From assembly GCA_024398135.1 (NCBI GenBank), contig CP073750.1:124001-188000 (forward strand): a stretch of DNA of 64,000 nucleotides. The letters run 5' to 3'. A program made the translations under genes and the position numbers. Positions 1 through 64,000 of this stretch are shown here, piece after piece. Below the pieces are notes generated by a model. That model was not told where the DNA came from. It saw nothing but the letters and a program-made list of their open reading frames with translations, and ran no database searches. Origin of the DNA: a bacterium SCSIO 12643. Its GTDB lineage: Bacteria > Bacteroidota > Bacteroidia > Flavobacteriales_G > Salibacteraceae. Every line of letters starts with the position of its first letter. The first letter of the stretch is position 1.

Positions 1-3000
1 GAGTCAATACGCCCGGATCGTATGTGGCACTTGTTGATCCTGGGATCATTGTCCAATGTGGATTTCCTACAGTGTTTGGTACGTTCACTAAACTTTGTAA
101 CCAGATATACTCTATTACGCCTACTCCACCTGATGGTAAGCTTACACTTGTAATCGGTGCCGGATCAAAACTTCCACAGTTAGACTGTGCTCCGGTAATT
201 GCTCCTGCACTGGTTACATTACAACACATTGTTGCGATGGTATTACTTCCTGTCGCTGTACATCCATTCGCATCCGTTACTGTTACTGAATACGTTCCAG
301 GTACCAGACTATTAATTGTTGATCCTGTTGAGCCGTTTGACCATGCATAGGTAAATGGTGCTGTTCCACCTGTTACTAATGTGTTCATGCTTCCATTTGC
401 CAAGTTACCGACACAAGTTGCTTGGGTAGCTTGAACTGTTGCACTTAATACATTCGGCTCAGTGATTGTTACTGAACTTGTACTCGTTGCTCCGTTCGCA
501 TCTGTTACAGTTACACTGTATGTTCCTGCAGCTAATCCATTGATTGTTGAAGTTGAAGCTCCATTTGACCATGCATATGAGTAAGGAGTTACTGCTCCGC
601 TTGCTGATGCTGTTGCTGATCCGTTCGCATTTCCGTTACAATCTACATTGTTATTTACTACTGTTGTAGAAGTCAATGCCGTTGGCTCTGTTACTGTTGA
701 TGTCGCTACTGCGGTACATCCATTTGCATCTGTTACAGTCACTGTATATGTTCCTACTGTTAGACCTGAGATCGTAGCTGTTGTTGATCCGGTATTCCAT
801 GCATAAGAGTATGCTGGGGTTCCTCCGTTTGCTAATGCTGCTACTTCTCCGTTTGAGCCTCCGTTAATTAACACATTAGCATTTACTACGCTTGATACAG
901 TTAAGGCTGTCGGCTCCGTAATCGTTACTGAACTTGTACTTGTTGCTCCGTTGGCATCTGATACAGTCACTGTGTATGTTCCTGCTGCAAGGTTTGTGAT
1001 TGTAGATGTTGTTGATCCGTTTGACCATGCAAATATATAAGGTGTTACTGCTCCGTTAGCTGATGCTGTTGCAGATCCATTTGCATTACCGTTACAATCT
1101 ACATTGTTGTTCACTACTGCACTTGAGGTCAATGCACTTGGCTCAGTTACTGTTGAAGTTGCTACTGCTGTACATCCGTTGGCATCAGTTACTGTCACAG
1201 TATATGTTCCAGCAGTAAGGTTTGAAATCGTTGAAGTTGTCGCTCCGGTTGACCATGCATAAGTATATGATGGTGTTCCTCCGTTTGCTGACGCTGCTAC
1301 TTCTCCGGTTGACCCTCCGTTGATTAACACGTTTGAATTTACTACACTTGATGCTGTTAAGGCTGTCGGCTCAGTGATCGTTACTTGAGCTGTTGCATCA
1401 CATCCTTTGCTATCTGTTGCAGTTACAGTATATGTTCCTGCTGCTAGATTAGTAATTGTAGCTGTTGAAGCTCCATTTGACCATGCATATGTAAATGGTG
1501 CGGTTCCTCCTGTTGCACTTGCTGTTGCAGAACCAGTACTGGTTCCATGACAACTTGCATTTGTTGATGATACAATTGAAGCAGTTACTGTTGGATTTAC
1601 TTCAATAGTAATCACATTTGATTCACCTGCATAGAATGTACAAGTACTTGTTCTTGCACATCTAATGAAATATGTTGTTTGAGTCAATACTCCCGGATCA
1701 TATGTTGCGCTTGTTGACCCTGGTATCATTGTCCAGTGTGGGTTACCAACTGTGTTTGGTACATTTACATGACTTTGTAACCAGATGTACTCTATTGTTC
1801 CTACTCCTCCTGATGGTAAACTTACACTTGTAATCGGTGCTGGATCAAAACTTCCACAGTTAGACTGTGCTCCGGTAATTGCTCCTGCACTGGTTACATT
1901 ACAACACATCGTTGCAATTGTATTACTTCCTGTTGCTGTACATCCGTTCGCATCTGTTACTGTTACTGAATAAGTTCCTGGTACCAAGCTATTGATTATT
2001 GATCCTGTTGAACCATTTGACCATGCATAAGTAAATGGTGCTGTTCCACCGGTTACTAATGTATTCATGCTTCCATTTGCTAAGTTACCTCCACAAGTCG
2101 CTTGTGTTGCTTGAACTGTTGCACTTAATACATTCGGTTCTGTAATCGTTACTGAACTTGTGCTTGTTGCTCCGTTCGCATCTGATACTGTTACTGTATA
2201 TGTTCCTGCTGATAATCCGTTAATCGTTGCTGTTGTTGATCCATTTGACCATACATATGTATATGGTGTTACTGCTCCGCTTGCTGATGCTGTTGCCGAT
2301 CCATTTGCATTTCCATTACAATCTACATTGTTGTTTACTACTGCTGTAGAAGTCAATGCCGTTGGCTCTGTTACTGTTGATGTTGCTACTGCGGTACATC
2401 CATTTGCATCAGTTACTGTTACAGTATATGTTCCTGCTATCAAGTTAGAGATTGTTGAAGTCGTTGCTCCAGTGTTCCATGCATAAGTGTATGCTGGGGT
2501 TCCTCCGTTAGCATTTGCTGCTACTTCTCCGTTTGATCCTCCGTTAATTAACACATTAGCATTTACTACACTTGATGCTGTTAAGGCTGTTGGCTCGGTA
2601 ATCGTTACTGAACTTGTACTTGTTGCTCCGTTCGCATCTGTTACAGTTACACTGTATGTTCCAGCTGCTAATCCGTTGATCGTTGAAGTTGTTGATCCGT
2701 TTGACCATGCATAGGTGTATGGAGTTACTGCTCCGCTTGCTGATGCTGTTACTGATCCATTCGCATTACCATTACAATCTACATTGTTATTTACTACTGC
2801 TGTAGAAGTCAATGCACTTGGCTCTGTTACTGTTGATGTTGCTACTGCGGTACATCCATTTGCATCAGTTACTGTTACAGTATATGTTCCTGCTGTTAAG
2901 CCTGAGATTGTTGAAGTTGTTGCTCCAGTTGACCATGCATAAGAGTATGCTGGGGTTCCTCCGTTTGCACTTGCTGCTACTTCTCCGTTTGAGCCTCCGT

Positions 3001-5800
3001 TAATTAACACATTAGCATTTACTACGCTTGATGCGGTTAAAACTGTCGGCTCTGTGATCGTTACTGAGTTTGTTGATGTTGCTCCGTTAGCATCTGTCAC
3101 AGTCACTGTATAAGTTCCTGCTGATAGTCCGTTAATTGTAGCCGTTGAAGCTCCGTTTGACCATGCATAGGTGTATGGAGTTACTGCTCCGCTTGCACTT
3201 GCTGTTGCTGAACCATTTGCATTACCGTTACAATCTACATTGTTGTTTACTACTGCACTTGATGTCAATGCGGTTGGCTCGGTTACTGTTGAAGTCGCTA
3301 CTGCGGTACATCCATTCGCATCAGTTACGGTTACTGTATATGTGCCTGCTGTTAGACCTGAGATCGTAGCTGTTGTTGCTCCGGTGTTCCATGCATAAGT
3401 GTATGCTGGGGTTCCTCCGTTTGCACTTGCTGCTACTTCTCCGTTTGATCCTCCGTTGATTAATACATTAGCATTTACTACGCTTGATGCGGTTAATGCT
3501 GTCGGCTCCGTAATCGTTACTGAATTTGTACTTGTTGCGCTATTTGCATCAGTTACTGTTACACTATATGTACCTGCTGCTAATCCGTTGATCGTTGATG
3601 TGGTCGATCCGTTTGACCATGCATAGGTGTATGGAGTTACTGCGCCACTTGCTGATGCTGTTGCTGAACCATTTGCATTACCATTACAATCTACATTGTT
3701 ATTTACTACTGCACTTGATGTTAACGCTGTTGGCTCTGTTACTGTTGATGTTGCTACTGCGGTACATCCATTTGCATCGGTTACTGTTACACTATATGTT
3801 CCTGCTATCAAGTTAGAGATTGTTGAAGTCGTTGCTCCAGTGTTCCATGCATAAGTGTATGCTGGGGTTCCGCCATTGGCTGAAGCTACTACTTCTCCGT
3901 TTGAGCCTCCATTGATTAATACGTTTGCATTTACAGTTGATGCTGCTACTAGTACGGTTGGCTCTGTGATCGTTACTGAACTTGTACTTGTTGCTCCGTT
4001 AGCATCAGTTACAGTTACACTGTATGTTCCTGCAGCTAGTCCGTTGATCGTTGAAGTTATCGCGCCATTTGACCATGCATAGGTGTATGGAGTTACTGCT
4101 CCGCTTGCACTTGCTGTTGCTGATCCGTTCGCATTACCATTACAATCTACATTATTGTTTACTACTGCACTTGATGTTAACGCTGTTGGTTCTGTTACCG
4201 TTGATGTTGCTATTGCAGTACATCCGTTTGCATCAGTTACTGTTACAGTATATGTTCCTGCTGTCAAGTTAGAGATTGTTGAAGTCGTTGCTCCATTTGA
4301 CCATGCATAAGTGTATGCTGGGGTTCCGCCATTTGCACTTGCTGCTACTTCTCCGTTTGAACCTCCGTTAATTAACACATTCGCATTTACTACGCTGGAT
4401 GCAGTTAAAACTGTCGGCTCTGTGATCGTTACTAAACTTGTACTTGTTGCGCCATTTGCATCAGTTACTGTTACACTATATGTTCCAGCTGCTAGTCCAT
4501 TGATCGTAGCTGTTGTCGCGCCATTTGACCATGCATAGGTGTATGGAGCTACTGCTCCGCTTGCTGATGCTGTTGCTGATCCATTAGCATTACCATTACA
4601 ATCTACATTGTTGTTTACTACTGCTGTAGAAGTCAATGCCGTTGGCTCTGTTACTGTTGAAGTCACTACAGCTGTACATCCATTTGCATCGGTTACAGTC
4701 ACTGTATATGTTCCTGCTGTTAGACCTGAGATTGTTGAAGTTGTTGCTCCGGTTGACCATGCATAAGAGTATGCTGGTGTTCCGCCATTGGCTGAAGCTG
4801 CTACTTCTCCGTTTGAGCCTCCGTTGATTAACACATTCGCATTTACTACGCTGGATGCGGTTAAGGCTGTTGGCTCTGTGATCGTTACTTGAGCTGTTGC
4901 ATCACATCCTTTGCTATCTGTTGCAGTTACAGTATAAGTTCCTGCTGTTAGATTTGTGATCGTAGCAGTTGTTGCCCCATTTGACCATGCATAGGTAAAT
5001 GGTGCTGTTCCTCCTGTTGCATTCGCTGTTGCTGAACCAGTACTGGTTCCATGGCAACTTGCATTAGTTGATGATACAATTGAAGCGGCTACTGTTGGAT
5101 TTACTTCAATGGCAATCACATTTGATTCACCTGCATAGAATGTACAAGTACTTGTTCTTGCACATCTAATAAAATATGTTGTTTGTGTCAATACACCCGG
5201 ATCATAAGTAGCACTTGTTGATCCTGGTATCATTGTCCAATGTGGATTTCCTACAGTGTTTGGTACGTTCACTAAACTTTGTAACCAGATATACTCTATT
5301 GCGCCTACTCCACCTGCTGGTAAACTTACACTTGTAATCGGTGCCGGATCAAAACTTCCACAGTTAGACTGTGCTCCGGTAATTGCTCCTGCACTGGTTA
5401 CATTACAACACATTGTTGCGATTGAGGATGTATCTACTAATGAACATCCATTTGCATCTGTAATAGTCACAGAATAAGCTCCTGGATTCAATGCTGAAAT
5501 CGAAGCCGTAGTATCTCCATTTGACCATAAATAAGAATACGGTGCGGTTCCTCCAGCTGTCAAAGTACTGATACTTCCATCGGCTAAATTTCCACCACAA
5601 GTCGCTTGAGTCGTTTGCAAAGTATTTGATAAAGCCGCTACTGGTTCATTTACGGTAAACGTAACCGAATCAGAAACACCATTTGCATCTGTTACTGTAA
5701 CCGTATACGTTCCTGCGGATAAATTTGAAGCATTTGATACACTTGCTCCTGTATTCCATGCATAGGTATAAGGCGCTACTCCACCTATTCCAGCTAGAGA
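1..5800 (-). repeat. Tandem 228-bp SprB repeats with 312-bp spacer modules
   Basis: The conserved Trp codon (seen on the plus strand as gaccatgca) recurs every 228 bases from 339 to 1479 (6 copies) and from 2019 to 4983 (14 copies), and near 5523 and 5756 (2 copies, 231 apart). Between blocks the step is 540, that is 228 plus a 312-base insert. Two repeat subtypes alternate: one contains VLINGGSNGE, the other VDCNGNANGS, giving a 456-base higher-order unit. The spacer recurs at offsets of exactly 1680 and 3504 bases, which differ by eight repeats. Stretches such as 181-229, 1861-1909 and 5365-5413 are identical. Confidence 0.92.
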
Positions 5801-6982
5801 TACCTGTCCTGAATTATCACCATAACATAAAACATCATTTACTTGATGGTTAATACTAATTGAAAGACTACACCAATCTGGCCAGACTATTGATTCAATA
5901 TCATCATAAGGAGTAATAATATTGCTAGAAGATACAATTGCTAAAGTTTGCGGATCGATGGTGTATATAGTTGTACTTGCTAAGTGTGTTCCGAACATCA
6001 ATCTTCCATCAGGTCTCATTTCCAAAGACTCCACAGGGCCTGGAAGTGTGTTAGTTAAAATGTTAATGTTTCCGGTAACCGGATCAAATGTGGACAATTC
6101 TTTATCATCAGTAGCCACATACAGAACCGATCCGTCTTTACTCCAGGCCATACCGTCAAAATCCAAAGGTGATGAGAATACCATGGTACCTACTCCTGTA
6201 TTCGTATTAATGGTAATTAAACCATAATCATCTACCCATGCATATAAAACATTCGTCACCGGGTGAAATGCCAATGACACCACATCATCGTATCCTGTGG
6301 GACCAATAATGTTAAGGTTTCCTGTTAATGCATCTATACTATAAAAGTATCCATCGAACCCATGTTGGTTATCATTTCCTGATGTTGCATAAAGTATTCC
6401 GGTATTTTTATCGATTTCCATACCTTCAATATCCCAACCATCTAAATGAGGTCCAAGATTTGAAACTGTATTACCGTTAAATACATCTACTGTAAAAATT
6501 TGAGAATAATCGCTTGACTTTTTATCCTGAACAGCATACAATAAACACGAATTGACCGGTGCTGAAGGCACGGTCATTTTTACCATGTTGGATTGTTCTC
6601 CCCAATTGTAACAGGTATTTCTTTTTGACACCCTTATATAATAGGTTGTCTGTGTAATGAATCCTGGATTATAATCTTGAGCTGTTGCCCCCGGAATATC
6701 TGTCCAGTAAGGGTTTCCCGGAGTATTAGGTACCGGTACAGTACTCTTCATCCATTTATACTCGATTACACCGGTTCCTCCGGTTGGAAAGTTAGTGTTG
6801 ACAATCAGGGCTGGATCAAAACCTCCTGGGACACCAGTTTGATTGGAAGAAATTGTTCCTCCATCAGTTATCGGGTCACATAAAATTGATTGTACTGTGA
6901 AGCTGTTAGTTTTAGAAATTGCAACGCCTTGCAATAGCAGAAACAACAGTAATGAAATTGTAGTAGGTAATGTTTTTTTCAT
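1..6982 (-). CDS. Giant SprB-repeat cell-surface adhesin (partial, C-terminus outside window)
   Basis: Continuous reading frame of 2327 codons from an ATG at 6980-6982 to the left edge, where it is still open. It starts with a clear signal peptide (MKKTLPTTISLLLFLLLQG). An Ig-like module follows at about residues 35-145, then a beta-propeller-like stretch (about 150-365) with repeated motifs of the 'GNIN..', 'LYVATDD' and 'TGVGTM' kind. From about residue 370 there are tandem SprB-type repeats of 76 residues with the core PY.Y.WS.G.TT..I..L.AGTYTVTVTDANGC. I count 22 copies, in blocks of 2, 14 and 6, separated by a 104-residue Cys-containing spacer. SprB-type proteins are T9SS-exported filaments used in gliding or adhesion; this role is inferred. 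The sorting domain, if present, lies outside the window. A TAnnTTTG element sits 25 bases upstream. Confidence 0.88.
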   Translation of the reverse strand, partial: MKKTLPTTISLLLFLLLQGVAISKTNSFTVQSILCDPITDGGTISSNQTGVPGGFDPALIVNTNFPTGGTGVIEYKWMKSTVPVPNTPGNPYWTDIPGATAQDYNPGFITQTTYYIRVSKRNTCYNWGEQSNMVKMTVPSAPVNSCLLYAVQDKKSSDYSQIFTVDVFNGNTVSNLGPHLDGWDIEGMEIDKNTGILYATSGNDNQHGFDGYFYSIDALTGNLNIIGPTGYDDVVSLAFHPVTNVLYAWVDDYGLITINTNTGVGTMVFSSPLDFDGMAWSKDGSVLYVATDDKELSTFDPVTGNINILTNTLPGPVESLEMRPDGRLMFGTHLASTTIYTIDPQTLAIVSSSNIITPYDDIESIVWPDWCSLSISINHQVNDVLCYGDNSGQVSLAGIGGVAPYTYAWNTGASVSNASNLSAGTYTVTVTDANGVSDSVTFTVNEPVAALSNTLQTTQATCGGNLADGSISTLTAGGTAPYSYLWSNGDTTASISALNPGAYSVTITDANGCSLVDTSSIATMCCNVTSAGAITGAQSNCGSFDPAPITSVSLPAGGVGAIEYIWLQSLVNVPNTVGNPHWTMIPGSTSATYDPGVLTQTTYFIRCARTSTCTFYAGESNVIAIEVNPTVAASIVSSTNASCHGTSTGSATANATGGTAPFTYAWSNGATTATITNLTAGTYTVTATDSKGCDATAQVTITEPTALTASSVVNANVLINGGSNGEVAASANGGTPAYSYAWSTGATTSTISGLTAGTYTVTVTDANGCTAVVTSTVTEPTALTSTAVVNNNVDCNGNANGSATASASGAVAPYTYAWSNGATTATINGLAAGTYSVTVTDANGATSTSLVTITEPTVLTASSVVNANVLINGGSNGEVAASANGGTPAYTYAWSNGATTSTISNLTAGTYTVTVTDANGCTAIATSTVTEPTALTSSAVVNNNVDCNGNANGSATASASGAVTPYTYAWSNGAITSTINGLAAGTYSVTVTDANGATSTSSVTITEPTVLVAASTVNANVLINGGSNGEVVASANGGTPAYTYAWNTGATTSTISNLIAGTYSVTVTDANGCTAVATSTVTEPTALTSSAVVNNNVDCNGNANGSATASASGAVTPYTYAWSNGSTTSTINGLAAGTYSVTVTDANSATSTNSVTITEPTALTASSVVNANVLINGGSNGEVAASANGGTPAYTYAWNTGATTATISGLTAGTYTVTVTDANGCTAVATSTVTEPTALTSSAVVNNNVDCNGNANGSATASASGAVTPYTYAWSNGASTATINGLSAGTYTVTVTDANGATSTNSVTITEPTVLTASSVVNANVLINGGSNGEVAASANGGTPAYSYAWSTGATTSTISGLTAGTYTVTVTDANGCTAVATSTVTEPSALTSTAVVNNNVDCNGNANGSVTASASGAVTPYTYAWSNGSTTSTINGLAAGTYSVTVTDANGATSTSSVTITEPTALTASSVVNANVLINGGSNGEVAANANGGTPAYTYAWNTGATTSTISNLIAGTYTVTVTDANGCTAVATSTVTEPTALTSTAVVNNNVDCNGNANGSATASASGAVTPYTYVWSNGSTTATINGLSAGTYTVTVSDANGATSTSSVTITEPNVLSATVQATQATCGGNLANGSMNTLVTGGTAPFTYAWSNGSTGSIINSLVPGTYSVTVTDANGCTATGSNTIATMCCNVTSAGAITGAQSNCGSFDPAPITSVSLPSGGVGTIEYIWLQSHVNVPNTVGNPHWTMIPGSTSATYDPGVLTQTTYFIRCARTSTCTFYAGESNVITIEVNPTVTASIVSSTNASCHGTSTGSATASATGGTAPFTYAWSNGASTATITNLAAGTYTVTATDSKGCDATAQVTITEPTALTASSVVNSNVLINGGSTGEVAASANGGTPSYTYAWSTGATTSTISNLTAGTYTVTVTDANGCTAVATSTVTEPSALTSSAVVNNNVDCNGNANGSATASANGAVTPYIFAWSNGSTTSTITNLAAGTYTVTVSDANGATSTSSVTITEPTALTVSSVVNANVLINGGSNGEVAALANGGTPAYSYAWNTGSTTATISGLTVGTYTVTVTDANGCTAVATSTVTEPTALTSTTVVNNNVDCNGNANGSATASASGAVTPYSYAWSNGASTSTINGLAAGTYSVTVTDANGATSTSSVTITEPNVLSATVQATQATCVGNLANGSMNTLVTGGTAPFTYAWSNGSTGSTINSLVPGTYSVTVTDANGCTATGSNTIATMCCNVTSAGAITGAQSNCGSFDPAPITSVSLPSGGVGVIEYIWLQSLVNVPNTVGNPHWTMIPGSTSATYDPGVLT

Positions 6983-7373
6983 TCTGTATTTATTTGTGTA
7001 TGGATGCAAATCTAAGCTCCTTTTTCAATTAAAAAAACGACTTACACCCACGCAACCCACTGTATTACAGCAAAACACCCTATTTTCAAGGATTTAAAAG
7101 GGATAAAAAATATTAATTTTGTGATGAAATAGTTTAAAATTGTGACGTTATATTTAAAACGAAGATGTAATAGTTAAAACTCATGACCATTTAGTTAAAA
7201 ACATTCAGTCTTATAAATTGAATTTTCTCTTAGTTTTTTGATGAAAATCTAATTGAAAAATTTGACCAATAAACACACAAAATATTTTGAGAAAAAAAGA
7301 CACAAAAATCCCTGAAATTGAAAATATTTTCAATTCATTGCTGAGTTAAGGAAAATAAGAAAGTGTAATTTGT
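6983..7373. other. AT-rich intergenic region upstream of the adhesin
   Basis: 391 bases, strongly A+T rich, between the 5' end of the adhesin and the 3' end of the 177-residue membrane protein. Apart from the -7 motif at 7007-7014 I see no gene, hairpin terminator or repeat. Its length leaves room for a long regulated leader upstream of the adhesin. Confidence 0.5.
7007..7014 (-). promoter_or_regulatory. Candidate -7 element (TAGATTTG) of the adhesin gene
   Basis: Minus-strand TAGATTTG matches the Bacteroidota -7 consensus TAnnTTTG and ends 25 bases before the adhesin ATG. No well-spaced -33 TTG was found, so this is a motif match only. Confidence 0.35.
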
Positions 7374-7907
7374 CTATCTGAATTTCTTTTGAAATTCTAG
7401 TTTTAAACCTTTGATCGCAACATCAGTCGGAACCTTTTCTAGTTGAGAAATAATATTCATCATTTCTTTCCCTAAATCAACAGCTGTTGCATTTTCAGGT
7501 AACCTTGACGCAGCTAAATTGATTAATTTGGTAATTTCATCCTTAGCCATCAAAACAAGCTTCCAGGCTGATAACGAAACATATAACTGCTGTGTCATAT
7601 TATGCTCATATTCTTGTCTAATCGCCTTTAACATTTGCGTATGCAATGCTCTGGAACTCATTCCCGGTCTCTGCATACGCATCATTAAATTATCAGGTTG
7701 CAACCTTTCCAATAACAATATTAAACGTTCGTAAGCCTGCATTTGCAATGGACGCATATCTTGCTTATTCGCTTTGGATATCATCAGCTCATCTCTTCTC
7801 TTCTGGTCATCAAAATGATTCTTTAACATGACCTGTACCACCACTACCACTGCTACGGATGGAATTAATATCTTAAATAGGTCAAATAAATAATCTAATG
7901 CTGTCAT
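7374..7907 (-). CDS. Conserved membrane-anchored protein of unknown function (177 aa)
   Basis: One hydrophobic segment near the N-terminus (about residues 10-27) is followed by a long, charged, mostly helical cytoplasmic-type region rich in Gln, Met and Leu. The look is that of a conserved Bacteroidota protein family found near the topoisomerase IV genes (I believe DUF7935, from memory). It lies 21 bases downstream of parC on the same strand and is probably the last gene of the parE-parC transcript. No catalytic motif is visible. A membrane-attached accessory role is possible but nothing in the sequence shows it. Confidence 0.7.
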   Translation of the reverse strand: MTALDYLFDLFKILIPSVAVVVVVQVMLKNHFDDQKRRDELMISKANKQDMRPLQMQAYERLILLLERLQPDNLMMRMQRPGMSSRALHTQMLKAIRQEYEHNMTQQLYVSLSAWKLVLMAKDEITKLINLAASRLPENATAVDLGKEMMNIISQLEKVPTDVAIKGLKLEFQKKFR

Positions 7908-7928
7908 AAACTTCTTCTTTCTTCTACT

Positions 7929-10520
7929 TTAAAATAAACTAATTTGATTTTGATCTGAATCATCTTCTTGCGCATTTGATTCAGGCTCTTCTTCCGGCTC
8001 CTCATATGGCAATGGTTCTGCCGAATCTATTGATTTCACTTTATATTTTGTCAGTCTATTGCCGTGCGCTTTATAACTCTTAATTGCAATAAACTCTTCC
8101 ATATTTAACATTTCATCTTCACGGTCATTAGAACGTTTATCAAAAGATAGATTGACCATTGGTCTCCAATCCGATGATACTAATTCTAAATAGGAGTCTT
8201 CATGTTCAGATATAAAACCTATCTTTTTGGTCGTATCTTCTATTAAAAAGCGTTTTACGTAGAACTGTTCTTTCTCCCCATCCCAATAGATAGCGGTAAT
8301 CGGCTTTTTAGGATTCCATTTTTCCAAAATCAGATAATCATCATCCACTTTGGTTGAAATATCGAACCCAGTCAATCTATAATGTCCGGATGAAGTAATA
8401 TGCAGAATTTTATCTTCTCCTTTAAATTCACCCAACAAGTTTCCTCTCTCATCTGAATTAAATCTGGAAACGGTTTCATCAAACCATATTTTCCTTGCCG
8501 ATAATGTAGAGACTCCTTTTTCTTTTAACTCAATCTTACTAACGATATGTTTGGTTAAAATATTTCCTCCGGCTCCTCTTCCTTTAATCGCAAGTTCTGC
8601 AAAGTCATATTCGAACTTGAGTTTTTTGACTTTTCCTGTATTTCGTAATACTACATTTATAACTTCTGCCTCACCATTTGGATTCACCGTAAGATATAAC
8701 ACTTTTGTTTTTGGAATACCCCTGGTTAAATCGTATTCTTTATCACGCGTAATCGATGTCACCTGGAATCTCTTCACACGAATTGGTCCTGTAGCACCAT
8801 CTTTATATATAAGGTTGTATGTGGTACGTTCATCTCCCTTTTTCCAGATCCCCGCATACAGAATTCCCTTACCTACAAATGTTTTATCGGCTACACGTGT
8901 CACACGCATTTTACCGTTCTTTAATATGACAATCACATCATCTATATCCGAACAATTGGTTAGGAATTCACCCTCAGTACGTTTTAAACCGGTTCCTATA
9001 AAACCTTCATCATAATTCACCAACAACTTCACATTGGCTGCAGCCACTTTTGTGGCATCAATCGCACTAAACGACCTGATTTCCGTTTTACGCTCCCTAC
9101 CCTTTCCGTACTTTCTTTTCAGCTCCTTGAAATAATCCACTGCAAACTCAGTAAGGTGCTCCAGGTCATGTTTCACCTGCGCCATTTCGTCTTCTAAGTT
9201 CGCTATAAACGTATCTGCCTTTTCTGCATCATGCTTTGTGATTCTTCGCATTGGAATGTCCATCAATTTGGTCAAGTCCTCATCTGTAATTTCGCGAATG
9301 AGATGTTTTACAAAAGGCTGCAATGCTTTTAAGGTATAATCCTTAGCTTCATCATACGTTTTTCCATCAAATTCTATATAGATTTTATTCTCAATAAAAA
9401 TCTTTTCTAAAGAAGATTGATGCCATTTTTCCTGAAGTTCACCCAATTTAATGCGTAACTCCATTTCCAAAAGATCTTTCGTTCTTTGCGCAGAATACTT
9501 CAACATTTCAGAAACCCCAATGAAATGCGGTTTTTCATCCATAATCACCGAAGCATTCGGAGAGATCGATTTTTCACAATCGGTGAAAGCATATAATGCA
9601 TCCATCATCTTATCCGGTGAAGTCCCTGGTGCTAAATGAACCAGTATTTCTACTGAATTAGAGGTGTTGTCTTCAATCTTTTTAACCTTAATTTTCCCTT
9701 TTTCACTAGCTTTAACAATACTTTCCATCAAGCTTCCGGTATCCGTGCCAAAAGGGATTTCAGTAATTTTAAGTGTTTTAGAATCTTCTATCTCAATACG
9801 CGCTCTAACCTTAATCTTTCCTCCACGTAATCCGTCATTGTAATTAGAGAAATCCGCCAGACCACCAGTTAAAAAGTCCGGTAGAATTTTCACGCGCTTT
9901 CCTAATAACGCATTAATCGATTGATCTATTAACTCAATAAAGTTGTGTGGTAAAATCTTACAGGCCAATCCTACGGCAATACCTTCCACTCCTTGTGCTA
10001 ACAGTAATGGAAACTTAACGGGCTGTGTAATTGGCTCTTTATTTCTTCCATCGTATGACAATTGCCATTCTGTAGTCTTTGGATTAAAAATAACCTCCAA
10101 CGCAAACTTGGTTAATCTGGCCTCAATATATCTGGAAGCTGCTGCACCATCACCAGTATAAATACTACCCCAGTTACCTTGCGTATCGATCAACAAATCT
10201 TTCTGTCCGATTTGCACCATAGCATCTGCGATGGATGCATCCCCGTGCGGGTGATACTTCATGGTATTTCCCACAATATTTGCCACCTTATTGTATCGGC
10301 CATCCTCCAATTCACGCATACTATGGAGAATTCTACGTTGTACCGGCTTTAATCCATCATTTAAATGGGGTACCGCACGTTCCAAAATCACATATGAAGC
10401 ATAATCCAGGAACCAATCTTCATATAATCCAGATACACGAATGACATGTTCCATCTCTACCGAACCTTCTTCAGCAAATTCCGGTTCTTCGTTCATATTG
10501 TCGTTTTCTTCAACACTCAT
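7929..10520 (-). CDS. parC: DNA topoisomerase IV / gyrase-type subunit A
   Basis: DNA breakage-rejoining subunit of a type IIA topoisomerase; with ParE it decatenates and relaxes DNA. The 863-residue protein has the N-terminal winged-helix/tower domain with LNDGLKPVQRRIL, the HPHGD motif at residues 90-94, and the catalytic tyrosine Tyr131 in AAASRYIE. A coiled-coil segment (about 430-480) and a degenerate beta-pinwheel C-terminal domain follow, ending in an acidic Glu/Asp tail. At the positions equivalent to GyrA Ser83/Asp87 it has Ala95 and Asp99. The gene is 30 bases downstream of parE and clearly co-transcribed. Assignment as ParC rather than GyrA rests on the short tail-type C-terminus and on the ParE-type partner, which is typical of Bacteroidota. 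Confidence 0.93.
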   Translation of the reverse strand: MSVEENDNMNEEPEFAEEGSVEMEHVIRVSGLYEDWFLDYASYVILERAVPHLNDGLKPVQRRILHSMRELEDGRYNKVANIVGNTMKYHPHGDASIADAMVQIGQKDLLIDTQGNWGSIYTGDGAAASRYIEARLTKFALEVIFNPKTTEWQLSYDGRNKEPITQPVKFPLLLAQGVEGIAVGLACKILPHNFIELIDQSINALLGKRVKILPDFLTGGLADFSNYNDGLRGGKIKVRARIEIEDSKTLKITEIPFGTDTGSLMESIVKASEKGKIKVKKIEDNTSNSVEILVHLAPGTSPDKMMDALYAFTDCEKSISPNASVIMDEKPHFIGVSEMLKYSAQRTKDLLEMELRIKLGELQEKWHQSSLEKIFIENKIYIEFDGKTYDEAKDYTLKALQPFVKHLIREITDEDLTKLMDIPMRRITKHDAEKADTFIANLEDEMAQVKHDLEHLTEFAVDYFKELKRKYGKGRERKTEIRSFSAIDATKVAAANVKLLVNYDEGFIGTGLKRTEGEFLTNCSDIDDVIVILKNGKMRVTRVADKTFVGKGILYAGIWKKGDERTTYNLIYKDGATGPIRVKRFQVTSITRDKEYDLTRGIPKTKVLYLTVNPNGEAEVINVVLRNTGKVKKLKFEYDFAELAIKGRGAGGNILTKHIVSKIELKEKGVSTLSARKIWFDETVSRFNSDERGNLLGEFKGEDKILHITSSGHYRLTGFDISTKVDDDYLILEKWNPKKPITAIYWDGEKEQFYVKRFLIEDTTKKIGFISEHEDSYLELVSSDWRPMVNLSFDKRSNDREDEMLNMEEFIAIKSYKAHGNRLTKYKVKSIDSAEPLPYEEPEEEPESNAQEDDSDQNQISLF

Positions 10521-10550
10521 TTGTCGATCATTTCAATTCGTTAAAACTCC

Positions 10551-12404
10551 CTACTTTACCAACTCCTCTTCTACGTCTAATTCAATCTTCAGATTTTCAA
10601 TAATAAACTTCTGACGGTCCGGGGTATTCTTACCCATATAGAACTCTAAAAGATTATTAATTGGGGTATCTCTTCCTACGATCACCGGCTGTAATCTGAT
10701 GTCTTTTCCGATAAAGGCTCTAAACTCATCTGGTGAAATTTCACCCAAACCTTTAAATCGTGTGATTTCCGGTTTTCCTTTTAATTTTTGGATAGCGTTT
10801 TGTTTCTCCGCATCCGAATAACAGTAAATGGTTTCTTTCTTATTTCTTACTCTAAACAAAGGTGTTTCTAAAACGTATAAGTGGCCACTCTTTACCAAAT
10901 CCGGGAAAAACTGTAAGAAGAAAGTAATCAATAGTAAACGGATATGCATCCCATCCACATCGGCATCAGTGGCCAATACCACCTTGTTATATCTCAACCC
11001 ATCTAACCCATCTTCAATGTTTAACGCTGCCTGAAGTAAGTTAAACTCTTCATTCTCATAAACAATTTTCTTAGTCAGCCCATAGCAGTTTAAAGGTTTC
11101 CCTTTTAAACTAAAAACGGCTTGGGTACTGACTTCTCTTGCTTTAGTAATAGACCCGGAAGCCGAATCTCCCTCAGTAATAAAAAGTGTAGTTTCCTCTA
11201 TTCCGTCCTTTTTAGTGTTATAGTGCAAGCGGCAATCACGAAGTTTCTTGTTATGTAGATTTGCCTTTTTCGCACGATCCCGTGCCAATTTCTTAATTCC
11301 AGCTAAATCTTTACGCTCTCTTTCTGATTGTAATATTCTCTTTTGAATAGCCTGCGCTGCTTCCGGATTTCTATGTAAAAAGTTATCCAGGCGTTTTGAT
11401 ATAAAATCCGATACAAATACACGCATACTTGGTCCATCTGGTCCCACATCATTTGAACCTAACTTGGTTTTGGTTTGTGACTCAAAAACCGGCTCCATCA
11501 CTTTTACACTAATCGCAGCAGAAATACCTGAACGGATATCCACCGTATCATAATTCTTTCCAAAGTGATCTCTAATCGTTTTGATATAAGCCTCTCTAAA
11601 CGCATTTTGATGTGTTCCACCCTGCGTGGTATATTGTCCGTTTACAAACGAATAATATTCCTCTCCATAACTATTCGTATGTGTAATCGCAATTTCAATA
11701 TCATCTCCTTCCAAATGAATAATTGGATATAGTGGCTCAGCAGATAATTTATTGGTCAAAAGATCTCTCAAACCATTTTCAGATTGAATCTTATTTCCAT
11801 TGAACAAAATGGTCAATCCACGATTCAGATAAGCATAATTCCAAATCAAACTCTCCACATGCTCCGAACGGTAGTGATAGTTCGGGAATATATTTGGATC
11901 TGGTTTGAAAGTCGTCTTCGTACCTTTTCTTCCTGAATAAGGAATCACCTCCGCATCATTTACAATCTCCCCAATGGAGAACTCCGCTTTCTTGGTTTTT
12001 CCCTCTCTAAACGATTCAATCAAAAAGAACTCCGATAATGCATTTACGGCTTTGGTACCAACCCCATTTAATCCTACCGATTTTTTAAAGGCTGCACTAT
12101 CGTATTTTCCTCCGGTATTCATTTTAGATACACAATCCACTACTTTTCCCAGCGGAATTCCACGTCCATAATCCCGAACTTTTACCAGTCCTTCTTTAAT
12201 ACTCACTTCAATGGTGCGACCATTCCCCATAACAAACTCATCAATGGAGTTATCGAGAACCTCTTTGAGCAAAATATAGATCCCATCGTCATAGCTTTTT
12301 CCATCTCCAAGCTTTCCGATATACATCCCGGGTCTTAGTCGAATATGTTGCTTCCAGTCAAGTGATTTTATATGATCTTCGGTATAGTTTGTCTCTGTTG
12401 CCAT
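10551..12404 (-). CDS. parE: DNA topoisomerase IV subunit B
   Basis: ATPase subunit of topoisomerase IV. The GHKL ATPase motifs are present: EVLDNSIDE, the DYGRGIPLG loop, and [13 protein letters not shown]. The TOPRIM domain carries TEGDSASG and [10 protein letters not shown], which bind the Mg ions used in cleavage. The length of 617 residues fits ParE rather than the longer GyrB. I chose the ATG at 12402-12404 ([13 protein letters not shown]); a longer reading from a TTG at 12413 adds only three residues and is less likely. The gene heads an operon with parC. About 340 bases of non-coding DNA separate it from the divergent histidine kinase gene. Confidence 0.95.
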
Positions 12405-12747
12405 GAATATCAAAATTGCGCTAAAAATATTGATTTCATTCAGTTTTTCTAACTAAAAGTTGATACAATTATTAACAAAGTATTGAACCGTTTTTTCGAT
12501 AATTATTTTATAATTCTTTGCTTTAAAATTCACACTTTAATCATTTTCAATCAATTAGTATTTTAAGCGTCCCCAACAATTCTCATGCATTATTTAACAG
12601 CTTTAATTTCTTCATTTAATCACCCAATTTTTGAATAAATCTGAAGGTCAATTTTCAACGCATTAGTTGATCTTTTATTCGATTTATCTGAGGCAGTTTT
12701 TCTATTTAAAAATTTAGATACTTTTACCACTCAATTGAATTGAACCT
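12405..12747. other. Divergent intergenic region between parE and the sensor kinase
   Basis: 343 AT-rich bases holding the divergent promoters of parE and the TPR histidine kinase. I see no small ORF, RNA gene or strong hairpin. A weak TACTTTTA stretch lies about 30 bases before the kinase ATG. Confidence 0.45.
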
Positions 12748-14709
12748 ATGCGCATTATCAAATCCCCCATCCTATCGTATACACCACTTATTTTTTCGTT
12801 TTTATTGTCCCTGATTTTTCAAATCGGGCAAGCTCAAAATAACCATATTGACAGCTTGCTTAAGGTTTCGAATGAAATGAAATCTCAGGGCACATTGGAT
12901 TCCAGCTATGCTCAGGTACATTATGACCTGGCTATGAGTTATAATGGGGAGGAAAACTTTGATAATGCAATTGCGCATTCAATTGAAGCGCTGAAATATG
13001 TAGACCAAAATACAGACTTACATTTTTCAATTAATAATTCTCTTGGAAGTTTTTATTTGGATAAGGCGGACTATTTGGGATCGTTAGAATGTTTTAAAAA
13101 AGCTCTTGCGATTGCCATTACGTTGGATGATCCGATCAAACAAGGAGTGGTTCATTTCAATCTATCTACACATTATGATCATTCTGCAAATAGAGAACTC
13201 TCTCACTCACATCTAAAGAAGGCATATGACTTAATGATTGAAGCTGGTGATACCACCAAAACAATTCATCTGTTAAATTCTATGGCCATATTAAATACTG
13301 AAGATGGAGACTATGCTGATGCGGAAGATAAATACAAACGTGCTCTGGCATTGGCGAATACAGTTGAGGATCCGCAGTTAGTTTCTACCACCTACAATAA
13401 CTATGGAAAGCTGTTTTTGGCTATTGATGATACCGCAACAGCTCTGGAATACTTGAAAAAATCCTATGCAATTGATCGGGTATCCGGTAATCAGGCTGAA
13501 AATGCAGTGGTGACGTATAATATTGCTGTGATTTATAAAATCACCAACCAACCGGATAGTGCTATTTATTATTATAATCTTGCGAAACAACATAGTAGTA
13601 ATATCCAACAACTGTACTACTTACAGAGTATTAACAAATCCCTATTTGAACTGTATTACCAGCAGGAAGTTTATGACACATTACCAGAGATTTTTGCGGA
13701 ATACAGACAGGTTTCTGATTCCATTTTATCGCGTGAAAACCTGAAAAAATATGCAGAAGCGCAGAATGAAATTGAATTGATGACCAATCAACAAGAGTTA
13801 AAACTGATCCAGTTGACACAAAAGAATGATAAACAAGCATTGATCTTAATCTCCCTTATCGCTGTTTTACTGGTTATTGTGCTGATGGGTTCCGTGATTG
13901 CCAGAAACAATTTACATAAACAAAAAATTGTATCTGAGAATCTGTATCGACAAACTAATGAGCAAAAAGTAAAAATCGAAACTCAAAAGCAGGAACTACA
14001 AACCAAACACGAAGCTCTTGAGAAAAATGCGGAGGAAAAAGATCGGATTATGAGTCTTTTAGCACATGATTTACGTACACCTTTCTCATCTATTCACAGT
14101 TTAAACCATTTGGTTACTGCTTCCGGAAACCTAACAGATAAACAAAAGGAGTTTTTGGATACATCCAACAAAGTGGTGCATGGAGGTCTGGACTTGATTT
14201 CAGATATTTTAGATATCTATAAGCTGGAAAATATGGAGTCTTATGATATCGATGAAATCAATATATCCATGCTTCTGAAAAACTCCATGGAAAAGTTAAC
14301 TCCTATAGTCACAGTAAAAAATCAGATTCTTACTTCTGACTTTGATGACGAAATTCTATTTAATACCAATAGAGAAATGATTCAAAGTGCCGTGGACAAC
14401 TTACTTTCCAATGCCACCAAATATTCTGAAAAGGGCAAAGAGATTAAACTTTCTGCCTTTAAAAAGGATAATGAGTTGATTATTAAAATCAAGGATAACG
14501 GACAAGGATTTAAAGAAGAAGAAAAATCCATTATTTTTGATCGGTTCAATAAGTTTACCAGATCAACTATTCGAACGGAGCCATCCACCGGTTTGGGATT
14601 ATTTCTTGTCAAAAGTTTCGTTGAAAAACTTAATGGAACTATTTCAGTTGAATCAGAAAGCGGTAAAGGTTCTACGTTCACTTTAGTTTTTAAAGAGATC
14701 TTAGATTAA
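12748..14709 (+). CDS. TPR-domain sensor histidine kinase
   Basis: Signal-transduction kinase of 653 residues. An N-terminal signal peptide (to about residue 30, ending GQAQ) leads into a periplasmic region of tandem TPR units (about 55-340) suited to sensing peptides or proteins. One membrane helix lies at about 364-382, followed by a coiled coil (about 388-430). The HisKA domain has LLAHDLRTPF with phospho-acceptor His440. The ATPase domain has the N box NLLSNATKYS, DNGQGF and STGLGLFL. No response regulator is adjacent, so it is an orphan kinase. The next gene starts only 10 bases later, so the kinase and the acylase-type hydrolase may be co-transcribed. Phosphotransfer partner and signal are unknown. 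Confidence 0.9.
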   Translation: MRIIKSPILSYTPLIFSFLLSLIFQIGQAQNNHIDSLLKVSNEMKSQGTLDSSYAQVHYDLAMSYNGEENFDNAIAHSIEALKYVDQNTDLHFSINNSLGSFYLDKADYLGSLECFKKALAIAITLDDPIKQGVVHFNLSTHYDHSANRELSHSHLKKAYDLMIEAGDTTKTIHLLNSMAILNTEDGDYADAEDKYKRALALANTVEDPQLVSTTYNNYGKLFLAIDDTATALEYLKKSYAIDRVSGNQAENAVVTYNIAVIYKITNQPDSAIYYYNLAKQHSSNIQQLYYLQSINKSLFELYYQQEVYDTLPEIFAEYRQVSDSILSRENLKKYAEAQNEIELMTNQQELKLIQLTQKNDKQALILISLIAVLLVIVLMGSVIARNNLHKQKIVSENLYRQTNEQKVKIETQKQELQTKHEALEKNAEEKDRIMSLLAHDLRTPFSSIHSLNHLVTASGNLTDKQKEFLDTSNKVVHGGLDLISDILDIYKLENMESYDIDEINISMLLKNSMEKLTPIVTVKNQILTSDFDDEILFNTNREMIQSAVDNLLSNATKYSEKGKEIKLSAFKKDNELIIKIKDNGQGFKEEEKSIIFDRFNKFTRSTIRTEPSTGLGLFLVKSFVEKLNGTISVESESGKGSTFTLVFKEILD

Positions 14710-14719
14710 TTCTTTACAT

Positions 14720-17098
14720 ATGCGAAAAATATTCTTTGGGTTATTTGCTTTAATTGTCATTGCGGCCCTATCCATTCTACTCTATCTAAAGTCTACAGTT
14801 AAAGATTATAATCAGGATATTCAACTGGCGCATTTGCAGCAACCTGCAGAAGTCGTTTTCGATAATTATGGCATTCCGCATATTTATGCGCAAAATGATG
14901 AAGATGCATTTAGAATGCTCGGTTATGTTCAGGCTAGTGATCGTTTATTTCAACTGGAGCTTTTAAGAAGAGTTGGTGGTGGTCGTTTAAGTGAAATTTT
15001 AGGGAAAGACCTCATCCCCGCGGACAAATACATCCGAACAGTTGGACTTAATGAGAATGCCAAACGTGCAGCAATCGCTTTTGAAAAAGAAGCTCCCGAA
15101 GAGGTAAAGAAAAACGTTTACGCTTTTATTGATGGTGTCAATCAATACATTCAGGAAGGTAAAACCCCAATTGAATTTCAAATTATTGGAATTCCAAAAA
15201 CCGAATTTACTCTGACCGATATCTATCGTATTTTAGGATATATGGGATTTAGTTTTTCCATGGAACTCAAAAATGAACCTTTATATGATTGGATCTACCA
15301 TAACCTGGGAGCTGATTACCTCAACGATTTAGCTCTAACGCGTTCTGATTTAGATGTTGATATTCCAAGTCAGATTGATTCGTTACCTGATACCACTGAC
15401 TTCACATCTATCTCTGAGCACATCACTTCTGCATTAGAAAAGTTACCTATTCCTGTTTTTTATGGTTCCAATTCATGGGTTATTAGCGGTCAGAAAACAA
15501 AATCGGGAAAAGTGCTTTTTGCAAATGATACGCATATTGGATTTGCACAACCATCCGTATGGCATGAAGTTCATATGGAAACACCCGATCTTAAATTATA
15601 TGGGAATTTCTTAGCTGGTGTTCCTTACCCTTTAGTCGCTCATAACGATCATCATTCCTGGGGATTGACCATATTCCCTGCTGACGGAACAGATTTATAT
15701 CGAGAAACCATCAAAGATGGTAAGGTGCTTTACAAAAACGAGTGGACCGATTTAATTACACGTTCTGAAACATTAAATGTAAAAGATCAAGAGCCGGTTA
15801 TTTTCGAAGTAACCACTACTCCACATGGTCCGATCATCAGCAATCTGGATCAATTTAAAGAAGATTTGTCCAAACCAGTTTCTATGTGGTTTGTTGCGAA
15901 CCATGTGACTGATAGAAGAATTTATGCCATTGCGAAACTATCCACATCAAAAAACTTTAGTGATTTCAAAAAAGCTGCCGAAGAAATTGATTCGCCTGGA
16001 CTTAACATTATGTATGGCGATATCGAAGGCAATATCGGTTGGTATGGTGCTGCCAAGTTGATTCATCGTCCGCCACATGTTTCTGGAAAAATCATTTTAG
16101 ATGGTAGCACTGGAAAAGATGATCCATTAGGATTTTACGACTTTTCGTCTAATCCACATAATATCAATCCGGACAACAACTTTGTAGTTTCTGCAAACAA
16201 TCCACCTGATTCGGTTAACGGAATTTTCTTTCCGGGATATTATTACCGTGGAGCCAGATATCAAGTGATTGCCGATCGAATCGCTCAAAAAGATGATTGG
16301 GACATAGATGCCATGAAAGAATTGGTGATGGACGACACTTCACCATTCTATCCGGAAAATGTAAAAATTATGGCCAATTACATCCAGCCACAAACAGATG
16401 CCGAAAAACAAGTCCTTGAAATTCTAACCTCCTGGAATGGCGCACATGGTCCGAAACAAATTGGACCAACGATCTACTACAAAATGATTTACAACACTTT
16501 ACTCCATACACTTTCAGATGAACTTGGAGAACGTAAATTTGGCTTGATGCTCGCTACTCATATGTATTTAAGAAGTATTACACCTCTACTCCAAAACGAT
16601 TCTTCAAAATGGTGGGATGATATTCATACCGATACGATAGAATCTGAAGCAGATGTTCTGAATAGCGTCTTTTCAAAAACGGTTACGGATTTAGTCACGC
16701 AATTGGGTGATGATCCAAATCTGTGGTATTGGAACAAAGTTCATTTCATTGAACATCCGCATCCGATAGGCAAAAAAGAACCGATGGACCGTGTTTTCAA
16801 TGTGGGACCATTCCCTGCTGGAGGTGGTGAGGAAGTTGTAAATAAAATTGCTTTCAAACTCAATCCTGAAGGTATCTATATTTCCAGATCTGGTCCGGCA
16901 ATGAGAATTTTATTGGACTTTAATGATCTCGAAAATTCCATTAGTATTAATCCAACTGGAGCTTCTGGAAACTTTATGAATCCACATTATGATGATCAGG
17001 CTGCCATGTATGTAAATGGTCAATTCCGGACTCAAAAAATGGTCAGATCAGATATTATGGATCAGCATGAAGGGGTTTGGAAATTCACATCAAAATAG
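14720..17098 (+). CDS. Penicillin acylase family (S45) Ntn hydrolase
   Basis: 792 residues of the penicillin/acyl-homoserine-lactone acylase family. Such enzymes are exported, cut themselves into alpha and beta chains, and hydrolyse amide bonds of beta-lactam side chains, N-acyl homoserine lactones or other acylated amines. An N-terminal hydrophobic segment (about residues 3-24) serves for export. The autocatalytic site is FYGSNSW, with Gly249/Ser250 as the cut; Ser250 becomes the N-terminal nucleophile of the beta chain. The beta-chain region has NDTHIGFAQPSVWHEVH, typical of the family. The substrate cannot be told from sequence. It follows the kinase gene by 10 bases and precedes a DUF1304 gene by 4 bases. 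Confidence 0.9.
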   Translation: MRKIFFGLFALIVIAALSILLYLKSTVKDYNQDIQLAHLQQPAEVVFDNYGIPHIYAQNDEDAFRMLGYVQASDRLFQLELLRRVGGGRLSEILGKDLIPADKYIRTVGLNENAKRAAIAFEKEAPEEVKKNVYAFIDGVNQYIQEGKTPIEFQIIGIPKTEFTLTDIYRILGYMGFSFSMELKNEPLYDWIYHNLGADYLNDLALTRSDLDVDIPSQIDSLPDTTDFTSISEHITSALEKLPIPVFYGSNSWVISGQKTKSGKVLFANDTHIGFAQPSVWHEVHMETPDLKLYGNFLAGVPYPLVAHNDHHSWGLTIFPADGTDLYRETIKDGKVLYKNEWTDLITRSETLNVKDQEPVIFEVTTTPHGPIISNLDQFKEDLSKPVSMWFVANHVTDRRIYAIAKLSTSKNFSDFKKAAEEIDSPGLNIMYGDIEGNIGWYGAAKLIHRPPHVSGKIILDGSTGKDDPLGFYDFSSNPHNINPDNNFVVSANNPPDSVNGIFFPGYYYRGARYQVIADRIAQKDDWDIDAMKELVMDDTSPFYPENVKIMANYIQPQTDAEKQVLEILTSWNGAHGPKQIGPTIYYKMIYNTLLHTLSDELGERKFGLMLATHMYLRSITPLLQNDSSKWWDDIHTDTIESEADVLNSVFSKTVTDLVTQLGDDPNLWYWNKVHFIEHPHPIGKKEPMDRVFNVGPFPAGGGEEVVNKIAFKLNPEGIYISRSGPAMRILLDFNDLENSISINPTGASGNFMNPHYDDQAAMYVNGQFRTQKMVRSDIMDQHEGVWKFTSK

Positions 17099-17102
17099 AT
17101 TT

Positions 17103-17471
17103 ATGATACAGTATATTATTCAATTTTTAATCGCACTCATTGCATTCATCCATATCTACATTTTATGGTTTGAAATGTTTGCCTGGAATACCCGTGGTAA
17201 AAAAGTTTTTAAGCATTTTCCGGATGATTTATTTGAACCTACTACCACTATGGCTGCAAATCAAGGTTTGTATAATGGCTTTTTAGCCGCAGGATTAATC
17301 TGGACATTTTTTATATCCAATCCTGAATGGAAAATAAACGTATCTCTATTCTTCTTGTCATGTGTGGCTATTGCTGGCATTTATGGGGCAATCACCGCAG
17401 CTAAGAAGATATTTTTTGTTCAGGCATTACCGGCCCTAATCTCTATACTATTAATTTTAATTACTATGTAG
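17103..17471 (+). CDS. DUF1304-type small integral membrane protein
   Basis: 122 residues with four predicted membrane helices and the family signature HIYILWFEMFAW near the N-terminus, followed by NQGLYNGFLAAGL. I chose the ATG at 17103 (MIQYIIQFL), 4 bases after the acylase stop; a longer frame reading would overlap the acylase gene. Function of the family is unknown. It sits inside a run of close plus-strand genes (14720-17763). Confidence 0.85.
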   Translation: MIQYIIQFLIALIAFIHIYILWFEMFAWNTRGKKVFKHFPDDLFEPTTTMAANQGLYNGFLAAGLIWTFFISNPEWKINVSLFFLSCVAIAGIYGAITAAKKIFFVQALPALISILLILITM

Positions 17472-17472
17472 G

Positions 17473-17763
17473 ATGTTAGAATTACGCCCCACATGTGAAA
17501 ACTGCAATCGTGCACTTCCTCCGGATAGTGAGGAAGCCATGATTTGCACGTATGAATGTACATTTTGTAAAACCTGCGTGGAAGAAATCCTGGAAAATGT
17601 ATGTCCGAATTGCGGTGGAGGTTTTGAAAAAAGACCAATTCGCCCAAAGGGTGGACTTCAAAAATATCCTGCTGGTACGCGAGTAGTTTTCAAGCCCATT
17701 GATTTTGATCAATTCTCAAAACGCAAACAAAAGAACATCAACATCCACCCTAAAGATCGATAA
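17473..17763 (+). CDS. DUF1272-type zinc-ribbon-like protein
   Basis: 96 residues. The N-terminal half has cysteines arranged as CENC, CTYECTFCKTC and CPNCGG, consistent with binding two metal ions in a small treble-clef or ribbon fold. The C-terminal half is basic and disordered (RKQKN). It matches the DUF1272 family by pattern. It starts one base after the DUF1304 stop, so the two are translationally linked. The role is unknown; a metal-binding accessory or nucleic-acid-binding role is possible. Confidence 0.85.
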   Translation: MLELRPTCENCNRALPPDSEEAMICTYECTFCKTCVEEILENVCPNCGGGFEKRPIRPKGGLQKYPAGTRVVFKPIDFDQFSKRKQKNINIHPKDR

Positions 17764-17827
17764 GAAACTGATTCATGCAACGGTTTAATATCTGACAAGG
17801 TTTTTGTTTCGAATTCAACTTTACAAA

Positions 17828-18907
17828 ATGAATAAGAGAATTGTAGGTATTGATGTGGCTCGAGCGCTGGCTGTTATTGGGATGATCATCGTTAACTTTA
17901 AAATGGTTTTTGGACATTCCGGTTCTGAAACATTATACCAGATTTCCAGTATTTTTGATGGTAAGGCAGCTGCCACCTTTGTTGTTTTAGCAGGTGTAGG
18001 AATAGCTTTTGCAACCAAAAATTTGTTGGCTCCGGAACATACAGCTCAGCTTATTTCGCGTAGAAATAAAATCTTAAAACGTGCCCTACTCTTATTCGTT
18101 ATCGGGATTTCTTATATTCCAATATGGCCTGCAGATATCTTACATTTTTATGGTGTATATATTCCAATCACGATCCTGTTAATCAGTAAAAAAAGTAATA
18201 TCATCTTATGGACGGCTATTGCTTTGGTCTTCTTGTTTCCAGTTTTGATGCTTTTTATGGATTACGAAAGTTTCTGGGATTTTACCAATTACGAATACAA
18301 TCAATTCTGGACCGTTAAAGGTTTTATGTATAATCTTTTTTTTAATGGCTTCCATCCGGTAATTCCATGGACAGCGTTTATGCTAATAGGATTATGGTGG
18401 GGAAGAAATGCCTTACATTCTATTCCATTTATCTTAAAGTCTATGAAAATCAGTCTCGGAATTTTCATTGGCATCCAAATCATCTCTAAAACGGTTATTT
18501 ACCTACTTGCTGATGGTCAACCGGAAATTGCTCAGGAGCTTTCAGAAATATTAGGCACCAGTCCAATGCCTCCCTTACCCATCTATATGATTTCAGGGGC
18601 ATCTATCGCTATTTTTATTATTTCTACATGTATTTACATTTCACAAAAATTTGAATCTCATGTCATCATTAAGTATTTGGCTCAAGCCGGTCAATTGGCT
18701 TTGACATTCTATGTGGCGCATGTCGTGCTAGGTATGGGATTAATGGAAACTATTTACCCCAATAGTTTAGGCACCTACACCATTACATTCTCAATGAGTT
18801 ATGCCGTTCTTTTTTCTCTGGGTTGTATTGTATTTGCACATCTGTGGTTAAAACGCTACAAAACCGGACCTTTGGAACGGATGATACATAAAGTCATTTC
18901 AATGTAA
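17828..18907 (+). CDS. DUF418-type multi-pass membrane protein (acyltransferase-like)
   Basis: 359 residues, about 8-10 membrane helices. The N-terminus RIVGIDVARALAVIGMIIVNF matches the opening of DUF418/DUF1624 membrane proteins, some of which transfer acyl groups to sugars. The C-terminus has KTGPLERMIH, the hallmark of the DUF418 end region. I chose the ATG at 17828 (MNKRIVGID) because it places the conserved motif at the start; a reading from 17804 adds eight atypical residues. The gene follows the DUF1272 gene by 64 bases. Substrate unknown. Confidence 0.8.
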   Translation: MNKRIVGIDVARALAVIGMIIVNFKMVFGHSGSETLYQISSIFDGKAAATFVVLAGVGIAFATKNLLAPEHTAQLISRRNKILKRALLLFVIGISYIPIWPADILHFYGVYIPITILLISKKSNIILWTAIALVFLFPVLMLFMDYESFWDFTNYEYNQFWTVKGFMYNLFFNGFHPVIPWTAFMLIGLWWGRNALHSIPFILKSMKISLGIFIGIQIISKTVIYLLADGQPEIAQELSEILGTSPMPPLPIYMISGASIAIFIISTCIYISQKFESHVIIKYLAQAGQLALTFYVAHVVLGMGLMETIYPNSLGTYTITFSMSYAVLFSLGCIVFAHLWLKRYKTGPLERMIHKVISM

Positions 18908-18968
18908 AAGCGACCAGAGTCATCTACAAACAACATATTTATCCATTTATTTAATCTCTTTGGTTCGT

Positions 18969-18976
18969 TAATTTTG
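18969..18976 (+). promoter_or_regulatory. Candidate -7 element (TAATTTTG) of the SLC13 gene
   Basis: TAATTTTG matches TAnnTTTG and ends 17 bases before the transporter ATG. No correctly spaced -33 element was found. Confidence 0.35.
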
Positions 18977-18993
18977 CGTCTTATTTCCAAAGT

Positions 18994-20433
18994 ATGGGAG
19001 ATTCAAGAATTGCATCCAACAAGTATATTGATAACAGTCAGGATATTCTAAATATTCAGCAAAAGGTCATCTACTTCCTTCTCAGTATTATTATGGCTTT
19101 CGGTTTAACCTATTGGTTATCTGATCCGGAATTAGATCAGGCACAGGTATATGTTATGTTTTTACTTTTCTTATCCATTGGATTATGGGTGACCGAAGCA
19201 GTACCTCCCTTTGCAGTCGGGCTATTCATAGTGGGCTTTCTCATCTTCGCGCTGGGTTCTCATTATCAAAAAGTAGATCCCGAAAATGCCACTGAGTACG
19301 TCATGAAATACGTTCAAACCTGGTCTAATAGTGTAATCTGGTTAATGCTCGGAGGTTTCTTTATGGCAGAATCCATGCGACAGGTAGGATTAGATAAAAC
19401 ATTGTTTAGAGTCACTATTTCAAAATTCGGAACCCGTCCCAGGTATGTGCTTTTAGGGATCATGTTGGTCACAGCCATTTTTTCTATGATCATGTCTAAT
19501 ACGGCTACCACTGCCATGATGATTGCAGCGATATTGCCGTTTTTGGATACTCTCAAAAAAGATGCGCCATTTGCTAAAGCGATGCTCATCGGTATTCCAG
19601 CTGCGGCTTCTTTGGGAGGTATGGGAACTATCATTGGCTCACCGCCCAATGCGATAGCTGTGGAAGCTTTAAACAATCATGGAATTCAATTTGGTTTTTT
19701 GGAATGGATGGTGATCGGTTTTCCTACTTCACTGGTTCTCGTTTTTATTTTTTGGTTATTTCTCATTCAAAAATATGTTCCAAAAGTCTCCACTATTGAT
19801 CTTTCATTTTTAGATCATTTGGATAAAGAGAGCAATTCAAGAATCTTTCAAGTCAAAAAACGGATCGTTTCCAGCATTTTACTTCTCACCCTACTCCTTT
19901 GGCTCACTGGAAATGTACATGGAATACCTGCATCGATGATTTCTTTTTTACCCATTATTGCTTTAACCATGTTTGGCATCGTATCTGGTGAGGAAGTACG
20001 TAAATTACCCTGGGACACTTTAATGCTAGTGGCAGGAGGCTTATCATTAGGATTAGCTATAAAAGAAACTGGATTAGCAGAATACTACGTCAGTCTGCTA
20101 AAAGACTTTGATCTCAACTTTTATGCAATGGTTTTAATTTTTTCGGTGTTGACTATTGTATTCTCTAATTTCATGAGTAATACAGCCACGGCTACCATTC
20201 TTATTCCAATTGCCATTATTCTGGCTCCTAACGATCCGTTAACACTTCCTTTGGTAATTAGTTTAAGCGCATCGGCTGCATTATTTCTACCGATCTCCAC
20301 ACCTCCAAATGCTATTGCATTTAGTACGGGAAGAATTGATCAAAGAGACTTTAGACACGGTGGTGTATTAATTGGGTTGATTGGTCCGGTTATCATTATT
20401 CTATTGGTTTTACTTTACATTCAATGGATTTAA
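18994..20433 (+). CDS. SLC13/DASS family anion symporter
   Basis: 479-residue inner-membrane transporter of the divalent anion:sodium symporter family, which takes up dicarboxylates, sulfate or related anions with sodium. The two family repeats are visible: MSNTATTAMMIAA with GSPPNAIAVEAL in the first half, and MSNTATATILIP with STPPNAIAFSTG in the second. These paired SNT and PPN motifs form the sodium and substrate sites. About 11-13 membrane segments are predicted. The substrate cannot be assigned. The small gene downstream starts 22 bases later and is probably co-transcribed. Confidence 0.92.
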   Translation: MGDSRIASNKYIDNSQDILNIQQKVIYFLLSIIMAFGLTYWLSDPELDQAQVYVMFLLFLSIGLWVTEAVPPFAVGLFIVGFLIFALGSHYQKVDPENATEYVMKYVQTWSNSVIWLMLGGFFMAESMRQVGLDKTLFRVTISKFGTRPRYVLLGIMLVTAIFSMIMSNTATTAMMIAAILPFLDTLKKDAPFAKAMLIGIPAAASLGGMGTIIGSPPNAIAVEALNNHGIQFGFLEWMVIGFPTSLVLVFIFWLFLIQKYVPKVSTIDLSFLDHLDKESNSRIFQVKKRIVSSILLLTLLLWLTGNVHGIPASMISFLPIIALTMFGIVSGEEVRKLPWDTLMLVAGGLSLGLAIKETGLAEYYVSLLKDFDLNFYAMVLIFSVLTIVFSNFMSNTATATILIPIAIILAPNDPLTLPLVISLSASAALFLPISTPPNAIAFSTGRIDQRDFRHGGVLIGLIGPVIIILLVLLYIQWI

Positions 20434-20455
20434 TACATTCGTAGCCTCACACGAA

Positions 20456-20983
20456 ATGGAAAATTCAATAGAAGACATACTAGGAGGCCGATTCAGTAAG
20501 GAGAAGTTTATCACGCATATCCAAAGTAATCCTGCCGAATTCCATAAAACTCTTGAAATTTCAATATCCAACTTAAAACCTCAAGCCTGGAGAGCGGCCT
20601 GGGTGATCAATCATTGTATGTCTAAAGATGATGAGCGAATTCGTTCGTTTATTGAAAAATATATTCAACATCTGGATCGTGTTGAAGATGGCCATCAAAG
20701 GGAGCTTCTGAAGGTGCTATCTAAAATGAAAATTGATGAGGATCAGGAAGGTTATTTATTTGATAAATGCGCAACTATTTGGGAAGATGTTTCTAAAAGT
20801 CCTTCAGTAAGAATTATAGCTTTCAGATTCATGGTTCAGGTCGCAGAAAACTATCCCGAGCTAAAAAATGAAATGGGATTCTTTTGTCAGGATCATTATA
20901 TCGATGAGCTTTCTCCGGGCATCAAAAACTCTTTAAAAAAACTCATCAAATCAGCTAAAATCAATCAAAACATTAACGGCTGA
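20456..20983 (+). CDS. Small helical-repeat protein of unknown function
   Basis: 175 residues, soluble, all-helical in appearance, with Trp/Ala helix pairs (AWRAAWVINHCM) and regularly spaced Leu/Lys helices that recall a short HEAT/ARM-type solenoid. I chose the ATG at 20456 (MENSIEDIL); an upstream reading would overlap the transporter gene. Its 3' end overlaps the convergent DUF2279 gene by 19 bases. No catalytic motif is visible. Probably a protein-interaction module. Confidence 0.7.
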   Translation: MENSIEDILGGRFSKEKFITHIQSNPAEFHKTLEISISNLKPQAWRAAWVINHCMSKDDERIRSFIEKYIQHLDRVEDGHQRELLKVLSKMKIDEDQEGYLFDKCATIWEDVSKSPSVRIIAFRFMVQVAENYPELKNEMGFFCQDHYIDELSPGIKNSLKKLIKSAKINQNING

Positions 20984-21924
20984 AAAATCACTTCTCCTTT
21001 GGTATTCATTTCAATTGCCGGAAATGGAATCTTCACCCAACTTAAAGCAATAAATACGGTTTTCAGAAATTTAGATCGGGTTGGAATTCGTGTAAAATCC
21101 ACATCCATTGAAAAATAAAATTGTCGGTACCGTTCGAAATATGGTAGCGGTTCTCCATCAATTTCGGTAGGATTTTCATGTCCACCAATCATCCCGTTCG
21201 CACCATATCCAAAAGCGACATTGATCCACCTGGGAAATCTTGAAGACGATGGTAAAAACGATCCAACGTTTCCAGATAGCCAGTATGTCTGTCCATTATA
21301 GTCCTTCAACATCCTTTCGTTCCAGGAGCTTCCCAATAAATTAGGACGATACTGCGCATATTCTGATGGACTGTAGGATAACTTTAAGGCAAACCTTTGC
21401 TCTTTCCAGGTCAATTGTTGTGCTACATATAGTCCACTTCCAACAGTATTTGCGGCCATATCTCCCCAGGAAAAACCCCACCCTTCCGAAAATCCATCCA
21501 TAACTTCAATGGTGGTTTGATACAACATGGAATATCCGGCACCATATAACGTAGATCTGGTATTATTCATTCCTGACCACCACAAAGCTTCTCGCCCATA
21601 TAAAGACAATTGATATGCAGTTAAAGTATGCCCTACTTTATCAATTCCTTCCCATTCTCCATTGTCATCAAAAGTGTGGAATTTTCCAGTTGAATATTGG
21701 CTGTACCATGTGGCATATAACCCTCCCATGGTAATCCCATAAAATGCAGCCGAAGAAATACCCACAATTTTAACTCTTTTAGAACTTAAGGTATCTGGTC
21801 TCCAATCTTGTGGATAATTGGCATATGCAATTACAGCATCGGGATTAACGACCTGTATGCTTTGCTGCGCTATTCCATTCAAACAGCAACATATCAAAAC
21901 CAGTATTCCTAACGCCTTTTTCAA
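20965..21924 (-). CDS. DUF2279-type (YfiM-like) exported protein
   Basis: 319 residues with a signal peptide (MKKALGILVLICCCLNGIAQ). The core has DKVGHTLTAYQLS, followed by an aromatic/Gly region and EVMDGFSEGWGFSWGDMAANTVGS, the pattern of the DUF2279/YfiM family of envelope proteins. The C-terminal part is aromatic-rich and may form beta strands in the outer membrane. Function unknown. It is convergent with the helical-repeat gene and lies beyond a terminator that ends the metal-efflux operon, so it is a separate transcript. Confidence 0.8.
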   Translation of the reverse strand: MKKALGILVLICCCLNGIAQQSIQVVNPDAVIAYANYPQDWRPDTLSSKRVKIVGISSAAFYGITMGGLYATWYSQYSTGKFHTFDDNGEWEGIDKVGHTLTAYQLSLYGREALWWSGMNNTRSTLYGAGYSMLYQTTIEVMDGFSEGWGFSWGDMAANTVGSGLYVAQQLTWKEQRFALKLSYSPSEYAQYRPNLLGSSWNERMLKDYNGQTYWLSGNVGSFLPSSSRFPRWINVAFGYGANGMIGGHENPTEIDGEPLPYFERYRQFYFSMDVDFTRIPTRSKFLKTVFIALSWVKIPFPAIEMNTKGEVIFQPLMF

Positions 21925-21972
21925 GTGGCTAAGATACTATGGACATTCACAGATTACAATACAGTGATTAAC

Positions 21973-22002
21973 AAAAAAAGCCGACTACAAGTAATCGGCT
22001 TC
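21973..22002 (-). terminator. Rho-independent terminator of the metal-efflux operon
   Basis: On the minus strand, AGCCGATTA and TAGTCGGCT pair around a short loop, followed by a run of seven T. It lies 17 bases after the adaptor gene stop and upstream of the DUF2279 gene. Confidence 0.75.
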
Positions 22003-22018
22003 TCTAATTTAAAATCTT

Positions 22019-23233
22019 TTAGTGGCTATGTTCTGCCTCTCCTTTCTTCATTTCTGCCATTAGATAATACGCATTGTTGTACGCGATTAAAGTATTGGCT
22101 GCGATAGACTGAAGCGGCTTTATTTCCACCCAATCATCATCTGTTACTCCTACGTTAACTTCTATGGGTTTAAACTCCCATTCGGTAACTTGCCCTTCAT
22201 TTTCCTGCTGAGCTGTGAAGATAAAATACTTATTCCCTTCTCGTACAACAGCGGCTTGTGGCAATGCCAGATTTTTCTGATCATCAACAATAATTCGTCC
22301 ACGGATATACATCCCAGGAAGTAACATACCATCTTTATTTTCAATCTCTGCATGAATATGAACCGCTTTCGGATCTTGTTCAAAGTTTTTCCCTACTGAA
22401 TAAATCTCAGCGTATATGGTCTTCTCTTTGCTGCTCTCCACATTAAAAGCAATCATCTGCCCTTCTTTTACCAATGCGATATCCTTTTCATATACCATAA
22501 AGTCCGCATGAACGTGGTCAATGTTCACAATTTCAAACAACTCCTTTTGAGGTGCTACATATTGGCCAATTTTCACCTCAACCAAACGTACGAATCCATT
22601 AATTGGAGATTTAATCGCAACTTTTTCAGAAATGTTTCCAGCCAAAACATTTTGGGGATTTAAATGCAACAATTTCAGTTGCGCTTCCAATCCCAAAACT
22701 CTTCCTTTTAAAGACTGATAGGAAGCACGTACTCTTTGGAACTCCTTTCCAGAACCCACCTTTTCTTCATAAAGTTTCTTTTGGCGTTTATAATCCTCTT
22801 CTTTAAATTCCAATTGATTCCAGGCATCAATATAATCCGTTTGTAATTGAATTAAATCGGGATGACTTGCATAAGCCAATATTTGTCCTTTAGATACCTG
22901 ATCTCCTTCAATAACTTTAATATCGGTGATATTTGCACCAATTACAGTTGATACTGTAGCTTCATTTTGTGGAGGTACTTCCAGCTGTCCATTCGCTTCT
23001 ACATATGTAGACAAATTCTTTTTTCGAATGGTATCTACTTTCATATTTAGAGAAGCAAACTGTTGAGCCGTAAAATGCACCTTGTCTTCATGTCCTTCAC
23101 TGTGTTCATGTTGTTCATCAGTTTCACCCGCATGATCATGTTCATGCGAATCTTCCGAGTTTTCCGGATTACAAGCTATCAACAAATAACTTCCCAGAAA
23201 CATAACCATTAATACTTTTATAATTGATTTCAT
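22019..23233 (-). CDS. RND efflux periplasmic adaptor (CusB/CzcB type) lipoprotein
   Basis: 404-residue membrane-fusion protein that links the inner-membrane RND pump to the outer-membrane channel in divalent or monovalent heavy-metal efflux. The signal peptide ends in a lipobox (LLIAC, Cys21). A His/Glu/Asp-rich stretch follows (about 28-52, DSHEHDHAGETDEQHEHSEG) that likely binds metal. Then come the usual barrel-sandwich/lipoyl, alpha-hairpin (about 130-200) and beta-barrel regions. A second His-bearing end (EAEHSH) closes the protein. It is 12 bases downstream of the fused pump gene and ends the operon. The metal (Cu/Ag versus Zn/Co/Cd) cannot be decided. Confidence 0.9.
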   Translation of the reverse strand: MKSIIKVLMVMFLGSYLLIACNPENSEDSHEHDHAGETDEQHEHSEGHEDKVHFTAQQFASLNMKVDTIRKKNLSTYVEANGQLEVPPQNEATVSTVIGANITDIKVIEGDQVSKGQILAYASHPDLIQLQTDYIDAWNQLEFKEEDYKRQKKLYEEKVGSGKEFQRVRASYQSLKGRVLGLEAQLKLLHLNPQNVLAGNISEKVAIKSPINGFVRLVEVKIGQYVAPQKELFEIVNIDHVHADFMVYEKDIALVKEGQMIAFNVESSKEKTIYAEIYSVGKNFEQDPKAVHIHAEIENKDGMLLPGMYIRGRIIVDDQKNLALPQAAVVREGNKYFIFTAQQENEGQVTEWEFKPIEVNVGVTDDDWVEIKPLQSIAANTLIAYNNAYYLMAEMKKGEAEHSH

Positions 23234-23245
23234 TTTAATTCTTTT

Positions 23246-26200
23246 TTACTGAACTCCCAATAGATATTCTAAATTGATAATCGACTGATTATACGCATTT
23301 AATGTTTCCAGATAACCGAACTTCATTTGAAGTCCCTGCGTTAAACTCTGGAAGTATTCAATGTATCCAATCCCTCCATTTTCATAGCTTTTTTGCGCGT
23401 TTTCAATTAACAAATCAGCCTGTTGCAATGCGGTATGTTTATAATACTTCAAGCTATAATCATATTTCAATACTTGTTGCAGTTGCTTATCGTATTCGTT
23501 TTGCAAAACATGAGAATAATAATCGGCTTGCGTTTGTACCATTTCTCTCTGAACATTCTTTGCACGTACATCTGCTTTATATGAGCCAAAGAATATCGGA
23601 ATAGATATTCCGGCTTGAATCCCTGAAAAACGGTCAGAAGACACTGCTAAATCTCCATTGCTGAGTCTTGAACCATCTAACGACTGATTGAAATATCCGA
23701 TTTGTAAATCAGGTAAGCTTTTAGCCAATTCTACTTCTTTTTCCGCTTGCGCTATTTCAATTTGTTGCACCACATATTTTAGCATTGGGTTTTGTTGAAT
23801 TTGCTGTGAATCGGTCAAAGCTGAAAAGTCTCTTTCTTCAAAGATTTTCGGTTCAAATTTCCAGCCAACCGTATCGTGTATCAATGCGCGTAACTGCTCT
23901 TCTTCAATGATAATATCCGAATGAATTAAATTCAGATTATTCTTCACTTCCATTGCTTTTGTCTCCGCTGTAACTTTTTCCAAATAGGTGGATGCTTCGG
24001 TTTCGTAACGTACATGGGCAGCATAAGCAAACCGTTGAAAAATAGAATCCTGATATTCCAAAAGCTTTTTCTGCTCCAACAAATACGACAATTGATACCA
24101 GGATTGTTTGATCTTTTGCTGTAATTCATTTTTAGAAATATCCAGCTGTGCCTGACTTCCTGCAATTCGTTCTTTAGCCAGTTTATTTTGTTTTCCATAA
24201 ACTGTTGGGAAACTTAAACTCTGATTTAATTCTACTGCAAAATCGTTTCGATAACTATTATACTGCCCGTATCGAAACAACACATTCGTTTTTCCCAGAT
24301 TCCAGGCTGATTTTTTTCCCAACTCTTCCATTGCTACTCCCTGACGAGCTACAGAAACATTCCCATTACTAGCCAATCCCACTGAAATCACATCTGATAA
24401 ATCACTTAACACCAAAGAATCAGGTGAGGATTGTGCCATTGAAACTGAAGAGAAAACGGAACAGATCAGAAATACGCCAACACTCTTACGAATTGTAACT
24501 TTAAACTGTGTTTTATTTTCCATCCATTTATATAAAATTGGTAATACAAAAAGTGTTAAAAATGTAGCAGTGATCATTCCTCCAATAACTACCGTAGCTA
24601 ATGGTCTTTGAATTTCAGCTCCGGCCGAGGTTGAAATAGCCATTGGCAAAAAGCCGAATATATCAGTCAATGCAGTCAATAGAATCGGTCTGATTCGTCT
24701 CTTTGCTCCAATGCGAATTCGTTCCGATAAACTCAGACTTTGGTCATGTTTGAGTTCATTCCAACCGCTAATCAAAACCAATCCGTTTAATACGGCTACA
24801 CCAAACAGTACAATAAATCCTACTCCTGCTGAAATACTAAATGGCATATCCCGCAACCATAAGGAGAATATTCCTCCAATAGCAGCCAGAGGAATGGCCA
24901 TATAAATCATCAATGTTTGTTTTACAGATTGTAGCGCAAAGAAGATCAGGATAAAGATCAAACCCAATGCAGCTGGTACTACCACCTTTAATCTTCCGGT
25001 AGCCCGTTCAAAATTTTCAAATGCACCTCCATAACGGATATAATATCCGGGGGGTAACTCCAATTGACTTTCCAGTTTATTTTGAATATCGGTTACCACA
25101 GACTTCACATCTCTTCCACGCACATTCACACCTACATATGTTCGTCTATTGGTATTGTCTCTACTGATCTGCATTGGGCCGGAAACATAACTGATTTCCG
25201 CTACCTCTTTTAGAGGGATCTGCGCCCCACTTTCCAGATATACATAAAGATTCTTTACATGATCAATTCCATCACGAAAGGATTGATTTAATCTCACAAC
25301 CATATCAAATCTTCTTTCACCTTCGAATATGACTCCGGCTTTGCTCCCAGCAAATGCCGTTTGAATAATCTCATTTAAATCAGAAACGTTTAATCCGTAT
25401 TGTGCCAATTTGTAACGATTGTACTTAATCGTAATCTGAGGTAACCCACTGGTGGCTTCTACTTTCATATCCGCTACACCATCAACTGTGGAAATCAAAC
25501 GCCCCATTTCTTCAGCTTTTACAGCCAGTACGTCTAAATCCTCTCCAAACAACTTCACCGCTACATCTTCACGAACTCCGGTTAAAAGCTCATTGAATCG
25601 CATCTCTATAGGTTGTGTAAACTCATAATTTACTCCTGGAATCTGATCTATTTCCGATTTAAGCTCAGCAATCAGCTTTTCCTTAGTCATTCCCGGTCTC
25701 CACTCACTTTTAGGTTGAAGAATCGCAAAGCAATCTGCGATATCCATCGGCATAGGGTCCGTAGGAACATCTGCTACACCAATCCGGCTTATGACATGCT
25801 CTACTTCAGGAAAATTCTGCTTTACAATCTGCTCCACTTTTGTAGTGGTTTCTATGGTCTCGGACAATGAACTTCCCGGTTTAAGAATCACATGAAAGGC
25901 AATATCTCCTTCATCTAATTTAGGAATAAACTCTCCACCCAATTGCATAAAGCTAAATACAGCTAAAGCCAATAAAGTCAAAGCAGAAATAATCATTGCT
26001 TTAGAATAATACATCGTTTTCTGAAGCACCTTTTCGTAGGCATTTTCTAAATATTTCACCAACCGATCTCCCGGAGATGGTTGGCTTTTAGGACTTACCT
26101 TTAAGAACCATGCTGACATCATGGGCACATAAGTGAGACAAAGGATCATCACACCCATCATCGCAAACATAAAAGTCAATGCCATAGGCTTAAACATCTT

Positions 26201-27613
26201 CCCTTCTACACCTTGAAGCGCCAGGATTGGAATAAATACGATGAGAATAATTAACTGGCCAAAAAATGCCGAATTCATCATTTTAGAAGAAGATTCGATA
26301 GCCACCGCATCTCTGGATTTCGTATCCATTTGATGGTTTTTCACCACCTTTTCATGTAACAGAAATACGGTTCCTTCTACAATGATTACCGCACCATCGA
26401 TAATAATTCCAAAATCAATGGCTCCTAAACTCATCAGATTGGCCCATACATCAAACACATTCATTAGGATAAATGCAAAAAGTAACGACAATGGAATGGT
26501 TGAAGCTACAATCAAACCTCCTCTCCAATTTCCTAAAAGGAACACCAATATAAAGATCACTATAAGCGCCCCTTCAATGAGGTTTGTGCTTACCGTACCG
26601 ATGGTATTTGAAATTAATCTACTTCGATCTAAAAATGGTTCTATACGCACACCTTCTGGTAAAGATTTCTGAATTTTCTCAACTCTGTTTTTAACCGCTT
26701 CAATCACATCATTGGAATTCGCACCCTTCAACATCAAGATCATTCCTCCTACAGCTTCACCCTCACCATCTTTGGTTAATGCGCCATATCTAATCGCCTT
26801 CCCATATTGCACAGTAGCCACATCATTAATGGTCAATGGGATATTATTTTCCGTTCTTAAAACGATTTTACGAATATCATCCAGGCTTCTGGCTAACCCT
26901 TCCCCACGAATAAAATTGGCCTGATGATTTTTTTCTATATAGGCACCACCCGAATTTTGATTATTAGCTGCTAAGGCTTCAAATACTTCTGACATGGTTA
27001 CACCCAGGGATTTCAATTTCTCCGGACTCACAGCCACTTCATATTGCTTTATATTTCCTCCAAAGGCGTTTACCTCAACAACACCCGGAACCATGGCCAT
27101 TTGACGTCTGATAATCCAATCCTGAACGGTTCGCAAATCACTTAAAGAATATTGATCTCGATATTCTTCATCTACCTCTAAAGAATACTGATAGATTTCT
27201 CCCAAACCTGTTGAAATTGGGCCGATTTCAGGTGTTCCAAAACCCTCTGGTATTTCTGAAGCCACCTCGGTTAACTTCTCTGCTACCAGTTGTCTGGGTA
27301 AATACGTTCCCATATCATCTTCAAAAACAACGGTAACCAGAGAAAGTCCGAATCGAGAGATAGATCTGATTTCTGCTACTCCTGGTAAATTAGACATTGA
27401 AACCTCCACCGGATAGGTTACAAATTGTTCAATATCTACGGTTCCCAGATTAGGTGCCTGCGTAATGATTTGCACCTGATTATTGGTAATATCCGGTACG
27501 GCATCTATGGGGACTTTGGACATACTCCAAATCCCCATCACAATTATAGCTAGCGTAAACACTCCTATAATTAGCTTATTCCTGATCGAATAAGCGATAA
27601 TATTATTAATCAT
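23246..27613 (-). CDS. Heavy-metal RND pump fused to a TolC-like outer-membrane channel
   Basis: 1455 residues. Residues 1 to about 1040 form a complete CusA/CzcA-type proton-driven pump: N-terminal IAYSIRNK, the TM4 acidic motif DFGIIIDGAVIIVE, and large periplasmic loops with porter motifs. Residues 1062-1455 form a TolC-type outer-membrane factor with paired coiled-coil helices. The two halves are joined by a hydrophobic stretch at 1045-1061 (VGVFLICSVFSSVSMAQ) that looks like a retained signal peptide with a cleavage site. Such pump-OMF fusions are known in Bacteroidota. The neighbouring adaptor and His/Cys-rich leader gene support a metal-efflux role. Specificity (copper/silver or cobalt/zinc/cadmium) is not resolved. 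Confidence 0.93.
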   Translation of the reverse strand: MINNIIAYSIRNKLIIGVFTLAIIVMGIWSMSKVPIDAVPDITNNQVQIITQAPNLGTVDIEQFVTYPVEVSMSNLPGVAEIRSISRFGLSLVTVVFEDDMGTYLPRQLVAEKLTEVASEIPEGFGTPEIGPISTGLGEIYQYSLEVDEEYRDQYSLSDLRTVQDWIIRRQMAMVPGVVEVNAFGGNIKQYEVAVSPEKLKSLGVTMSEVFEALAANNQNSGGAYIEKNHQANFIRGEGLARSLDDIRKIVLRTENNIPLTINDVATVQYGKAIRYGALTKDGEGEAVGGMILMLKGANSNDVIEAVKNRVEKIQKSLPEGVRIEPFLDRSRLISNTIGTVSTNLIEGALIVIFILVFLLGNWRGGLIVASTIPLSLLFAFILMNVFDVWANLMSLGAIDFGIIIDGAVIIVEGTVFLLHEKVVKNHQMDTKSRDAVAIESSSKMMNSAFFGQLIILIVFIPILALQGVEGKMFKPMALTFMFAMMGVMILCLTYVPMMSAWFLKVSPKSQPSPGDRLVKYLENAYEKVLQKTMYYSKAMIISALTLLALAVFSFMQLGGEFIPKLDEGDIAFHVILKPGSSLSETIETTTKVEQIVKQNFPEVEHVISRIGVADVPTDPMPMDIADCFAILQPKSEWRPGMTKEKLIAELKSEIDQIPGVNYEFTQPIEMRFNELLTGVREDVAVKLFGEDLDVLAVKAEEMGRLISTVDGVADMKVEATSGLPQITIKYNRYKLAQYGLNVSDLNEIIQTAFAGSKAGVIFEGERRFDMVVRLNQSFRDGIDHVKNLYVYLESGAQIPLKEVAEISYVSGPMQISRDNTNRRTYVGVNVRGRDVKSVVTDIQNKLESQLELPPGYYIRYGGAFENFERATGRLKVVVPAALGLIFILIFFALQSVKQTLMIYMAIPLAAIGGIFSLWLRDMPFSISAGVGFIVLFGVAVLNGLVLISGWNELKHDQSLSLSERIRIGAKRRIRPILLTALTDIFGFLPMAISTSAGAEIQRPLATVVIGGMITATFLTLFVLPILYKWMENKTQFKVTIRKSVGVFLICSVFSSVSMAQSSPDSLVLSDLSDVISVGLASNGNVSVARQGVAMEELGKKSAWNLGKTNVLFRYGQYNSYRNDFAVELNQSLSFPTVYGKQNKLAKERIAGSQAQLDISKNELQQKIKQSWYQLSYLLEQKKLLEYQDSIFQRFAYAAHVRYETEASTYLEKVTAETKAMEVKNNLNLIHSDIIIEEEQLRALIHDTVGWKFEPKIFEERDFSALTDSQQIQQNPMLKYVVQQIEIAQAEKEVELAKSLPDLQIGYFNQSLDGSRLSNGDLAVSSDRFSGIQAGISIPIFFGSYKADVRAKNVQREMVQTQADYYSHVLQNEYDKQLQQVLKYDYSLKYYKHTALQQADLLIENAQKSYENGGIGYIEYFQSLTQGLQMKFGYLETLNAYNQSIINLEYLLGVQ

Positions 27614-27686
27614 AAAATATTCTTTAATTCAACTACAGTTAAGTATTTGCTATCGTTTGGGCATAGCAATCCCTTGAAAAGTTGAA

Positions 27687-27989
27687 TTAAGCCCTAGGCG
27701 GCTTGAATAAAGAAGAAACAGGATTTTCTGTTTGAGAACAACGATAAATCGTTTTAATGGTTTGAACGGGTTCTTCTGCTAATGTTTGTTCAAAAGCCAT
27801 TGGTAATTGAAAGTGTACGTGACAACAGTGACAAAAACATAATGGGGAACATCCATCCGATTCACTATCGTGATTATGTTCATGAGACATTTCCGTATGC
27901 ACATCATTTTCCACAGATATATCATCTGCACATGGCCACCCTGCCAATGCCAACATATACAATGAAAATATGAATACTATTATTCGCAC
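27687..27989 (-). CDS. Small His/Cys-rich envelope protein at head of the metal-efflux operon
   Basis: About 100 residues. A signal-like hydrophobic N-terminus is followed by HTEMSHEHNHDSESDG and then CSPLCFCHCCHVHF, a dense set of His and Cys ligands. It resembles the small DUF6660-type proteins that precede czc/cus operons in Bacteroidota (family name from memory). A periplasmic metal-binding or sensing role is likely. The start is uncertain: the frame begins at a GTG at 27989, only five bases downstream of a good -7 motif, so either the message is leaderless or translation starts at a downstream ATG (27956). It lies 73 bases upstream of the pump gene. Confidence 0.75.
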   Translation of the reverse strand: MRIIVFIFSLYMLALAGWPCADDISVENDVHTEMSHEHNHDSESDGCSPLCFCHCCHVHFQLPMAFEQTLAEEPVQTIKTIYRCSQTENPVSSLFKPPRA

Positions 27990-27993
27990 GTAA

Positions 27994-28028
27994 CAAATGT
28001 AATTTGTTTTACCTAAATCTAAAACAAA
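27994..28028 (-). promoter_or_regulatory. Candidate promoter of the metal-efflux operon
   Basis: On the minus strand TTTG (28025-28028) and TACATTTG (27994-28001) are separated by 23 bases, within the range reported for Bacteroidota -33/-7 promoters. The predicted transcription start falls at about 27989, right at the GTG of the leader gene. Confidence 0.45.
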
Positions 28029-28034
28029 GAAATA

Positions 28035-28655
28035 CTATGATTTCGTTAATGATCTGATGACGTTTTCATGAAATTTTGAAACAATCATACTATGAAAGTA
28101 TGGATAGAACTTATCTCTAAAAGTGGATACCCCCTTAAAATATGAACTATGAATAACTTTGGTCTGTCCTGAAGAATGTGGTTCAAATTGAATTTCCTGG
28201 ATTCCCGCAGTCATTCCATTTTCTATATAACTAAATACAATTTGGAAATTCTCCCGATCAATTTTTACGATCTCCTGCGACATGCACAATTTCTTCAGCC
28301 CCAGAATAACTAAATGGATGTAATACACCTGTCCGACTTGCGCCCCTGGAAAATCATCTCCCGGATAATACACCTCTCCGGAGTTTTTATTTAATGCCAA
28401 ACCAAATGAGACCCATCCACCACTATTCCATGCTATATTGGGGTCTGCTTGAATGTAGTGATCAAAAACTTCAGTAATCCCAGCAGATGCTATGAATTCA
28501 TCTTGTACTAAACCATGTTGGTCAAAGTTGGAGTCTTTAGGGATGGTAGATTTTAAATCTTTAAAAGATACCACACCAGCGTCCATTTGATCCTGAAGTA
28601 GTTTTCTAAGTAACGGAAATTTTAATCGGGATTGATCTATGTCGGATAATTTCAT
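28035..28655 (-). CDS. Conserved protein of unknown function (206 aa)
   Basis: Soluble protein with no signal peptide or membrane helix. I do not recognise the family. It has a mixed alpha/beta look: an N-terminal helical part (residues 1-60), then strands with aromatic residues (AWNSGGWVSFGLAL, GEVYYPGDDFPG). The second half could be a START/SRPBCC-type fold, which would suit a lipid or hydrophobic ligand, but this is a guess. It lies 34 bases downstream of gap and is probably the last gene of the tkt-gap transcript. Confidence 0.6.
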   Translation of the reverse strand: MKLSDIDQSRLKFPLLRKLLQDQMDAGVVSFKDLKSTIPKDSNFDQHGLVQDEFIASAGITEVFDHYIQADPNIAWNSGGWVSFGLALNKNSGEVYYPGDDFPGAQVGQVYYIHLVILGLKKLCMSQEIVKIDRENFQIVFSYIENGMTAGIQEIQFEPHSSGQTKVIHSSYFKGVSTFRDKFYPYFHSMIVSKFHENVIRSLTKS

Positions 28656-28689
28656 AAAGTCATCGAAAAACTAAATGAAAGTACAAAAA

Positions 28690-29688
28690 CTAAATCGATT
28701 GGCACATTTTGACTGTTAAATCCGCCATTCGCGCGGCATAACCTGATTCATTATCATACCAACTCGTGATCTTTACCAATCGGTCCTGAACTTGCGTAAG
28801 TGGTGCATCATAGATGGATGAATATTTATTTCCTACGATATCACTTGATACAATTGGGTCTTCATTGTATTGTAAAATCCCTTTGTATTGGTTTTGTGCG
28901 CTTTCTTTAAACGCAGCATTGACCTCCTCTACTGTTACATCTTTTTCAATGATACAAGTCAATTCAATTAACGACCCGGTAACCACAGGTACTCTAAGTG
29001 CACTCGCATGTAGTTTACCTTTTAACTCCGGAAGTACCACACCAACTGCTGTAGCCGCACCTGTCGTGGTCGGGATAATGTTTTGTGCAGCCGCACGTGC
29101 ACGTCTTAAATCCGAATGTGGCGCATCTTGCAGTCTCTGATCTGCAGTATATCCATGGGTTGTTGTGATAAACCCATGGGAAATACCCCATTTCTCATTC
29201 ACCAATTGGACTACGGGAGCCAAACAATTGGTGGTACAAGAAGCATTGGAAATCAAGTCTATCTCAGGAGTTAAAATCTCATCGTTCACACCTAAAACCA
29301 CGAACGGTACATTTCCACTCTTGGCGGGTGCTGAAATTACCACTTTTTTAGCTCCTGCTTCAATGTGCTTACGTGCTTTTTCCTCTGTTCTAAAAACTCC
29401 TGTACATTCTAAAACCAAATCTACCTCTTGAGTTTTCCATGGCAACTGATCCGGATCACTGATCTGGGTATAAGAGATTCTTTCCTCTCCGATATACAAT
29501 GTGTTTTCATCTGACTTTACCTCTTCCGGGTAAATGCCATGAGCAGTATCATATTTAAAAAGGTGCGCAATGGTTTTACTATCAGATAAATCGTTTACCG
29601 CAACAATTTTCACTTCAGAATTCGCTAATAAATTGCGCAAGGTCAATCTACCAATTCTTCCCATTCCATTTATCGCAACCCTTTTCAT
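28690..29688 (-). CDS. gap: Glyceraldehyde-3-phosphate dehydrogenase, type I
   Basis: Oxidises glyceraldehyde 3-phosphate to 1,3-bisphosphoglycerate with NAD in glycolysis, or runs in reverse. 332 residues. The Rossmann motif INGMGRIGR is at the N-terminus, the active-site motif SNASCTTNC has Cys151, and His178 (TTTHGYTADQ) is the paired catalytic base. The C-terminal SWYDNESGYAARM is typical. I chose the ATG at 29686-29688 because AGGAG lies seven bases upstream, a strong ribosome-binding site that is unusual in this phylum; a longer frame adds eleven unrelated residues. It follows tkt with a 63-base gap that contains a perfect hairpin. Confidence 0.96.
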   Translation of the reverse strand: MKRVAINGMGRIGRLTLRNLLANSEVKIVAVNDLSDSKTIAHLFKYDTAHGIYPEEVKSDENTLYIGEERISYTQISDPDQLPWKTQEVDLVLECTGVFRTEEKARKHIEAGAKKVVISAPAKSGNVPFVVLGVNDEILTPEIDLISNASCTTNCLAPVVQLVNEKWGISHGFITTTHGYTADQRLQDAPHSDLRRARAAAQNIIPTTTGAATAVGVVLPELKGKLHASALRVPVVTGSLIELTCIIEKDVTVEEVNAAFKESAQNQYKGILQYNEDPIVSSDIVGNKYSSIYDAPLTQVQDRLVKITSWYDNESGYAARMADLTVKMCQSI

Positions 29689-29700
29689 ACTTCTCCTATA
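29689..29700 (-). promoter_or_regulatory. Strong Shine-Dalgarno (AGGAG) of gap
   Basis: Minus strand TATAGGAGAAGT directly precedes the gap ATG and fixes the start. Clear Shine-Dalgarno sequences are uncommon in Bacteroidota. Confidence 0.7.
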
Positions 29701-29705
29701 TTTTG

Positions 29706-29733
29706 AAGCACAGAAACGCATGTTTCTGTGCTT
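29706..29733 (-). promoter_or_regulatory. Perfect 12-bp hairpin between tkt and gap
   Basis: AAGCACAGAAAC and GTTTCTGTGCTT pair perfectly around a four-base loop in the 63-base tkt-gap gap. In the transcribed (minus) direction it is followed by CAAAATATA rather than a T run, so it is not a standard terminator. It may be an RNA-stability or processing element, or a weak attenuator that sets the tkt:gap ratio. Confidence 0.6.
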
Positions 29734-29751
29734 TATTATTTTGCTTTAATC

Positions 29752-31746
29752 TTAAACTCGATCCATCACTTCCTTCACTACATTTTCCGCAGTGATTCCG
29801 AACTTCTCATATAATACTTTATACGGTGCAGAAGCTCCAAAAGTGTCCATACCTACAATACCACCGTTCATTCCAACGTATTTGTACCATGGCATAGTTG
29901 ATCCTGCTTCAACCGCTACACGATTGATACAAGATGCCGGTAAAACTTCATTTTTGTATTCTGACGATTGCTTTTCGAATAAATCCATTGATGGAACAGA
30001 AACGACTCTTACTTTAACACCTTTAGCATTTAAAGTTTCTTTCGCTTCTAATGCGATTTCAACCTCCGAACCTGATGCTAAAATAATTGCAGTATATCCT
30101 TCATCCTCAGTTAAAACATACGCTCCTTTTGCAGTATGCTCCGCAGAAGCGTAGGTTCCATTACTACGATCTAATACAGGTAAATTTTGACGTGTTAACA
30201 CCAATGAAGTTGGACCTGTAGTATTCTCTAATGCCAATTTCCAGGCTTGTGCCGTTTCATCTGCACACATAGGGCGAATCACTGACATATTCGGAATCGA
30301 TCTTAAAGAAACCAAATGAGACTCCGGTTGGTGTGTAGGGCCATCTTCTCCTAAACCAATAGAATCGTGCGTCAATACGTAAATCGCCTGAACATTCATC
30401 AACGCAGCCATACGCATAGCTGGACGCATATAATCTGAAAATACGAAGAACGTACCCGCATAAGGAATTACCCCTCCATGTAAGTTCATTCCATTCATAA
30501 TCGCTCCCATCGCGTGCTCTCTAATACCATAGTGCACATATCTTCCTTCTCTGTTATCCGGAGTGAAAGCTGTTTCCGACTTAGGGAATGTTTTATTTGA
30601 TGGGCTTAAATCTGCCGAACCACCAATTAATGCCGGAATTTTTTCGGCTACCGCATTTAATACATCACCTGATGCTCCACGGGTTGCTACAGATTTTCCT
30701 GCTTCAAACTGTGGTAAATCTAAATCTGAGTAATCTGCATCTCCTGAAATCAACGCATTTAATTGTCTACCTAGCTCCGGATATAAGTTTCCGTAATTAG
30801 ATAATTGCATATTCCATTCTTCTTCCGCTTCAATTCCTTCATCGCCTGATTCTTTACAGAATGTGGCCACTTCTTCCGAAACATAGAAATCTTCTAATGG
30901 TAAGCCAATGGCTTTTTTAGTAATTTCTAACTCCTCTGCTCCTAATGGCTCACCATGCGCTGAAGATGTACCTGCTTTTTTAGGACTACCAAAACCAATG
31001 GTTGTCTTACAAGCGATAATTGATGGTTTTTCTGTTTCCTCTTTCGCAATGTCAATCGCCTTATCTACAGCATCTAAATCATGTCCATCACAAGATTGTA
31101 CATGCCAGCCGTAAGACTCAAAACGTTTTAAGGTATCCTCAGAAAAACTCAAGTTGGTATCTCCATCAATCGTAATATTATTGTCATCATATAATACAAC
31201 CAACTTACCTAGTTTATGGTGTCCTGCTAAAGAACATGCTTCATGAGAGATTCCTTCTTCTAAATCTCCATCACCTACAAATACATAAGTAAAGTGATCG
31301 ATGATTTGATTATCTTCCTGATTAAACCTTCCAGCTAAAGATGCTTCTGCCATAGCCATACCTACCGCATTCGCAATTCCTTGTCCCAAAGGACCTGTAG
31401 TTGTTTCCACACCAGGAGTAATATGATTTTCCGGGTGTCCAGGAGTTTTACTTCCCCACTGACGGAAATCTTTTAAATCATCAATAGTTAAATCATATCC
31501 ATACAGGTGTAGCAAACTATAAATCAACATACTTCCGTGTCCATTAGAAAGTACAAATCTGTCGCGATTAAACCACTTTGGATTTGACGGATTATGATTT
31601 AAGTGATTGGTCCATAATACTGCTGCAATATCAGCCATTCCCATAGGCATTCCCGGATGTCCTGAATTTGCTCTCTGAACCCCGTCCATAGACAATCCAC
31701 GAATAATTTTAGCTGTTTCAGCAATCATATTTTTTGTTGATGACAT
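29752..31746 (-). CDS. tkt: Transketolase
   Basis: Thiamine-diphosphate enzyme of the non-oxidative pentose phosphate pathway, transferring two-carbon ketol units between sugar phosphates. 664 residues. The N-terminal domain has SGHPGMPMG, the ThDP/Mg motif [13 protein letters not shown] through DDNNITIDG, and [13 protein letters not shown]. The pyrimidine domain contains [13 protein letters not shown] with the conserved Glu, and [20 protein letters not shown]-type substrate residues follow. Start is the ATG at 31744-31746, giving [13 protein letters not shown]. First gene of the tkt-gap-unknown cluster. Confidence 0.96.
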
Positions 31747-31777
31747 GTGAAGATTTTAATGTTATAAATATGGGGGG

Positions 31778-31785
31778 CAAATTTA
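31778..31785 (-). promoter_or_regulatory. Candidate -7 element (TAAATTTG) of tkt
   Basis: Minus-strand TAAATTTG matches TAnnTTTG, 31 bases before the tkt ATG. No correctly spaced -33 TTG is seen. Confidence 0.35.
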
Positions 31786-31970
31786 ATAGTTTAACCGTGA
31801 TTTACGGATGTAATGTTTTCACAATTTCATACGATTTACAAACATATTGGGCCTGAATTACGTAAATACCAATTGGAAATCATTTTTTAATCTTTTAGTA
31901 ATTATTTAATGTTCACAAAACGTAGTATAACTTCACAAAAATTAGATTTATGCTGAAATACTTTTTTGAC

Positions 31971-31978
31971 TATATTTG
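31971..31978 (+). promoter_or_regulatory. Candidate -7 element (TATATTTG) of the Asp-box surface protein
   Basis: TATATTTG matches TAnnTTTG and ends 38 bases before the ATG at 32017. The strongest -33 candidate is badly spaced. Confidence 0.4.
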
Positions 31979-32016
31979 GGACATTAACTATATGTTCTAA
32001 ATAAATCAGTTTTAAT

Positions 32017-34722
32017 ATGAAAAAACAATTACTCTTTGCACTTGCTACTGCTGTAACGGTGGGTAGTTATGCACAGACCAGTACTCCGGACATGAATGGA
32101 GTAAACATTGCAATGCCGTATACCAAGAAAATGATCGTTGGTAACGAGCAAGGGCCTGTAAACAGAGCTTCTGGAGGTGGTAATTCTATTGCGACTTCTA
32201 GTAACGGTACTACAATCGGTACAACCACTTACGATCTTCAAACAAATGGTTCTGTACAAAACAGATTAGTAAAACATGCTGACGGAACTATTTCTGCTGT
32301 TTGGACTTATTCTAATGCTTATAGTCTTGCTGCTCCAGATCGTGGAACAGGATATAACTATTATAACGGTACTGCATGGGGAGCTGCTCCAACTGCACGT
32401 ATCGAATCTGAACGTGGTGGATGGCCATCTATGTTAGGTGTAAACGGTGGTGAGGTAAATTCACTTCATAACACTGCTTCTGGTCCAATTACTATGAACA
32501 AAAGAGCCACTAAAGGTACTGGTTCATGGACTGAAACAGATATCGTTATTCCAAACAACAGTACGGATTTGATCTGGAACAGATCAGCTGTTGGTGGACC
32601 AAACGGACAAACTATTCACATGGTAGCGGTTACTGCTCCTGTAGCTAACCAGGGTACTTTATACCAGGGGCTGGATGGTGCTCTAGTATACTTCAGATCT
32701 TTAGATGGTGGGGTAACATGGGATCAACAAGGTGTGGTTTTACCAGGTATGACTTCAAATGAATTTGTTGGTTTTAGTGGTGATTCTTATTCAATCATGG
32801 CTAAAGGAAATACAGTTGTAATCGCTGTATTCGAAGACTGGGCAGATTCTTTCATCATGAAATCTACTGATAACGGTAACACCTGGACAAAAACTTTATT
32901 TATCGATTTCCCTCTTGATATGTATGTTGCAAATCAAGCTGGTGGTTCTGACGTTGACGGTGATGGTAATGCGGATACATTAACCACTACTGATAACGCT
33001 GGTGCGTTGGTAATTGATAACAACGGTATGGCTCACGTATTTTATGGTAACATGAGAGTATTAGATGCGGATTTAACTGATGCAGGTACTACTTTCTTCC
33101 CATATACTAACGGGTTAAAATACTGGAATGAAAACATGCCAGCGGATAGCGCACAATTCATTGCCTGGGCAGAAGATTTAGATAACGATGGTCAGGTAGC
33201 GAATACTAACGAGACTAATATTGCACAATATTTTACTTCATTGGCTTCTTTCCCAAATGCATCTATGGATGCTAACGGTGCGATCTACGTAACTTACTCT
33301 GCTTATATGGAGACTTTAAGTAACGGAGACCAAAGTTACAGACACATCTATTTAGTAAAGAGTGATGATGGTGGTTGTACATGGAACCAATTCGAAGACA
33401 TGACTCCAAACGATAACTTCGCAGAGTGCGTATTCCCTTCTATTGCGGATATTACTGATGATAGTGTAAGATTCATTTATCAAGAAGATATCGAGCCAGG
33501 TTTAGCCGTTCGTGGTGACGAAGACGCTTATGGTGATAATAACATCGTTTATATCGCTGTTCATAAAAACTCTTTGAGTTCAACTACTTTAAACTGTGTA
33601 ACATGGGTTGAAGGTGATACTGCTTTCTGTCCTGGTGCTAATGCAGTATTTGAAGCAAGCTGCGGTACTTCTTATGCATGGTCTACTGGTGCAACTACTG
33701 CAACTGAGACGATTACGTCATTTGGTACTTTTACTGTTGATATTACTACTTCTTGTGGTACAACAAATACACATACAATTACAACTGCACAACCAACTAA
33801 TCCTCCGACAATCGTTAAAAACGGAGATGAATTCATTTGTGGTGGTGGTACTGCAACTCTTGGTGTAGATCCAGTTACTGGTGGTTCTTATTTATGGTCT
33901 ACTGGTGCAACTTCTATTACAACAACTATTAATGCTGCAGGTACATATACTGTAACAGTAACGAATTGTGGAGGTACTTCTACTGAAACTTTCACTATTA
34001 CTACTGAGCCAACTCCGGCTAATACTGTAAATGCAATTGGTCAAACTACTTTCTGTGAAGGTAGCGGATCTTTAGTTTTAAGTGCACTTGAAGGTTCTTC
34101 ATGGTTATGGTCAAACGGAGCAACTACACAGTCTATTACTTTGAACTCTGCTTCTGAATCTGGATCATATACTTGTGATATTTCAAACTCTTGTGGTGAT
34201 ATGGTAACTTCTTCTGCTGTTACTGTAACTATTCATCCACAACCTGCAACTCCAGTAGTAACTTATTCTGGTAGCGGTGTATATACATCTGATGCAACTA
34301 GTGGAAACCAATGGTACTTAGATGGAAACATCGTTCCTGGTGCGACTGACCAAACTTTTAACGCTACAGATTATCAAGGTTCTACCGTATCTGTAATCGT
34401 TACAAATTCTGATGGTTGTACTTCTGAAGCTTCTGCAGGTGCTGTAGTTGGTTTAACTGAAATCAAAAACACATTAAACAACGTAAATGTGTATCCTAAT
34501 CCAAACAATGGATTATTTGATGTAAACTTCAACGCAGCTGTAGCTGGTACTTACGAAATCAAAGTTTCTAATGTTGTAGGTCAAACTCTAGTAAGAAAAA
34601 CTGTTAGCGTTTCTGGAAACATGAAAGTTAACATGGATGTGACGAACTTCAACACTGGATTATATTTTGTAACTATCGCTAGTGAAGGCGAAGAAAACGT
34701 TTACAAATTAATTGTTGAATAA
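32017..34722 (+). CDS. T9SS-exported surface protein with sialidase-like Asp boxes and Ig-like repeats
   Basis: 901 residues. Signal peptide MKKQLLFALATAVTVGSYAQ. The N-terminal region to about 520 looks like a beta-propeller and has three Asp-box motifs, SLDGGVTW (228-235), STDNGNTW (283-290) and SDDGGCTW (449-456), plus an EF-hand-like loop DVDGDGNADT (312-321). Three or four Ig-like/PKD-like repeats with YAWSTGATT, YLWSTGATS and WLWSNGATT follow (about 530-800). The C-terminus is a type A T9SS sorting domain (VYPNPNNGLFDVNF, ending ENVYKLIVE). Catalytic sialidase residues were not identified, so an adhesin or glycan-binding role is as likely as an enzyme. It is monocistronic, with a strong terminator. 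Confidence 0.87.
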   Translation: MKKQLLFALATAVTVGSYAQTSTPDMNGVNIAMPYTKKMIVGNEQGPVNRASGGGNSIATSSNGTTIGTTTYDLQTNGSVQNRLVKHADGTISAVWTYSNAYSLAAPDRGTGYNYYNGTAWGAAPTARIESERGGWPSMLGVNGGEVNSLHNTASGPITMNKRATKGTGSWTETDIVIPNNSTDLIWNRSAVGGPNGQTIHMVAVTAPVANQGTLYQGLDGALVYFRSLDGGVTWDQQGVVLPGMTSNEFVGFSGDSYSIMAKGNTVVIAVFEDWADSFIMKSTDNGNTWTKTLFIDFPLDMYVANQAGGSDVDGDGNADTLTTTDNAGALVIDNNGMAHVFYGNMRVLDADLTDAGTTFFPYTNGLKYWNENMPADSAQFIAWAEDLDNDGQVANTNETNIAQYFTSLASFPNASMDANGAIYVTYSAYMETLSNGDQSYRHIYLVKSDDGGCTWNQFEDMTPNDNFAECVFPSIADITDDSVRFIYQEDIEPGLAVRGDEDAYGDNNIVYIAVHKNSLSSTTLNCVTWVEGDTAFCPGANAVFEASCGTSYAWSTGATTATETITSFGTFTVDITTSCGTTNTHTITTAQPTNPPTIVKNGDEFICGGGTATLGVDPVTGGSYLWSTGATSITTTINAAGTYTVTVTNCGGTSTETFTITTEPTPANTVNAIGQTTFCEGSGSLVLSALEGSSWLWSNGATTQSITLNSASESGSYTCDISNSCGDMVTSSAVTVTIHPQPATPVVTYSGSGVYTSDATSGNQWYLDGNIVPGATDQTFNATDYQGSTVSVIVTNSDGCTSEASAGAVVGLTEIKNTLNNVNVYPNPNNGLFDVNFNAAVAGTYEIKVSNVVGQTLVRKTVSVSGNMKVNMDVTNFNTGLYFVTIASEGEENVYKLIVE

Positions 34723-34744
34723 TATTCAGATTTATTGAACATAG

Positions 34745-34777
34745 AAAGGGCGGCAAATAATTTTGCCGCCCTTTTTT
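34745..34777 (+). terminator. Rho-independent terminator
   Basis: A 13-bp perfect stem AAAGGGCGGCAAA / TTTGCCGCCCTTT with a TAAT loop, followed by T. It ends the Asp-box protein gene and may also block read-through from the convergent acetyltransferase gene. Confidence 0.9.
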
Positions 34778-34796
34778 GTTTTAAACAATTATATCT

Positions 34797-35339
34797 CTAA
34801 TCCACATTTAAAGTCATTGACTTATAACCATACGATTTACCCTCAATCCTAAACATATCCTGTACATCGCTTAATAAATAGAACCCTAATTTTTCATACA
34901 CACGAATCGCTGGACTATTGATACCTAAAACATCTAAATCCAACCAACTTATACTTGAATCGTTTTTACAATAGTCTATTACAAAATGAAGTAATTGCTG
35001 TCCAATCTTTAAGTTTCTGAAATTTCGATCTGTTCCCATGCCCAGCACTACTCTATGCGCTGTATTGGGTTCTTTACGCAAACGAATATCAATATGCCCT
35101 ACAATTTGATTGTCTTGATTTATGGCCACCCAAAGTTTTCGCCAGCCTATTTCTCCTCTCTTTTTATCAAATCCTTCTCTGAATTTTTTTGCCCACTCAT
35201 TTGTAAACTTTGATTGTTCTTTAGAGAGTGGTAGAAAAAACAAATCATTATCTCCATTTTCAGATAAATGAACACTTAAGTAATCCAGGAAATCCTTAAG
35301 ATCTTCTTTACTTAGCTCCTCTATTCGTATTGCGTGCAT
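34797..35339 (-). CDS. GNAT family N-acetyltransferase
   Basis: 180 residues, one GNAT domain. Acetyl-CoA binding motif A is recognisable around VVLGMGTDRNFRNLKIGQQLL, with the IG-Q phosphate loop, and the C-terminal motif B NSPAIRVYEKLGFYLL is typical. Such enzymes acetylate amines of small molecules or proteins; the substrate cannot be inferred. It stands alone on the minus strand, convergent with the surface protein gene. Confidence 0.88.
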   Translation of the reverse strand: MHAIRIEELSKEDLKDFLDYLSVHLSENGDNDLFFLPLSKEQSKFTNEWAKKFREGFDKKRGEIGWRKLWVAINQDNQIVGHIDIRLRKEPNTAHRVVLGMGTDRNFRNLKIGQQLLHFVIDYCKNDSSISWLDLDVLGINSPAIRVYEKLGFYLLSDVQDMFRIEGKSYGYKSMTLNVD

Positions 35340-35442
35340 TGTTATATTTCCAGTTTAGAGTTTCTTCATACTCAGGAGCTGTTAAAAATACATCTCCCAA
35401 ATGGATTTTAGATATAAAACCATCCTAACATTTACTTCTGGA

Positions 35443-36003
35443 TTAGGGAGTCTTGCTAATATCCTTATACTCCTTGCGTTTCCAAATCTCCGTATACGGA
35501 TAACCATCCATCGTCATTTTTACCTGTAGTGTATCCCCTTCTAAAGTAAATTCAGCAGAATACTTTTTATCTCCAGGCATGTAGATATTTCCATTGGAAT
35601 ATTTTCCATTTGCATATGTAATCCCATCTAAAAAATAATCCTCTTCGTTTCCCTGTGCTTCGTATTCTGAATTCCCATCATTGTAATAATGCATTTTTCC
35701 AATGTACTCGTCTTTATACTTTAGTATTTCATAGATCGCCATATAATAATCATTCTTTACTTCCCAGATTCCAATAATACTATCCCCCGGGCTAGTGCCT
35801 AAAATTGTTGATTTCACTTGCTCCGTTAGGCGCTCTTCCTCTGCATTTGTGGTATCCATAACTTCTTGATTTGATTCTATTTCTGTTTTTATCTCAGTGA
35901 TACTCTCTGCCACCAATTGTTCTTTATGCCTTTGCTTTTCTCCTTTACAAGCAGTAAATGAGAATATCAACAGACCTATTACGATAAAGATTTTTGTGTT
36001 CAT
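35443..36003 (-). CDS. DUF2147-like lipoprotein
   Basis: 186 residues. A lipoprotein signal ends FTAC with Cys19 as the lipidated residue. A linker rich in Glu and Thr (about 25-70) precedes a beta-rich domain with DSIIGIWEVKNDYYMAIYEI and DEYIGKMHYYNDG, the pattern of DUF2147, whose members are small envelope proteins of unknown function. It lies 53 bases downstream of the ABC-type membrane protein on the same strand, so it may belong to the radical-SAM cluster. Assignment to DUF2147 is by motif and is tentative. Confidence 0.65.
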   Translation of the reverse strand: MNTKIFIVIGLLIFSFTACKGEKQRHKEQLVAESITEIKTEIESNQEVMDTTNAEEERLTEQVKSTILGTSPGDSIIGIWEVKNDYYMAIYEILKYKDEYIGKMHYYNDGNSEYEAQGNEEDYFLDGITYANGKYSNGNIYMPGDKKYSAEFTLEGDTLQVKMTMDGYPYTEIWKRKEYKDISKTP

Positions 36004-36056
36004 ATTTTCCTTTTTATGATTTGAATTATTTGTAAAACTTGCTTAGATCAATGCAA

Positions 36057-36890
36057 TTAGGGTACGATGTTTTTAATACGCTTTGAAATTTCTGAAAGGC
36101 GCAACCAATGTTGATAATATAAAGGGAGGCTCACCACACTTTCAATGTATTGATAGACATACATTATGAGGGCAAATAAAGCGCCATATTGGACTCCTTC
36201 GCTCGCTGAAAAGTAAATGGTAATGATGAGTAAAATCATCATGATCAACCAACTAATCGAATAGTTTATGGTTTCGATATCAGACAGTTTTATATTCCAC
36301 CTCATCAACTTTAACAAATGAAATCGTAATCCTGATTGCTGGTTAGATCGAATGACATCAACCTGAGACTCCAGCTCATTATTAAATTTATGATTATAAT
36401 CCAGGGTCCGCCCCCCACTTAATACATAAATAAATAACACTACTGCTCCGGTTACCAAAGCACCAAGAAATGTATTCCAGCTCAAAAAAGCTAAAATCGT
36501 CATTACACCAATTAATCCTATACTGTGTTGAACAATCATGGGTAATTCATTTTCAGCAAACCGCACCATTTCAGCCAACATATTCAGGCGGGCAGTTTTT
36601 AAAGAGTGTTTTTCTTTTGGAATGAACTTTAACACGATCGTACTAATTCTGATATAAATCTTAGCATAAAATCGGGAATCAAAATACCTTCGAAATCCTC
36701 CCATAATAATCAGTAATCCGCCTAGCAGTCCCAGGTTCCATATTCCTGACAAGTTTTTATGGAGCATTCCATCAATAGCCTGACCAATGAAATATGGAAA
36801 TAAGACACCCAATAAAGCTTCAACAATGATGATTAAAATAGTAAACCCTAATCGCCATCGAAACTGATATATAATCTCTCTAATATCCAT
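36057..36890 (-). CDS. ABC exporter six-TM domain protein without ATPase
   Basis: 277 residues with six predicted membrane helices resembling the transmembrane domain of an ABC exporter (start IIYQFRWRLGFTILIIIVEALLGVLFPYFIGQAIDG). It ends at about the point where an ABC protein would enter its nucleotide-binding domain, and there is no Walker A or LSGGQ. Stand-alone six-TM proteins of this type are a known family in Bacteroidota. Its start overlaps the radical-SAM gene by 11 bases, so translation is coupled. Either an ATPase encoded elsewhere serves it, or it works without one. Confidence 0.85.
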   Translation of the reverse strand: MDIREIIYQFRWRLGFTILIIIVEALLGVLFPYFIGQAIDGMLHKNLSGIWNLGLLGGLLIIMGGFRRYFDSRFYAKIYIRISTIVLKFIPKEKHSLKTARLNMLAEMVRFAENELPMIVQHSIGLIGVMTILAFLSWNTFLGALVTGAVVLFIYVLSGGRTLDYNHKFNNELESQVDVIRSNQQSGLRFHLLKLMRWNIKLSDIETINYSISWLIMMILLIITIYFSASEGVQYGALFALIMYVYQYIESVVSLPLYYQHWLRLSEISKRIKNIVP

Positions 36891-38412
36891 ACAAGTAGTT
36901 TAAAACGAGTTCAGAATATAAAATGCTCCATAGGGATAAGACAATCCACAGAATGGTAATCACCCAAAACATGATAGGGTCTTCATCTCTGCTGTAACTA
37001 TCCATGAAAAAGGTATATCTGGTTTTAATCCCATGGAAACTCCAGAAGAGAAATAACGCGGCAAAATAGAAATTGAAATGTTCATACCATAAAGCCACAG
37101 GTAATAGCAGCAAAGCGATAAATGTTTTCCATTTCGTTTCTTTTTTACTTACTGTTTTAGAAATTGCAGATAATTCCGGTTGAGGTTCATCCTTTTTTTT
37201 TACTCCTTCTCTTTTTTCTCTATTCCACTTTTCTGAAGTCTGATAGACTTCCCAGGTCCCCATTTCCAATTCTAACGGACTCATTTTAGCGGGTTGAAAT
37301 ACCGCGTGCGAACCATCATATTTAGACCAGTCTTTCGTTAAAATACGCCCCTCCGTATCTAATTTATTAAAAGTCTCTGAACCCGGAAACGGGATCATTA
37401 AATGCGGATATACCACATCAATATCTATGTCCTTTATAAAATCTAAAGTTTGATCAAAAATTCGGTGGTCATGAGCATCAAATCCAAAAAGGAAATCTCC
37501 TACCACCTCAATTCCATAGCTTTTTACAATTTCGACATATTCTTTTATCTGATTGGGCTTCACAAACGTTTTTCCTTGTTCTTTTAACGCTTCTTCGGAT
37601 GGTGTTTCTATTCCAAACAATAAAGTCTTCACACCCGCCTCTTGTGCGGCTGCCAATAGATCTTTGTTCTTCGCAATCAAAACCGTGGTCTCCCCGTAAA
37701 AATTCATGTTTAAGGGAGCTAATGCTTTAAACAATTCCATGGCATATCTCTTATTCTGCGTCAGGTTATCAGAATGCAATTCAACCCATTCCACACCAAG
37801 CTTTTTCAGTTCTTTTAGTTCTGCAACAATATGTGGAATGGGACGTAAAGAAAATTTATCAAAGAATTGGTGGACCAAACAAAAATCACAATGCATTGGA
37901 CATCCTCTACTCACCACAACCGACCAGGTCCAATTGTATTCCGAAACCGAAATTATATCGGTCGGATACGGTTTCAATTCTGCCAAATCCAATTGAGACG
38001 TTCGTTTGTAGGACTTCTTTAAAGTATTGTGTGCGATATCTTTAAAAATATCTTCCCATAGCCCCTCAGATTCACCAAGAATCAAAGTATCTGCATTTTC
38101 AGCAGCTTCATCTTGAAAAAAGAATGTGTGTAATCCACCTAATATGGTCACCTTTCCCTTTTTACTAAAAGCTTCTGTGATTTCATAAGCTCTGTACGCA
38201 TCAGGCGTTGACATAAAAACAGCCACTACATCCGCATTTGAATCCAAATTGGTTTTCATACCAATGGTTTCATCGCACATCTCAATCTCTATACCCTGAG
38301 GCATGGCTGCAGCTGCGGAGAATATGTTTTGGGGCGGACCACCGGTTTCAGCTTTATACTCCGAATAAGAACTTCCGGCAGAGGCTTTAATCAAATATAT
38401 TTTCATGGTCAT
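36880..38412 (-). CDS. B12-binding radical SAM protein with membrane C-terminus
   Basis: 510 residues. Residues 1-130 form a cobalamin-binding-type Rossmann domain (DVVAVFMSTP, GGLHTFFFQDEAAENADTLILGESE). The radical SAM core carries SRGCPMHCDFCLV with Cys171, Cys175 and Cys178 for the 4Fe-4S cluster, and GIETPSEEALKEQGK further on. The B12 motif DxHxxG is not obvious. The C-terminal 75 residues or so contain three hydrophobic segments that tie it to the membrane. The family includes methyltransferases and lipid- or tetrapyrrole-modifying enzymes; the membrane end suggests a lipid substrate (inference). Starts at 38412 or 38406 are both possible. It heads the cluster with the ABC-TM protein. 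Confidence 0.85.
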   Translation of the reverse strand: MTMKIYLIKASAGSSYSEYKAETGGPPQNIFSAAAAMPQGIEIEMCDETIGMKTNLDSNADVVAVFMSTPDAYRAYEITEAFSKKGKVTILGGLHTFFFQDEAAENADTLILGESEGLWEDIFKDIAHNTLKKSYKRTSQLDLAELKPYPTDIISVSEYNWTWSVVVSRGCPMHCDFCLVHQFFDKFSLRPIPHIVAELKELKKLGVEWVELHSDNLTQNKRYAMELFKALAPLNMNFYGETTVLIAKNKDLLAAAQEAGVKTLLFGIETPSEEALKEQGKTFVKPNQIKEYVEIVKSYGIEVVGDFLFGFDAHDHRIFDQTLDFIKDIDIDVVYPHLMIPFPGSETFNKLDTEGRILTKDWSKYDGSHAVFQPAKMSPLELEMGTWEVYQTSEKWNREKREGVKKKDEPQPELSAISKTVSKKETKWKTFIALLLLPVALWYEHFNFYFAALFLFWSFHGIKTRYTFFMDSYSRDEDPIMFWVITILWIVLSLWSILYSELVLNYLYGY

Positions 38413-38617
38413 AAGGCTTTTAAATTCAGTGTAATTCGAATAACCAGATTTAAATCCGGTGAATTACAGTACGAACTTACATTTGATTCATCAGAAACTT
38501 TTTGACCTAAATCAAGAAGTGCCTTATGACCTGATATTTCTTTCCGTTTTAGAAAAATGCTTGATTACATAGGCCCCGGGTTAATCGCAATAAAGATTCC
38601 TACTTTAAACCTCTATC

Positions 38618-39025
38618 TCATTTTAGGGTAGATAACTTCCCTCCTAGCCAAGCCATTGGAATATATGCCAATAGAAGATCGGTAACTACAAACCACGTTG
38701 GAGCAGGAATCATATTGGCAGCCACAATACCTCCAATTAAAAATATACCTCCCATTCCCATCGCAAACGCCATCTTATGATTTTTAGCGATCAAGCTTAC
38801 AGACCATGCCCCGGCAAGGGTTCCCAAAGCATGCGCTAAAAATGGAAATATAAAATACTTAAAACTCAGTGTGGGCATCACTCGTTTTAAATCTTCAAGA
38901 TTATTCGGATCAATACCAACTATTGGAAAGGTATTGTGTCCTAATTTGATCAATGCAAAATTCAAAGCATGCCCAATTAATAATCCAATGATAACGGCTA
39001 AAATGTTTCTTAAAATAGTTTTCAT
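38618..39025 (-). CDS. Four-TM membrane protein of unknown function
   Basis: 135 residues with four hydrophobic helices (about 5-24, 57-80, 85-105, 112-132). The family is not recognised. It lies 25 bases downstream of the SRPBCC gene and is probably the last gene of the AraC-SRPBCC-membrane operon. Function unknown. Confidence 0.65.
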   Translation of the reverse strand: MKTILRNILAVIIGLLIGHALNFALIKLGHNTFPIVGIDPNNLEDLKRVMPTLSFKYFIFPFLAHALGTLAGAWSVSLIAKNHKMAFAMGMGGIFLIGGIVAANMIPAPTWFVVTDLLLAYIPMAWLGGKLSTLK

Positions 39026-39050
39026 GACTTGTTTCGTTCTGGAGAATAAT

Positions 39051-39482
39051 TTATTGTTCTGCGTATTTCTTAAATGCGGTCATGTACTTTATAGACTGCT
39101 TTTTAAACATAGGCTTTAATGCAAATCCCAACCACTTCATTATACCCTTTAACTCCATGGTGGTGTGACTTGTTTGCTTCACCAGATTTTCAGATACCTG
39201 TTCAAAAATTAATTCTACAATATTCTGTCCCATTTTACTATCGTAAGCAAACTTGATTTGATTCGGAAGATTTTGTTCTACGATAGATTCTATGATCACC
39301 ATTTCCTTATTGTTGAACAAATAATTCAGATTTCGCTTAGATCCAACCTTTCCAAATTGTCCATCAATTTGTTCTGTGTTTTGCAAGCCTTCGGTCCATT
39401 CTTTGGCTCCATCCGGAGCAATAATTTTCTCTGCTACATGGCTTAATGAACCATTAATTTCGTTGGATAAGGTATATTTCAT
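39051..39482 (-). CDS. SRPBCC-fold protein
   Basis: 143 residues of the START/Bet v1-like (polyketide cyclase) superfamily: N-terminal strand TLSNEINGSLSHVAEKI, central HTTMELKGIMKWLGF, C-terminal helix LKPMFKKQSIKYMTAFKKYA. These bind hydrophobic ligands. The ATG at 39480-39482 is preferred over the GTG three bases upstream. It ends 24 bases before the membrane protein gene and starts 4 bases after the AraC regulator. Confidence 0.8.
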   Translation of the reverse strand: MKYTLSNEINGSLSHVAEKIIAPDGAKEWTEGLQNTEQIDGQFGKVGSKRNLNYLFNNKEMVIIESIVEQNLPNQIKFAYDSKMGQNIVELIFEQVSENLVKQTSHTTMELKGIMKWLGFALKPMFKKQSIKYMTAFKKYAEQ

Positions 39483-39486
39483 CACA

Positions 39487-40392
39487 TTACTTTTTGATCT
39501 CTTTTACCGGAATGCAGAAGTCTAAATCAAAATAATCCCAATTCAATACATGCTCCCGATCTCTGAAAACTTCTAATCCGGGAAGATGTTCAGGTTCATA
39601 AGAGCTATTGATCAACCAATGATTAAACATAAAATTAATTGCGGTAGCCACTTTATTAAAATCACCCGAAACTGTCGTTACCGCATATTTACATTTAGGC
39701 AACACCTTAGTTTCGATACCACCACCCTTTTGTACCACAAAATCATGAGGTATGGTGATACATACCTCATAAGTATATTTCTCTTTGGGAGTCACATACG
39801 GGTCATCTTTTGACATTCCAAATATGGTTCCTGTCTCAAACAGTCCCTGACTTTTAGCCCACTCTATGATTTCTGAATATACTTTCAAAACAACACCTTC
39901 TTTAAAAGAATCTTTGACTCGGATAAAGGCAATTTTCCGTTGTGGAAATTCTTCAATCCTCACCGGGAAATCGTTTTTAAACTCCTCTGCATTCTCCGAA
40001 CAATAATATTGATCTATATCGTGCAATTCTTTGCGAATCTTGCTATTCTCTATCGCACCACCATTTCTGTAGATACTGGGTGCACATCCAAAATACTGTT
40101 TGAAAGACCTGGACAAAGTCGCAGGTGAGGAAAAGCCACATTCATAGGAAATCTGAGCAATGGAATCCTTAGAGAACTTCAGTAATCGGGCTACTTTTTC
40201 TAATCGCACACGATTCGTATAATCAAACACTGATTCTCCAGTAACTGCTGTAAAAATTCTATGAAAATGATAGGATGAAAAAAATGAAACCGAAGCCAAT
40301 TCATCCAGCGAAATTGACCGATCTAAATTATTGTTGACATAGTCCATAGCCAGATTCATCCGGCTTTGATATATTTCGTTTGATGTACCCAA
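39487..40392 (-). CDS. AraC-family regulator with GyrI-like effector domain
   Basis: 301 residues. Two helix-turn-helix motifs in the N-terminal 110 residues (SLDELASVSFFSSYHFHRIF and SIAQISYECGFSSPATLSRSF) bind DNA. The C-terminal half (about 140-300) is a GyrI-like/Rob-type ligand domain (VRIEEFPQRKIAFIRVKD) that senses small amphipathic compounds in relatives. It probably controls its own operon, which also encodes an SRPBCC protein and a membrane protein. The frame starts at a TTG (40390-40392); a stop lies four codons upstream, and an alternative ATG at 40359 would remove eleven residues. Confidence 0.88.
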   Translation of the reverse strand: MGTSNEIYQSRMNLAMDYVNNNLDRSISLDELASVSFFSSYHFHRIFTAVTGESVFDYTNRVRLEKVARLLKFSKDSIAQISYECGFSSPATLSRSFKQYFGCAPSIYRNGGAIENSKIRKELHDIDQYYCSENAEEFKNDFPVRIEEFPQRKIAFIRVKDSFKEGVVLKVYSEIIEWAKSQGLFETGTIFGMSKDDPYVTPKEKYTYEVCITIPHDFVVQKGGGIETKVLPKCKYAVTTVSGDFNKVATAINFMFNHWLINSSYEPEHLPGLEVFRDREHVLNWDYFDLDFCIPVKEIKK

Positions 40393-40545
40393 TTTGATTC
40401 TTTAAACATGTTACAGATGGTTAAAGGTACATTTCTTGGGGATATGTCATAGACTAATATTAGTTTCATCACGATTATTGAAAACCAACCATTCAAAAAG
40501 CGCGTACCATTTAATTTACAATAAAATACAAAAACACTAAATCTT

Positions 40546-43500
40546 TTAATTGGTAATCATAATCTTTTTATTGATTTGATGATCGCCATTAATGATTTGA
40601 ATATGATAGATTCCAGCTGCTAAGTTTTGGGGTAACATTATCTCATTTTCACCAGATTCGAGTTGGGTTTGCGTGGTAAAAACTAAATTTCCAACAGCAT
40701 TGAACAACCTGATTTGAGTATTACCACTTCCATTTAAAACCCTTGATAACCTAATAGTTAGCTTAGTTTGATAAGCAAATACATTAATTGATTCCTGAAG
40801 TGGATTCCCTTCTACTGAATTTACATAATCAAAACGAAGTACAAACCTACCCCAATTATCAAACTCATTTGTCTCAATAATTTGCGTATCACTATCAGTG
40901 GTATAAAACAGATAATACAACGCAGTTTGAATTGGAGTTGGATAACTTATAACTACATTTCCGTTTAAGGTATCTCCAACAGTAATAGCTACTTCGTTTA
41001 CATCTTTTATTAGTTGATCTCCTACTCCATAACTATCATCATCGGACCAGTAAAATGAAGTTTTAGATGGTATCCCATCTAATGTTCCTGAATTTAAGAT
41101 CTGATAATTAATGGGTACCGTTGAATGTACTAACTGTATATCGATTGTATCAAAATTTTGATCCAGTGCCGTATAGTTTACATATGGAGAAAATGTTATT
41201 ACGAATACACCTGTATTATTATTTTCATCGATCTCGATTATGTTTTGATCTGCATCAATTTCATAAAATAAATAATAAGACCCGGTATATCCAACACTTG
41301 GATAGTTAATATTTGCAGTTGTATGCAGTGTTGTTCCTGATTGAATATGTCCTTCTGTTTTGTTTAAGACCAACTGGTCGTTAACGTCTAATATGGAATC
41401 CGTAGACCAATAAAATTTAGTTTTGGTAATCCTGCCATTAGTCTGTCCAGAATTCGTAATCGAATAATCAACTACAAAGCTCGGATTTGTTGCTAAAATT
41501 TGCTTTGGTTCCATCCATTCGTTAGCAATATATTCTGACTTAAATGTTTCTACCTTAAAATTATCTACTCGCATTCCCTGAACATATCCACCACTATAAA
41601 TATTATGATTACTGCGATACACATATCTAAAAACAACATCCTTTTTACCTCCAAAATAAGATGCACCGATCGCAGTTGAATCGAGTACCGGAGCACTTTG
41701 CCCACCTGTTGGCGACCCTGTCCAACCTGGACCTCCAAGCTCATGTAGATTAGAACTATTATACCAATTGTGTGCTACACCCAGATTCGTATTAAGCACC
41801 GTCCAGGAGGCACCACCATCGAGAGAATACTCCATGTTTCCACCATCCTTATCATTAATACCATGGCTTTTACCTGTACACAATAAATCAAATGATAAAT
41901 GCACACTATCATATTCAATAAAATCAAACGCAGGTGACTCCAAATAAAAATATGGATTTTGTATCCAGCTTCCACTGGATTGTGGTTCAGTAGACCATTC
42001 ATTAGATTTTCTGAATGATTGGTATACCGGCTCACCAGGAGCAACAATGTTTCGCCATCTGTAGGCACCAATATTATTCGTATATGGATCTATAGAATAT
42101 TGGTGCCAGCCATTTATCACAGGGCTATTAAAGTCATTCATATAAGGGTAGCTCTTAATACTATCTAACGATAAAGGCCAATATCCACTATTATTTGTTT
42201 CATTCGATTCGGTATTGGTATTGGAAACATCCAGTTTATACAACAAGTATTTATAAGACACTAAATTACTCGGAGCATTGAATGCATTATTGCTATAAAA
42301 ATGCATATCTGGTTGGATCTCATTAATAATGTCCGTGCCTATTAAAAGATCAGATGAACTCCAAACCGTATCCTGAGAAAGATAGAAATTAACCGATGTT
42401 GGATATGAAAGGTAATTCCCATTATTTTTGATATGCATAAAAAATTTAATTTCATTAGCTATTGAGCTAATCATCAAAGATTTTTTATATTCCACATCCA
42501 AATCAATAAATGCCTCCCGAATTTCAAAATTATCGATCATTGCTCCTTCCATTGTCCCTCCCCCATTATTCGGTCCAGTACCTAGATTATATCTAAACTG
42601 TACCTGTGGTTGTCCTACCAAAAAACTTAGATCCAGAATATATCTTGTATTTCTGGTAATATCACGACCATTATACATTTCAAATGTGGTAAATGCACGT
42701 TCTTCAACATCAAATAATAATTCGGTTGTACTGGCCATGTAATAATTTTGATCCAATCCGGACTGATAATTTTTCATGTAATACCATTTATTGTACGATT
42801 GATTAGTGGTATCTAAGATCTCCCATGTTGCTCCACCATCAATAGAGTAACTCATATTGGCCTTTGCCTCAAAACAATGACACATTCCATTACTATGAAG
42901 TTTCATATCAAATTCAATTACCGGGTTAATCGCAGTAGAAAAATCAAATATCGGAGTATATAAATGCATTCGACTAAACGGATCTACTTGCCCTATATCA
43001 TTCGTAACCCAGACTTTTGTTCCCGAAAAAGCAGTATCTAACATCACACCATTGGGAGAAGTCCATTCCCAATTGTCGTTACCAAAAGACGCATTATGTC
43101 TCCAACCATATATCTGTGTTTCAAAGTCGTTGTAATATGGAACCCCTTGTGATATGGTTTGATAGAGTTTAAAATATCCTTCATTGTTATACTCGCGCAT
43201 TTCATCAACCATATCTGCAGTATCCAATACATAGATAATATAGTATGTTCCAGTGGATGAAGTCGGTTTGGTATATGGGAAATTGACCCAAAGTCTTGTA
43301 GTATCCGATATAATCCCATCTTGTCGTACACCTAATAATGGATCAGATGAATCCAAAACTGAATCGGTTGACCAGTAAAAAGCTGTTACAGTTGGAATTG
43401 TTGATTTCAACCCGGTATTACACAATGTATATTTTAATGTATCTACATTTACAGATTGATCGGTAAATCTATTTTTCAAATTACCTTCAATAGATAAATC

Positions 43501-44970
43501 GGGCTTCGGTTTTCCAACATAAATGTCATCTAAAACCATATTCAATCCGTTGTATCCACTCGCATTTCCATTATATATTCGAATACGCACATCCTTACTT
43601 GTATCAGCATGTACAGGAAGATACGCATTGTAAAAGTCCCATGTATTATTTCTCATCCTAGGAATATTAACACCTGAATACACAGTATTGCCACATCCCA
43701 CTTTATATTTAATCGGAGTATAATTTGGATCTATCAGATTCTCTTTAAGCTTATACCAAAAAGAAATAACGGTTGAATCTTCTGTACTTAAATCTAAATG
43801 AGGGCTTTGCAAATACCCTAGATTATTGGAATTAGAATTAATAATACTCCAAACGGTATTTCCCGAATGTGTTCCTGAGTAATGCACCCTATTACCCGGT
43901 TCTCTTTTCCAATAAATCTTATTGGCACCACCTGTTTGCCATAGAGTATCAGTTGACTCAAAATCGGTAAAATACGGAACAGAATAAATAGTATCAATGA
44001 TTAATGTTGCCATTCCAAGATTATCATTTTCATACGACTCGGTCAATACTGAATCCGCATCTACCTTGTAAAAAATATAATACGTACCGGAACTAATATT
44101 TTGTGGCATTGGAATCGTAATATCCCACTGACCAGAGTTTTGTACATTAGCACTTTTTGTTGCAATAAGCGTATCTCCAGTGTCAAAAACAGTATCTAAA
44201 GACCAGTAATAATCAGTTTTGTTTATATACGATGCAGGTAAAATCTTGTTATAAAACAAGAAAGTATTAATGTCAAAAGAAGTACATTCTTTTGTTGCTT
44301 TAAATGGATGAGATTGTACCGCATAAACATTCGGTAAATCTTCTTCGATTGTAAAATTATCAATAACCCATCCTTCTCCTGTAAACGAATTGGAATGACC
44401 ACCAAACTTAAAACGAAATCTAACATCAGATTCTCCTGATACAGTATCCAAACTATGAAAAGACTGCACAAATGGATTATATGATGCAAAATTAGCATGA
44501 CACCATGCCGGTCCGCTATGACCATAGCAATTAGCTACATTGTACCAATTATATTTTTCGGTATAATCTCCGTTTAAAACTTTCCATATTTGTCCGGAAT
44601 CAGTTGAAAACTCTATAATACCTCCTCCATATGGCGCCACCACTTCCATTTTAAAAAAAATACCTACCCGATAGGTTTTGGTAGTATCAGACAAATCAAA
44701 AGAGGGTGTCTCCAAACACATCTTAGAATTAAAACTATATTGACCATTTAGATTTGTACCCCAAACATTTGGGGATGAAAATGGAGTATTTAGTTTAGTT
44801 CCAGTTGGAGCGCCCCATTCCCATTCATCCGTTCCAGTTAATGCATAATGAGACCAACCTACAGTATCTGAAGGACTATCGAAATTATTGTAATATGGTA
44901 ATGGCATTTGCGCATTTACAGATATGAACAGGCAAAATACAAAACAATTAAGGGCTACTACTTTTTTCAT
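40546..44970 (-). CDS. Large T9SS cargo protein with CARDB-like and choice-of-anchor domains
   Basis: 1474 residues. Signal peptide (MKKVVALNCFVFCLFISVNAQ). Repeated jelly-roll-type modules with 'PYYNNFDS...GW' and 'EGWVIDNFTIEE', 'EGAMIDNFEIRE' and 'QGMRVDNFKVET' alternate with CARDB-like domains, visible as FYWSTDSVLDSSDPLLG, TKFYWSTDSILDVNDQL and TSFYWSDDDSYGVGDQL. The C-terminal 90 residues (VFAYQTKLTIRLS ... GEN EIMLPQNLAAGIYHIQI) form a T9SS sorting domain ending KKIMITN. Likely a secreted adhesin or surface scaffold. It has no obvious operon partner. Confidence 0.85.
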   Translation of the reverse strand: MKKVVALNCFVFCLFISVNAQMPLPYYNNFDSPSDTVGWSHYALTGTDEWEWGAPTGTKLNTPFSSPNVWGTNLNGQYSFNSKMCLETPSFDLSDTTKTYRVGIFFKMEVVAPYGGGIIEFSTDSGQIWKVLNGDYTEKYNWYNVANCYGHSGPAWCHANFASYNPFVQSFHSLDTVSGESDVRFRFKFGGHSNSFTGEGWVIDNFTIEEDLPNVYAVQSHPFKATKECTSFDINTFLFYNKILPASYINKTDYYWSLDTVFDTGDTLIATKSANVQNSGQWDITIPMPQNISSGTYYIFYKVDADSVLTESYENDNLGMATLIIDTIYSVPYFTDFESTDTLWQTGGANKIYWKREPGNRVHYSGTHSGNTVWSIINSNSNNLGYLQSPHLDLSTEDSTVISFWYKLKENLIDPNYTPIKYKVGCGNTVYSGVNIPRMRNNTWDFYNAYLPVHADTSKDVRIRIYNGNASGYNGLNMVLDDIYVGKPKPDLSIEGNLKNRFTDQSVNVDTLKYTLCNTGLKSTIPTVTAFYWSTDSVLDSSDPLLGVRQDGIISDTTRLWVNFPYTKPTSSTGTYYIIYVLDTADMVDEMREYNNEGYFKLYQTISQGVPYYNDFETQIYGWRHNASFGNDNWEWTSPNGVMLDTAFSGTKVWVTNDIGQVDPFSRMHLYTPIFDFSTAINPVIEFDMKLHSNGMCHCFEAKANMSYSIDGGATWEILDTTNQSYNKWYYMKNYQSGLDQNYYMASTTELLFDVEERAFTTFEMYNGRDITRNTRYILDLSFLVGQPQVQFRYNLGTGPNNGGGTMEGAMIDNFEIREAFIDLDVEYKKSLMISSIANEIKFFMHIKNNGNYLSYPTSVNFYLSQDTVWSSSDLLIGTDIINEIQPDMHFYSNNAFNAPSNLVSYKYLLYKLDVSNTNTESNETNNSGYWPLSLDSIKSYPYMNDFNSPVINGWHQYSIDPYTNNIGAYRWRNIVAPGEPVYQSFRKSNEWSTEPQSSGSWIQNPYFYLESPAFDFIEYDSVHLSFDLLCTGKSHGINDKDGGNMEYSLDGGASWTVLNTNLGVAHNWYNSSNLHELGGPGWTGSPTGGQSAPVLDSTAIGASYFGGKKDVVFRYVYRSNHNIYSGGYVQGMRVDNFKVETFKSEYIANEWMEPKQILATNPSFVVDYSITNSGQTNGRITKTKFYWSTDSILDVNDQLVLNKTEGHIQSGTTLHTTANINYPSVGYTGSYYLFYEIDADQNIIEIDENNNTGVFVITFSPYVNYTALDQNFDTIDIQLVHSTVPINYQILNSGTLDGIPSKTSFYWSDDDSYGVGDQLIKDVNEVAITVGDTLNGNVVISYPTPIQTALYYLFYTTDSDTQIIETNEFDNWGRFVLRFDYVNSVEGNPLQESINVFAYQTKLTIRLSRVLNGSGNTQIRLFNAVGNLVFTTQTQLESGENEIMLPQNLAAGIYHIQIINGDHQINKKIMITN

Positions 44971-45016
44971 TTTAATCAGTAACTTTTTGTTATTAATCCT
45001 AGGGAATTATCGTGGG

Positions 45017-45024
45017 CAAAGTTA
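45017..45024 (-). promoter_or_regulatory. Candidate -7 element (TAACTTTG) of the large T9SS cargo gene
   Basis: Minus-strand TAACTTTG matches TAnnTTTG, 46 bases before the ATG at 44970. No correctly spaced -33 TTG was seen. Confidence 0.35.
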
Positions 45025-45089
45025 TCTAATAATAAAAAACACTACTATTTTATATCAAACAATTACATCCTATTTATAGCTCTAACAAA

Positions 45090-46133
45090 CTATAGCCTCA
45101 ACTTCAAAACCTTATCCTGAAAAACATTTCCTACAAAAGCCGTATCATTTTTTACAACTACCACACTAGATGCTGAGATTTGCGTACCGTCATTTTCATA
45201 CACTTTCTCCACTTGATACTTCCCTTTTACATTTTCAATCTTAAAAAACTGAGATGGGGAGATTTGCGTAGAGTCTCCTGCATGCGTTACAAATTGAAAT
45301 AATTTCGGATGAGTCGCTACCCAAATTACATCATTTTCATCCACATCAATATTATCTACTCCTGTATCTAAATCCAGCGTTTCTTTTAATTTTAAATCTC
45401 CTGTTGATTTATTTCTATCCAACACAAACACCTCATGTCCGGTAGAATGCGATACATATAAAGTACGTCCGTCATTCGATAAATTCACTCCATTGGCATA
45501 CACCATCCCCTGATGAACTTTACGTGCCTTAGTCCCATCATAATACAACAAATAGGAATATGGCATTCTAAGATAATCTTCAACCATCCTTCCATTCTTA
45601 GAACTGTTCCCATGATCATTGGTTACATAAAACTGGTCTATTTGATCTCCCACAATATCATTTGGACTAAACATCAATGGATCGGTATACGTTTTTATAT
45701 GATTCAGGAAATCAGATTCTATTTTGAATAACTCAATAGAATTTGTACCATTTCCATGATTGACCACATAGAGATATTTTTCCTGATTCAATTCAAATAG
45801 TGAAATCCCGTGTGGTTTTAAATCTCCGGAATAATCGGTTCCCATTTTGATGGGTTGATCTCCATTTCGTACATCCAGATAATAAATGCCATCTTTTCCA
45901 TGATCTACACCATTATTCTTAGCCCAACGATCTAGAGCCGAGATATACAGGATATCTTCAGCCCTATCCCATTCCAAATCCTCGGTACCCCAAATCCCCC
46001 GATAAACTTCTAATTCCGTACCATCAAATTGGTTTTTAACGCTTTTAAAACCTCCTGCTTGCAAATACGTATCGAATAAAAAATACACGACTGCGATTAC
46101 AATCATGATCCCTACTTTCTTTGATGTGTTCAT
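45090..46133 (-). CDS. Paraoxonase/arylesterase-like membrane-anchored beta-propeller protein
   Basis: 347 residues with an N-terminal membrane anchor (residues 8-25). The remainder is a six-bladed propeller with the calcium-site pattern of serum paraoxonases: GTEDLEWD, ISLFELNQEKYLYVVNH, SPNDIVG...FYVTNDHG, YANGVNLSNDGRTLYVSHSTGHE, and TGVDNIDVDENDVIWVATHP. Family members hydrolyse lactones and aryl esters. The substrate is not known. Its ATG overlaps the stop of the MORN-repeat gene (ATGA) and is preceded by AGGAG, so translation is coupled. Confidence 0.8.
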   Translation of the reverse strand: MNTSKKVGIMIVIAVVYFLFDTYLQAGGFKSVKNQFDGTELEVYRGIWGTEDLEWDRAEDILYISALDRWAKNNGVDHGKDGIYYLDVRNGDQPIKMGTDYSGDLKPHGISLFELNQEKYLYVVNHGNGTNSIELFKIESDFLNHIKTYTDPLMFSPNDIVGDQIDQFYVTNDHGNSSKNGRMVEDYLRMPYSYLLYYDGTKARKVHQGMVYANGVNLSNDGRTLYVSHSTGHEVFVLDRNKSTGDLKLKETLDLDTGVDNIDVDENDVIWVATHPKLFQFVTHAGDSTQISPSQFFKIENVKGKYQVEKVYENDGTQISASSVVVVKNDTAFVGNVFQDKVLKLRL

Positions 46134-47026
46134 TCTCCTTGCTTATGAATTAAATCTCCTTTGGTTAATTGTTCTTGCGCTATATCAAAGGTCCCCGCAT
46201 AGATTTCCCCTTGATAATTGATAATTTTCCCTTTTTGTTCGGCATCCCATCCGGATATATAAAACAACTCTGCTTTCGGGTCAAAGTAAATCAACATTTG
46301 CTCTTTATGCTTGTTGTTTACATGAATCAAAATCTTTTGATCTGTCTTGTTTCCTCTTAAAGTATACTGATAATCACCTAAAGCATATTCTTTTACACCA
46401 AAGATCCCCTCCTTAGGATAATCTAACATGATCACATTTTCCAACAATTTATTCTTACGGAATTTTCCCGCATCTGGATTTTTACCATCTCCAAATAGGC
46501 ATGCTCCAAATCCCCAATAATCTCCTTTAGAAAACTCACCCACGTATATATCCCCTCCGTAAATCACCGTAGCTCCCATTCCATTTAACTGGTCATCTTC
46601 ATAATATCCCAATCTGATTTCTTCAACTCTTCCTTCAGCATCTTTAGAAATCTGTACACCCAACCCCTTAAACGCACCTTCAAAAATCTCTCCGATATAC
46701 ATTTGTCCATTCCCAAAGCTATACGTTCCATAACCGTGCGGCACATTACCTACAAATGTGCCTTCATACCAGGAACCATCTTTATATTTCATGGTACCAA
46801 AACCCTCTGCAATATCATTTTTAAATTCCCCGATATACACCAAATCTTCCTTGGTTAATGTGCCTTTGAACTTTTCCCCATTTCTGAATTCACCTTCGAA
46901 TATATATCCACAATCACATTTAAATTTTCCGAAACCATTTTCACAATCTCCTTCTAAACATTGTGCATTTACTGCAAACGAAAGCAACACAAGTAAAACA
47001 CTCCACAACCCATTTATATATTTCAT
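46130..47026 (-). CDS. MORN-repeat exported protein
   Basis: 298 residues. Signal peptide MKYINGLWSVLLVLLSFAVNAQ. About seven MORN-type repeats (YIGEFKNDIAEGFGTMKYKDGS, YEGTFVGNVPHGYGTYSFGNGQ) fill residues 35-190. A C-terminal beta domain follows. MORN repeats bind lipids or proteins at membranes. Start is the ATG at 47024-47026; a TTG twelve bases upstream is less likely. Coupled by a 4-base overlap to the paraoxonase-like gene, hinting at a functional pair at the envelope. Confidence 0.85.
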   Translation of the reverse strand: MKYINGLWSVLLVLLSFAVNAQCLEGDCENGFGKFKCDCGYIFEGEFRNGEKFKGTLTKEDLVYIGEFKNDIAEGFGTMKYKDGSWYEGTFVGNVPHGYGTYSFGNGQMYIGEIFEGAFKGLGVQISKDAEGRVEEIRLGYYEDDQLNGMGATVIYGGDIYVGEFSKGDYWGFGACLFGDGKNPDAGKFRKNKLLENVIMLDYPKEGIFGVKEYALGDYQYTLRGNKTDQKILIHVNNKHKEQMLIYFDPKAELFYISGWDAEQKGKIINYQGEIYAGTFDIAQEQLTKGDLIHKQGE

Positions 47027-47103
47027 CTTTGTTATCAACTAATTAACAGTCTGATTCTAAAAACTCATTTCTGCTATCCAAAATGAAGCCACTAAATTAT
47101 AAC

Positions 47104-47111
47104 TATGTTTG
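47104..47111 (+). promoter_or_regulatory. Candidate -7 element (TATGTTTG) of the HEPN-like gene
   Basis: TATGTTTG matches TAnnTTTG, 25 bases before the ATG at 47137. No correctly spaced -33 TTG is visible. Confidence 0.35.
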
Positions 47112-47136
47112 TAAAGAACATCCCCAATAGCAACAT

Positions 47137-47913
47137 ATGGATATCAGACAGACATTATTAGATACAGAAATGATTATGAAAGATTTTATCAGCATGATCA
47201 TTACTGAAAGTTGGGGGAAAAACTGGATGACCGAAAGTGGTTTATCAGAAGAGCGTCTCAAACAGCTGAATCAAATCCGTTTGGGATATGAAGAGGAGTT
47301 CAATCCAATCACTACAGAAGGTCGTTTATTGAACTACTGTAATTTCATGGATTTAATTACTATTATTGATACCCATTGGAATAATCAGTTTGAAATTGCT
47401 TTTGGAGAATTGGATAATCTGAAGGCTTATCTTAAAACCTTACAAAAATTTCAAAATCCGGATGCTTTTAAACGTCCGTTACTCAGTTTTGAAAAACACT
47501 TTATCCTTGGGGTCACTGGTACCATTAGAAATAATATAGCCGTATACCGCACCTGGAAAGAAGTAGGGAAAGATGGTTTCCCGGTAATTGATTCGGTACA
47601 GGACAATTTTGCCAACCTCTGGACCATGGGGTCTCCCAAAAAACTAAAAACACAACTTTCTTTATCTGTAGGTGATCAATTGGAATTTATTATTCTAGCC
47701 ACTGATCCTAAAGATGAAGAATTAGAATACCGTTTGTTCCGTCAAAAATGGCAAACCGGAAATGTGATCCAATATACCATAAAACAAAGTGACCTGGGAA
47801 AAGATATCTCTTTCCATATTGGTGTAAGAAGTCGCAGAAAACATCATGCATATCCATTGGGATATGATGATCGGGTTACTTTTGAGTATCATATTTTGCC
47901 CAGTGGAGAATAA
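47137..47913 (+). CDS. Swt1-type HEPN domain protein
   Basis: 258 residues. The N-terminal 150 are helical and match the Swt1-like HEPN pattern: an opening LRDFI-type helix, LITIIDTHW, NPDAFKRPLLSFEKHFILGVTGTIRNNI. The usual HEPN RNase motif R-x(4-6)-H is not present; the IRN is followed by IAVYR. The C-terminal 90 residues look like a small Ig/cadherin-type beta domain (LATDPKDEELEYRLF). It is cytoplasmic, stands alone with its own promoter, and ends 3 bases from the convergent MscS gene. RNA-binding or a scaffolding role is possible; family call is from memory of the pattern. Confidence 0.65.
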   Translation: MDIRQTLLDTEMIMKDFISMIITESWGKNWMTESGLSEERLKQLNQIRLGYEEEFNPITTEGRLLNYCNFMDLITIIDTHWNNQFEIAFGELDNLKAYLKTLQKFQNPDAFKRPLLSFEKHFILGVTGTIRNNIAVYRTWKEVGKDGFPVIDSVQDNFANLWTMGSPKKLKTQLSLSVGDQLEFIILATDPKDEELEYRLFRQKWQTGNVIQYTIKQSDLGKDISFHIGVRSRRKHHAYPLGYDDRVTFEYHILPSGE

Positions 47914-47916
47914 TCA

Positions 47917-48984
47917 CTAGTCTTCTTTTTTTGTATAAATAGTTTGTGTGGGGAAAGCCATTTCCAATCCGTTGGCATTAAATTCTTTTAGAATTTTTAG
48001 ATTCATTCCTGATCTTACACCTAAGATATCAGCACCTTTCCGGATATAGTAGATAAATGTAATTCCTAAAGAGAAATCTCCGAAATCTGTAAACGCAATA
48101 TGCCTTACTTCGTCTACTCCCTCAGTTGTTTTATGGATATCATCTAATATAGACATTGCCTGTTCCATTTGCTCTGGTGTTGTATCATAAGTCAGCCCCA
48201 GATTCATTACCACTTTCCTGGTAGGCTCCAATGTTACATTTTCTACCATCCCATCCGTAAACTTTGAATTTGGAATGGTGACAGTTCTTCCCTCTAAGGT
48301 TTTTAAACGCGTACTTCTTAGACCTATTTCAGTTACGGTTCCATCAAAACCATTGATTTTGATTCGATCATTAATCTTAAAAGGTTTGTCTGTAAATATG
48401 GTAAATCCACCAAAAATATTGGAGATTGAATCTTTAGCCGCCATTGCAAATGCCAAACCACCAATACCCATACCCGCTATAATCGCGCTTACATTATAAC
48501 CGGCATTATTTAATGCTACAATAACACCTAAAATCCAGATCACCGTACGTACCCCTTTTTGAACCACGGGTAACAATTGATCATCAAAATCACTTTCGGT
48601 CTTTTCCGCCATAGGTAACAAATACTTTTCTATTACGGCATCTATCAAACGTACCAATAACCACGTAGCTCCTACTGTTACAATAAAATAGTATACCGCA
48701 CCAATCATATCATCAATAGCATCTGTAAAATGTAAACGTTCCAAACCATACCAGCTGGCTAAAACAGCAACTATAAACACGGACGGTTCTTTACTGGCCT
48801 TTAATAAAAGGTCATCTAATGATGAAGCCGTTTTTTGGGTAAATGACTCCGCGATCTTATTTAAAAACCAATGAAATATTCTAGCAATAATGACTGCTCC
48901 AAATATCATGGACAAGCTTATCGCCCAGTTTTCTAACGTATTGTGATAAAATTCTCTTGACAAAAATTCTTGTAATCCTTCCAT
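47917..48984 (-). CDS. MscS-type mechanosensitive ion channel
   Basis: 355 residues. Three to four N-terminal membrane helices, with the pore-lining TM3 (GYNVSAIIAGMGIGGLAFAMAAKDSISNIFGG, about 165-196) rich in Gly and Ala, then the cytoplasmic beta domain (DRIKINGFDGTVTEIGLRSTRL, TIPNSKF) and a C-terminal cage. Such channels open on osmotic down-shock to release solutes. It begins two bases after the glutamine amidotransferase stop and is probably co-transcribed with it. Confidence 0.92.
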   Translation of the reverse strand: MEGLQEFLSREFYHNTLENWAISLSMIFGAVIIARIFHWFLNKIAESFTQKTASSLDDLLLKASKEPSVFIVAVLASWYGLERLHFTDAIDDMIGAVYYFIVTVGATWLLVRLIDAVIEKYLLPMAEKTESDFDDQLLPVVQKGVRTVIWILGVIVALNNAGYNVSAIIAGMGIGGLAFAMAAKDSISNIFGGFTIFTDKPFKINDRIKINGFDGTVTEIGLRSTRLKTLEGRTVTIPNSKFTDGMVENVTLEPTRKVVMNLGLTYDTTPEQMEQAMSILDDIHKTTEGVDEVRHIAFTDFGDFSLGITFIYYIRKGADILGVRSGMNLKILKEFNANGLEMAFPTQTIYTKKED

Positions 48985-48986
48985 TA

Positions 48987-49553
48987 TTAAGTCATTTTAA
49001 TCCAGTTCTCTAACATTTTATTTCCCTGTGGTGTCATTACCGATTCCGGGTGAAATTGTACGCCATACAACGGCCACTCTCTATGTTGAATTGCCATCAC
49101 TACATCGGTTTCATCTTCTGCTAACTTTTGAAAACAAACGGGTAATTCATTGGTGCGTATTCCCCAGGAATGATATAACCCTACCTCCTCCTTTGAATCT
49201 AATCCATTGAACAAGGACTGATGATGGGTAATTTTTATCTGTTTGGACTCACCATGTCTTACAGGTTCTAAATTAATCAGTTCTCCACCAAAAAATTCTA
49301 TTAAAGCCTGAAACCCCAAACATACCCCCAACATTGGGATTTTGTCATGATATTCACGGATAACATCCATCATCAATCCCGCCTCATCCGGTAATGCCGG
49401 ACCCGGTGAAAAAATTATTTTATCAAATGATGCAACATCTGAAATATTAAACCGGTCATTACGCCAAACAACCAGTTCATCAACCATTGGTTCAATGGCA
49501 TGAACCAAGTTAAATGTAAATGAATCGTAATTATCGATAAGTAAAATACGCAC
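48987..49553 (-). CDS. Glutamine amidotransferase of anthranilate/aminodeoxychorismate synthase (TrpG/PabA type)
   Basis: 188 residues of class I glutamine amidotransferase. The catalytic triad is visible: Cys78 in MLGVCLGFQ, His168 and Glu170 in VQFHPES. It supplies ammonia to a chorismate-using partner (for folate or tryptophan). RILLIDNYDSFTFNL at the N-terminus is diagnostic. It starts at GTG (49551-49553), which the conserved N-terminus supports. No partner pabB or trpE is adjacent, so PabA versus TrpG is not resolved; standing alone outside a trp operon favours PabA. Confidence 0.9.
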   Translation of the reverse strand: MRILLIDNYDSFTFNLVHAIEPMVDELVVWRNDRFNISDVASFDKIIFSPGPALPDEAGLMMDVIREYHDKIPMLGVCLGFQALIEFFGGELINLEPVRHGESKQIKITHHQSLFNGLDSKEEVGLYHSWGIRTNELPVCFQKLAEDETDVVMAIQHREWPLYGVQFHPESVMTPQGNKMLENWIKMT

Positions 49554-49696
49554 GATGCAAAAGAATAAAATCTATTTGCTTGATAAACATGAAAAATACA
49601 ATAGTTTAAAAATTGTTAACGAAAACTAAAATTTTTACAGTCACATCAATTATACGTATCTTCACGCTGCCTATCTCTATCTAAACATCCAGTATT

Positions 49697-50044
49697 ATGA
49701 AAATTACATCTCTACTCCTCGTCTCTTTTTTAATCTTAAGTGTGGGTGCCATTGCCGGAACCAATGATAAATCTGAATATTTTATTTGTCACTTTAATAA
49801 ATGCTTCACCGAATTTGAGCTGGATGAACTCAAAGAAGATGGATTTCATGTGTTCGAACAGGACAGCACTTCTAACATTGTTTATGTAAAAGCAAAAAAG
49901 AATCATGCCCAGTTTTCAAAACAACTTAAAGAAAAAATGAAGGAATTGATCATGGTTGATAAAAACGGTAACCGTACATATATCGTAGAAACCGTTACTG
50001 AAGATTCACCGGAATTCCTTAAGCTCTTCTTCAACTTTATATAG
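49697..50044 (+). CDS. Small secreted protein, tandem paralogue 1
   Basis: 115 residues with a signal peptide (MKITSLLLVSFLILSVGAIAG). The mature part has SEYFICHFN, FHVFEQD, YVKA, a Lys-rich helix, TYIVETVTE, and a hydrophobic aromatic end SPEFLKLFFNFI that is identical in the next paralogue. No recognised family. It has its own terminator. Possibly an envelope-associated protein with a membrane-inserting tail; function unknown. Confidence 0.75.
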   Translation: MKITSLLLVSFLILSVGAIAGTNDKSEYFICHFNKCFTEFELDELKEDGFHVFEQDSTSNIVYVKAKKNHAQFSKQLKEKMKELIMVDKNGNRTYIVETVTEDSPEFLKLFFNFI

Positions 50045-50066
50045 TAAAACCTTTTTTCATAATATG

Positions 50067-50095
50067 AAGCGGATGATTTCTCATCCGCTTTTTTT
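50067..50095 (+). terminator. Rho-independent terminator after paralogue 1
   Basis: Ten-bp stem AAGCGGATGA/TCATCCGCTT with loop TTTC, followed by a T run. It separates the two tandem paralogues into different transcripts. Confidence 0.88.
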
Positions 50096-50262
50096 ATGCC
50101 CTAAACTTTAACTACACCTATATAAACCATCTTATTTCAGCGTTTTACAATCCCTCCGGTTTCCCCTTAGTTTAAATTGTACCGTTAGAATTTTCTTCCC
50201 TACCATTCATCCAACACATTTTACCATTAATCATATTAAATTAAAAAAATACACTACTATGT

Positions 50263-50295
50263 TTTGCATAGTACCTTCTTTTAGACATATATTTG
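50263..50295 (+). promoter_or_regulatory. Candidate -33/-7 promoter of paralogue 2 and PadR-PspC genes
   Basis: TTTG at 50263-50266 and TATATTTG at 50288-50295, separated by 21 bases, match the Bacteroidota consensus spacing. It lies 62 bases before the ATG at 50358. Confidence 0.6.
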
Positions 50296-50357
50296 CATAA
50301 CCAATTAATAGTTATAGCAAAATACTATACAAAAAAAACAAACTAAAACATAAAAGG

Positions 50358-50705
50358 ATGAAAACAATTACTACAATAATCATGGCAACACTCATCTTGG
50401 CCTTCACCAGCCATGCCGGGTCTGTCAGTAATTCTTCCGAATATTTTATATGTCATTTTAATGATTCTATTTCAAATTCGGATATAGACGAATTAAATCA
50501 ACAAGGCTTTCAGGTATTCGAACAAGACACTCAAAATCTTGTTTTATATGTAAAAGCTCAAGCCTCTGCCCGATTCACAGAATACTTAATGAAGAGAATG
50601 AAATCACTGGTGCAGGTGGATCAAAACGGACAAAAAACATACATCGTTGAACAAGTAACGGAAAGCTCCCCGGAATTTCTAAAACTATTCTTCAACTTTA
50701 TATAA
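50358..50705 (+). CDS. Small secreted protein, tandem paralogue 2
   Basis: 115 residues, signal peptide MKTITTIIMATLILAFTSHAG. Shares SEYFICHFN, VFEQD, YVKA, VDQNGQKTYIVE and the identical 12-residue end SPEFLKLFFNFI with the gene 313 bases upstream, so the pair arose by tandem duplication. It lies 42 bases before the PadR gene with no terminator between, so it probably shares its transcript. Function unknown; the link suggests an envelope-stress role (inference). Confidence 0.75.
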   Translation: MKTITTIIMATLILAFTSHAGSVSNSSEYFICHFNDSISNSDIDELNQQGFQVFEQDTQNLVLYVKAQASARFTEYLMKRMKSLVQVDQNGQKTYIVEQVTESSPEFLKLFFNFI

Positions 50706-50747
50706 TTTGAAAATGAAGTATCATAATAAACTATCAAAACCAATCGC

Positions 50748-51080
50748 ATGAAGATAGAAAACACAAAAGCACAAATGCGAAAAGGGGTTTTAGAGTATTG
50801 CATTTTATTGTTTATCAAAGACAATGAATTATACCCTTCGGAAATCATTGCCAAACTAAAAGAATCAAAACTGATTGTTGTAGAAGGTACATTGTATCCC
50901 CTTTTAACAAGATTGAAAAATGCGGGTATTCTCACTTACAGGTGGGAAGAGTCAACATCGGGACCACCACGTAAATACTATAGTTTAACTCCGATTGGAG
51001 AAACTTTTACCAGTGAGCTGTCAGCCACCTGGGACGGATTAGAAAAAGCAGTTAAATCGGCACAAAAAAGAAATAAATAA
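50748..51080 (+). CDS. PadR-family transcriptional regulator
   Basis: 110 residues, winged-helix regulator. The PadR signature is visible: GVLEYCILLFIKD..LYPSEIIAKL, then VVEGTLYPLLTRLKNAGILTYRWEES, ending GPPRKYYSLTPIGE. Small-type PadR proteins with a short C-terminal helix dimerise and often repress their own operon. It is followed 18 bases later by the PspC-domain gene, a common pair in Bacteroidota. Confidence 0.92.
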   Translation: MKIENTKAQMRKGVLEYCILLFIKDNELYPSEIIAKLKESKLIVVEGTLYPLLTRLKNAGILTYRWEESTSGPPRKYYSLTPIGETFTSELSATWDGLEKAVKSAQKRNK

Positions 51081-51098
51081 CCTGACAATTATTTTAAA

Positions 51099-52868
51099 AT
51101 GAAAAAGACATTAACAATAAATCTAGGCGGATTGGTATTTAATATCGATGATGACGCTTTTGTAGTCCTAAAAGGCTACCTCGACACCATAAAGGGATAC
51201 TTCGATAATTCTGAAGGTCGTGATGAAATTATGACTGATATTGAATCCAGAATCGCAGAAATGCTTCAGGAGAAAATGCACGGTGGTAAAGAAGTGGTTA
51301 ACACCAACGATATCAACGATGTGATCTCTGTAATGGGACAACCTGAAGATTATATTTCGGAAGATGAAATGGAGGATGCTACACACACCGCTGGGTCATC
51401 TAACTCAGGTTCTTATCAGGAAAGAAAGAGAAATACATATACTAAAAGAAGGTTATTTAGAGATACTGATGACAACATGATCGGTGGTGTGGCTTCAGGA
51501 ATTGGATATTACTTTGGAATTGATCCATTGTGGATTCGCTTACTGTTCGTCATTGCCTTCTTTGCCGGATTGTCAGGTGGTTTAATCTATATCATCTTAT
51601 GGATCATCATGCCAGAGGCACGTACCTCATCTGAAAAGCTCGCCATGCGTGGCGAGCCTGTCACCTTTGACAATATAGGAAAAACCGTGGAAGAAGAAAT
51701 TCGAAACGTAAAAAAAAAGCTCAACAATTTAGACGAAAACCACGTTAGAAGACATTCAAGCAGCATTCATTCCGCCTTTTCCCGCCTGGGACATTTTATA
51801 GTTAGCATATTAAAATTTGCACTTAAAGCAATTGGGAAAATTTTAGGATTCTTTTTTATCCTATTTGGCGGAATGATTTTAATTTCAATTTTGTTTGGCA
51901 CCTTCGCCCCTATCAACAATGTGTTCTTTGACTCCAACGATGAAGTAGTTGGCTATAACTTAATGGAACTTTCCAGTTTATTCTTCTCCTCAGGAGGTGA
52001 TTTCTGGATGTCTGTTTTCGGTAGTGTATTACTTATCGGAATTCCTTTCTTAGCATTATTATTTGCTGGGTTCACATTGCTATTCAACACACGTCTTCCT
52101 AAATATACCGGATTAGCAATGGCTGGAGCCTGGGTATTGGGAATCATCCTTACTTCTATTGGAGGTATGCGTACCGGAATGGACTTCACTAAAGAATCTT
52201 CCATTTCAGAAGTTCAAACTTTAAGTCACGTGGCCAACGATACTTTCTACTTTGATATTCTGGACGACAGACAAATCGTAAAACGTTCTAAACATGACAG
52301 AGCTTACGATGAGTTTTTCAAAATGCGCGATGGCGAATTGACCATTGACGGAATTGAAGTAGATGTGTTAAGATCAAATACCACCTATCCGGAGATTGAG
52401 ATCATCAAAGGTGCACGAGGAAGGTCTTTTGAAGTCGCTGATGATAGAGCTGAGAACATCAATTTCTCAGTAGTTCAGGATTCTAACGTAATCAAAATCA
52501 ATCCTTATTTCAACATTGATGTGGAAGATAAATGGAGAAATCAAAACGTAAAAGTGAATCTGTATTTACCGGTTGGAAAAACGATTTTCATTCCTAAGAG
52601 CTATAAATATTTGATTTACGATATCCAGAACTACCACGATACTTATGATCGTAATATGGTTGAGTTATACTGGACTATGACCGATTCAGGATTGGTTTCA
52701 CCAAAAATCATGGAACAGGAGAAGTTAGAAATGGAAGATCTGGAAGCATTAGAACTTCGAGAACTTGAGCGCAAACTGGAAGAAGGAGTTGAAAAACTCG
52801 AAAAGCTTGAAAAATTAGAAGTTACGGTTACTGCGGATGATGAAGAACATACGCTCACTATCGAATAA
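51099..52868 (+). CDS. PspC-domain envelope protein
   Basis: 589 residues. An N-terminal soluble domain (about 1-90) reads DIESRIAEMLQEKM and DVISVMGQPEDYI. A PspC domain (about 115-175: RLFRDTDDNMIGGVASGIGYYFGIDPLWIRLLFVIAFFAGLSGGLIYIILWI) follows, then three or more further membrane segments (about 240-370). A C-terminal beta-rich domain (about 390-560) ends in a Glu/Lys/Leu-rich tail. PspC proteins respond to membrane stress; in Bacteroidota this long form accompanies PadR. Operon with the PadR gene and probably with paralogue 2. Terminator follows. Confidence 0.88.
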   Translation: MKKTLTINLGGLVFNIDDDAFVVLKGYLDTIKGYFDNSEGRDEIMTDIESRIAEMLQEKMHGGKEVVNTNDINDVISVMGQPEDYISEDEMEDATHTAGSSNSGSYQERKRNTYTKRRLFRDTDDNMIGGVASGIGYYFGIDPLWIRLLFVIAFFAGLSGGLIYIILWIIMPEARTSSEKLAMRGEPVTFDNIGKTVEEEIRNVKKKLNNLDENHVRRHSSSIHSAFSRLGHFIVSILKFALKAIGKILGFFFILFGGMILISILFGTFAPINNVFFDSNDEVVGYNLMELSSLFFSSGGDFWMSVFGSVLLIGIPFLALLFAGFTLLFNTRLPKYTGLAMAGAWVLGIILTSIGGMRTGMDFTKESSISEVQTLSHVANDTFYFDILDDRQIVKRSKHDRAYDEFFKMRDGELTIDGIEVDVLRSNTTYPEIEIIKGARGRSFEVADDRAENINFSVVQDSNVIKINPYFNIDVEDKWRNQNVKVNLYLPVGKTIFIPKSYKYLIYDIQNYHDTYDRNMVELYWTMTDSGLVSPKIMEQEKLEMEDLEALELRELERKLEEGVEKLEKLEKLEVTVTADDEEHTLTIE

Positions 52869-52947
52869 CATTCATTATTCTTGGGTCTATTTTATTAGTT
52901 GTTAAATTACGTTTGGTCAGGCAAACAAATTCTAGACGAGAATATGT

Positions 52948-52980
52948 AAAAGGCTACTTCTTAGTGAAGTAGCCTTTTTT
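52948..52980 (+). terminator. Rho-independent terminator of PadR-PspC operon
   Basis: Twelve-bp stem AAAGGCTACTTC/GAAGTAGCCTTT with loop TTAGT and a T run, 80 bases after the PspC-domain stop. Confidence 0.9.
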
Positions 52981-53115
52981 ATTTTAAATCCATTTTTTCA
53001 GCCTTTTTCATCTAAAAAATCAAAACCTCCTCTCCAATCAATTTTGAGTTAAATAACTGATTACAAACGTACAACTCTATCCTACGGAAACTCTTTATAT
53101 ATGCCGAAAATGCAT

Positions 53116-53123
53116 TACTTTTG
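53116..53123 (+). promoter_or_regulatory. Candidate -7 element (TACTTTTG) of the E1 gene
   Basis: TACTTTTG matches TAnnTTTG, 32 bases before the E1 ATG at 53156. No correctly spaced -33 TTG. Confidence 0.35.
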
Positions 53124-53155
53124 CAACTCGTAAAAACCTATAAAAATTGGCATAT

Positions 53156-55585
53156 ATGGCAGAGGTAAAAGAGGCTCAGGAAGATATTGACGTGATGACT
53201 CCACAAGAGTTAAAAAACGAAATCTTAAATGATTATAAAATAGCTAATGAAAGTCGCCAAGCAAGTCTATTAGGTCGTAGAGAAGTTCTTACCGGAAAAG
53301 CAAAATTTGGAATTTTTGGAGACGGTAAAGAAATCCCTCAAATTGCTTTGGCAAAACAATTTCAAAAAGGTGATTTTAGATCCGGGTACTATAGAGATCA
53401 AACCTGGATGATGGCTGCAGGAGTTTTAAGTTTAGAAGAATTCTTCAGTCAATTATATGCAAACCCAGACCCAAAAGCAGAGCCTAATTCATCAGGTCGC
53501 CAAATGAATTGTCACTTTGGTACGCAAAGTTTAGATGAAAACGGTGAATGGAAAAACTTAATGTCCCAAAAAAATTCATCTTCTGACATCTCTCCTACTG
53601 CCGGACAAATGCCTCGATTGTTAGGTTTAGGGTTGGCGTCTAAAGTGTATCGTAACAACGAATTATTACATACTCCTAAATTTGAGCAATTTTCAGTAAA
53701 CGGAAATGAAATCGCTTATGGTTCTATCGGTGATGCTTCTACTTCTGAAGGTCCATTCTGGGAAACATTAAATGCGATTTCAGTATTGGAAGTTCCTGTT
53801 GTGATGTCTGTTTGGGATGATGGTTACGGAATTTCAGTTCAGAAAAAATATCAGACCACTAAAGCAAGTATATCTGAAGCTTTAAAAGGTTTCCAAAAAG
53901 AATCCGGAACAAACGGTATGGAAATCTTCAGAACTAAAGGTTGGGATTATGCGCACTTATGTTTGACTTATGAAAAAGCAGCTGAAACTGCACGTAAAAA
54001 CCATACTCCGGTATTGGTTCACGTAGAAGAAGTGACGCAACCACAGGGTCACTCTACTTCTGGTTCGCATGAGCGTTATAAAACACCAGAGCGTTTACAA
54101 TGGGAAAAAGACTTTGATGGTATTTTAAAATTCAGAGAATGGATTTTAGAAAAAGAGATTGCTACTGCTGAAGAATTAGACGCTGTTGAAAAAGACGCTA
54201 AAAAAGCAGTAAGACAAGCAAAAACTAAAGCATGGAATGCATTCTTTAATCCAATTCAGGAAAACAAAAAATTAGTTCTTGGGTTAATGAAAAGCATTGC
54301 TGCGAATAGTAGCAAAAAAGTGTTCATCGACCGGGTGATTGCTGAATTAGAAAACGAAGACGAAGCATTACAAAGAGAAGTAACTCAAGCAGTACGTAGA
54401 GTGATTCGTTTAAGTCTGAATGAAAATACGGCTGAACGTCAACAGCTGATAGGCTGGTATCAGGAGCACAGCAAAAAAATGGATCAGGCGTTCCATACTT
54501 ATACATTCTCAGAGTCGGAAAAATCTCCATTAAACATTGCTGGTGTAGCACCGCAAGTAAATGATGAATCTCCAATGGTAGATGGTCGTCAGATTTTAAG
54601 AGACAACTTTGATATCATCTTGGAGAAATATCCTGAGGTATTGATCTTCGGTGAGGACTCCGGTAAAATCGGTGGTGTAAATCAAGGATTAGAAGGATTA
54701 CAAGAAAAATATGGTGAGTTAAGAGTTTCCGATACCGGAATTCGTGAAACTACCATTGTTGGTCAGGGAATTGGAATGGCCATGAGAGGTTTAAGACCAA
54801 TTGCTGAGATTCAATATCTGGATTACATTATGTACGCTATTCAGGTTATCTCTGATGATTTAGCTACAGTTCAATATAGAAGTGGTGGAAAGCAAAAAGC
54901 ACCACTCATCATTAGAACGCGTGGACACCGTTTAGAAGGTATCTGGCACTCTGGTTCTCAATTGGGAACAATCATTAATGCGGTTAGAGGAGTTCATGTT
55001 TGTGTGCCACGTAACATGACACAAGCTGCAGGATTCTATAACACTTTATTAGAAGGTGATGATCCGGCAATTGTGATTGAATCATTAAATGGATACCGTT
55101 TAAAAGAAAAACAACCACAAAACTTAGGAGAATACAAAACACCTCTGGGTAAGATTGAAGTGCTAAAATCAGGTACAGATATCACTATAGTGACTTACGG
55201 TTCTATGGTAAGAATGGTAGAAGAAGCTGCACGCCAGTTAATGGAATTAGGAATTTCTGTTGAAGTAATCGATGTTCAGACCTTATTACCATTTGACTTA
55301 GATCACGATATTCTGGAGTCATTAAAGAAAACCAACAGGTTATTAATTGTGGATGAAGATGTTCCTGGTGGATGTTCTTCATTTATCATGCAACAGTTAT
55401 TAGAGAAACAAAATGCATATCGTTACATGGACTCTCAGCCGAGTACATTAACCGCAAAAGAGCACCGTCCTCCTTACGGATCAGATGGTGATTATTTCTC
55501 TAAACCTTCATTAGAAGACATCGTTGAGAAAGTATACGAAATCATGAATGAGGTAGATCCGGCAAAATATCCGAGTATCTACTAA
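53156..55585 (+). CDS. Fused alpha/beta E1 of a 2-oxoacid dehydrogenase (pyruvate or branched-chain)
   Basis: 809 residues, a single-chain E1 that in most bacteria is two subunits. The alpha part (about 40-330) has the thiamine-diphosphate motif SIGDASTSEGPFW through GYGISVQ. The beta part (about 480-809) has FGEDSGKIGGVNQGL, SDTGIRETTIVGQGIG, and LPFDLDHDILESLKK. It decarboxylates a 2-oxoacid and passes the acyl group to the E2 lipoyl. E2 and E3 are not in this window. The ATG at 53156 is chosen over the TTG at 53147. A terminator follows and the gene is monocistronic. Confidence 0.93.
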   Translation: MAEVKEAQEDIDVMTPQELKNEILNDYKIANESRQASLLGRREVLTGKAKFGIFGDGKEIPQIALAKQFQKGDFRSGYYRDQTWMMAAGVLSLEEFFSQLYANPDPKAEPNSSGRQMNCHFGTQSLDENGEWKNLMSQKNSSSDISPTAGQMPRLLGLGLASKVYRNNELLHTPKFEQFSVNGNEIAYGSIGDASTSEGPFWETLNAISVLEVPVVMSVWDDGYGISVQKKYQTTKASISEALKGFQKESGTNGMEIFRTKGWDYAHLCLTYEKAAETARKNHTPVLVHVEEVTQPQGHSTSGSHERYKTPERLQWEKDFDGILKFREWILEKEIATAEELDAVEKDAKKAVRQAKTKAWNAFFNPIQENKKLVLGLMKSIAANSSKKVFIDRVIAELENEDEALQREVTQAVRRVIRLSLNENTAERQQLIGWYQEHSKKMDQAFHTYTFSESEKSPLNIAGVAPQVNDESPMVDGRQILRDNFDIILEKYPEVLIFGEDSGKIGGVNQGLEGLQEKYGELRVSDTGIRETTIVGQGIGMAMRGLRPIAEIQYLDYIMYAIQVISDDLATVQYRSGGKQKAPLIIRTRGHRLEGIWHSGSQLGTIINAVRGVHVCVPRNMTQAAGFYNTLLEGDDPAIVIESLNGYRLKEKQPQNLGEYKTPLGKIEVLKSGTDITIVTYGSMVRMVEEAARQLMELGISVEVIDVQTLLPFDLDHDILESLKKTNRLLIVDEDVPGGCSSFIMQQLLEKQNAYRYMDSQPSTLTAKEHRPPYGSDGDYFSKPSLEDIVEKVYEIMNEVDPAKYPSIY

Positions 55586-55593
55586 ACGAAATT

Positions 55594-55621
55594 AAAAAGA
55601 GCGCTAAAGGCGCTCTTTTTT
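55594..55621 (+). terminator. Rho-independent terminator of the E1 gene
   Basis: Stem AAAAAGAGCGC/GCGCTCTTTTT with a 5-base loop (TAAAG) and a T run, starting 9 bases after the E1 stop. Confidence 0.9.
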
Positions 55622-55660
55622 GTTTTATACCATTTGATAAATTTGAACAGTTCTTTGGCG

Positions 55661-55684
55661 TACCCTTCGACTCCGCTCAGGGTA
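55661..55684. repeat. REP-like inverted repeat (TACCCTTCGACTCCGCTCAG...)
   Basis: TACCCT (55661-55666) and AGGGTA (55679-55684) frame TCGACTCCGCTC. The core CTTCGACTCCGCTCAGG recalls a palindrome seen scattered in many Bacteroidota intergenic regions (from memory). It may be a REP-type element or a transcription-end hairpin. Confidence 0.5.
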
Positions 55685-55769
55685 CTAAATGTTAGACATT
55701 ATAATTTTTAACCCTCAGATGTCCAAATTATTGACAAGTATCTAGTCTTTGAAAATAATTGATATGTTC

Positions 55770-55935
55770 TTTTTTGCTTGCCCAAAAAAGAACGAAAAAA
55801 AGGCACTTTTGGAAAGGCGGTTCGTAAACGACCGTGGTTCTTCCACTTTACATGCTATGGTCACATTCGTGACCGCAATTCCAAGCTACAGAACACTACC
55901 GCTGATCCAAAAGGGATAAACTTTATACCGATTAA
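55770..55935. repeat. Intergenic repeat-like segment with two hairpins
   Basis: This non-coding stretch begins with cttgcccaaaaaagaacg and contains two small hairpins: CGGTTCGT/ACGACCG at 55818-55834 (one bulged base) and GGTCAC/GTGACC at 55859-55874. The wording is like a family of degenerate intergenic repeats I associate with Bacteroidota. It sits between convergent E1 and aroC genes, where insertion would be harmless. No ORF is present. Confidence 0.4.
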
Positions 55936-55944
55936 GTAATTTCA

Positions 55945-57030
55945 TTAAAGCTGATCTATTCTACTGGTTTGATTTCGCAGTAACATATCTACAGTAACCA
56001 GTGCGGCCATAGCTTCTACAATAGGAACTGCTCTGGGAACTACACAAGGATCATGTCGCCCTTTAGCCGCCATTTCTACATGATCTTTTTCATTCGATAC
56101 TGTTTGCTGTACCTGACCGATAGTTGCCACCGGTTTAAAAGCCACTCTGCACAATACCTCTTCCCCGTTTGTTAATCCACCTTGTACACCACCTGAATGA
56201 TTGGTTTTGGTACGTACCAGTTTATCCTGTACTTCAAACGCATCGTTATGGATACTTCCTTTCATTTCCGCAGCAGCAAACCCTGAACCGATTTCAAAAC
56301 CTTTTACAGCATTAATTCCTAACATTGCGTGTCCTAAAGCCGCATGAAACTTATCAAATACAGGTTCACCCAGTCCGGCAGGTAATCCCACAATTTTAGC
56401 TACCACAACTCCACCCAATGAATCTTTTTCAGCAATGGCAGATTGAACAGCAGCTTCCATTTTTTCAGAAATAGTTGAAACGGGGCATCGTACCAATGAG
56501 TTTTCGCTTAAAGCAATGTCTCCAAATGCGATATCCTGCTCCATAACTACCGGACCAATTCGTTGAACATAAGCCCCTATCGAAATTCCTTTAATCGCTA
56601 AAATTTGTTTGGCAATTGCTCCAGCTACTACACGAATTGCAGTTTCACGCGCAGACGACCTTCCTCCTCCTCTATAATCACGAAAACCATATTTAGAATC
56701 GTATGTAAAATCCGCATGAGACGGACGGTATACATTCTTGATCTCTGAATAATCTTTTGATCTTTGATCTTTATTCTGAATCACAAATCCAATTGGTGTC
56801 CCTGTGGTCTTGCCTTCAAAAATACCAGAGTAAAACTCAACCTGATCTTCTTCTTTACGTGGTGTAGTCAACTTAGACTGTCCGGGCTTTCTACGATCAA
56901 GTTCTTTTTGAATTTGTTCTAAATCCAATTCCAATCCCGCTGGACATCCGTCAATGATGCCGCCTATTGCTTTTCCATGGCTTTCACCAAAAGAAGTCAA
57001 TCTAAATATCTTCCCAAACGTATTGCTCAA
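55945..57030 (-). CDS. aroC: Chorismate synthase
   Basis: 361 residues. Last enzyme of the shikimate pathway: EPSP to chorismate with reduced FMN as cofactor. Signatures: [21 protein letters not shown] at the N-terminus, [23 protein letters not shown] in the middle, and [21 protein letters not shown] near the C-terminus. Start is the ATG at 57028-57030. Downstream of pepT and a small membrane protein with gaps of 22 and 5 bases, so all three are probably one transcript. Confidence 0.97.
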
Positions 57031-57035
57031 AGCTC

Positions 57036-57431
57036 TTAGTCTTTAAGATAATTACTCTTATCTGATGGCGCATCGGAATCCGACAACTCCACATCCGTAG
57101 CCATGTACTTGGTCTCACCTAACCATGGAAACAAAAAGTACTTCTCTTTGTAATATAACTTCACGTTCCTTCCGGTCACCGCATCAATTTTCTTCAATAA
57201 TTCAGGATCATCCGGTATAGAGAATTCAAAGCTTTCGTTCAACGGACTTTTTCCTTTTACTGCTCCAAAAACATTCAAATTCAATTGTCCTTCATAGGTT
57301 TTAAAGATCGTTCCTCTTCGGCTTACCTTGATAATCGTTCCGGCACGTACACCTTCGCTATACACGCCAAAATATCCAAATGCCATAATTCCAATTAAAA
57401 CTACAACGACAATAGCCAATACTTTTTTCAT
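57036..57431 (-). CDS. Small membrane-anchored protein (131 aa)
   Basis: One N-terminal membrane helix (about 3-22), then a small beta-rich periplasmic-type domain with [22 protein letters not shown] and [14 protein letters not shown] recognise this as a conserved Bacteroidota family that databases sometimes mislabel as 6-phosphogluconate dehydrogenase (from memory), but nothing here supports that enzyme. It lies between pepT and aroC, gaps 22 and 5 bases. Function unknown. Confidence 0.75.
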
Positions 57432-57453
57432 AATCTAAGTAATTCGGTGTTAA

Positions 57454-58698
57454 TTAAGCTTCTTCTTCCCAAATCATGGATAAATGTACAATAGTTTGTA
57501 CAGCTTTATGCATATCCTGAACGCTAATCCATTCCTTTTTAGAGTGGAATGCATGTTCACCCGCAAAAATATTAGGGCAAGGTAATCCCATAAATGACAA
57601 TCTGGATCCATCTGTTCCTCCACGAATACTACCGCGTTTTACCGGAACTCCAGCACGATCTATCGCTTTCATGGCATAATCTGCCACTTGCGGATGTTGA
57701 TCCAAAATATTCTTCATATTTCGGTACTGCTCTGTCACTTGAAACTTATACGTAGATGCCGGATATTCATGCATTACATTTTTCACCACATTTTCCAACT
57801 CTTGTTCAAAAAGCGCCAATTCCGCATCGACAAATGAACGAATGATAAATGTAATACGTGCGCCTTCAGCTGTCGAGTTACATTCCAATGGGTGGATAAA
57901 CCCCTCTCTTCCTTCTGTAGATTCAGGAGTCAAACGATCTTTCGGTAAATTCGCTAAAATATCCCCCGCAATGCGAACTGCGTTTTCCATTTTTCCCTTG
58001 GCAAAGCCGGGATGTGCACTTACTCCAGTAATATCAATTACCACACCATCCGCTGAAAATGTTTCATCTTCGATAGATCCTAAGGTTTCACCATCGATCG
58101 TGTAACCGAAATCAGCACCAAGTTTTTCTAAATCTACTTTATCAGCTCCTCTCCCAATCTCCTCATCCGGTGTAAACAATACTTTGATCTCGGCATGCTT
58201 GACCTCCGGATTTTGCACAAAATATTGTACCGCATCCATGATCTCAGCCACACCCGCTTTGTTGTCTGCTCCCAATAAAGTTAAACCAGAAGCCGTAATA
58301 ATATCATTTCCAATTTGCGCTTGCAAATCGGTATGCTCACTCGCTTTGATCACTACAGAATTATCATCCGGTAAAACGATATCAGAACCATCATAGTTTC
58401 TATGTATAATCGGTTTCACATCCTTTCCGGAAGCATCCGGTGAAGTATCCATGTGTGAACAAAAACAGATCGAAGGCACATTCGATTTATCCGTATTCGC
58501 AGGAAGTGTGGCATATACATAACCCCATTCGTCCATATGGGCATCTTCCAAACCTAATTCTTTTAATTCTCCGACCAATACCTGTGCTAAATCCTTCTGT
58601 TTCATTGTCGAAGGAATGGTCTTTGAATGTGGGTCACTTTGGGTATCTATTTGAACGTATTTGATAAACCGATCAACGGCTGAATGATTGATTTGCAT
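57454..58698 (-). CDS. pepT: Peptidase T (tripeptide aminopeptidase)
   Basis: 414-residue M20B metallopeptidase that removes the N-terminal residue of tripeptides in the cytoplasm. The binuclear zinc site is visible: His82 and Asp84 in CSHMDTSPD, bridging Asp145 in GADNKAG, catalytic Glu179 and metal-binding Glu180 in TPDEEIG. RGGTDGSRLSFMGLPCPNIFAGEHAFHS contains the remaining His ligand. Start ATG at 58696-58698. A TATCTTTG -7 candidate lies 42 bases upstream. First gene of the cluster with the small membrane protein and aroC. Confidence 0.95.
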   Translation of the reverse strand: MQINHSAVDRFIKYVQIDTQSDPHSKTIPSTMKQKDLAQVLVGELKELGLEDAHMDEWGYVYATLPANTDKSNVPSICFCSHMDTSPDASGKDVKPIIHRNYDGSDIVLPDDNSVVIKASEHTDLQAQIGNDIITASGLTLLGADNKAGVAEIMDAVQYFVQNPEVKHAEIKVLFTPDEEIGRGADKVDLEKLGADFGYTIDGETLGSIEDETFSADGVVIDITGVSAHPGFAKGKMENAVRIAGDILANLPKDRLTPESTEGREGFIHPLECNSTAEGARITFIIRSFVDAELALFEQELENVVKNVMHEYPASTYKFQVTEQYRNMKNILDQHPQVADYAMKAIDRAGVPVKRGSIRGGTDGSRLSFMGLPCPNIFAGEHAFHSKKEWISVQDMHKAVQTIVHLSMIWEEEA

Positions 58699-58739
58699 GT
58701 TAAAATGACTTTTGGATTTTTAAATTATCACAATCTCCA

Positions 58740-58747
58740 CAAAGATA
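58740..58747 (-). promoter_or_regulatory. Candidate -7 element (TATCTTTG) of pepT
   Basis: Minus-strand TATCTTTG matches TAnnTTTG, 42 bases before the pepT ATG. No well-spaced -33 found. Confidence 0.35.
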
Positions 58748-58776
58748 AATTCCAAAGCTCAAATAAAATGTGTTTT

Positions 58777-59715
58777 CTATCCAAAAGACCAATTTAATAA
58801 TAGGAATGCGGCCAATTCCATTCCCCAGGCAACACCTAAATGAACAATCAAACCGCCATAAATATTACGTGATTTGTAGGACATAACACCTAATGCAAAT
58901 CCACCAAAAACTGAAGAAATGATTTCCAGCATGGGTTTACCAAAATGCAGCACGGCATACAAAGAGACCATAGGTAAAATAACTTCCTTCCCAGCAAACC
59001 GCGATAAAGCAACCACCATATATCCTCTAAACATTAACTCAACAGCAAAGAAATCGAAGCCATAGCACGATTCAAAGGTCAAAACCTTCATCCACTCTGT
59101 CCATCCGGAAATATGAACACTCTGATATTTATAGCTGGGATAATAACGTAAAAAATCTTCTCCTGAAGCTGCAATAAAGACTATAGGAATTAATAACGAA
59201 GCCAGAATTAAATAAGATTTAATGGAAGCTTTATTAATATTCACTCCATAAAATTCAGGTTTAAAATGTCTCGTTGTGAAATAAATCAGAACCAATGGAA
59301 TGACAATACTGAATAAACTCCCCAGATTAGAAATACAGGAATAATAAAACCCATATCCGTGTTCATGCGGAATAATTTGATCCAGATATTTCAAAGTATA
59401 ATATGAAGAATCCACAGATATTAATAACACTCCCAGAAATCCATAAACCAGGTACTTTTTATTCGCAATTATTCTATCCTTTGTTTGAAAAATGGAAATC
59501 AATATTACCGGGCCAATAAAGGCCAATGAATTCATTAAGACATACCTGAATGTTCTCTGAAGTGAATGTTCAGACAACTGAAGAAACTTTCGGAAAAAAT
59601 CAAAGTATTCATTGATTCCTATAACTCCGAATATGAAAAGTAAAACCAGAAGGTGGGTTAACCAATGGAATTGTGTTGAAAAATATGATTTAAAGTAGTT
59701 AAGCAATACTTTCAT
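58777..59715 (-). CDS. CPBP-type intramembrane protease homologue
   Basis: 312 residues with about eight membrane helices. The family motifs are recognisable: VELMFRGYMVVAL in place of EExxxR, YAVLHFGKP for motif 2, and GGLIVHLGVAW for motif 3. The first Glu of the EE pair is Val here, and in the archaeal Rce1 relative I recall that Glu as catalytic, so activity is uncertain. Such proteins are usually involved in prenyl-protein processing, bacteriocin immunity or membrane homeostasis. Monocistronic. Confidence 0.8.
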   Translation of the reverse strand: MKVLLNYFKSYFSTQFHWLTHLLVLLFIFGVIGINEYFDFFRKFLQLSEHSLQRTFRYVLMNSLAFIGPVILISIFQTKDRIIANKKYLVYGFLGVLLISVDSSYYTLKYLDQIIPHEHGYGFYYSCISNLGSLFSIVIPLVLIYFTTRHFKPEFYGVNINKASIKSYLILASLLIPIVFIAASGEDFLRYYPSYKYQSVHISGWTEWMKVLTFESCYGFDFFAVELMFRGYMVVALSRFAGKEVILPMVSLYAVLHFGKPMLEIISSVFGGFALGVMSYKSRNIYGGLIVHLGVAWGMELAAFLLLNWSFG

Positions 59716-59832
59716 AATACCTTTTCATAGAAAAAGGGCGTCAAAATACATATTTAGTCCACCTGACGGGTTAAATATTTAAATTCTTAATGGTAAGTTA
59801 ATAATCGATTGATTCTTCTTTACAACAAAGAC

Positions 59833-60111
59833 TTACAACGACATCAACCCTTCAATTTTCTCTGCTTTGTGATAGACTGCAATTACATCAGCACTGCTTT
59901 GCATCATCTCTTTCCCGGATACACTTACGTATTTTCCCGTTTTAGATTCTCTAAATGTTACAGTCGCTTTTGATGTAAATAAATCTTCGACCAATGCTAA
60001 ACTGTGATTGTTATTGGGGATGATAAACTTAAACAAATAAGGACTTGGAAACTGGTGATGGTCCTCTAACTTCTGCTCTAATTTTTTATAAAACTCTTCT
60101 TTCTCTGACAT
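59833..60111 (-). CDS. DUF493-family (YbeD-like) protein
   Basis: 92 residues, small alpha/beta ACT-like fold. YLFKFIIPNNNHSLALVEDLF and KTGKYVSVSGKEMMQSSADVIAVYHKAEKIEGLMSL match DUF493. A TATCTTTG -7 candidate (60130-60137) precedes it by 19 bases. Regulatory role in other bacteria is uncertain; here function is unknown. Confidence 0.85.
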   Translation of the reverse strand: MSEKEEFYKKLEQKLEDHHQFPSPYLFKFIIPNNNHSLALVEDLFTSKATVTFRESKTGKYVSVSGKEMMQSSADVIAVYHKAEKIEGLMSL

Positions 60112-60129
60112 CTACTTAGTGCTTTGCTG

Positions 60130-60137
60130 CAAAGATA
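60130..60137 (-). promoter_or_regulatory. Candidate -7 element (TATCTTTG) of the DUF493 gene
   Basis: Minus-strand TATCTTTG matches TAnnTTTG, 19 bases before the DUF493 ATG. No well-spaced -33. Confidence 0.35.
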
Positions 60138-60176
60138 AAATTCAACATGCAATTAATAGACTTTCGGTTGGATTTA

Positions 60177-60245
60177 GTTTGGAGGGTTGAGTTTGGAGTG
60201 GTGAGCTTAGAGTGTTGAGGTGAGAGCAATGAGTATAGAGGGAAG
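60177..60245. repeat. G/T-rich degenerate repeat, plus-strand G-rich
   Basis: Short degenerate words such as gttgagtttggagtggtgag and gtgttgaggtgagagcaatgag recur. Strong G over C on the plus strand. A second patch lies at 60581-60620 (gtgttgagtggggagtttgg). The complementary strand matches the C-rich patch at 60714-60850. Confidence 0.5.
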
Positions 60246-60278
60246 CGTCTATAGTAATGAGTTCATAAGAATAGAATA

Positions 60279-60557
60279 TTAATTTTTCGATTTGTTAATT
60301 GTAAACTTTCTTAAGATTAGAAAAAGAAGCACAAACATTATAAGCTGAATTAAAAATACTGGATATAAAACATGACCATCCATAAACCTATACCCAAAAG
60401 ATATTGCGGAAACAGGTAATGTTAGTGTCAATGTATAAAGCGACCATTCTCCATAGAGTAAATCATCAGGATACACTGAGCAAACTGCCAACGTCCCGAT
60501 TCCAACATAGAAAAGAGAAAACAATAAAATTGGTTTGTTACGAATTCCCCTACTCAT
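60279..60557 (-). CDS. Small three-TM membrane protein
   Basis: 92 residues with three hydrophobic helices and a basic C-terminus (FTINKSKN). No family recognised. It lies between two strand-asymmetric repeat patches. Weakly supported but the hydrophobic pattern and lack of overlap with another gene favour a real gene. Confidence 0.5.
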   Translation of the reverse strand: MSRGIRNKPILLFSLFYVGIGTLAVCSVYPDDLLYGEWSLYTLTLTLPVSAISFGYRFMDGHVLYPVFLIQLIMFVLLFLILRKFTINKSKN

Positions 60558-60850
60558 TTACCTACAAATAAAACTAAAAGTGTTGAGTGGGGAGTTTGGG
60601 GTGGTGAGTCAAGATGTATTCATTTTCAACTGATCAACTGGAATCAAAAACACAGTTTGAAAATGCTAATTATCGAAAGTAAATTATGGATCTCCTGATC
60701 TATATCCCCTTTCGTCACTCACAAATCTAACCTCAACTCACAACTCCCCCTCAATACTTAATGATCTACTCAATACTTTTCCTCAATAACTTTATTCGAA
60801 CTTCAATAATCCGCACCCCTCATTACTCAATACTCATTCCTCTCTACACT
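60558..60850. other. Low-complexity intergenic region
   Basis: Holds a G-rich patch at 60581-60620 and a C/A-rich patch at about 60714-60850 (actcaatactcattcctctc, cctcaactcacaactccccc). No gene or terminator was seen. Confidence 0.5.
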
Positions 60851-61117
60851 CTATTCCATCATCTGAATCTGAAATCCAAACATTCCTCCCAAACTGATCA
60901 ATTCTTCCACTTTTAGTAGTGTACCTGATTTAATACGTAATACACGATCTTCATCTTCCAAATCAATGGTCCACTCTTTTACATCAGTATGTTCCTGAAA
61001 CAATAACTTCAATACATCTACTTGAAAAGATGTTTGAATGTTGGTTTTAAAAACCATCCAATCATTTCGTTCTGAAATAAATATTTCTGTTTCCCGTAGT
61101 AAGCTATGCTCTATCAT
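60851..61117 (-). CDS. Hypothetical protein of the sigma-factor operon
   Basis: About 88 residues from the ATG at 61115-61117 (an earlier ATG at 61156 would overlap the upstream gene more). Soluble, mixed alpha/beta, with VDVLKLLFQEHTDVKEWTIDLEDEDRVLRI, a pattern reminiscent of a ferredoxin-like/HMA-type fold but without CxxC. It overlaps the membrane protein gene by 14 bases, indicating coupling. Function unknown. Confidence 0.6.
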   Translation of the reverse strand: MIEHSLLRETEIFISERNDWMVFKTNIQTSFQVDVLKLLFQEHTDVKEWTIDLEDEDRVLRIKSGTLLKVEELISLGGMFGFQIQMME

Positions 61118-61523
61118 CTGTATCAGTTTGTGGTTCTTGAGGTGCTTCTCGATCATTTACGCGTTTGATATAATCCTGGTAAGCGGCTTCACCTTCTTCT
61201 TTCCAGAATTTATCGTATAAATCCCATTTAGAGAATTCTCCTTTACGCTTACCCCATTCCGATTTCTTTTTCTTTTTGTGAGATCCTGATCCTCCCGAAC
61301 CAAATCCACCAAATAACAACTTAGCCAATACCAGAATTCCTACCGCTTGCCAATACGTTATGGTGGTTAAACCAAATATTTCAGGAATCAAAGCATTCCA
61401 TAACCACATGATGGCAAAGCCAAATAATGCCGCAAATCCTATGACGGCTATTATTCCGAAAATAACGATCCCAACAATTTCAATTGGACTTCTGGACCTC
61501 ATACTGTGCTTAAAACAATTCAT
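61104..61523 (-). CDS. Membrane protein of the ECF sigma operon (anti-sigma candidate)
   Basis: 139 residues with two membrane helices (about 16-40 and 55-75) joined by a short loop, then a Gly/Ser/Lys-rich hinge and a charged C-terminal helix (KWDLYDKFWKEEGEAAYQDYIKRV). Starts at 61523 or 61502 are both ATG. It lies 19 bases after the ECF sigma gene, the usual place for an anti-sigma or sigma-operon membrane protein. No anti-sigma zinc motif is seen, so the role is inferred from position only. Confidence 0.65.
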   Translation of the reverse strand: MNCFKHSMRSRSPIEIVGIVIFGIIAVIGFAALFGFAIMWLWNALIPEIFGLTTITYWQAVGILVLAKLLFGGFGSGGSGSHKKKKKSEWGKRKGEFSKWDLYDKFWKEEGEAAYQDYIKRVNDREAPQEPQTDTDDRA

Positions 61524-61542
61524 TTCTATAGTTTTTAAATCT

Positions 61543-62070
61543 TTAATATTCTTTTTTCAATTTTTGATGGAGAATGGACAATGCACGATGTCTACGCGAC
61601 ATTAAAGTGCCTTCCGGGACACCAGTTTTCCGACACAATTCTTTATAACTAAAACCCTCAAAGTCAATGGCAATAATGACTTGCTTATATAGCGGTTTTA
61701 ATGCCGCAATGGCCTGAATCAACGCCTCTTTCATCGGCTCTGAATAAGAGTTGTCAGATGTACCGTAAAACAACTCTGCAAATTCTTCCAGACGCGATTC
61801 ACTTTCGTCTTGTAAAGAATCACTTGGTTTTCTGGTACGCATCGTATCAATAATCTTATTCCGAATCGCGTGATACACCAATCCCGCCACATTCTCTATC
61901 GGTGAAGAACTATCAGCCCTGGTAAATAATTTCAAAGCCACGTCCTGAATCAAATCTTCCGCATCCCGGTCTGCATTGTCAGAAATTCGTGATAACACAT
62001 AGGACCGGAGTCGATCGTACTCCTGACCAAAGAATGCATTCAGTTTTTTATTATTATCCGATTCTGACAT
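61543..62070 (-). CDS. ECF RNA polymerase sigma factor
   Basis: 175 residues with sigma-70 region 2 (YDRLRSYVLSRISDNADRDAEDLIQDVALKLF, then IRNKIIDTMRTRK) and region 4 (ALKPLYKQVIIAIDFEGFSYKELCRKTGVPEGTLMSRRHRALSIL), a helix-turn-helix that reads the -35 element. It directs transcription of an unknown regulon. Heads an operon with two small genes. Confidence 0.92.
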   Translation of the reverse strand: MSESDNNKKLNAFFGQEYDRLRSYVLSRISDNADRDAEDLIQDVALKLFTRADSSSPIENVAGLVYHAIRNKIIDTMRTRKPSDSLQDESESRLEEFAELFYGTSDNSYSEPMKEALIQAIAALKPLYKQVIIAIDFEGFSYKELCRKTGVPEGTLMSRRHRALSILHQKLKKEY

Positions 62071-62398
62071 TTATGAAAGCCCTGTTTCAATGCTCTTCAT
62101 CTATAAAGACGAAGGCTTTTTAAAATCTTGCATTTATTTCAAAATTTTTCAAAAAATAATTGAAATCACCTCGACAAGGTATGCCCTCCTCAAATACTTT
62201 TCAACGTAAGTAGGTGATTCTACCTATTTTATGAAAACAGGTTTTTATACGCTTTTAATTATTTATTGATCCATAGAGATTTGTGAGGTAATCCAAAAAC
62301 AACCATTCGATGGAGTAGCTACTATCACTTTACGGTTACAAAGGCGGTATCTGAAAAGCCTGGTAAACAGAGTAAGAAATCAAATAAACTTAATTATT
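62071..62398. other. Intergenic region between ECF operon and the beta-trefoil-like gene
   Basis: 328 bases holding two divergent promoters. No good TAnnTTTG element was found. The absence of the housekeeping motif before both genes would fit control by the neighbouring ECF sigma factor. Confidence 0.4.
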
Positions 62399-62782
62399 AT
62401 GTCACAAATAACATTAGAAGCATTAGGAAAAGAAAGAGGGCTTTATTTAAGCCACGCATTAGATAAAGTATGGTTACAAACAGGAGTTCAGGGATTGGGC
62501 GAAGTGTTTGTATTGGAAAAACGTGGAGACCGTGTTGCATTAGCCTGTACTGGCGGTGAGCAAGGTAAATATTTAAGCCATGCTTTCGAGAAATTATGGT
62601 TACAAGATGGTATTCAAGGCGAAGGCGAAGAATGGATCATGGTTGACCATGGAAACGGAAACGTATCTTTCAACTGCTTAGGTAAAGAAACCGGATTGAC
62701 TTTAAGTCATGCATTTGGTAAAATGTGGCTTCAAAATGGTTACCAGGGCGAAGGTGAGCTTTGGGCAATGAGAAACTATTAA
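62399..62782 (+). CDS. Three-repeat protein, probable single beta-trefoil (fascin-like)
   Basis: 127 residues, no signal peptide. Three tandem repeats of 42-43 residues: each has (Y/T)LSHA(L/F)..K.WLQ.G.QG.GE. The LSHA motif falls at 17, 59 and 102 and WLQ at 25, 67 and 110. Three repeats of about 42 residues fit exactly one beta-trefoil, and the G.YLS motif recalls fascin-type units. Cytosolic by sequence. It is divergent from the ECF sigma operon and ends in a strong terminator. Function unknown; ligand binding by the trefoil is likely (inference). Confidence 0.8.
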   Translation: MSQITLEALGKERGLYLSHALDKVWLQTGVQGLGEVFVLEKRGDRVALACTGGEQGKYLSHAFEKLWLQDGIQGEGEEWIMVDHGNGNVSFNCLGKETGLTLSHAFGKMWLQNGYQGEGELWAMRNY

Positions 62783-62802
62783 AATACCCTTCAACATCAA
62801 TC

Positions 62803-62837
62803 AAAATCCGGATGGTGAATAACTATCCGGATTTTTT
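62803..62837 (+). terminator. Rho-independent terminator of the trefoil-like gene
   Basis: Eleven-bp stem AAAATCCGGAT/ATCCGGATTTT around an 11-base loop and a T run, 20 bases after the stop codon. Confidence 0.88.
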
Positions 62838-62852
62838 GTCAATATCATTGAT

Positions 62853-64000
62853 CTATCTAGCCAATCTACGATATGCTAAGGTATCCACATCACTTTCTTC
62901 AATAATCCAAATGTAACATGGTCTTGCAATTTGATCTAGATATTGAATAAATTCTCGTTCCTTCTTCAACGCCTCCTGACGCTTTCTCTCTTGATAAAAC
63001 AATTGCATGTATTCTAAATCTTTCTCAATCCTATTCTCTTGTTTATAATTATTAAACTTTCGAATAGCTTTCTTTACTTCTTTTGGAGAATGTTCTGCTA
63101 AACTTATCTTTAATTTCAGTTCTTTTCCTGTTTGAAACTCCTGAATTTTCATAAATACTTTTTCATCTTTATAACCTATCGCAATGCATATGGCAGTTTC
63201 TTTTTGAGGCATTAACATATCTCTATTTTGACTATTCCCGACATGAAAAATCACATTATCTGATGAATTCAAACGATATATACTTTTTATTGATGAATAC
63301 ACCACATAGGTATAAACCTGATCAAATTTCTTCCCGTTCTCAACCTTTACTTCAAGACCATATCTTGCCCATGTTTTAGGAATAGTCCCCCTATCAATGT
63401 TTAGCCATCCGGTATCCGTCCATTCAAAACCATAGGCTTCCATTCGGTGTTTCTCACGCGCAAAAAGAACTTCTCTATATTCATCTGCTAATTCTTCCGC
63501 TTTTTTATTTTTCGCACCTAATTCTTCCTTTGCTTTTTGTTTCACCTTCTCCAACTGAGATTTGTATTTCTTCAATTGTTTCTCATAATACCCTTTTAAT
63601 AGTTTGAAATGAATTTCCCCTTCTTTAACTTTAGTGAGTCTCTGTTTTGCGAAATCAGTAAAAACTATACTCATGGAGTCATTTCCTAAAGCCAATGCAG
63701 CTGCGCTATCCAGTTCCCATAGGTTTCTATCTAAATTTTTAACATAAATATCCAGGATATCATTATTACATGTTTTAAATATCACCTGAAGTCGCGTTTC
63801 AAATTCGCGGGTAGCAATCAAAGTGTTTTCAAACTTCTTATCCCATATCACTTTAATAATTGCCGGATCAATCCCACAGTCACATTCACTATCAACACTT
63901 TCCACGGCTGCTTCAACCGCCCAACCATATTCAGATTCATATGATTCTTTTGTATACTCACCATCCACCACGCGACTTTTAGGATTATCATATGGTTCAT
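62853..64000 (-). CDS. Coiled-coil protein of unknown function (5' end outside window)
   Basis: Open reading frame with stop at 62853-62855 that is still open at the right edge; the first 9 residues before a GTG (63971) read EPYDNPKSR, so the true start is probably outside the window. Visible part about 381 residues. It has a long Lys/Glu coiled coil (about 125-180), Trp-rich segments (YGFEWTDTGWLNIDRGTIPKTWARYG) and a second charged helix near the C-terminus. Family not recognised. Fits a cytoplasmic or periplasmic structural or effector protein. Confidence 0.65.
   Translation of the reverse strand, partial: EPYDNPKSRVVDGEYTKESYESEYGWAVEAAVESVDSECDCGIDPAIIKVIWDKKFENTLIATREFETRLQVIFKTCNNDILDIYVKNLDRNLWELDSAAALALGNDSMSIVFTDFAKQRLTKVKEGEIHFKLLKGYYEKQLKKYKSQLEKVKQKAKEELGAKNKKAEELADEYREVLFAREKHRMEAYGFEWTDTGWLNIDRGTIPKTWARYGLEVKVENGKKFDQVYTYVVYSSIKSIYRLNSSDNVIFHVGNSQNRDMLMPQKETAICIAIGYKDEKVFMKIQEFQTGKELKLKISLAEHSPKEVKKAIRKFNNYKQENRIEKDLEYMQLFYQERKRQEALKKEREFIQYLDQIARPCYIWIIEESDVDTLAYRRLAR

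Follow-up and report, generated by a model that had tools for sequence, protein, structure and literature searches.

A conserved Bacteroidota gene cluster encoding a radical-SAM enzyme, an ABC-exporter-fold membrane protein without its own ATPase and a lipocalin-like lipoprotein, with a possible role in handling a lipophilic envelope molecule

On the minus strand of the window, i.e., the whole 64,000-nucleotide stretch of DNA analyzed here, three consecutive open reading frames encode a radical-SAM protein (36880-38412), a six-transmembrane (six-TM) protein (36057-36890), and a lipoprotein (35443-36003). The first two genes share 11 bp (36880-36890, minus strand, ATGGATATTAG), where the end of a small membrane domain of the enzyme, named sm here, runs into the start of the six-TM gene. 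This overlap, already noticed in the sequence-only reading of the locus, is real and suggests that the two genes are translationally coupled.

Gene neighborhoods across Bacteroidota, which that reading had proposed as a check, show that the genes adjoin in other genomes as well. When genomes were scanned with the window's six-TM protein as the query, eight loci were returned. The radical-SAM, six-TM, and lipoprotein genes occur in the window order in L002 and L006 (Bacteroidales MAGs), L004 (a Bacteroidetes MAG), and L005 (Labilibaculum), with identities to the window of 74-76% for the radical-SAM protein, 58-64% for the six-TM protein, and 44-50% for the lipoprotein. L007 and L009 (Winogradskyella) and L008 (Saprospiraceae) are devoid of the radical-SAM part; its place is taken, with the same overlap, by a gene for only the small membrane protein, a homologue of the C-terminus of the radical-SAM protein. 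The order sm, six-TM, lipoprotein is therefore kept in eight loci (the window and seven other Bacteroidota), five of which contain the radical-SAM part, and the overlap is identical in length in all eight loci where the small membrane domain precedes the six-TM gene (the window, L002, and L004-L009). Because the trio recurs in L002, L004, L005, and L006, and because dN/dS is 0.06-0.12 for every computable pair, the cluster is not a chance arrangement.

Upstream, most of the seven related loci have a Crp/Fnr-type gene and a small barrel-like gene; downstream, every one of them has a gene for a VOC protein. The Crp/Fnr and VOC genes are members of the module in most genomes. The window cluster lacks the Crp, barrel, and VOC neighbors, and a search run without a positive control found no VOC relative in the window's genome. 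A compact variant is present on plasmid pAT1 of Aureibacter tunicatorum, which carries the Crp, radical-SAM-sm, lipoprotein, and VOC genes, with the six-TM gene absent at that place, and this group adjoins a DUF5777-YceI-cytochrome operon. As for the history of the cluster, its genes are absent from the same-genus genomes G001 and G002, so that transfer or loss is likely. A recent foreign island was considered on the basis of composition and dismissed, as the GC content of the cluster (36.8%, versus 37.5% for the window) gives no such signal.

The radical-SAM protein is 510 aa long, and its residues 1-400 (37213-38412, minus strand) form the radical-SAM part. It carries both marks of the superfamily, namely, a PF04055 match (61 bits, cut-off 29.5, E 2e-16) and a CxxxCxxC motif at residues 171-178 (C171-x3-C175-x2-C178), whose cysteines are invariant among 10 homologues. 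The N-terminal Rossmann-like region resembles that of B12-type radical-SAM enzymes, and TIGR04013 matches the N-terminal stretch at residues 49-208. The label "B12-radical-SAM" given earlier is right in its second half; because no B12-binding domain of Pfam matched the protein in a profile search, "B12" denotes family resemblance only. The nearest NCBIfam profiles are BchE, which is the best HMM relative, HpnJ, and TIGR04013, all far under their cut-offs, and the solved structures nearest by sequence are 9ccb and 6fd2. Several enzymes of the BchE, HpnJ, and HpnR type act on lipids or tetrapyrroles. The window enzyme has the radical-SAM core in common with these families, and an N-terminal domain of a similar general kind, but its scores (57-90 bits, against family cut-offs of 481-650) rule out membership in BchE or HpnJ. 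It also differs from them by its own conserved N-terminal motif, KASAGSxYSxYKAETGGPPQNIF, and by its sm partner. Radical-SAM matches were obtained in 26 of 60 relatives, mostly to other families. A plasmid of Citrobacter portucalensis (L141, NZ_CP134684.1) has four radical-SAM genes close together with genes for a GH3-type protein, an acetyltransferase, and a PAP2 phosphatase; it is likely an uncharacterized biosynthetic cluster that is only distantly akin to the window enzyme.

The membrane C-terminus that had been assigned to the enzyme does exist, but it turned out to be a separable small-protein family. The sm domain comprises residues 425-510 of the radical-SAM protein (36880-37140, minus strand), i.e., about 85 residues with three TM segments, and no Pfam model matches it. 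Stand-alone homologues are found at L007:7751-8011, L009:7751-8011, and L140:13705-13989. An HMM built from 17 copies gives 75-119 bits on all 17, which sets them apart from the other ORFs, and in three Flavobacteriaceae genomes it finds ORFs of 59-62 aa next to radical-SAM genes that lack the fusion, with E values of about 1e-8, while the best of 600 shuffled control sequences reached only 0.15. The domain is fused to the radical-SAM protein in six loci, encoded next to it in four, and alone before the six-TM gene in three; each of the 10 radical-SAM members examined has an sm partner, fused in six and adjacent in four. One of the adjacent cases is Vibrio sp. THAF191d, where the sm gene ends 14 bp before a radical-SAM gene of 62% identity. 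Further copies adjoin six-TM, fatty-acid-hydroxylase, and Rieske genes. As sm is fused to or lies beside enzyme genes and also adjoins six-TM genes, the natural inference is that it is a membrane anchor or adaptor common to the enzymes of one pathway. Two variants were also seen: at L121:5940-6776 an sm domain is fused to a domain of about 190 aa of unknown nature, directly upstream of a Rieske gene, and at L003:6744-6905 a 53-aa ORF with a weak sm score (E 0.0096) just precedes the six-TM gene and is possibly a shortened or decayed anchor.

The six-TM protein (36057-36890, minus strand) is 277 aa long and a clear member of PF13748 (ABC_membrane_3), with 129.5 bits against a cut-off of 27 over residues 4-228. 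This family is uncharacterized: it was listed without an experimental structure in a 2022 survey (PMC9408558), and in the open-access literature PF13748 or its names occur in four papers, seemingly none of them concerned with its function. Compared with solved structures, the profile of the six-TM protein retrieves the transmembrane domains (TMDs) of ABC exporters only (BmrA, E 8e-5). The AF2 model (pLDDT 82) has a predicted type IV ABC-exporter TMD fold, with a best Foldseek E of 5e-4 and Z scores of 15-20 over about 270 residues against P-gp, MRP, and SUR structures. The protein stops after TM6 and has no nucleotide-binding domain (NBD) of its own, and a simple Walker/signature pattern detected no ATPase-like ORF in 13 loci. 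The earlier description of an exporter fold without an ATPase is therefore borne out. In the alignment with BmrA, the ICL1 region is about 11 residues shorter and the ICL2 region about 15; in agreement, the model is predicted to lack coupling helices and to have turns of only 7 residues between TM2 and TM3 and 2 residues between TM4 and TM5. Charged or helix-breaking positions conserved throughout the family are E24, P32, R67, D71, E174, and R271. E24, in TM1, is Glu in 40 of 41 homologues and Asp in the remaining one, versus Thr in BmrA; several other glutamates are clade specific. The sequence-only reading had named a degraded exporter with a broken ATPase gene nearby as the finding that would overturn it. 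This candidate was rejected, as no ATPase ORF adjoins the gene by pattern in the loci scanned, the family is intact and under purifying selection, and the coupling-loop regions are shortened.

The closest precedent is SbmA/BacA (SLiPT, PF05992), which has a type IV exporter TMD fold and conserved acidic residues and has lost the NBD and the coupling helices; a glutamate ladder carries the protons, which shows that proton drive is possible for an exporter TMD that has neither ATPase nor coupling helices (PMC13316013). Membership of the six-TM protein in this family is ruled out by the scores, PF05992 giving no match at E 0.1. Unlike SbmA/BacA, the window protein has no TM0 and other gene partners, and the six-residue ladder of the former contrasts with a single clearly buried Glu conserved family-wide in the latter. 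Solo PF13748 genes are scattered over Bacteroidota in unrelated neighborhoods. The idea that the cluster is a regular part of every PF13748 gene was accordingly dropped, since the distant members have unrelated neighbors; the tie to the radical-SAM, sm, and lipoprotein genes is seen in this clade only. Close relatives directly adjoin fatty-acid hydroxylases in L107 and L108. Another stable context exists in L109-L112, where close relatives lie beside RND-type efflux genes, AraC regulators, and small exported proteins.

The lipoprotein (35443-36003, minus strand) is 186 aa long and has a hydrophobic N-terminus and an invariant Cys19 after the signal peptide, in a slightly atypical lipobox, FTAC. 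It had been described as DUF2147-like. A putative lipoprotein does come next in the row, but its DUF2147 (PF09917) score of 22.5 bits, against a cut-off of 27, rules out membership, and the protein is modeled as a lipocalin-like calycin barrel rather than a clear DUF2147 member. The barrel is predicted at residues 72-182, approximately, with moderate confidence (pLDDT of about 62-89 per block of 10). Its best match is the HP1028 lipocalin 4inn (Foldseek E 1e-4, Z 10.7, rmsd 3.3, 109 residues), followed by FABP-like folds in Foldseek, and by de novo designed barrels and avidins at Z 8-10. The likeness to HP1028-type lipocalins and DUF2147 thus consists of the predicted barrel, the weak DUF2147 score, and a GxW-type start of the barrel; unlike these proteins, the window lipoprotein has a long helical or low-confidence linker behind its predicted lipid anchor.

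In the genome G835, a putative Flavobacteriaceae, the genes of the cluster lie together with others in one 13-kb stretch (L117). This stretch encodes Crp, a DUF5777 barrel, a 131-aa protein, YceI, a CxxCH lipoprotein, a 382-aa protein (p382), a lipoprotein B, sm, and a putative barrel, and in addition the six-TM protein, a second sm, the lipoprotein, a PF04116 fatty-acid hydroxylase, a Rieske oxygenase, a PaaE-like reductase, and a radical-SAM protein 71% identical to that of the window. The window's own genome has a second locus (L119, G000:C1:4070000-4081000) with genes for Crp, DUF5777, YceI, cytochrome c, p382, lipoprotein B, sm, a fatty-acid hydroxylase, and a Rieske oxygenase. It lies about 200 kb from the window cluster if the chromosome is circular, and the two together make up most of L117. 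The hydroxylase of the linked locus, whose gene is outside the window, belongs to the PF04116 His-box family, as do OlsE-like and alkylglycerol monooxygenase-like fatty acid hydroxylases, some of which oxidize membrane lipids. By motif we take it to resemble alkylglycerol monooxygenase; its OlsE score is 69.5 against a cut-off of 475. The Rieske alpha subunit is paired with a PaaE/GbcB-like reductase.

Among 76 genomes, p382 occurs in five of eight radical-SAM-positive genomes versus 4 of 68 others (Fisher P 3e-4). The Rieske gene accompanies the six-TM clade in 7 of 23 genomes, whereas of the 53 genomes without this clade only 1 has it (P 7e-4). These P values are indicative only, because this genome set was chosen and not random. 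The eight genomes of L002-L009 yielded no Rieske gene; therefore, the oxidation part can be separated from the core and is not obligatory. Several linked-locus genomes also encode, as a separate gene, a p382-cytochrome c fusion of about 480 aa (L175:7248-8705, at G000:C1:3.49 Mb; L115:2534-3976, adjoining a photolyase-like gene; and L177:3129-4562). In genome G013 p382 is split into two overlapping frames by a frameshift or a sequencing error (L178:6963-8209).

Taken together, the gene set is probably involved in the synthesis or handling of an unusual fatty molecule of the cell envelope; the modeled lipocalin fold of the lipoprotein and the fatty-acid-hydroxylase and Rieske partners lend indirect support to a lipid or envelope role. 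The reading that we favor, tentatively and at somewhat less than even confidence, is that a Bacteroidota envelope module acts on a lipophilic substrate and that the cluster contributes its modification and transfer steps, with the six-TM protein transporting without an ATPase of its own. The sm domain would hold the radical-SAM enzyme at the inner membrane, where the latter would modify a membrane-embedded or amphipathic molecule. The six-TM protein, presumably a homodimer of exporter fold without ATPase or normal coupling loops, would move the product or a precursor across or within the inner membrane; the energy would come from elsewhere than its own ATPase, plausibly from the proton gradient via the buried glutamate of TM1, but this single residue falls far short of the ladder of SbmA. 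The lipocalin-like lipoprotein may then take up the moved molecule in the periplasm. Many genomes would add to this pathway an oxygen-dependent oxidation of lipid type, by the fatty-acid-hydroxylase family and the Rieske oxygenase with its reductase, and YceI, the lipocalin-like lipoprotein B, cytochrome c, and the DUF5777 barrel would serve as periplasmic carriers; the linked Crp/Fnr-type gene may regulate the module. Several observations weigh against this reading: the Aureibacter locus has radical-SAM-sm, the lipoprotein, and VOC but no six-TM gene, the radical-SAM part is missing from three loci that do have the six-TM gene, the Rieske gene was not detected in the genomes of L002-L009, and the window is without the Crp, barrel, and VOC neighbors seen elsewhere, with no VOC relative found in its genome either.

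The same genes could instead form an isoprenoid-quinone or redox module. The substrate of the radical-SAM and Rieske/hydroxylase enzymes would then be a quinone-like electron carrier, which would be carried by YceI and the lipocalin-like lipoproteins and coupled to respiration by the small cytochrome c, and the six-TM protein would be a flippase or a structural component. Quinones and tetrapyrroles are among the known targets of radical-SAM enzymes, and BchE as the best HMM relative, together with the YceI, CxxCH lipoprotein, and Crp/Fnr-type genes of the linked locus, would fit. We regard this as unlikely, given that the core lacks an adjacent YceI/cytochrome locus in L002-L009 and that the likeness to BchE, besides being far under the family cut-off, is common to all B12-type relatives. 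The neighbors allow yet another view, i.e., uptake of or resistance to an amphipathic natural product or peptide, with the six-TM protein importing the compound by proton drive, as SbmA/BacA does, and with its processing or inactivation by the radical-SAM and VOC proteins. VOC proteins are often resistance proteins, six-TM relatives lie beside RND efflux genes in L109-L112, and SbmA itself is a precedent for a proton-driven exporter TMD without ATPase (PMC13316013). This is more doubtful still, as the PF05992 model fails to match, no peptide-processing genes were noticed in the loci, and the lipocalin fold and the fatty-acid hydroxylase point to lipids.

Other alternatives concern the six-TM protein alone. 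It might be a nontransporting membrane scaffold or sensor that gathers the sm-anchored enzymes, an improbable role that would agree with the position of sm next to both the six-TM gene and the enzyme genes, and with genomes where the enzyme has no adjacent six-TM gene, but less so with the residues conserved family-wide within the exporter fold, from E24 to R271, which resemble a transporter core. Split ABC exporters exist, and the window's genome presumably holds stand-alone ABC ATPases, one of which, encoded elsewhere, could energize the six-TM protein. The residues missing from ICL1 and ICL2 relative to BmrA, the model devoid of coupling helices, the lack of an ATPase-like ORF by pattern in the 13 loci, and the solo PF13748 genes in unrelated neighborhoods make such a partnership the least probable of the explanations weighed here.

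Each of the proteins belongs to or resembles a known superfamily, and it is their combination for which no description was found: the open-access literature yielded no paper on this set of genes or on DUF5777, which does not prove that none exists. Going beyond the favored reading, PF13748 could be a second class of ABC-exporter-fold secondary transporters, independent of SbmA, of which this clade moves an envelope lipid modified by the radical-SAM enzyme, the enzymes sharing the sm anchor; this wider proposal is speculative, and rather unlikely as a whole, though not negligible. If the model is right, sm may be used as a tag that points to membrane-acting radical-SAM, Rieske, or hydroxylase enzymes of one pathway, and Aureibacter tunicatorum, through pAT1, offers a named strain with a compact version of the module. 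The cluster would then provide a genetic handle on an uncharacterized family of ATPase-less ABC-fold proteins and on a new envelope molecule of the Bacteroidota.
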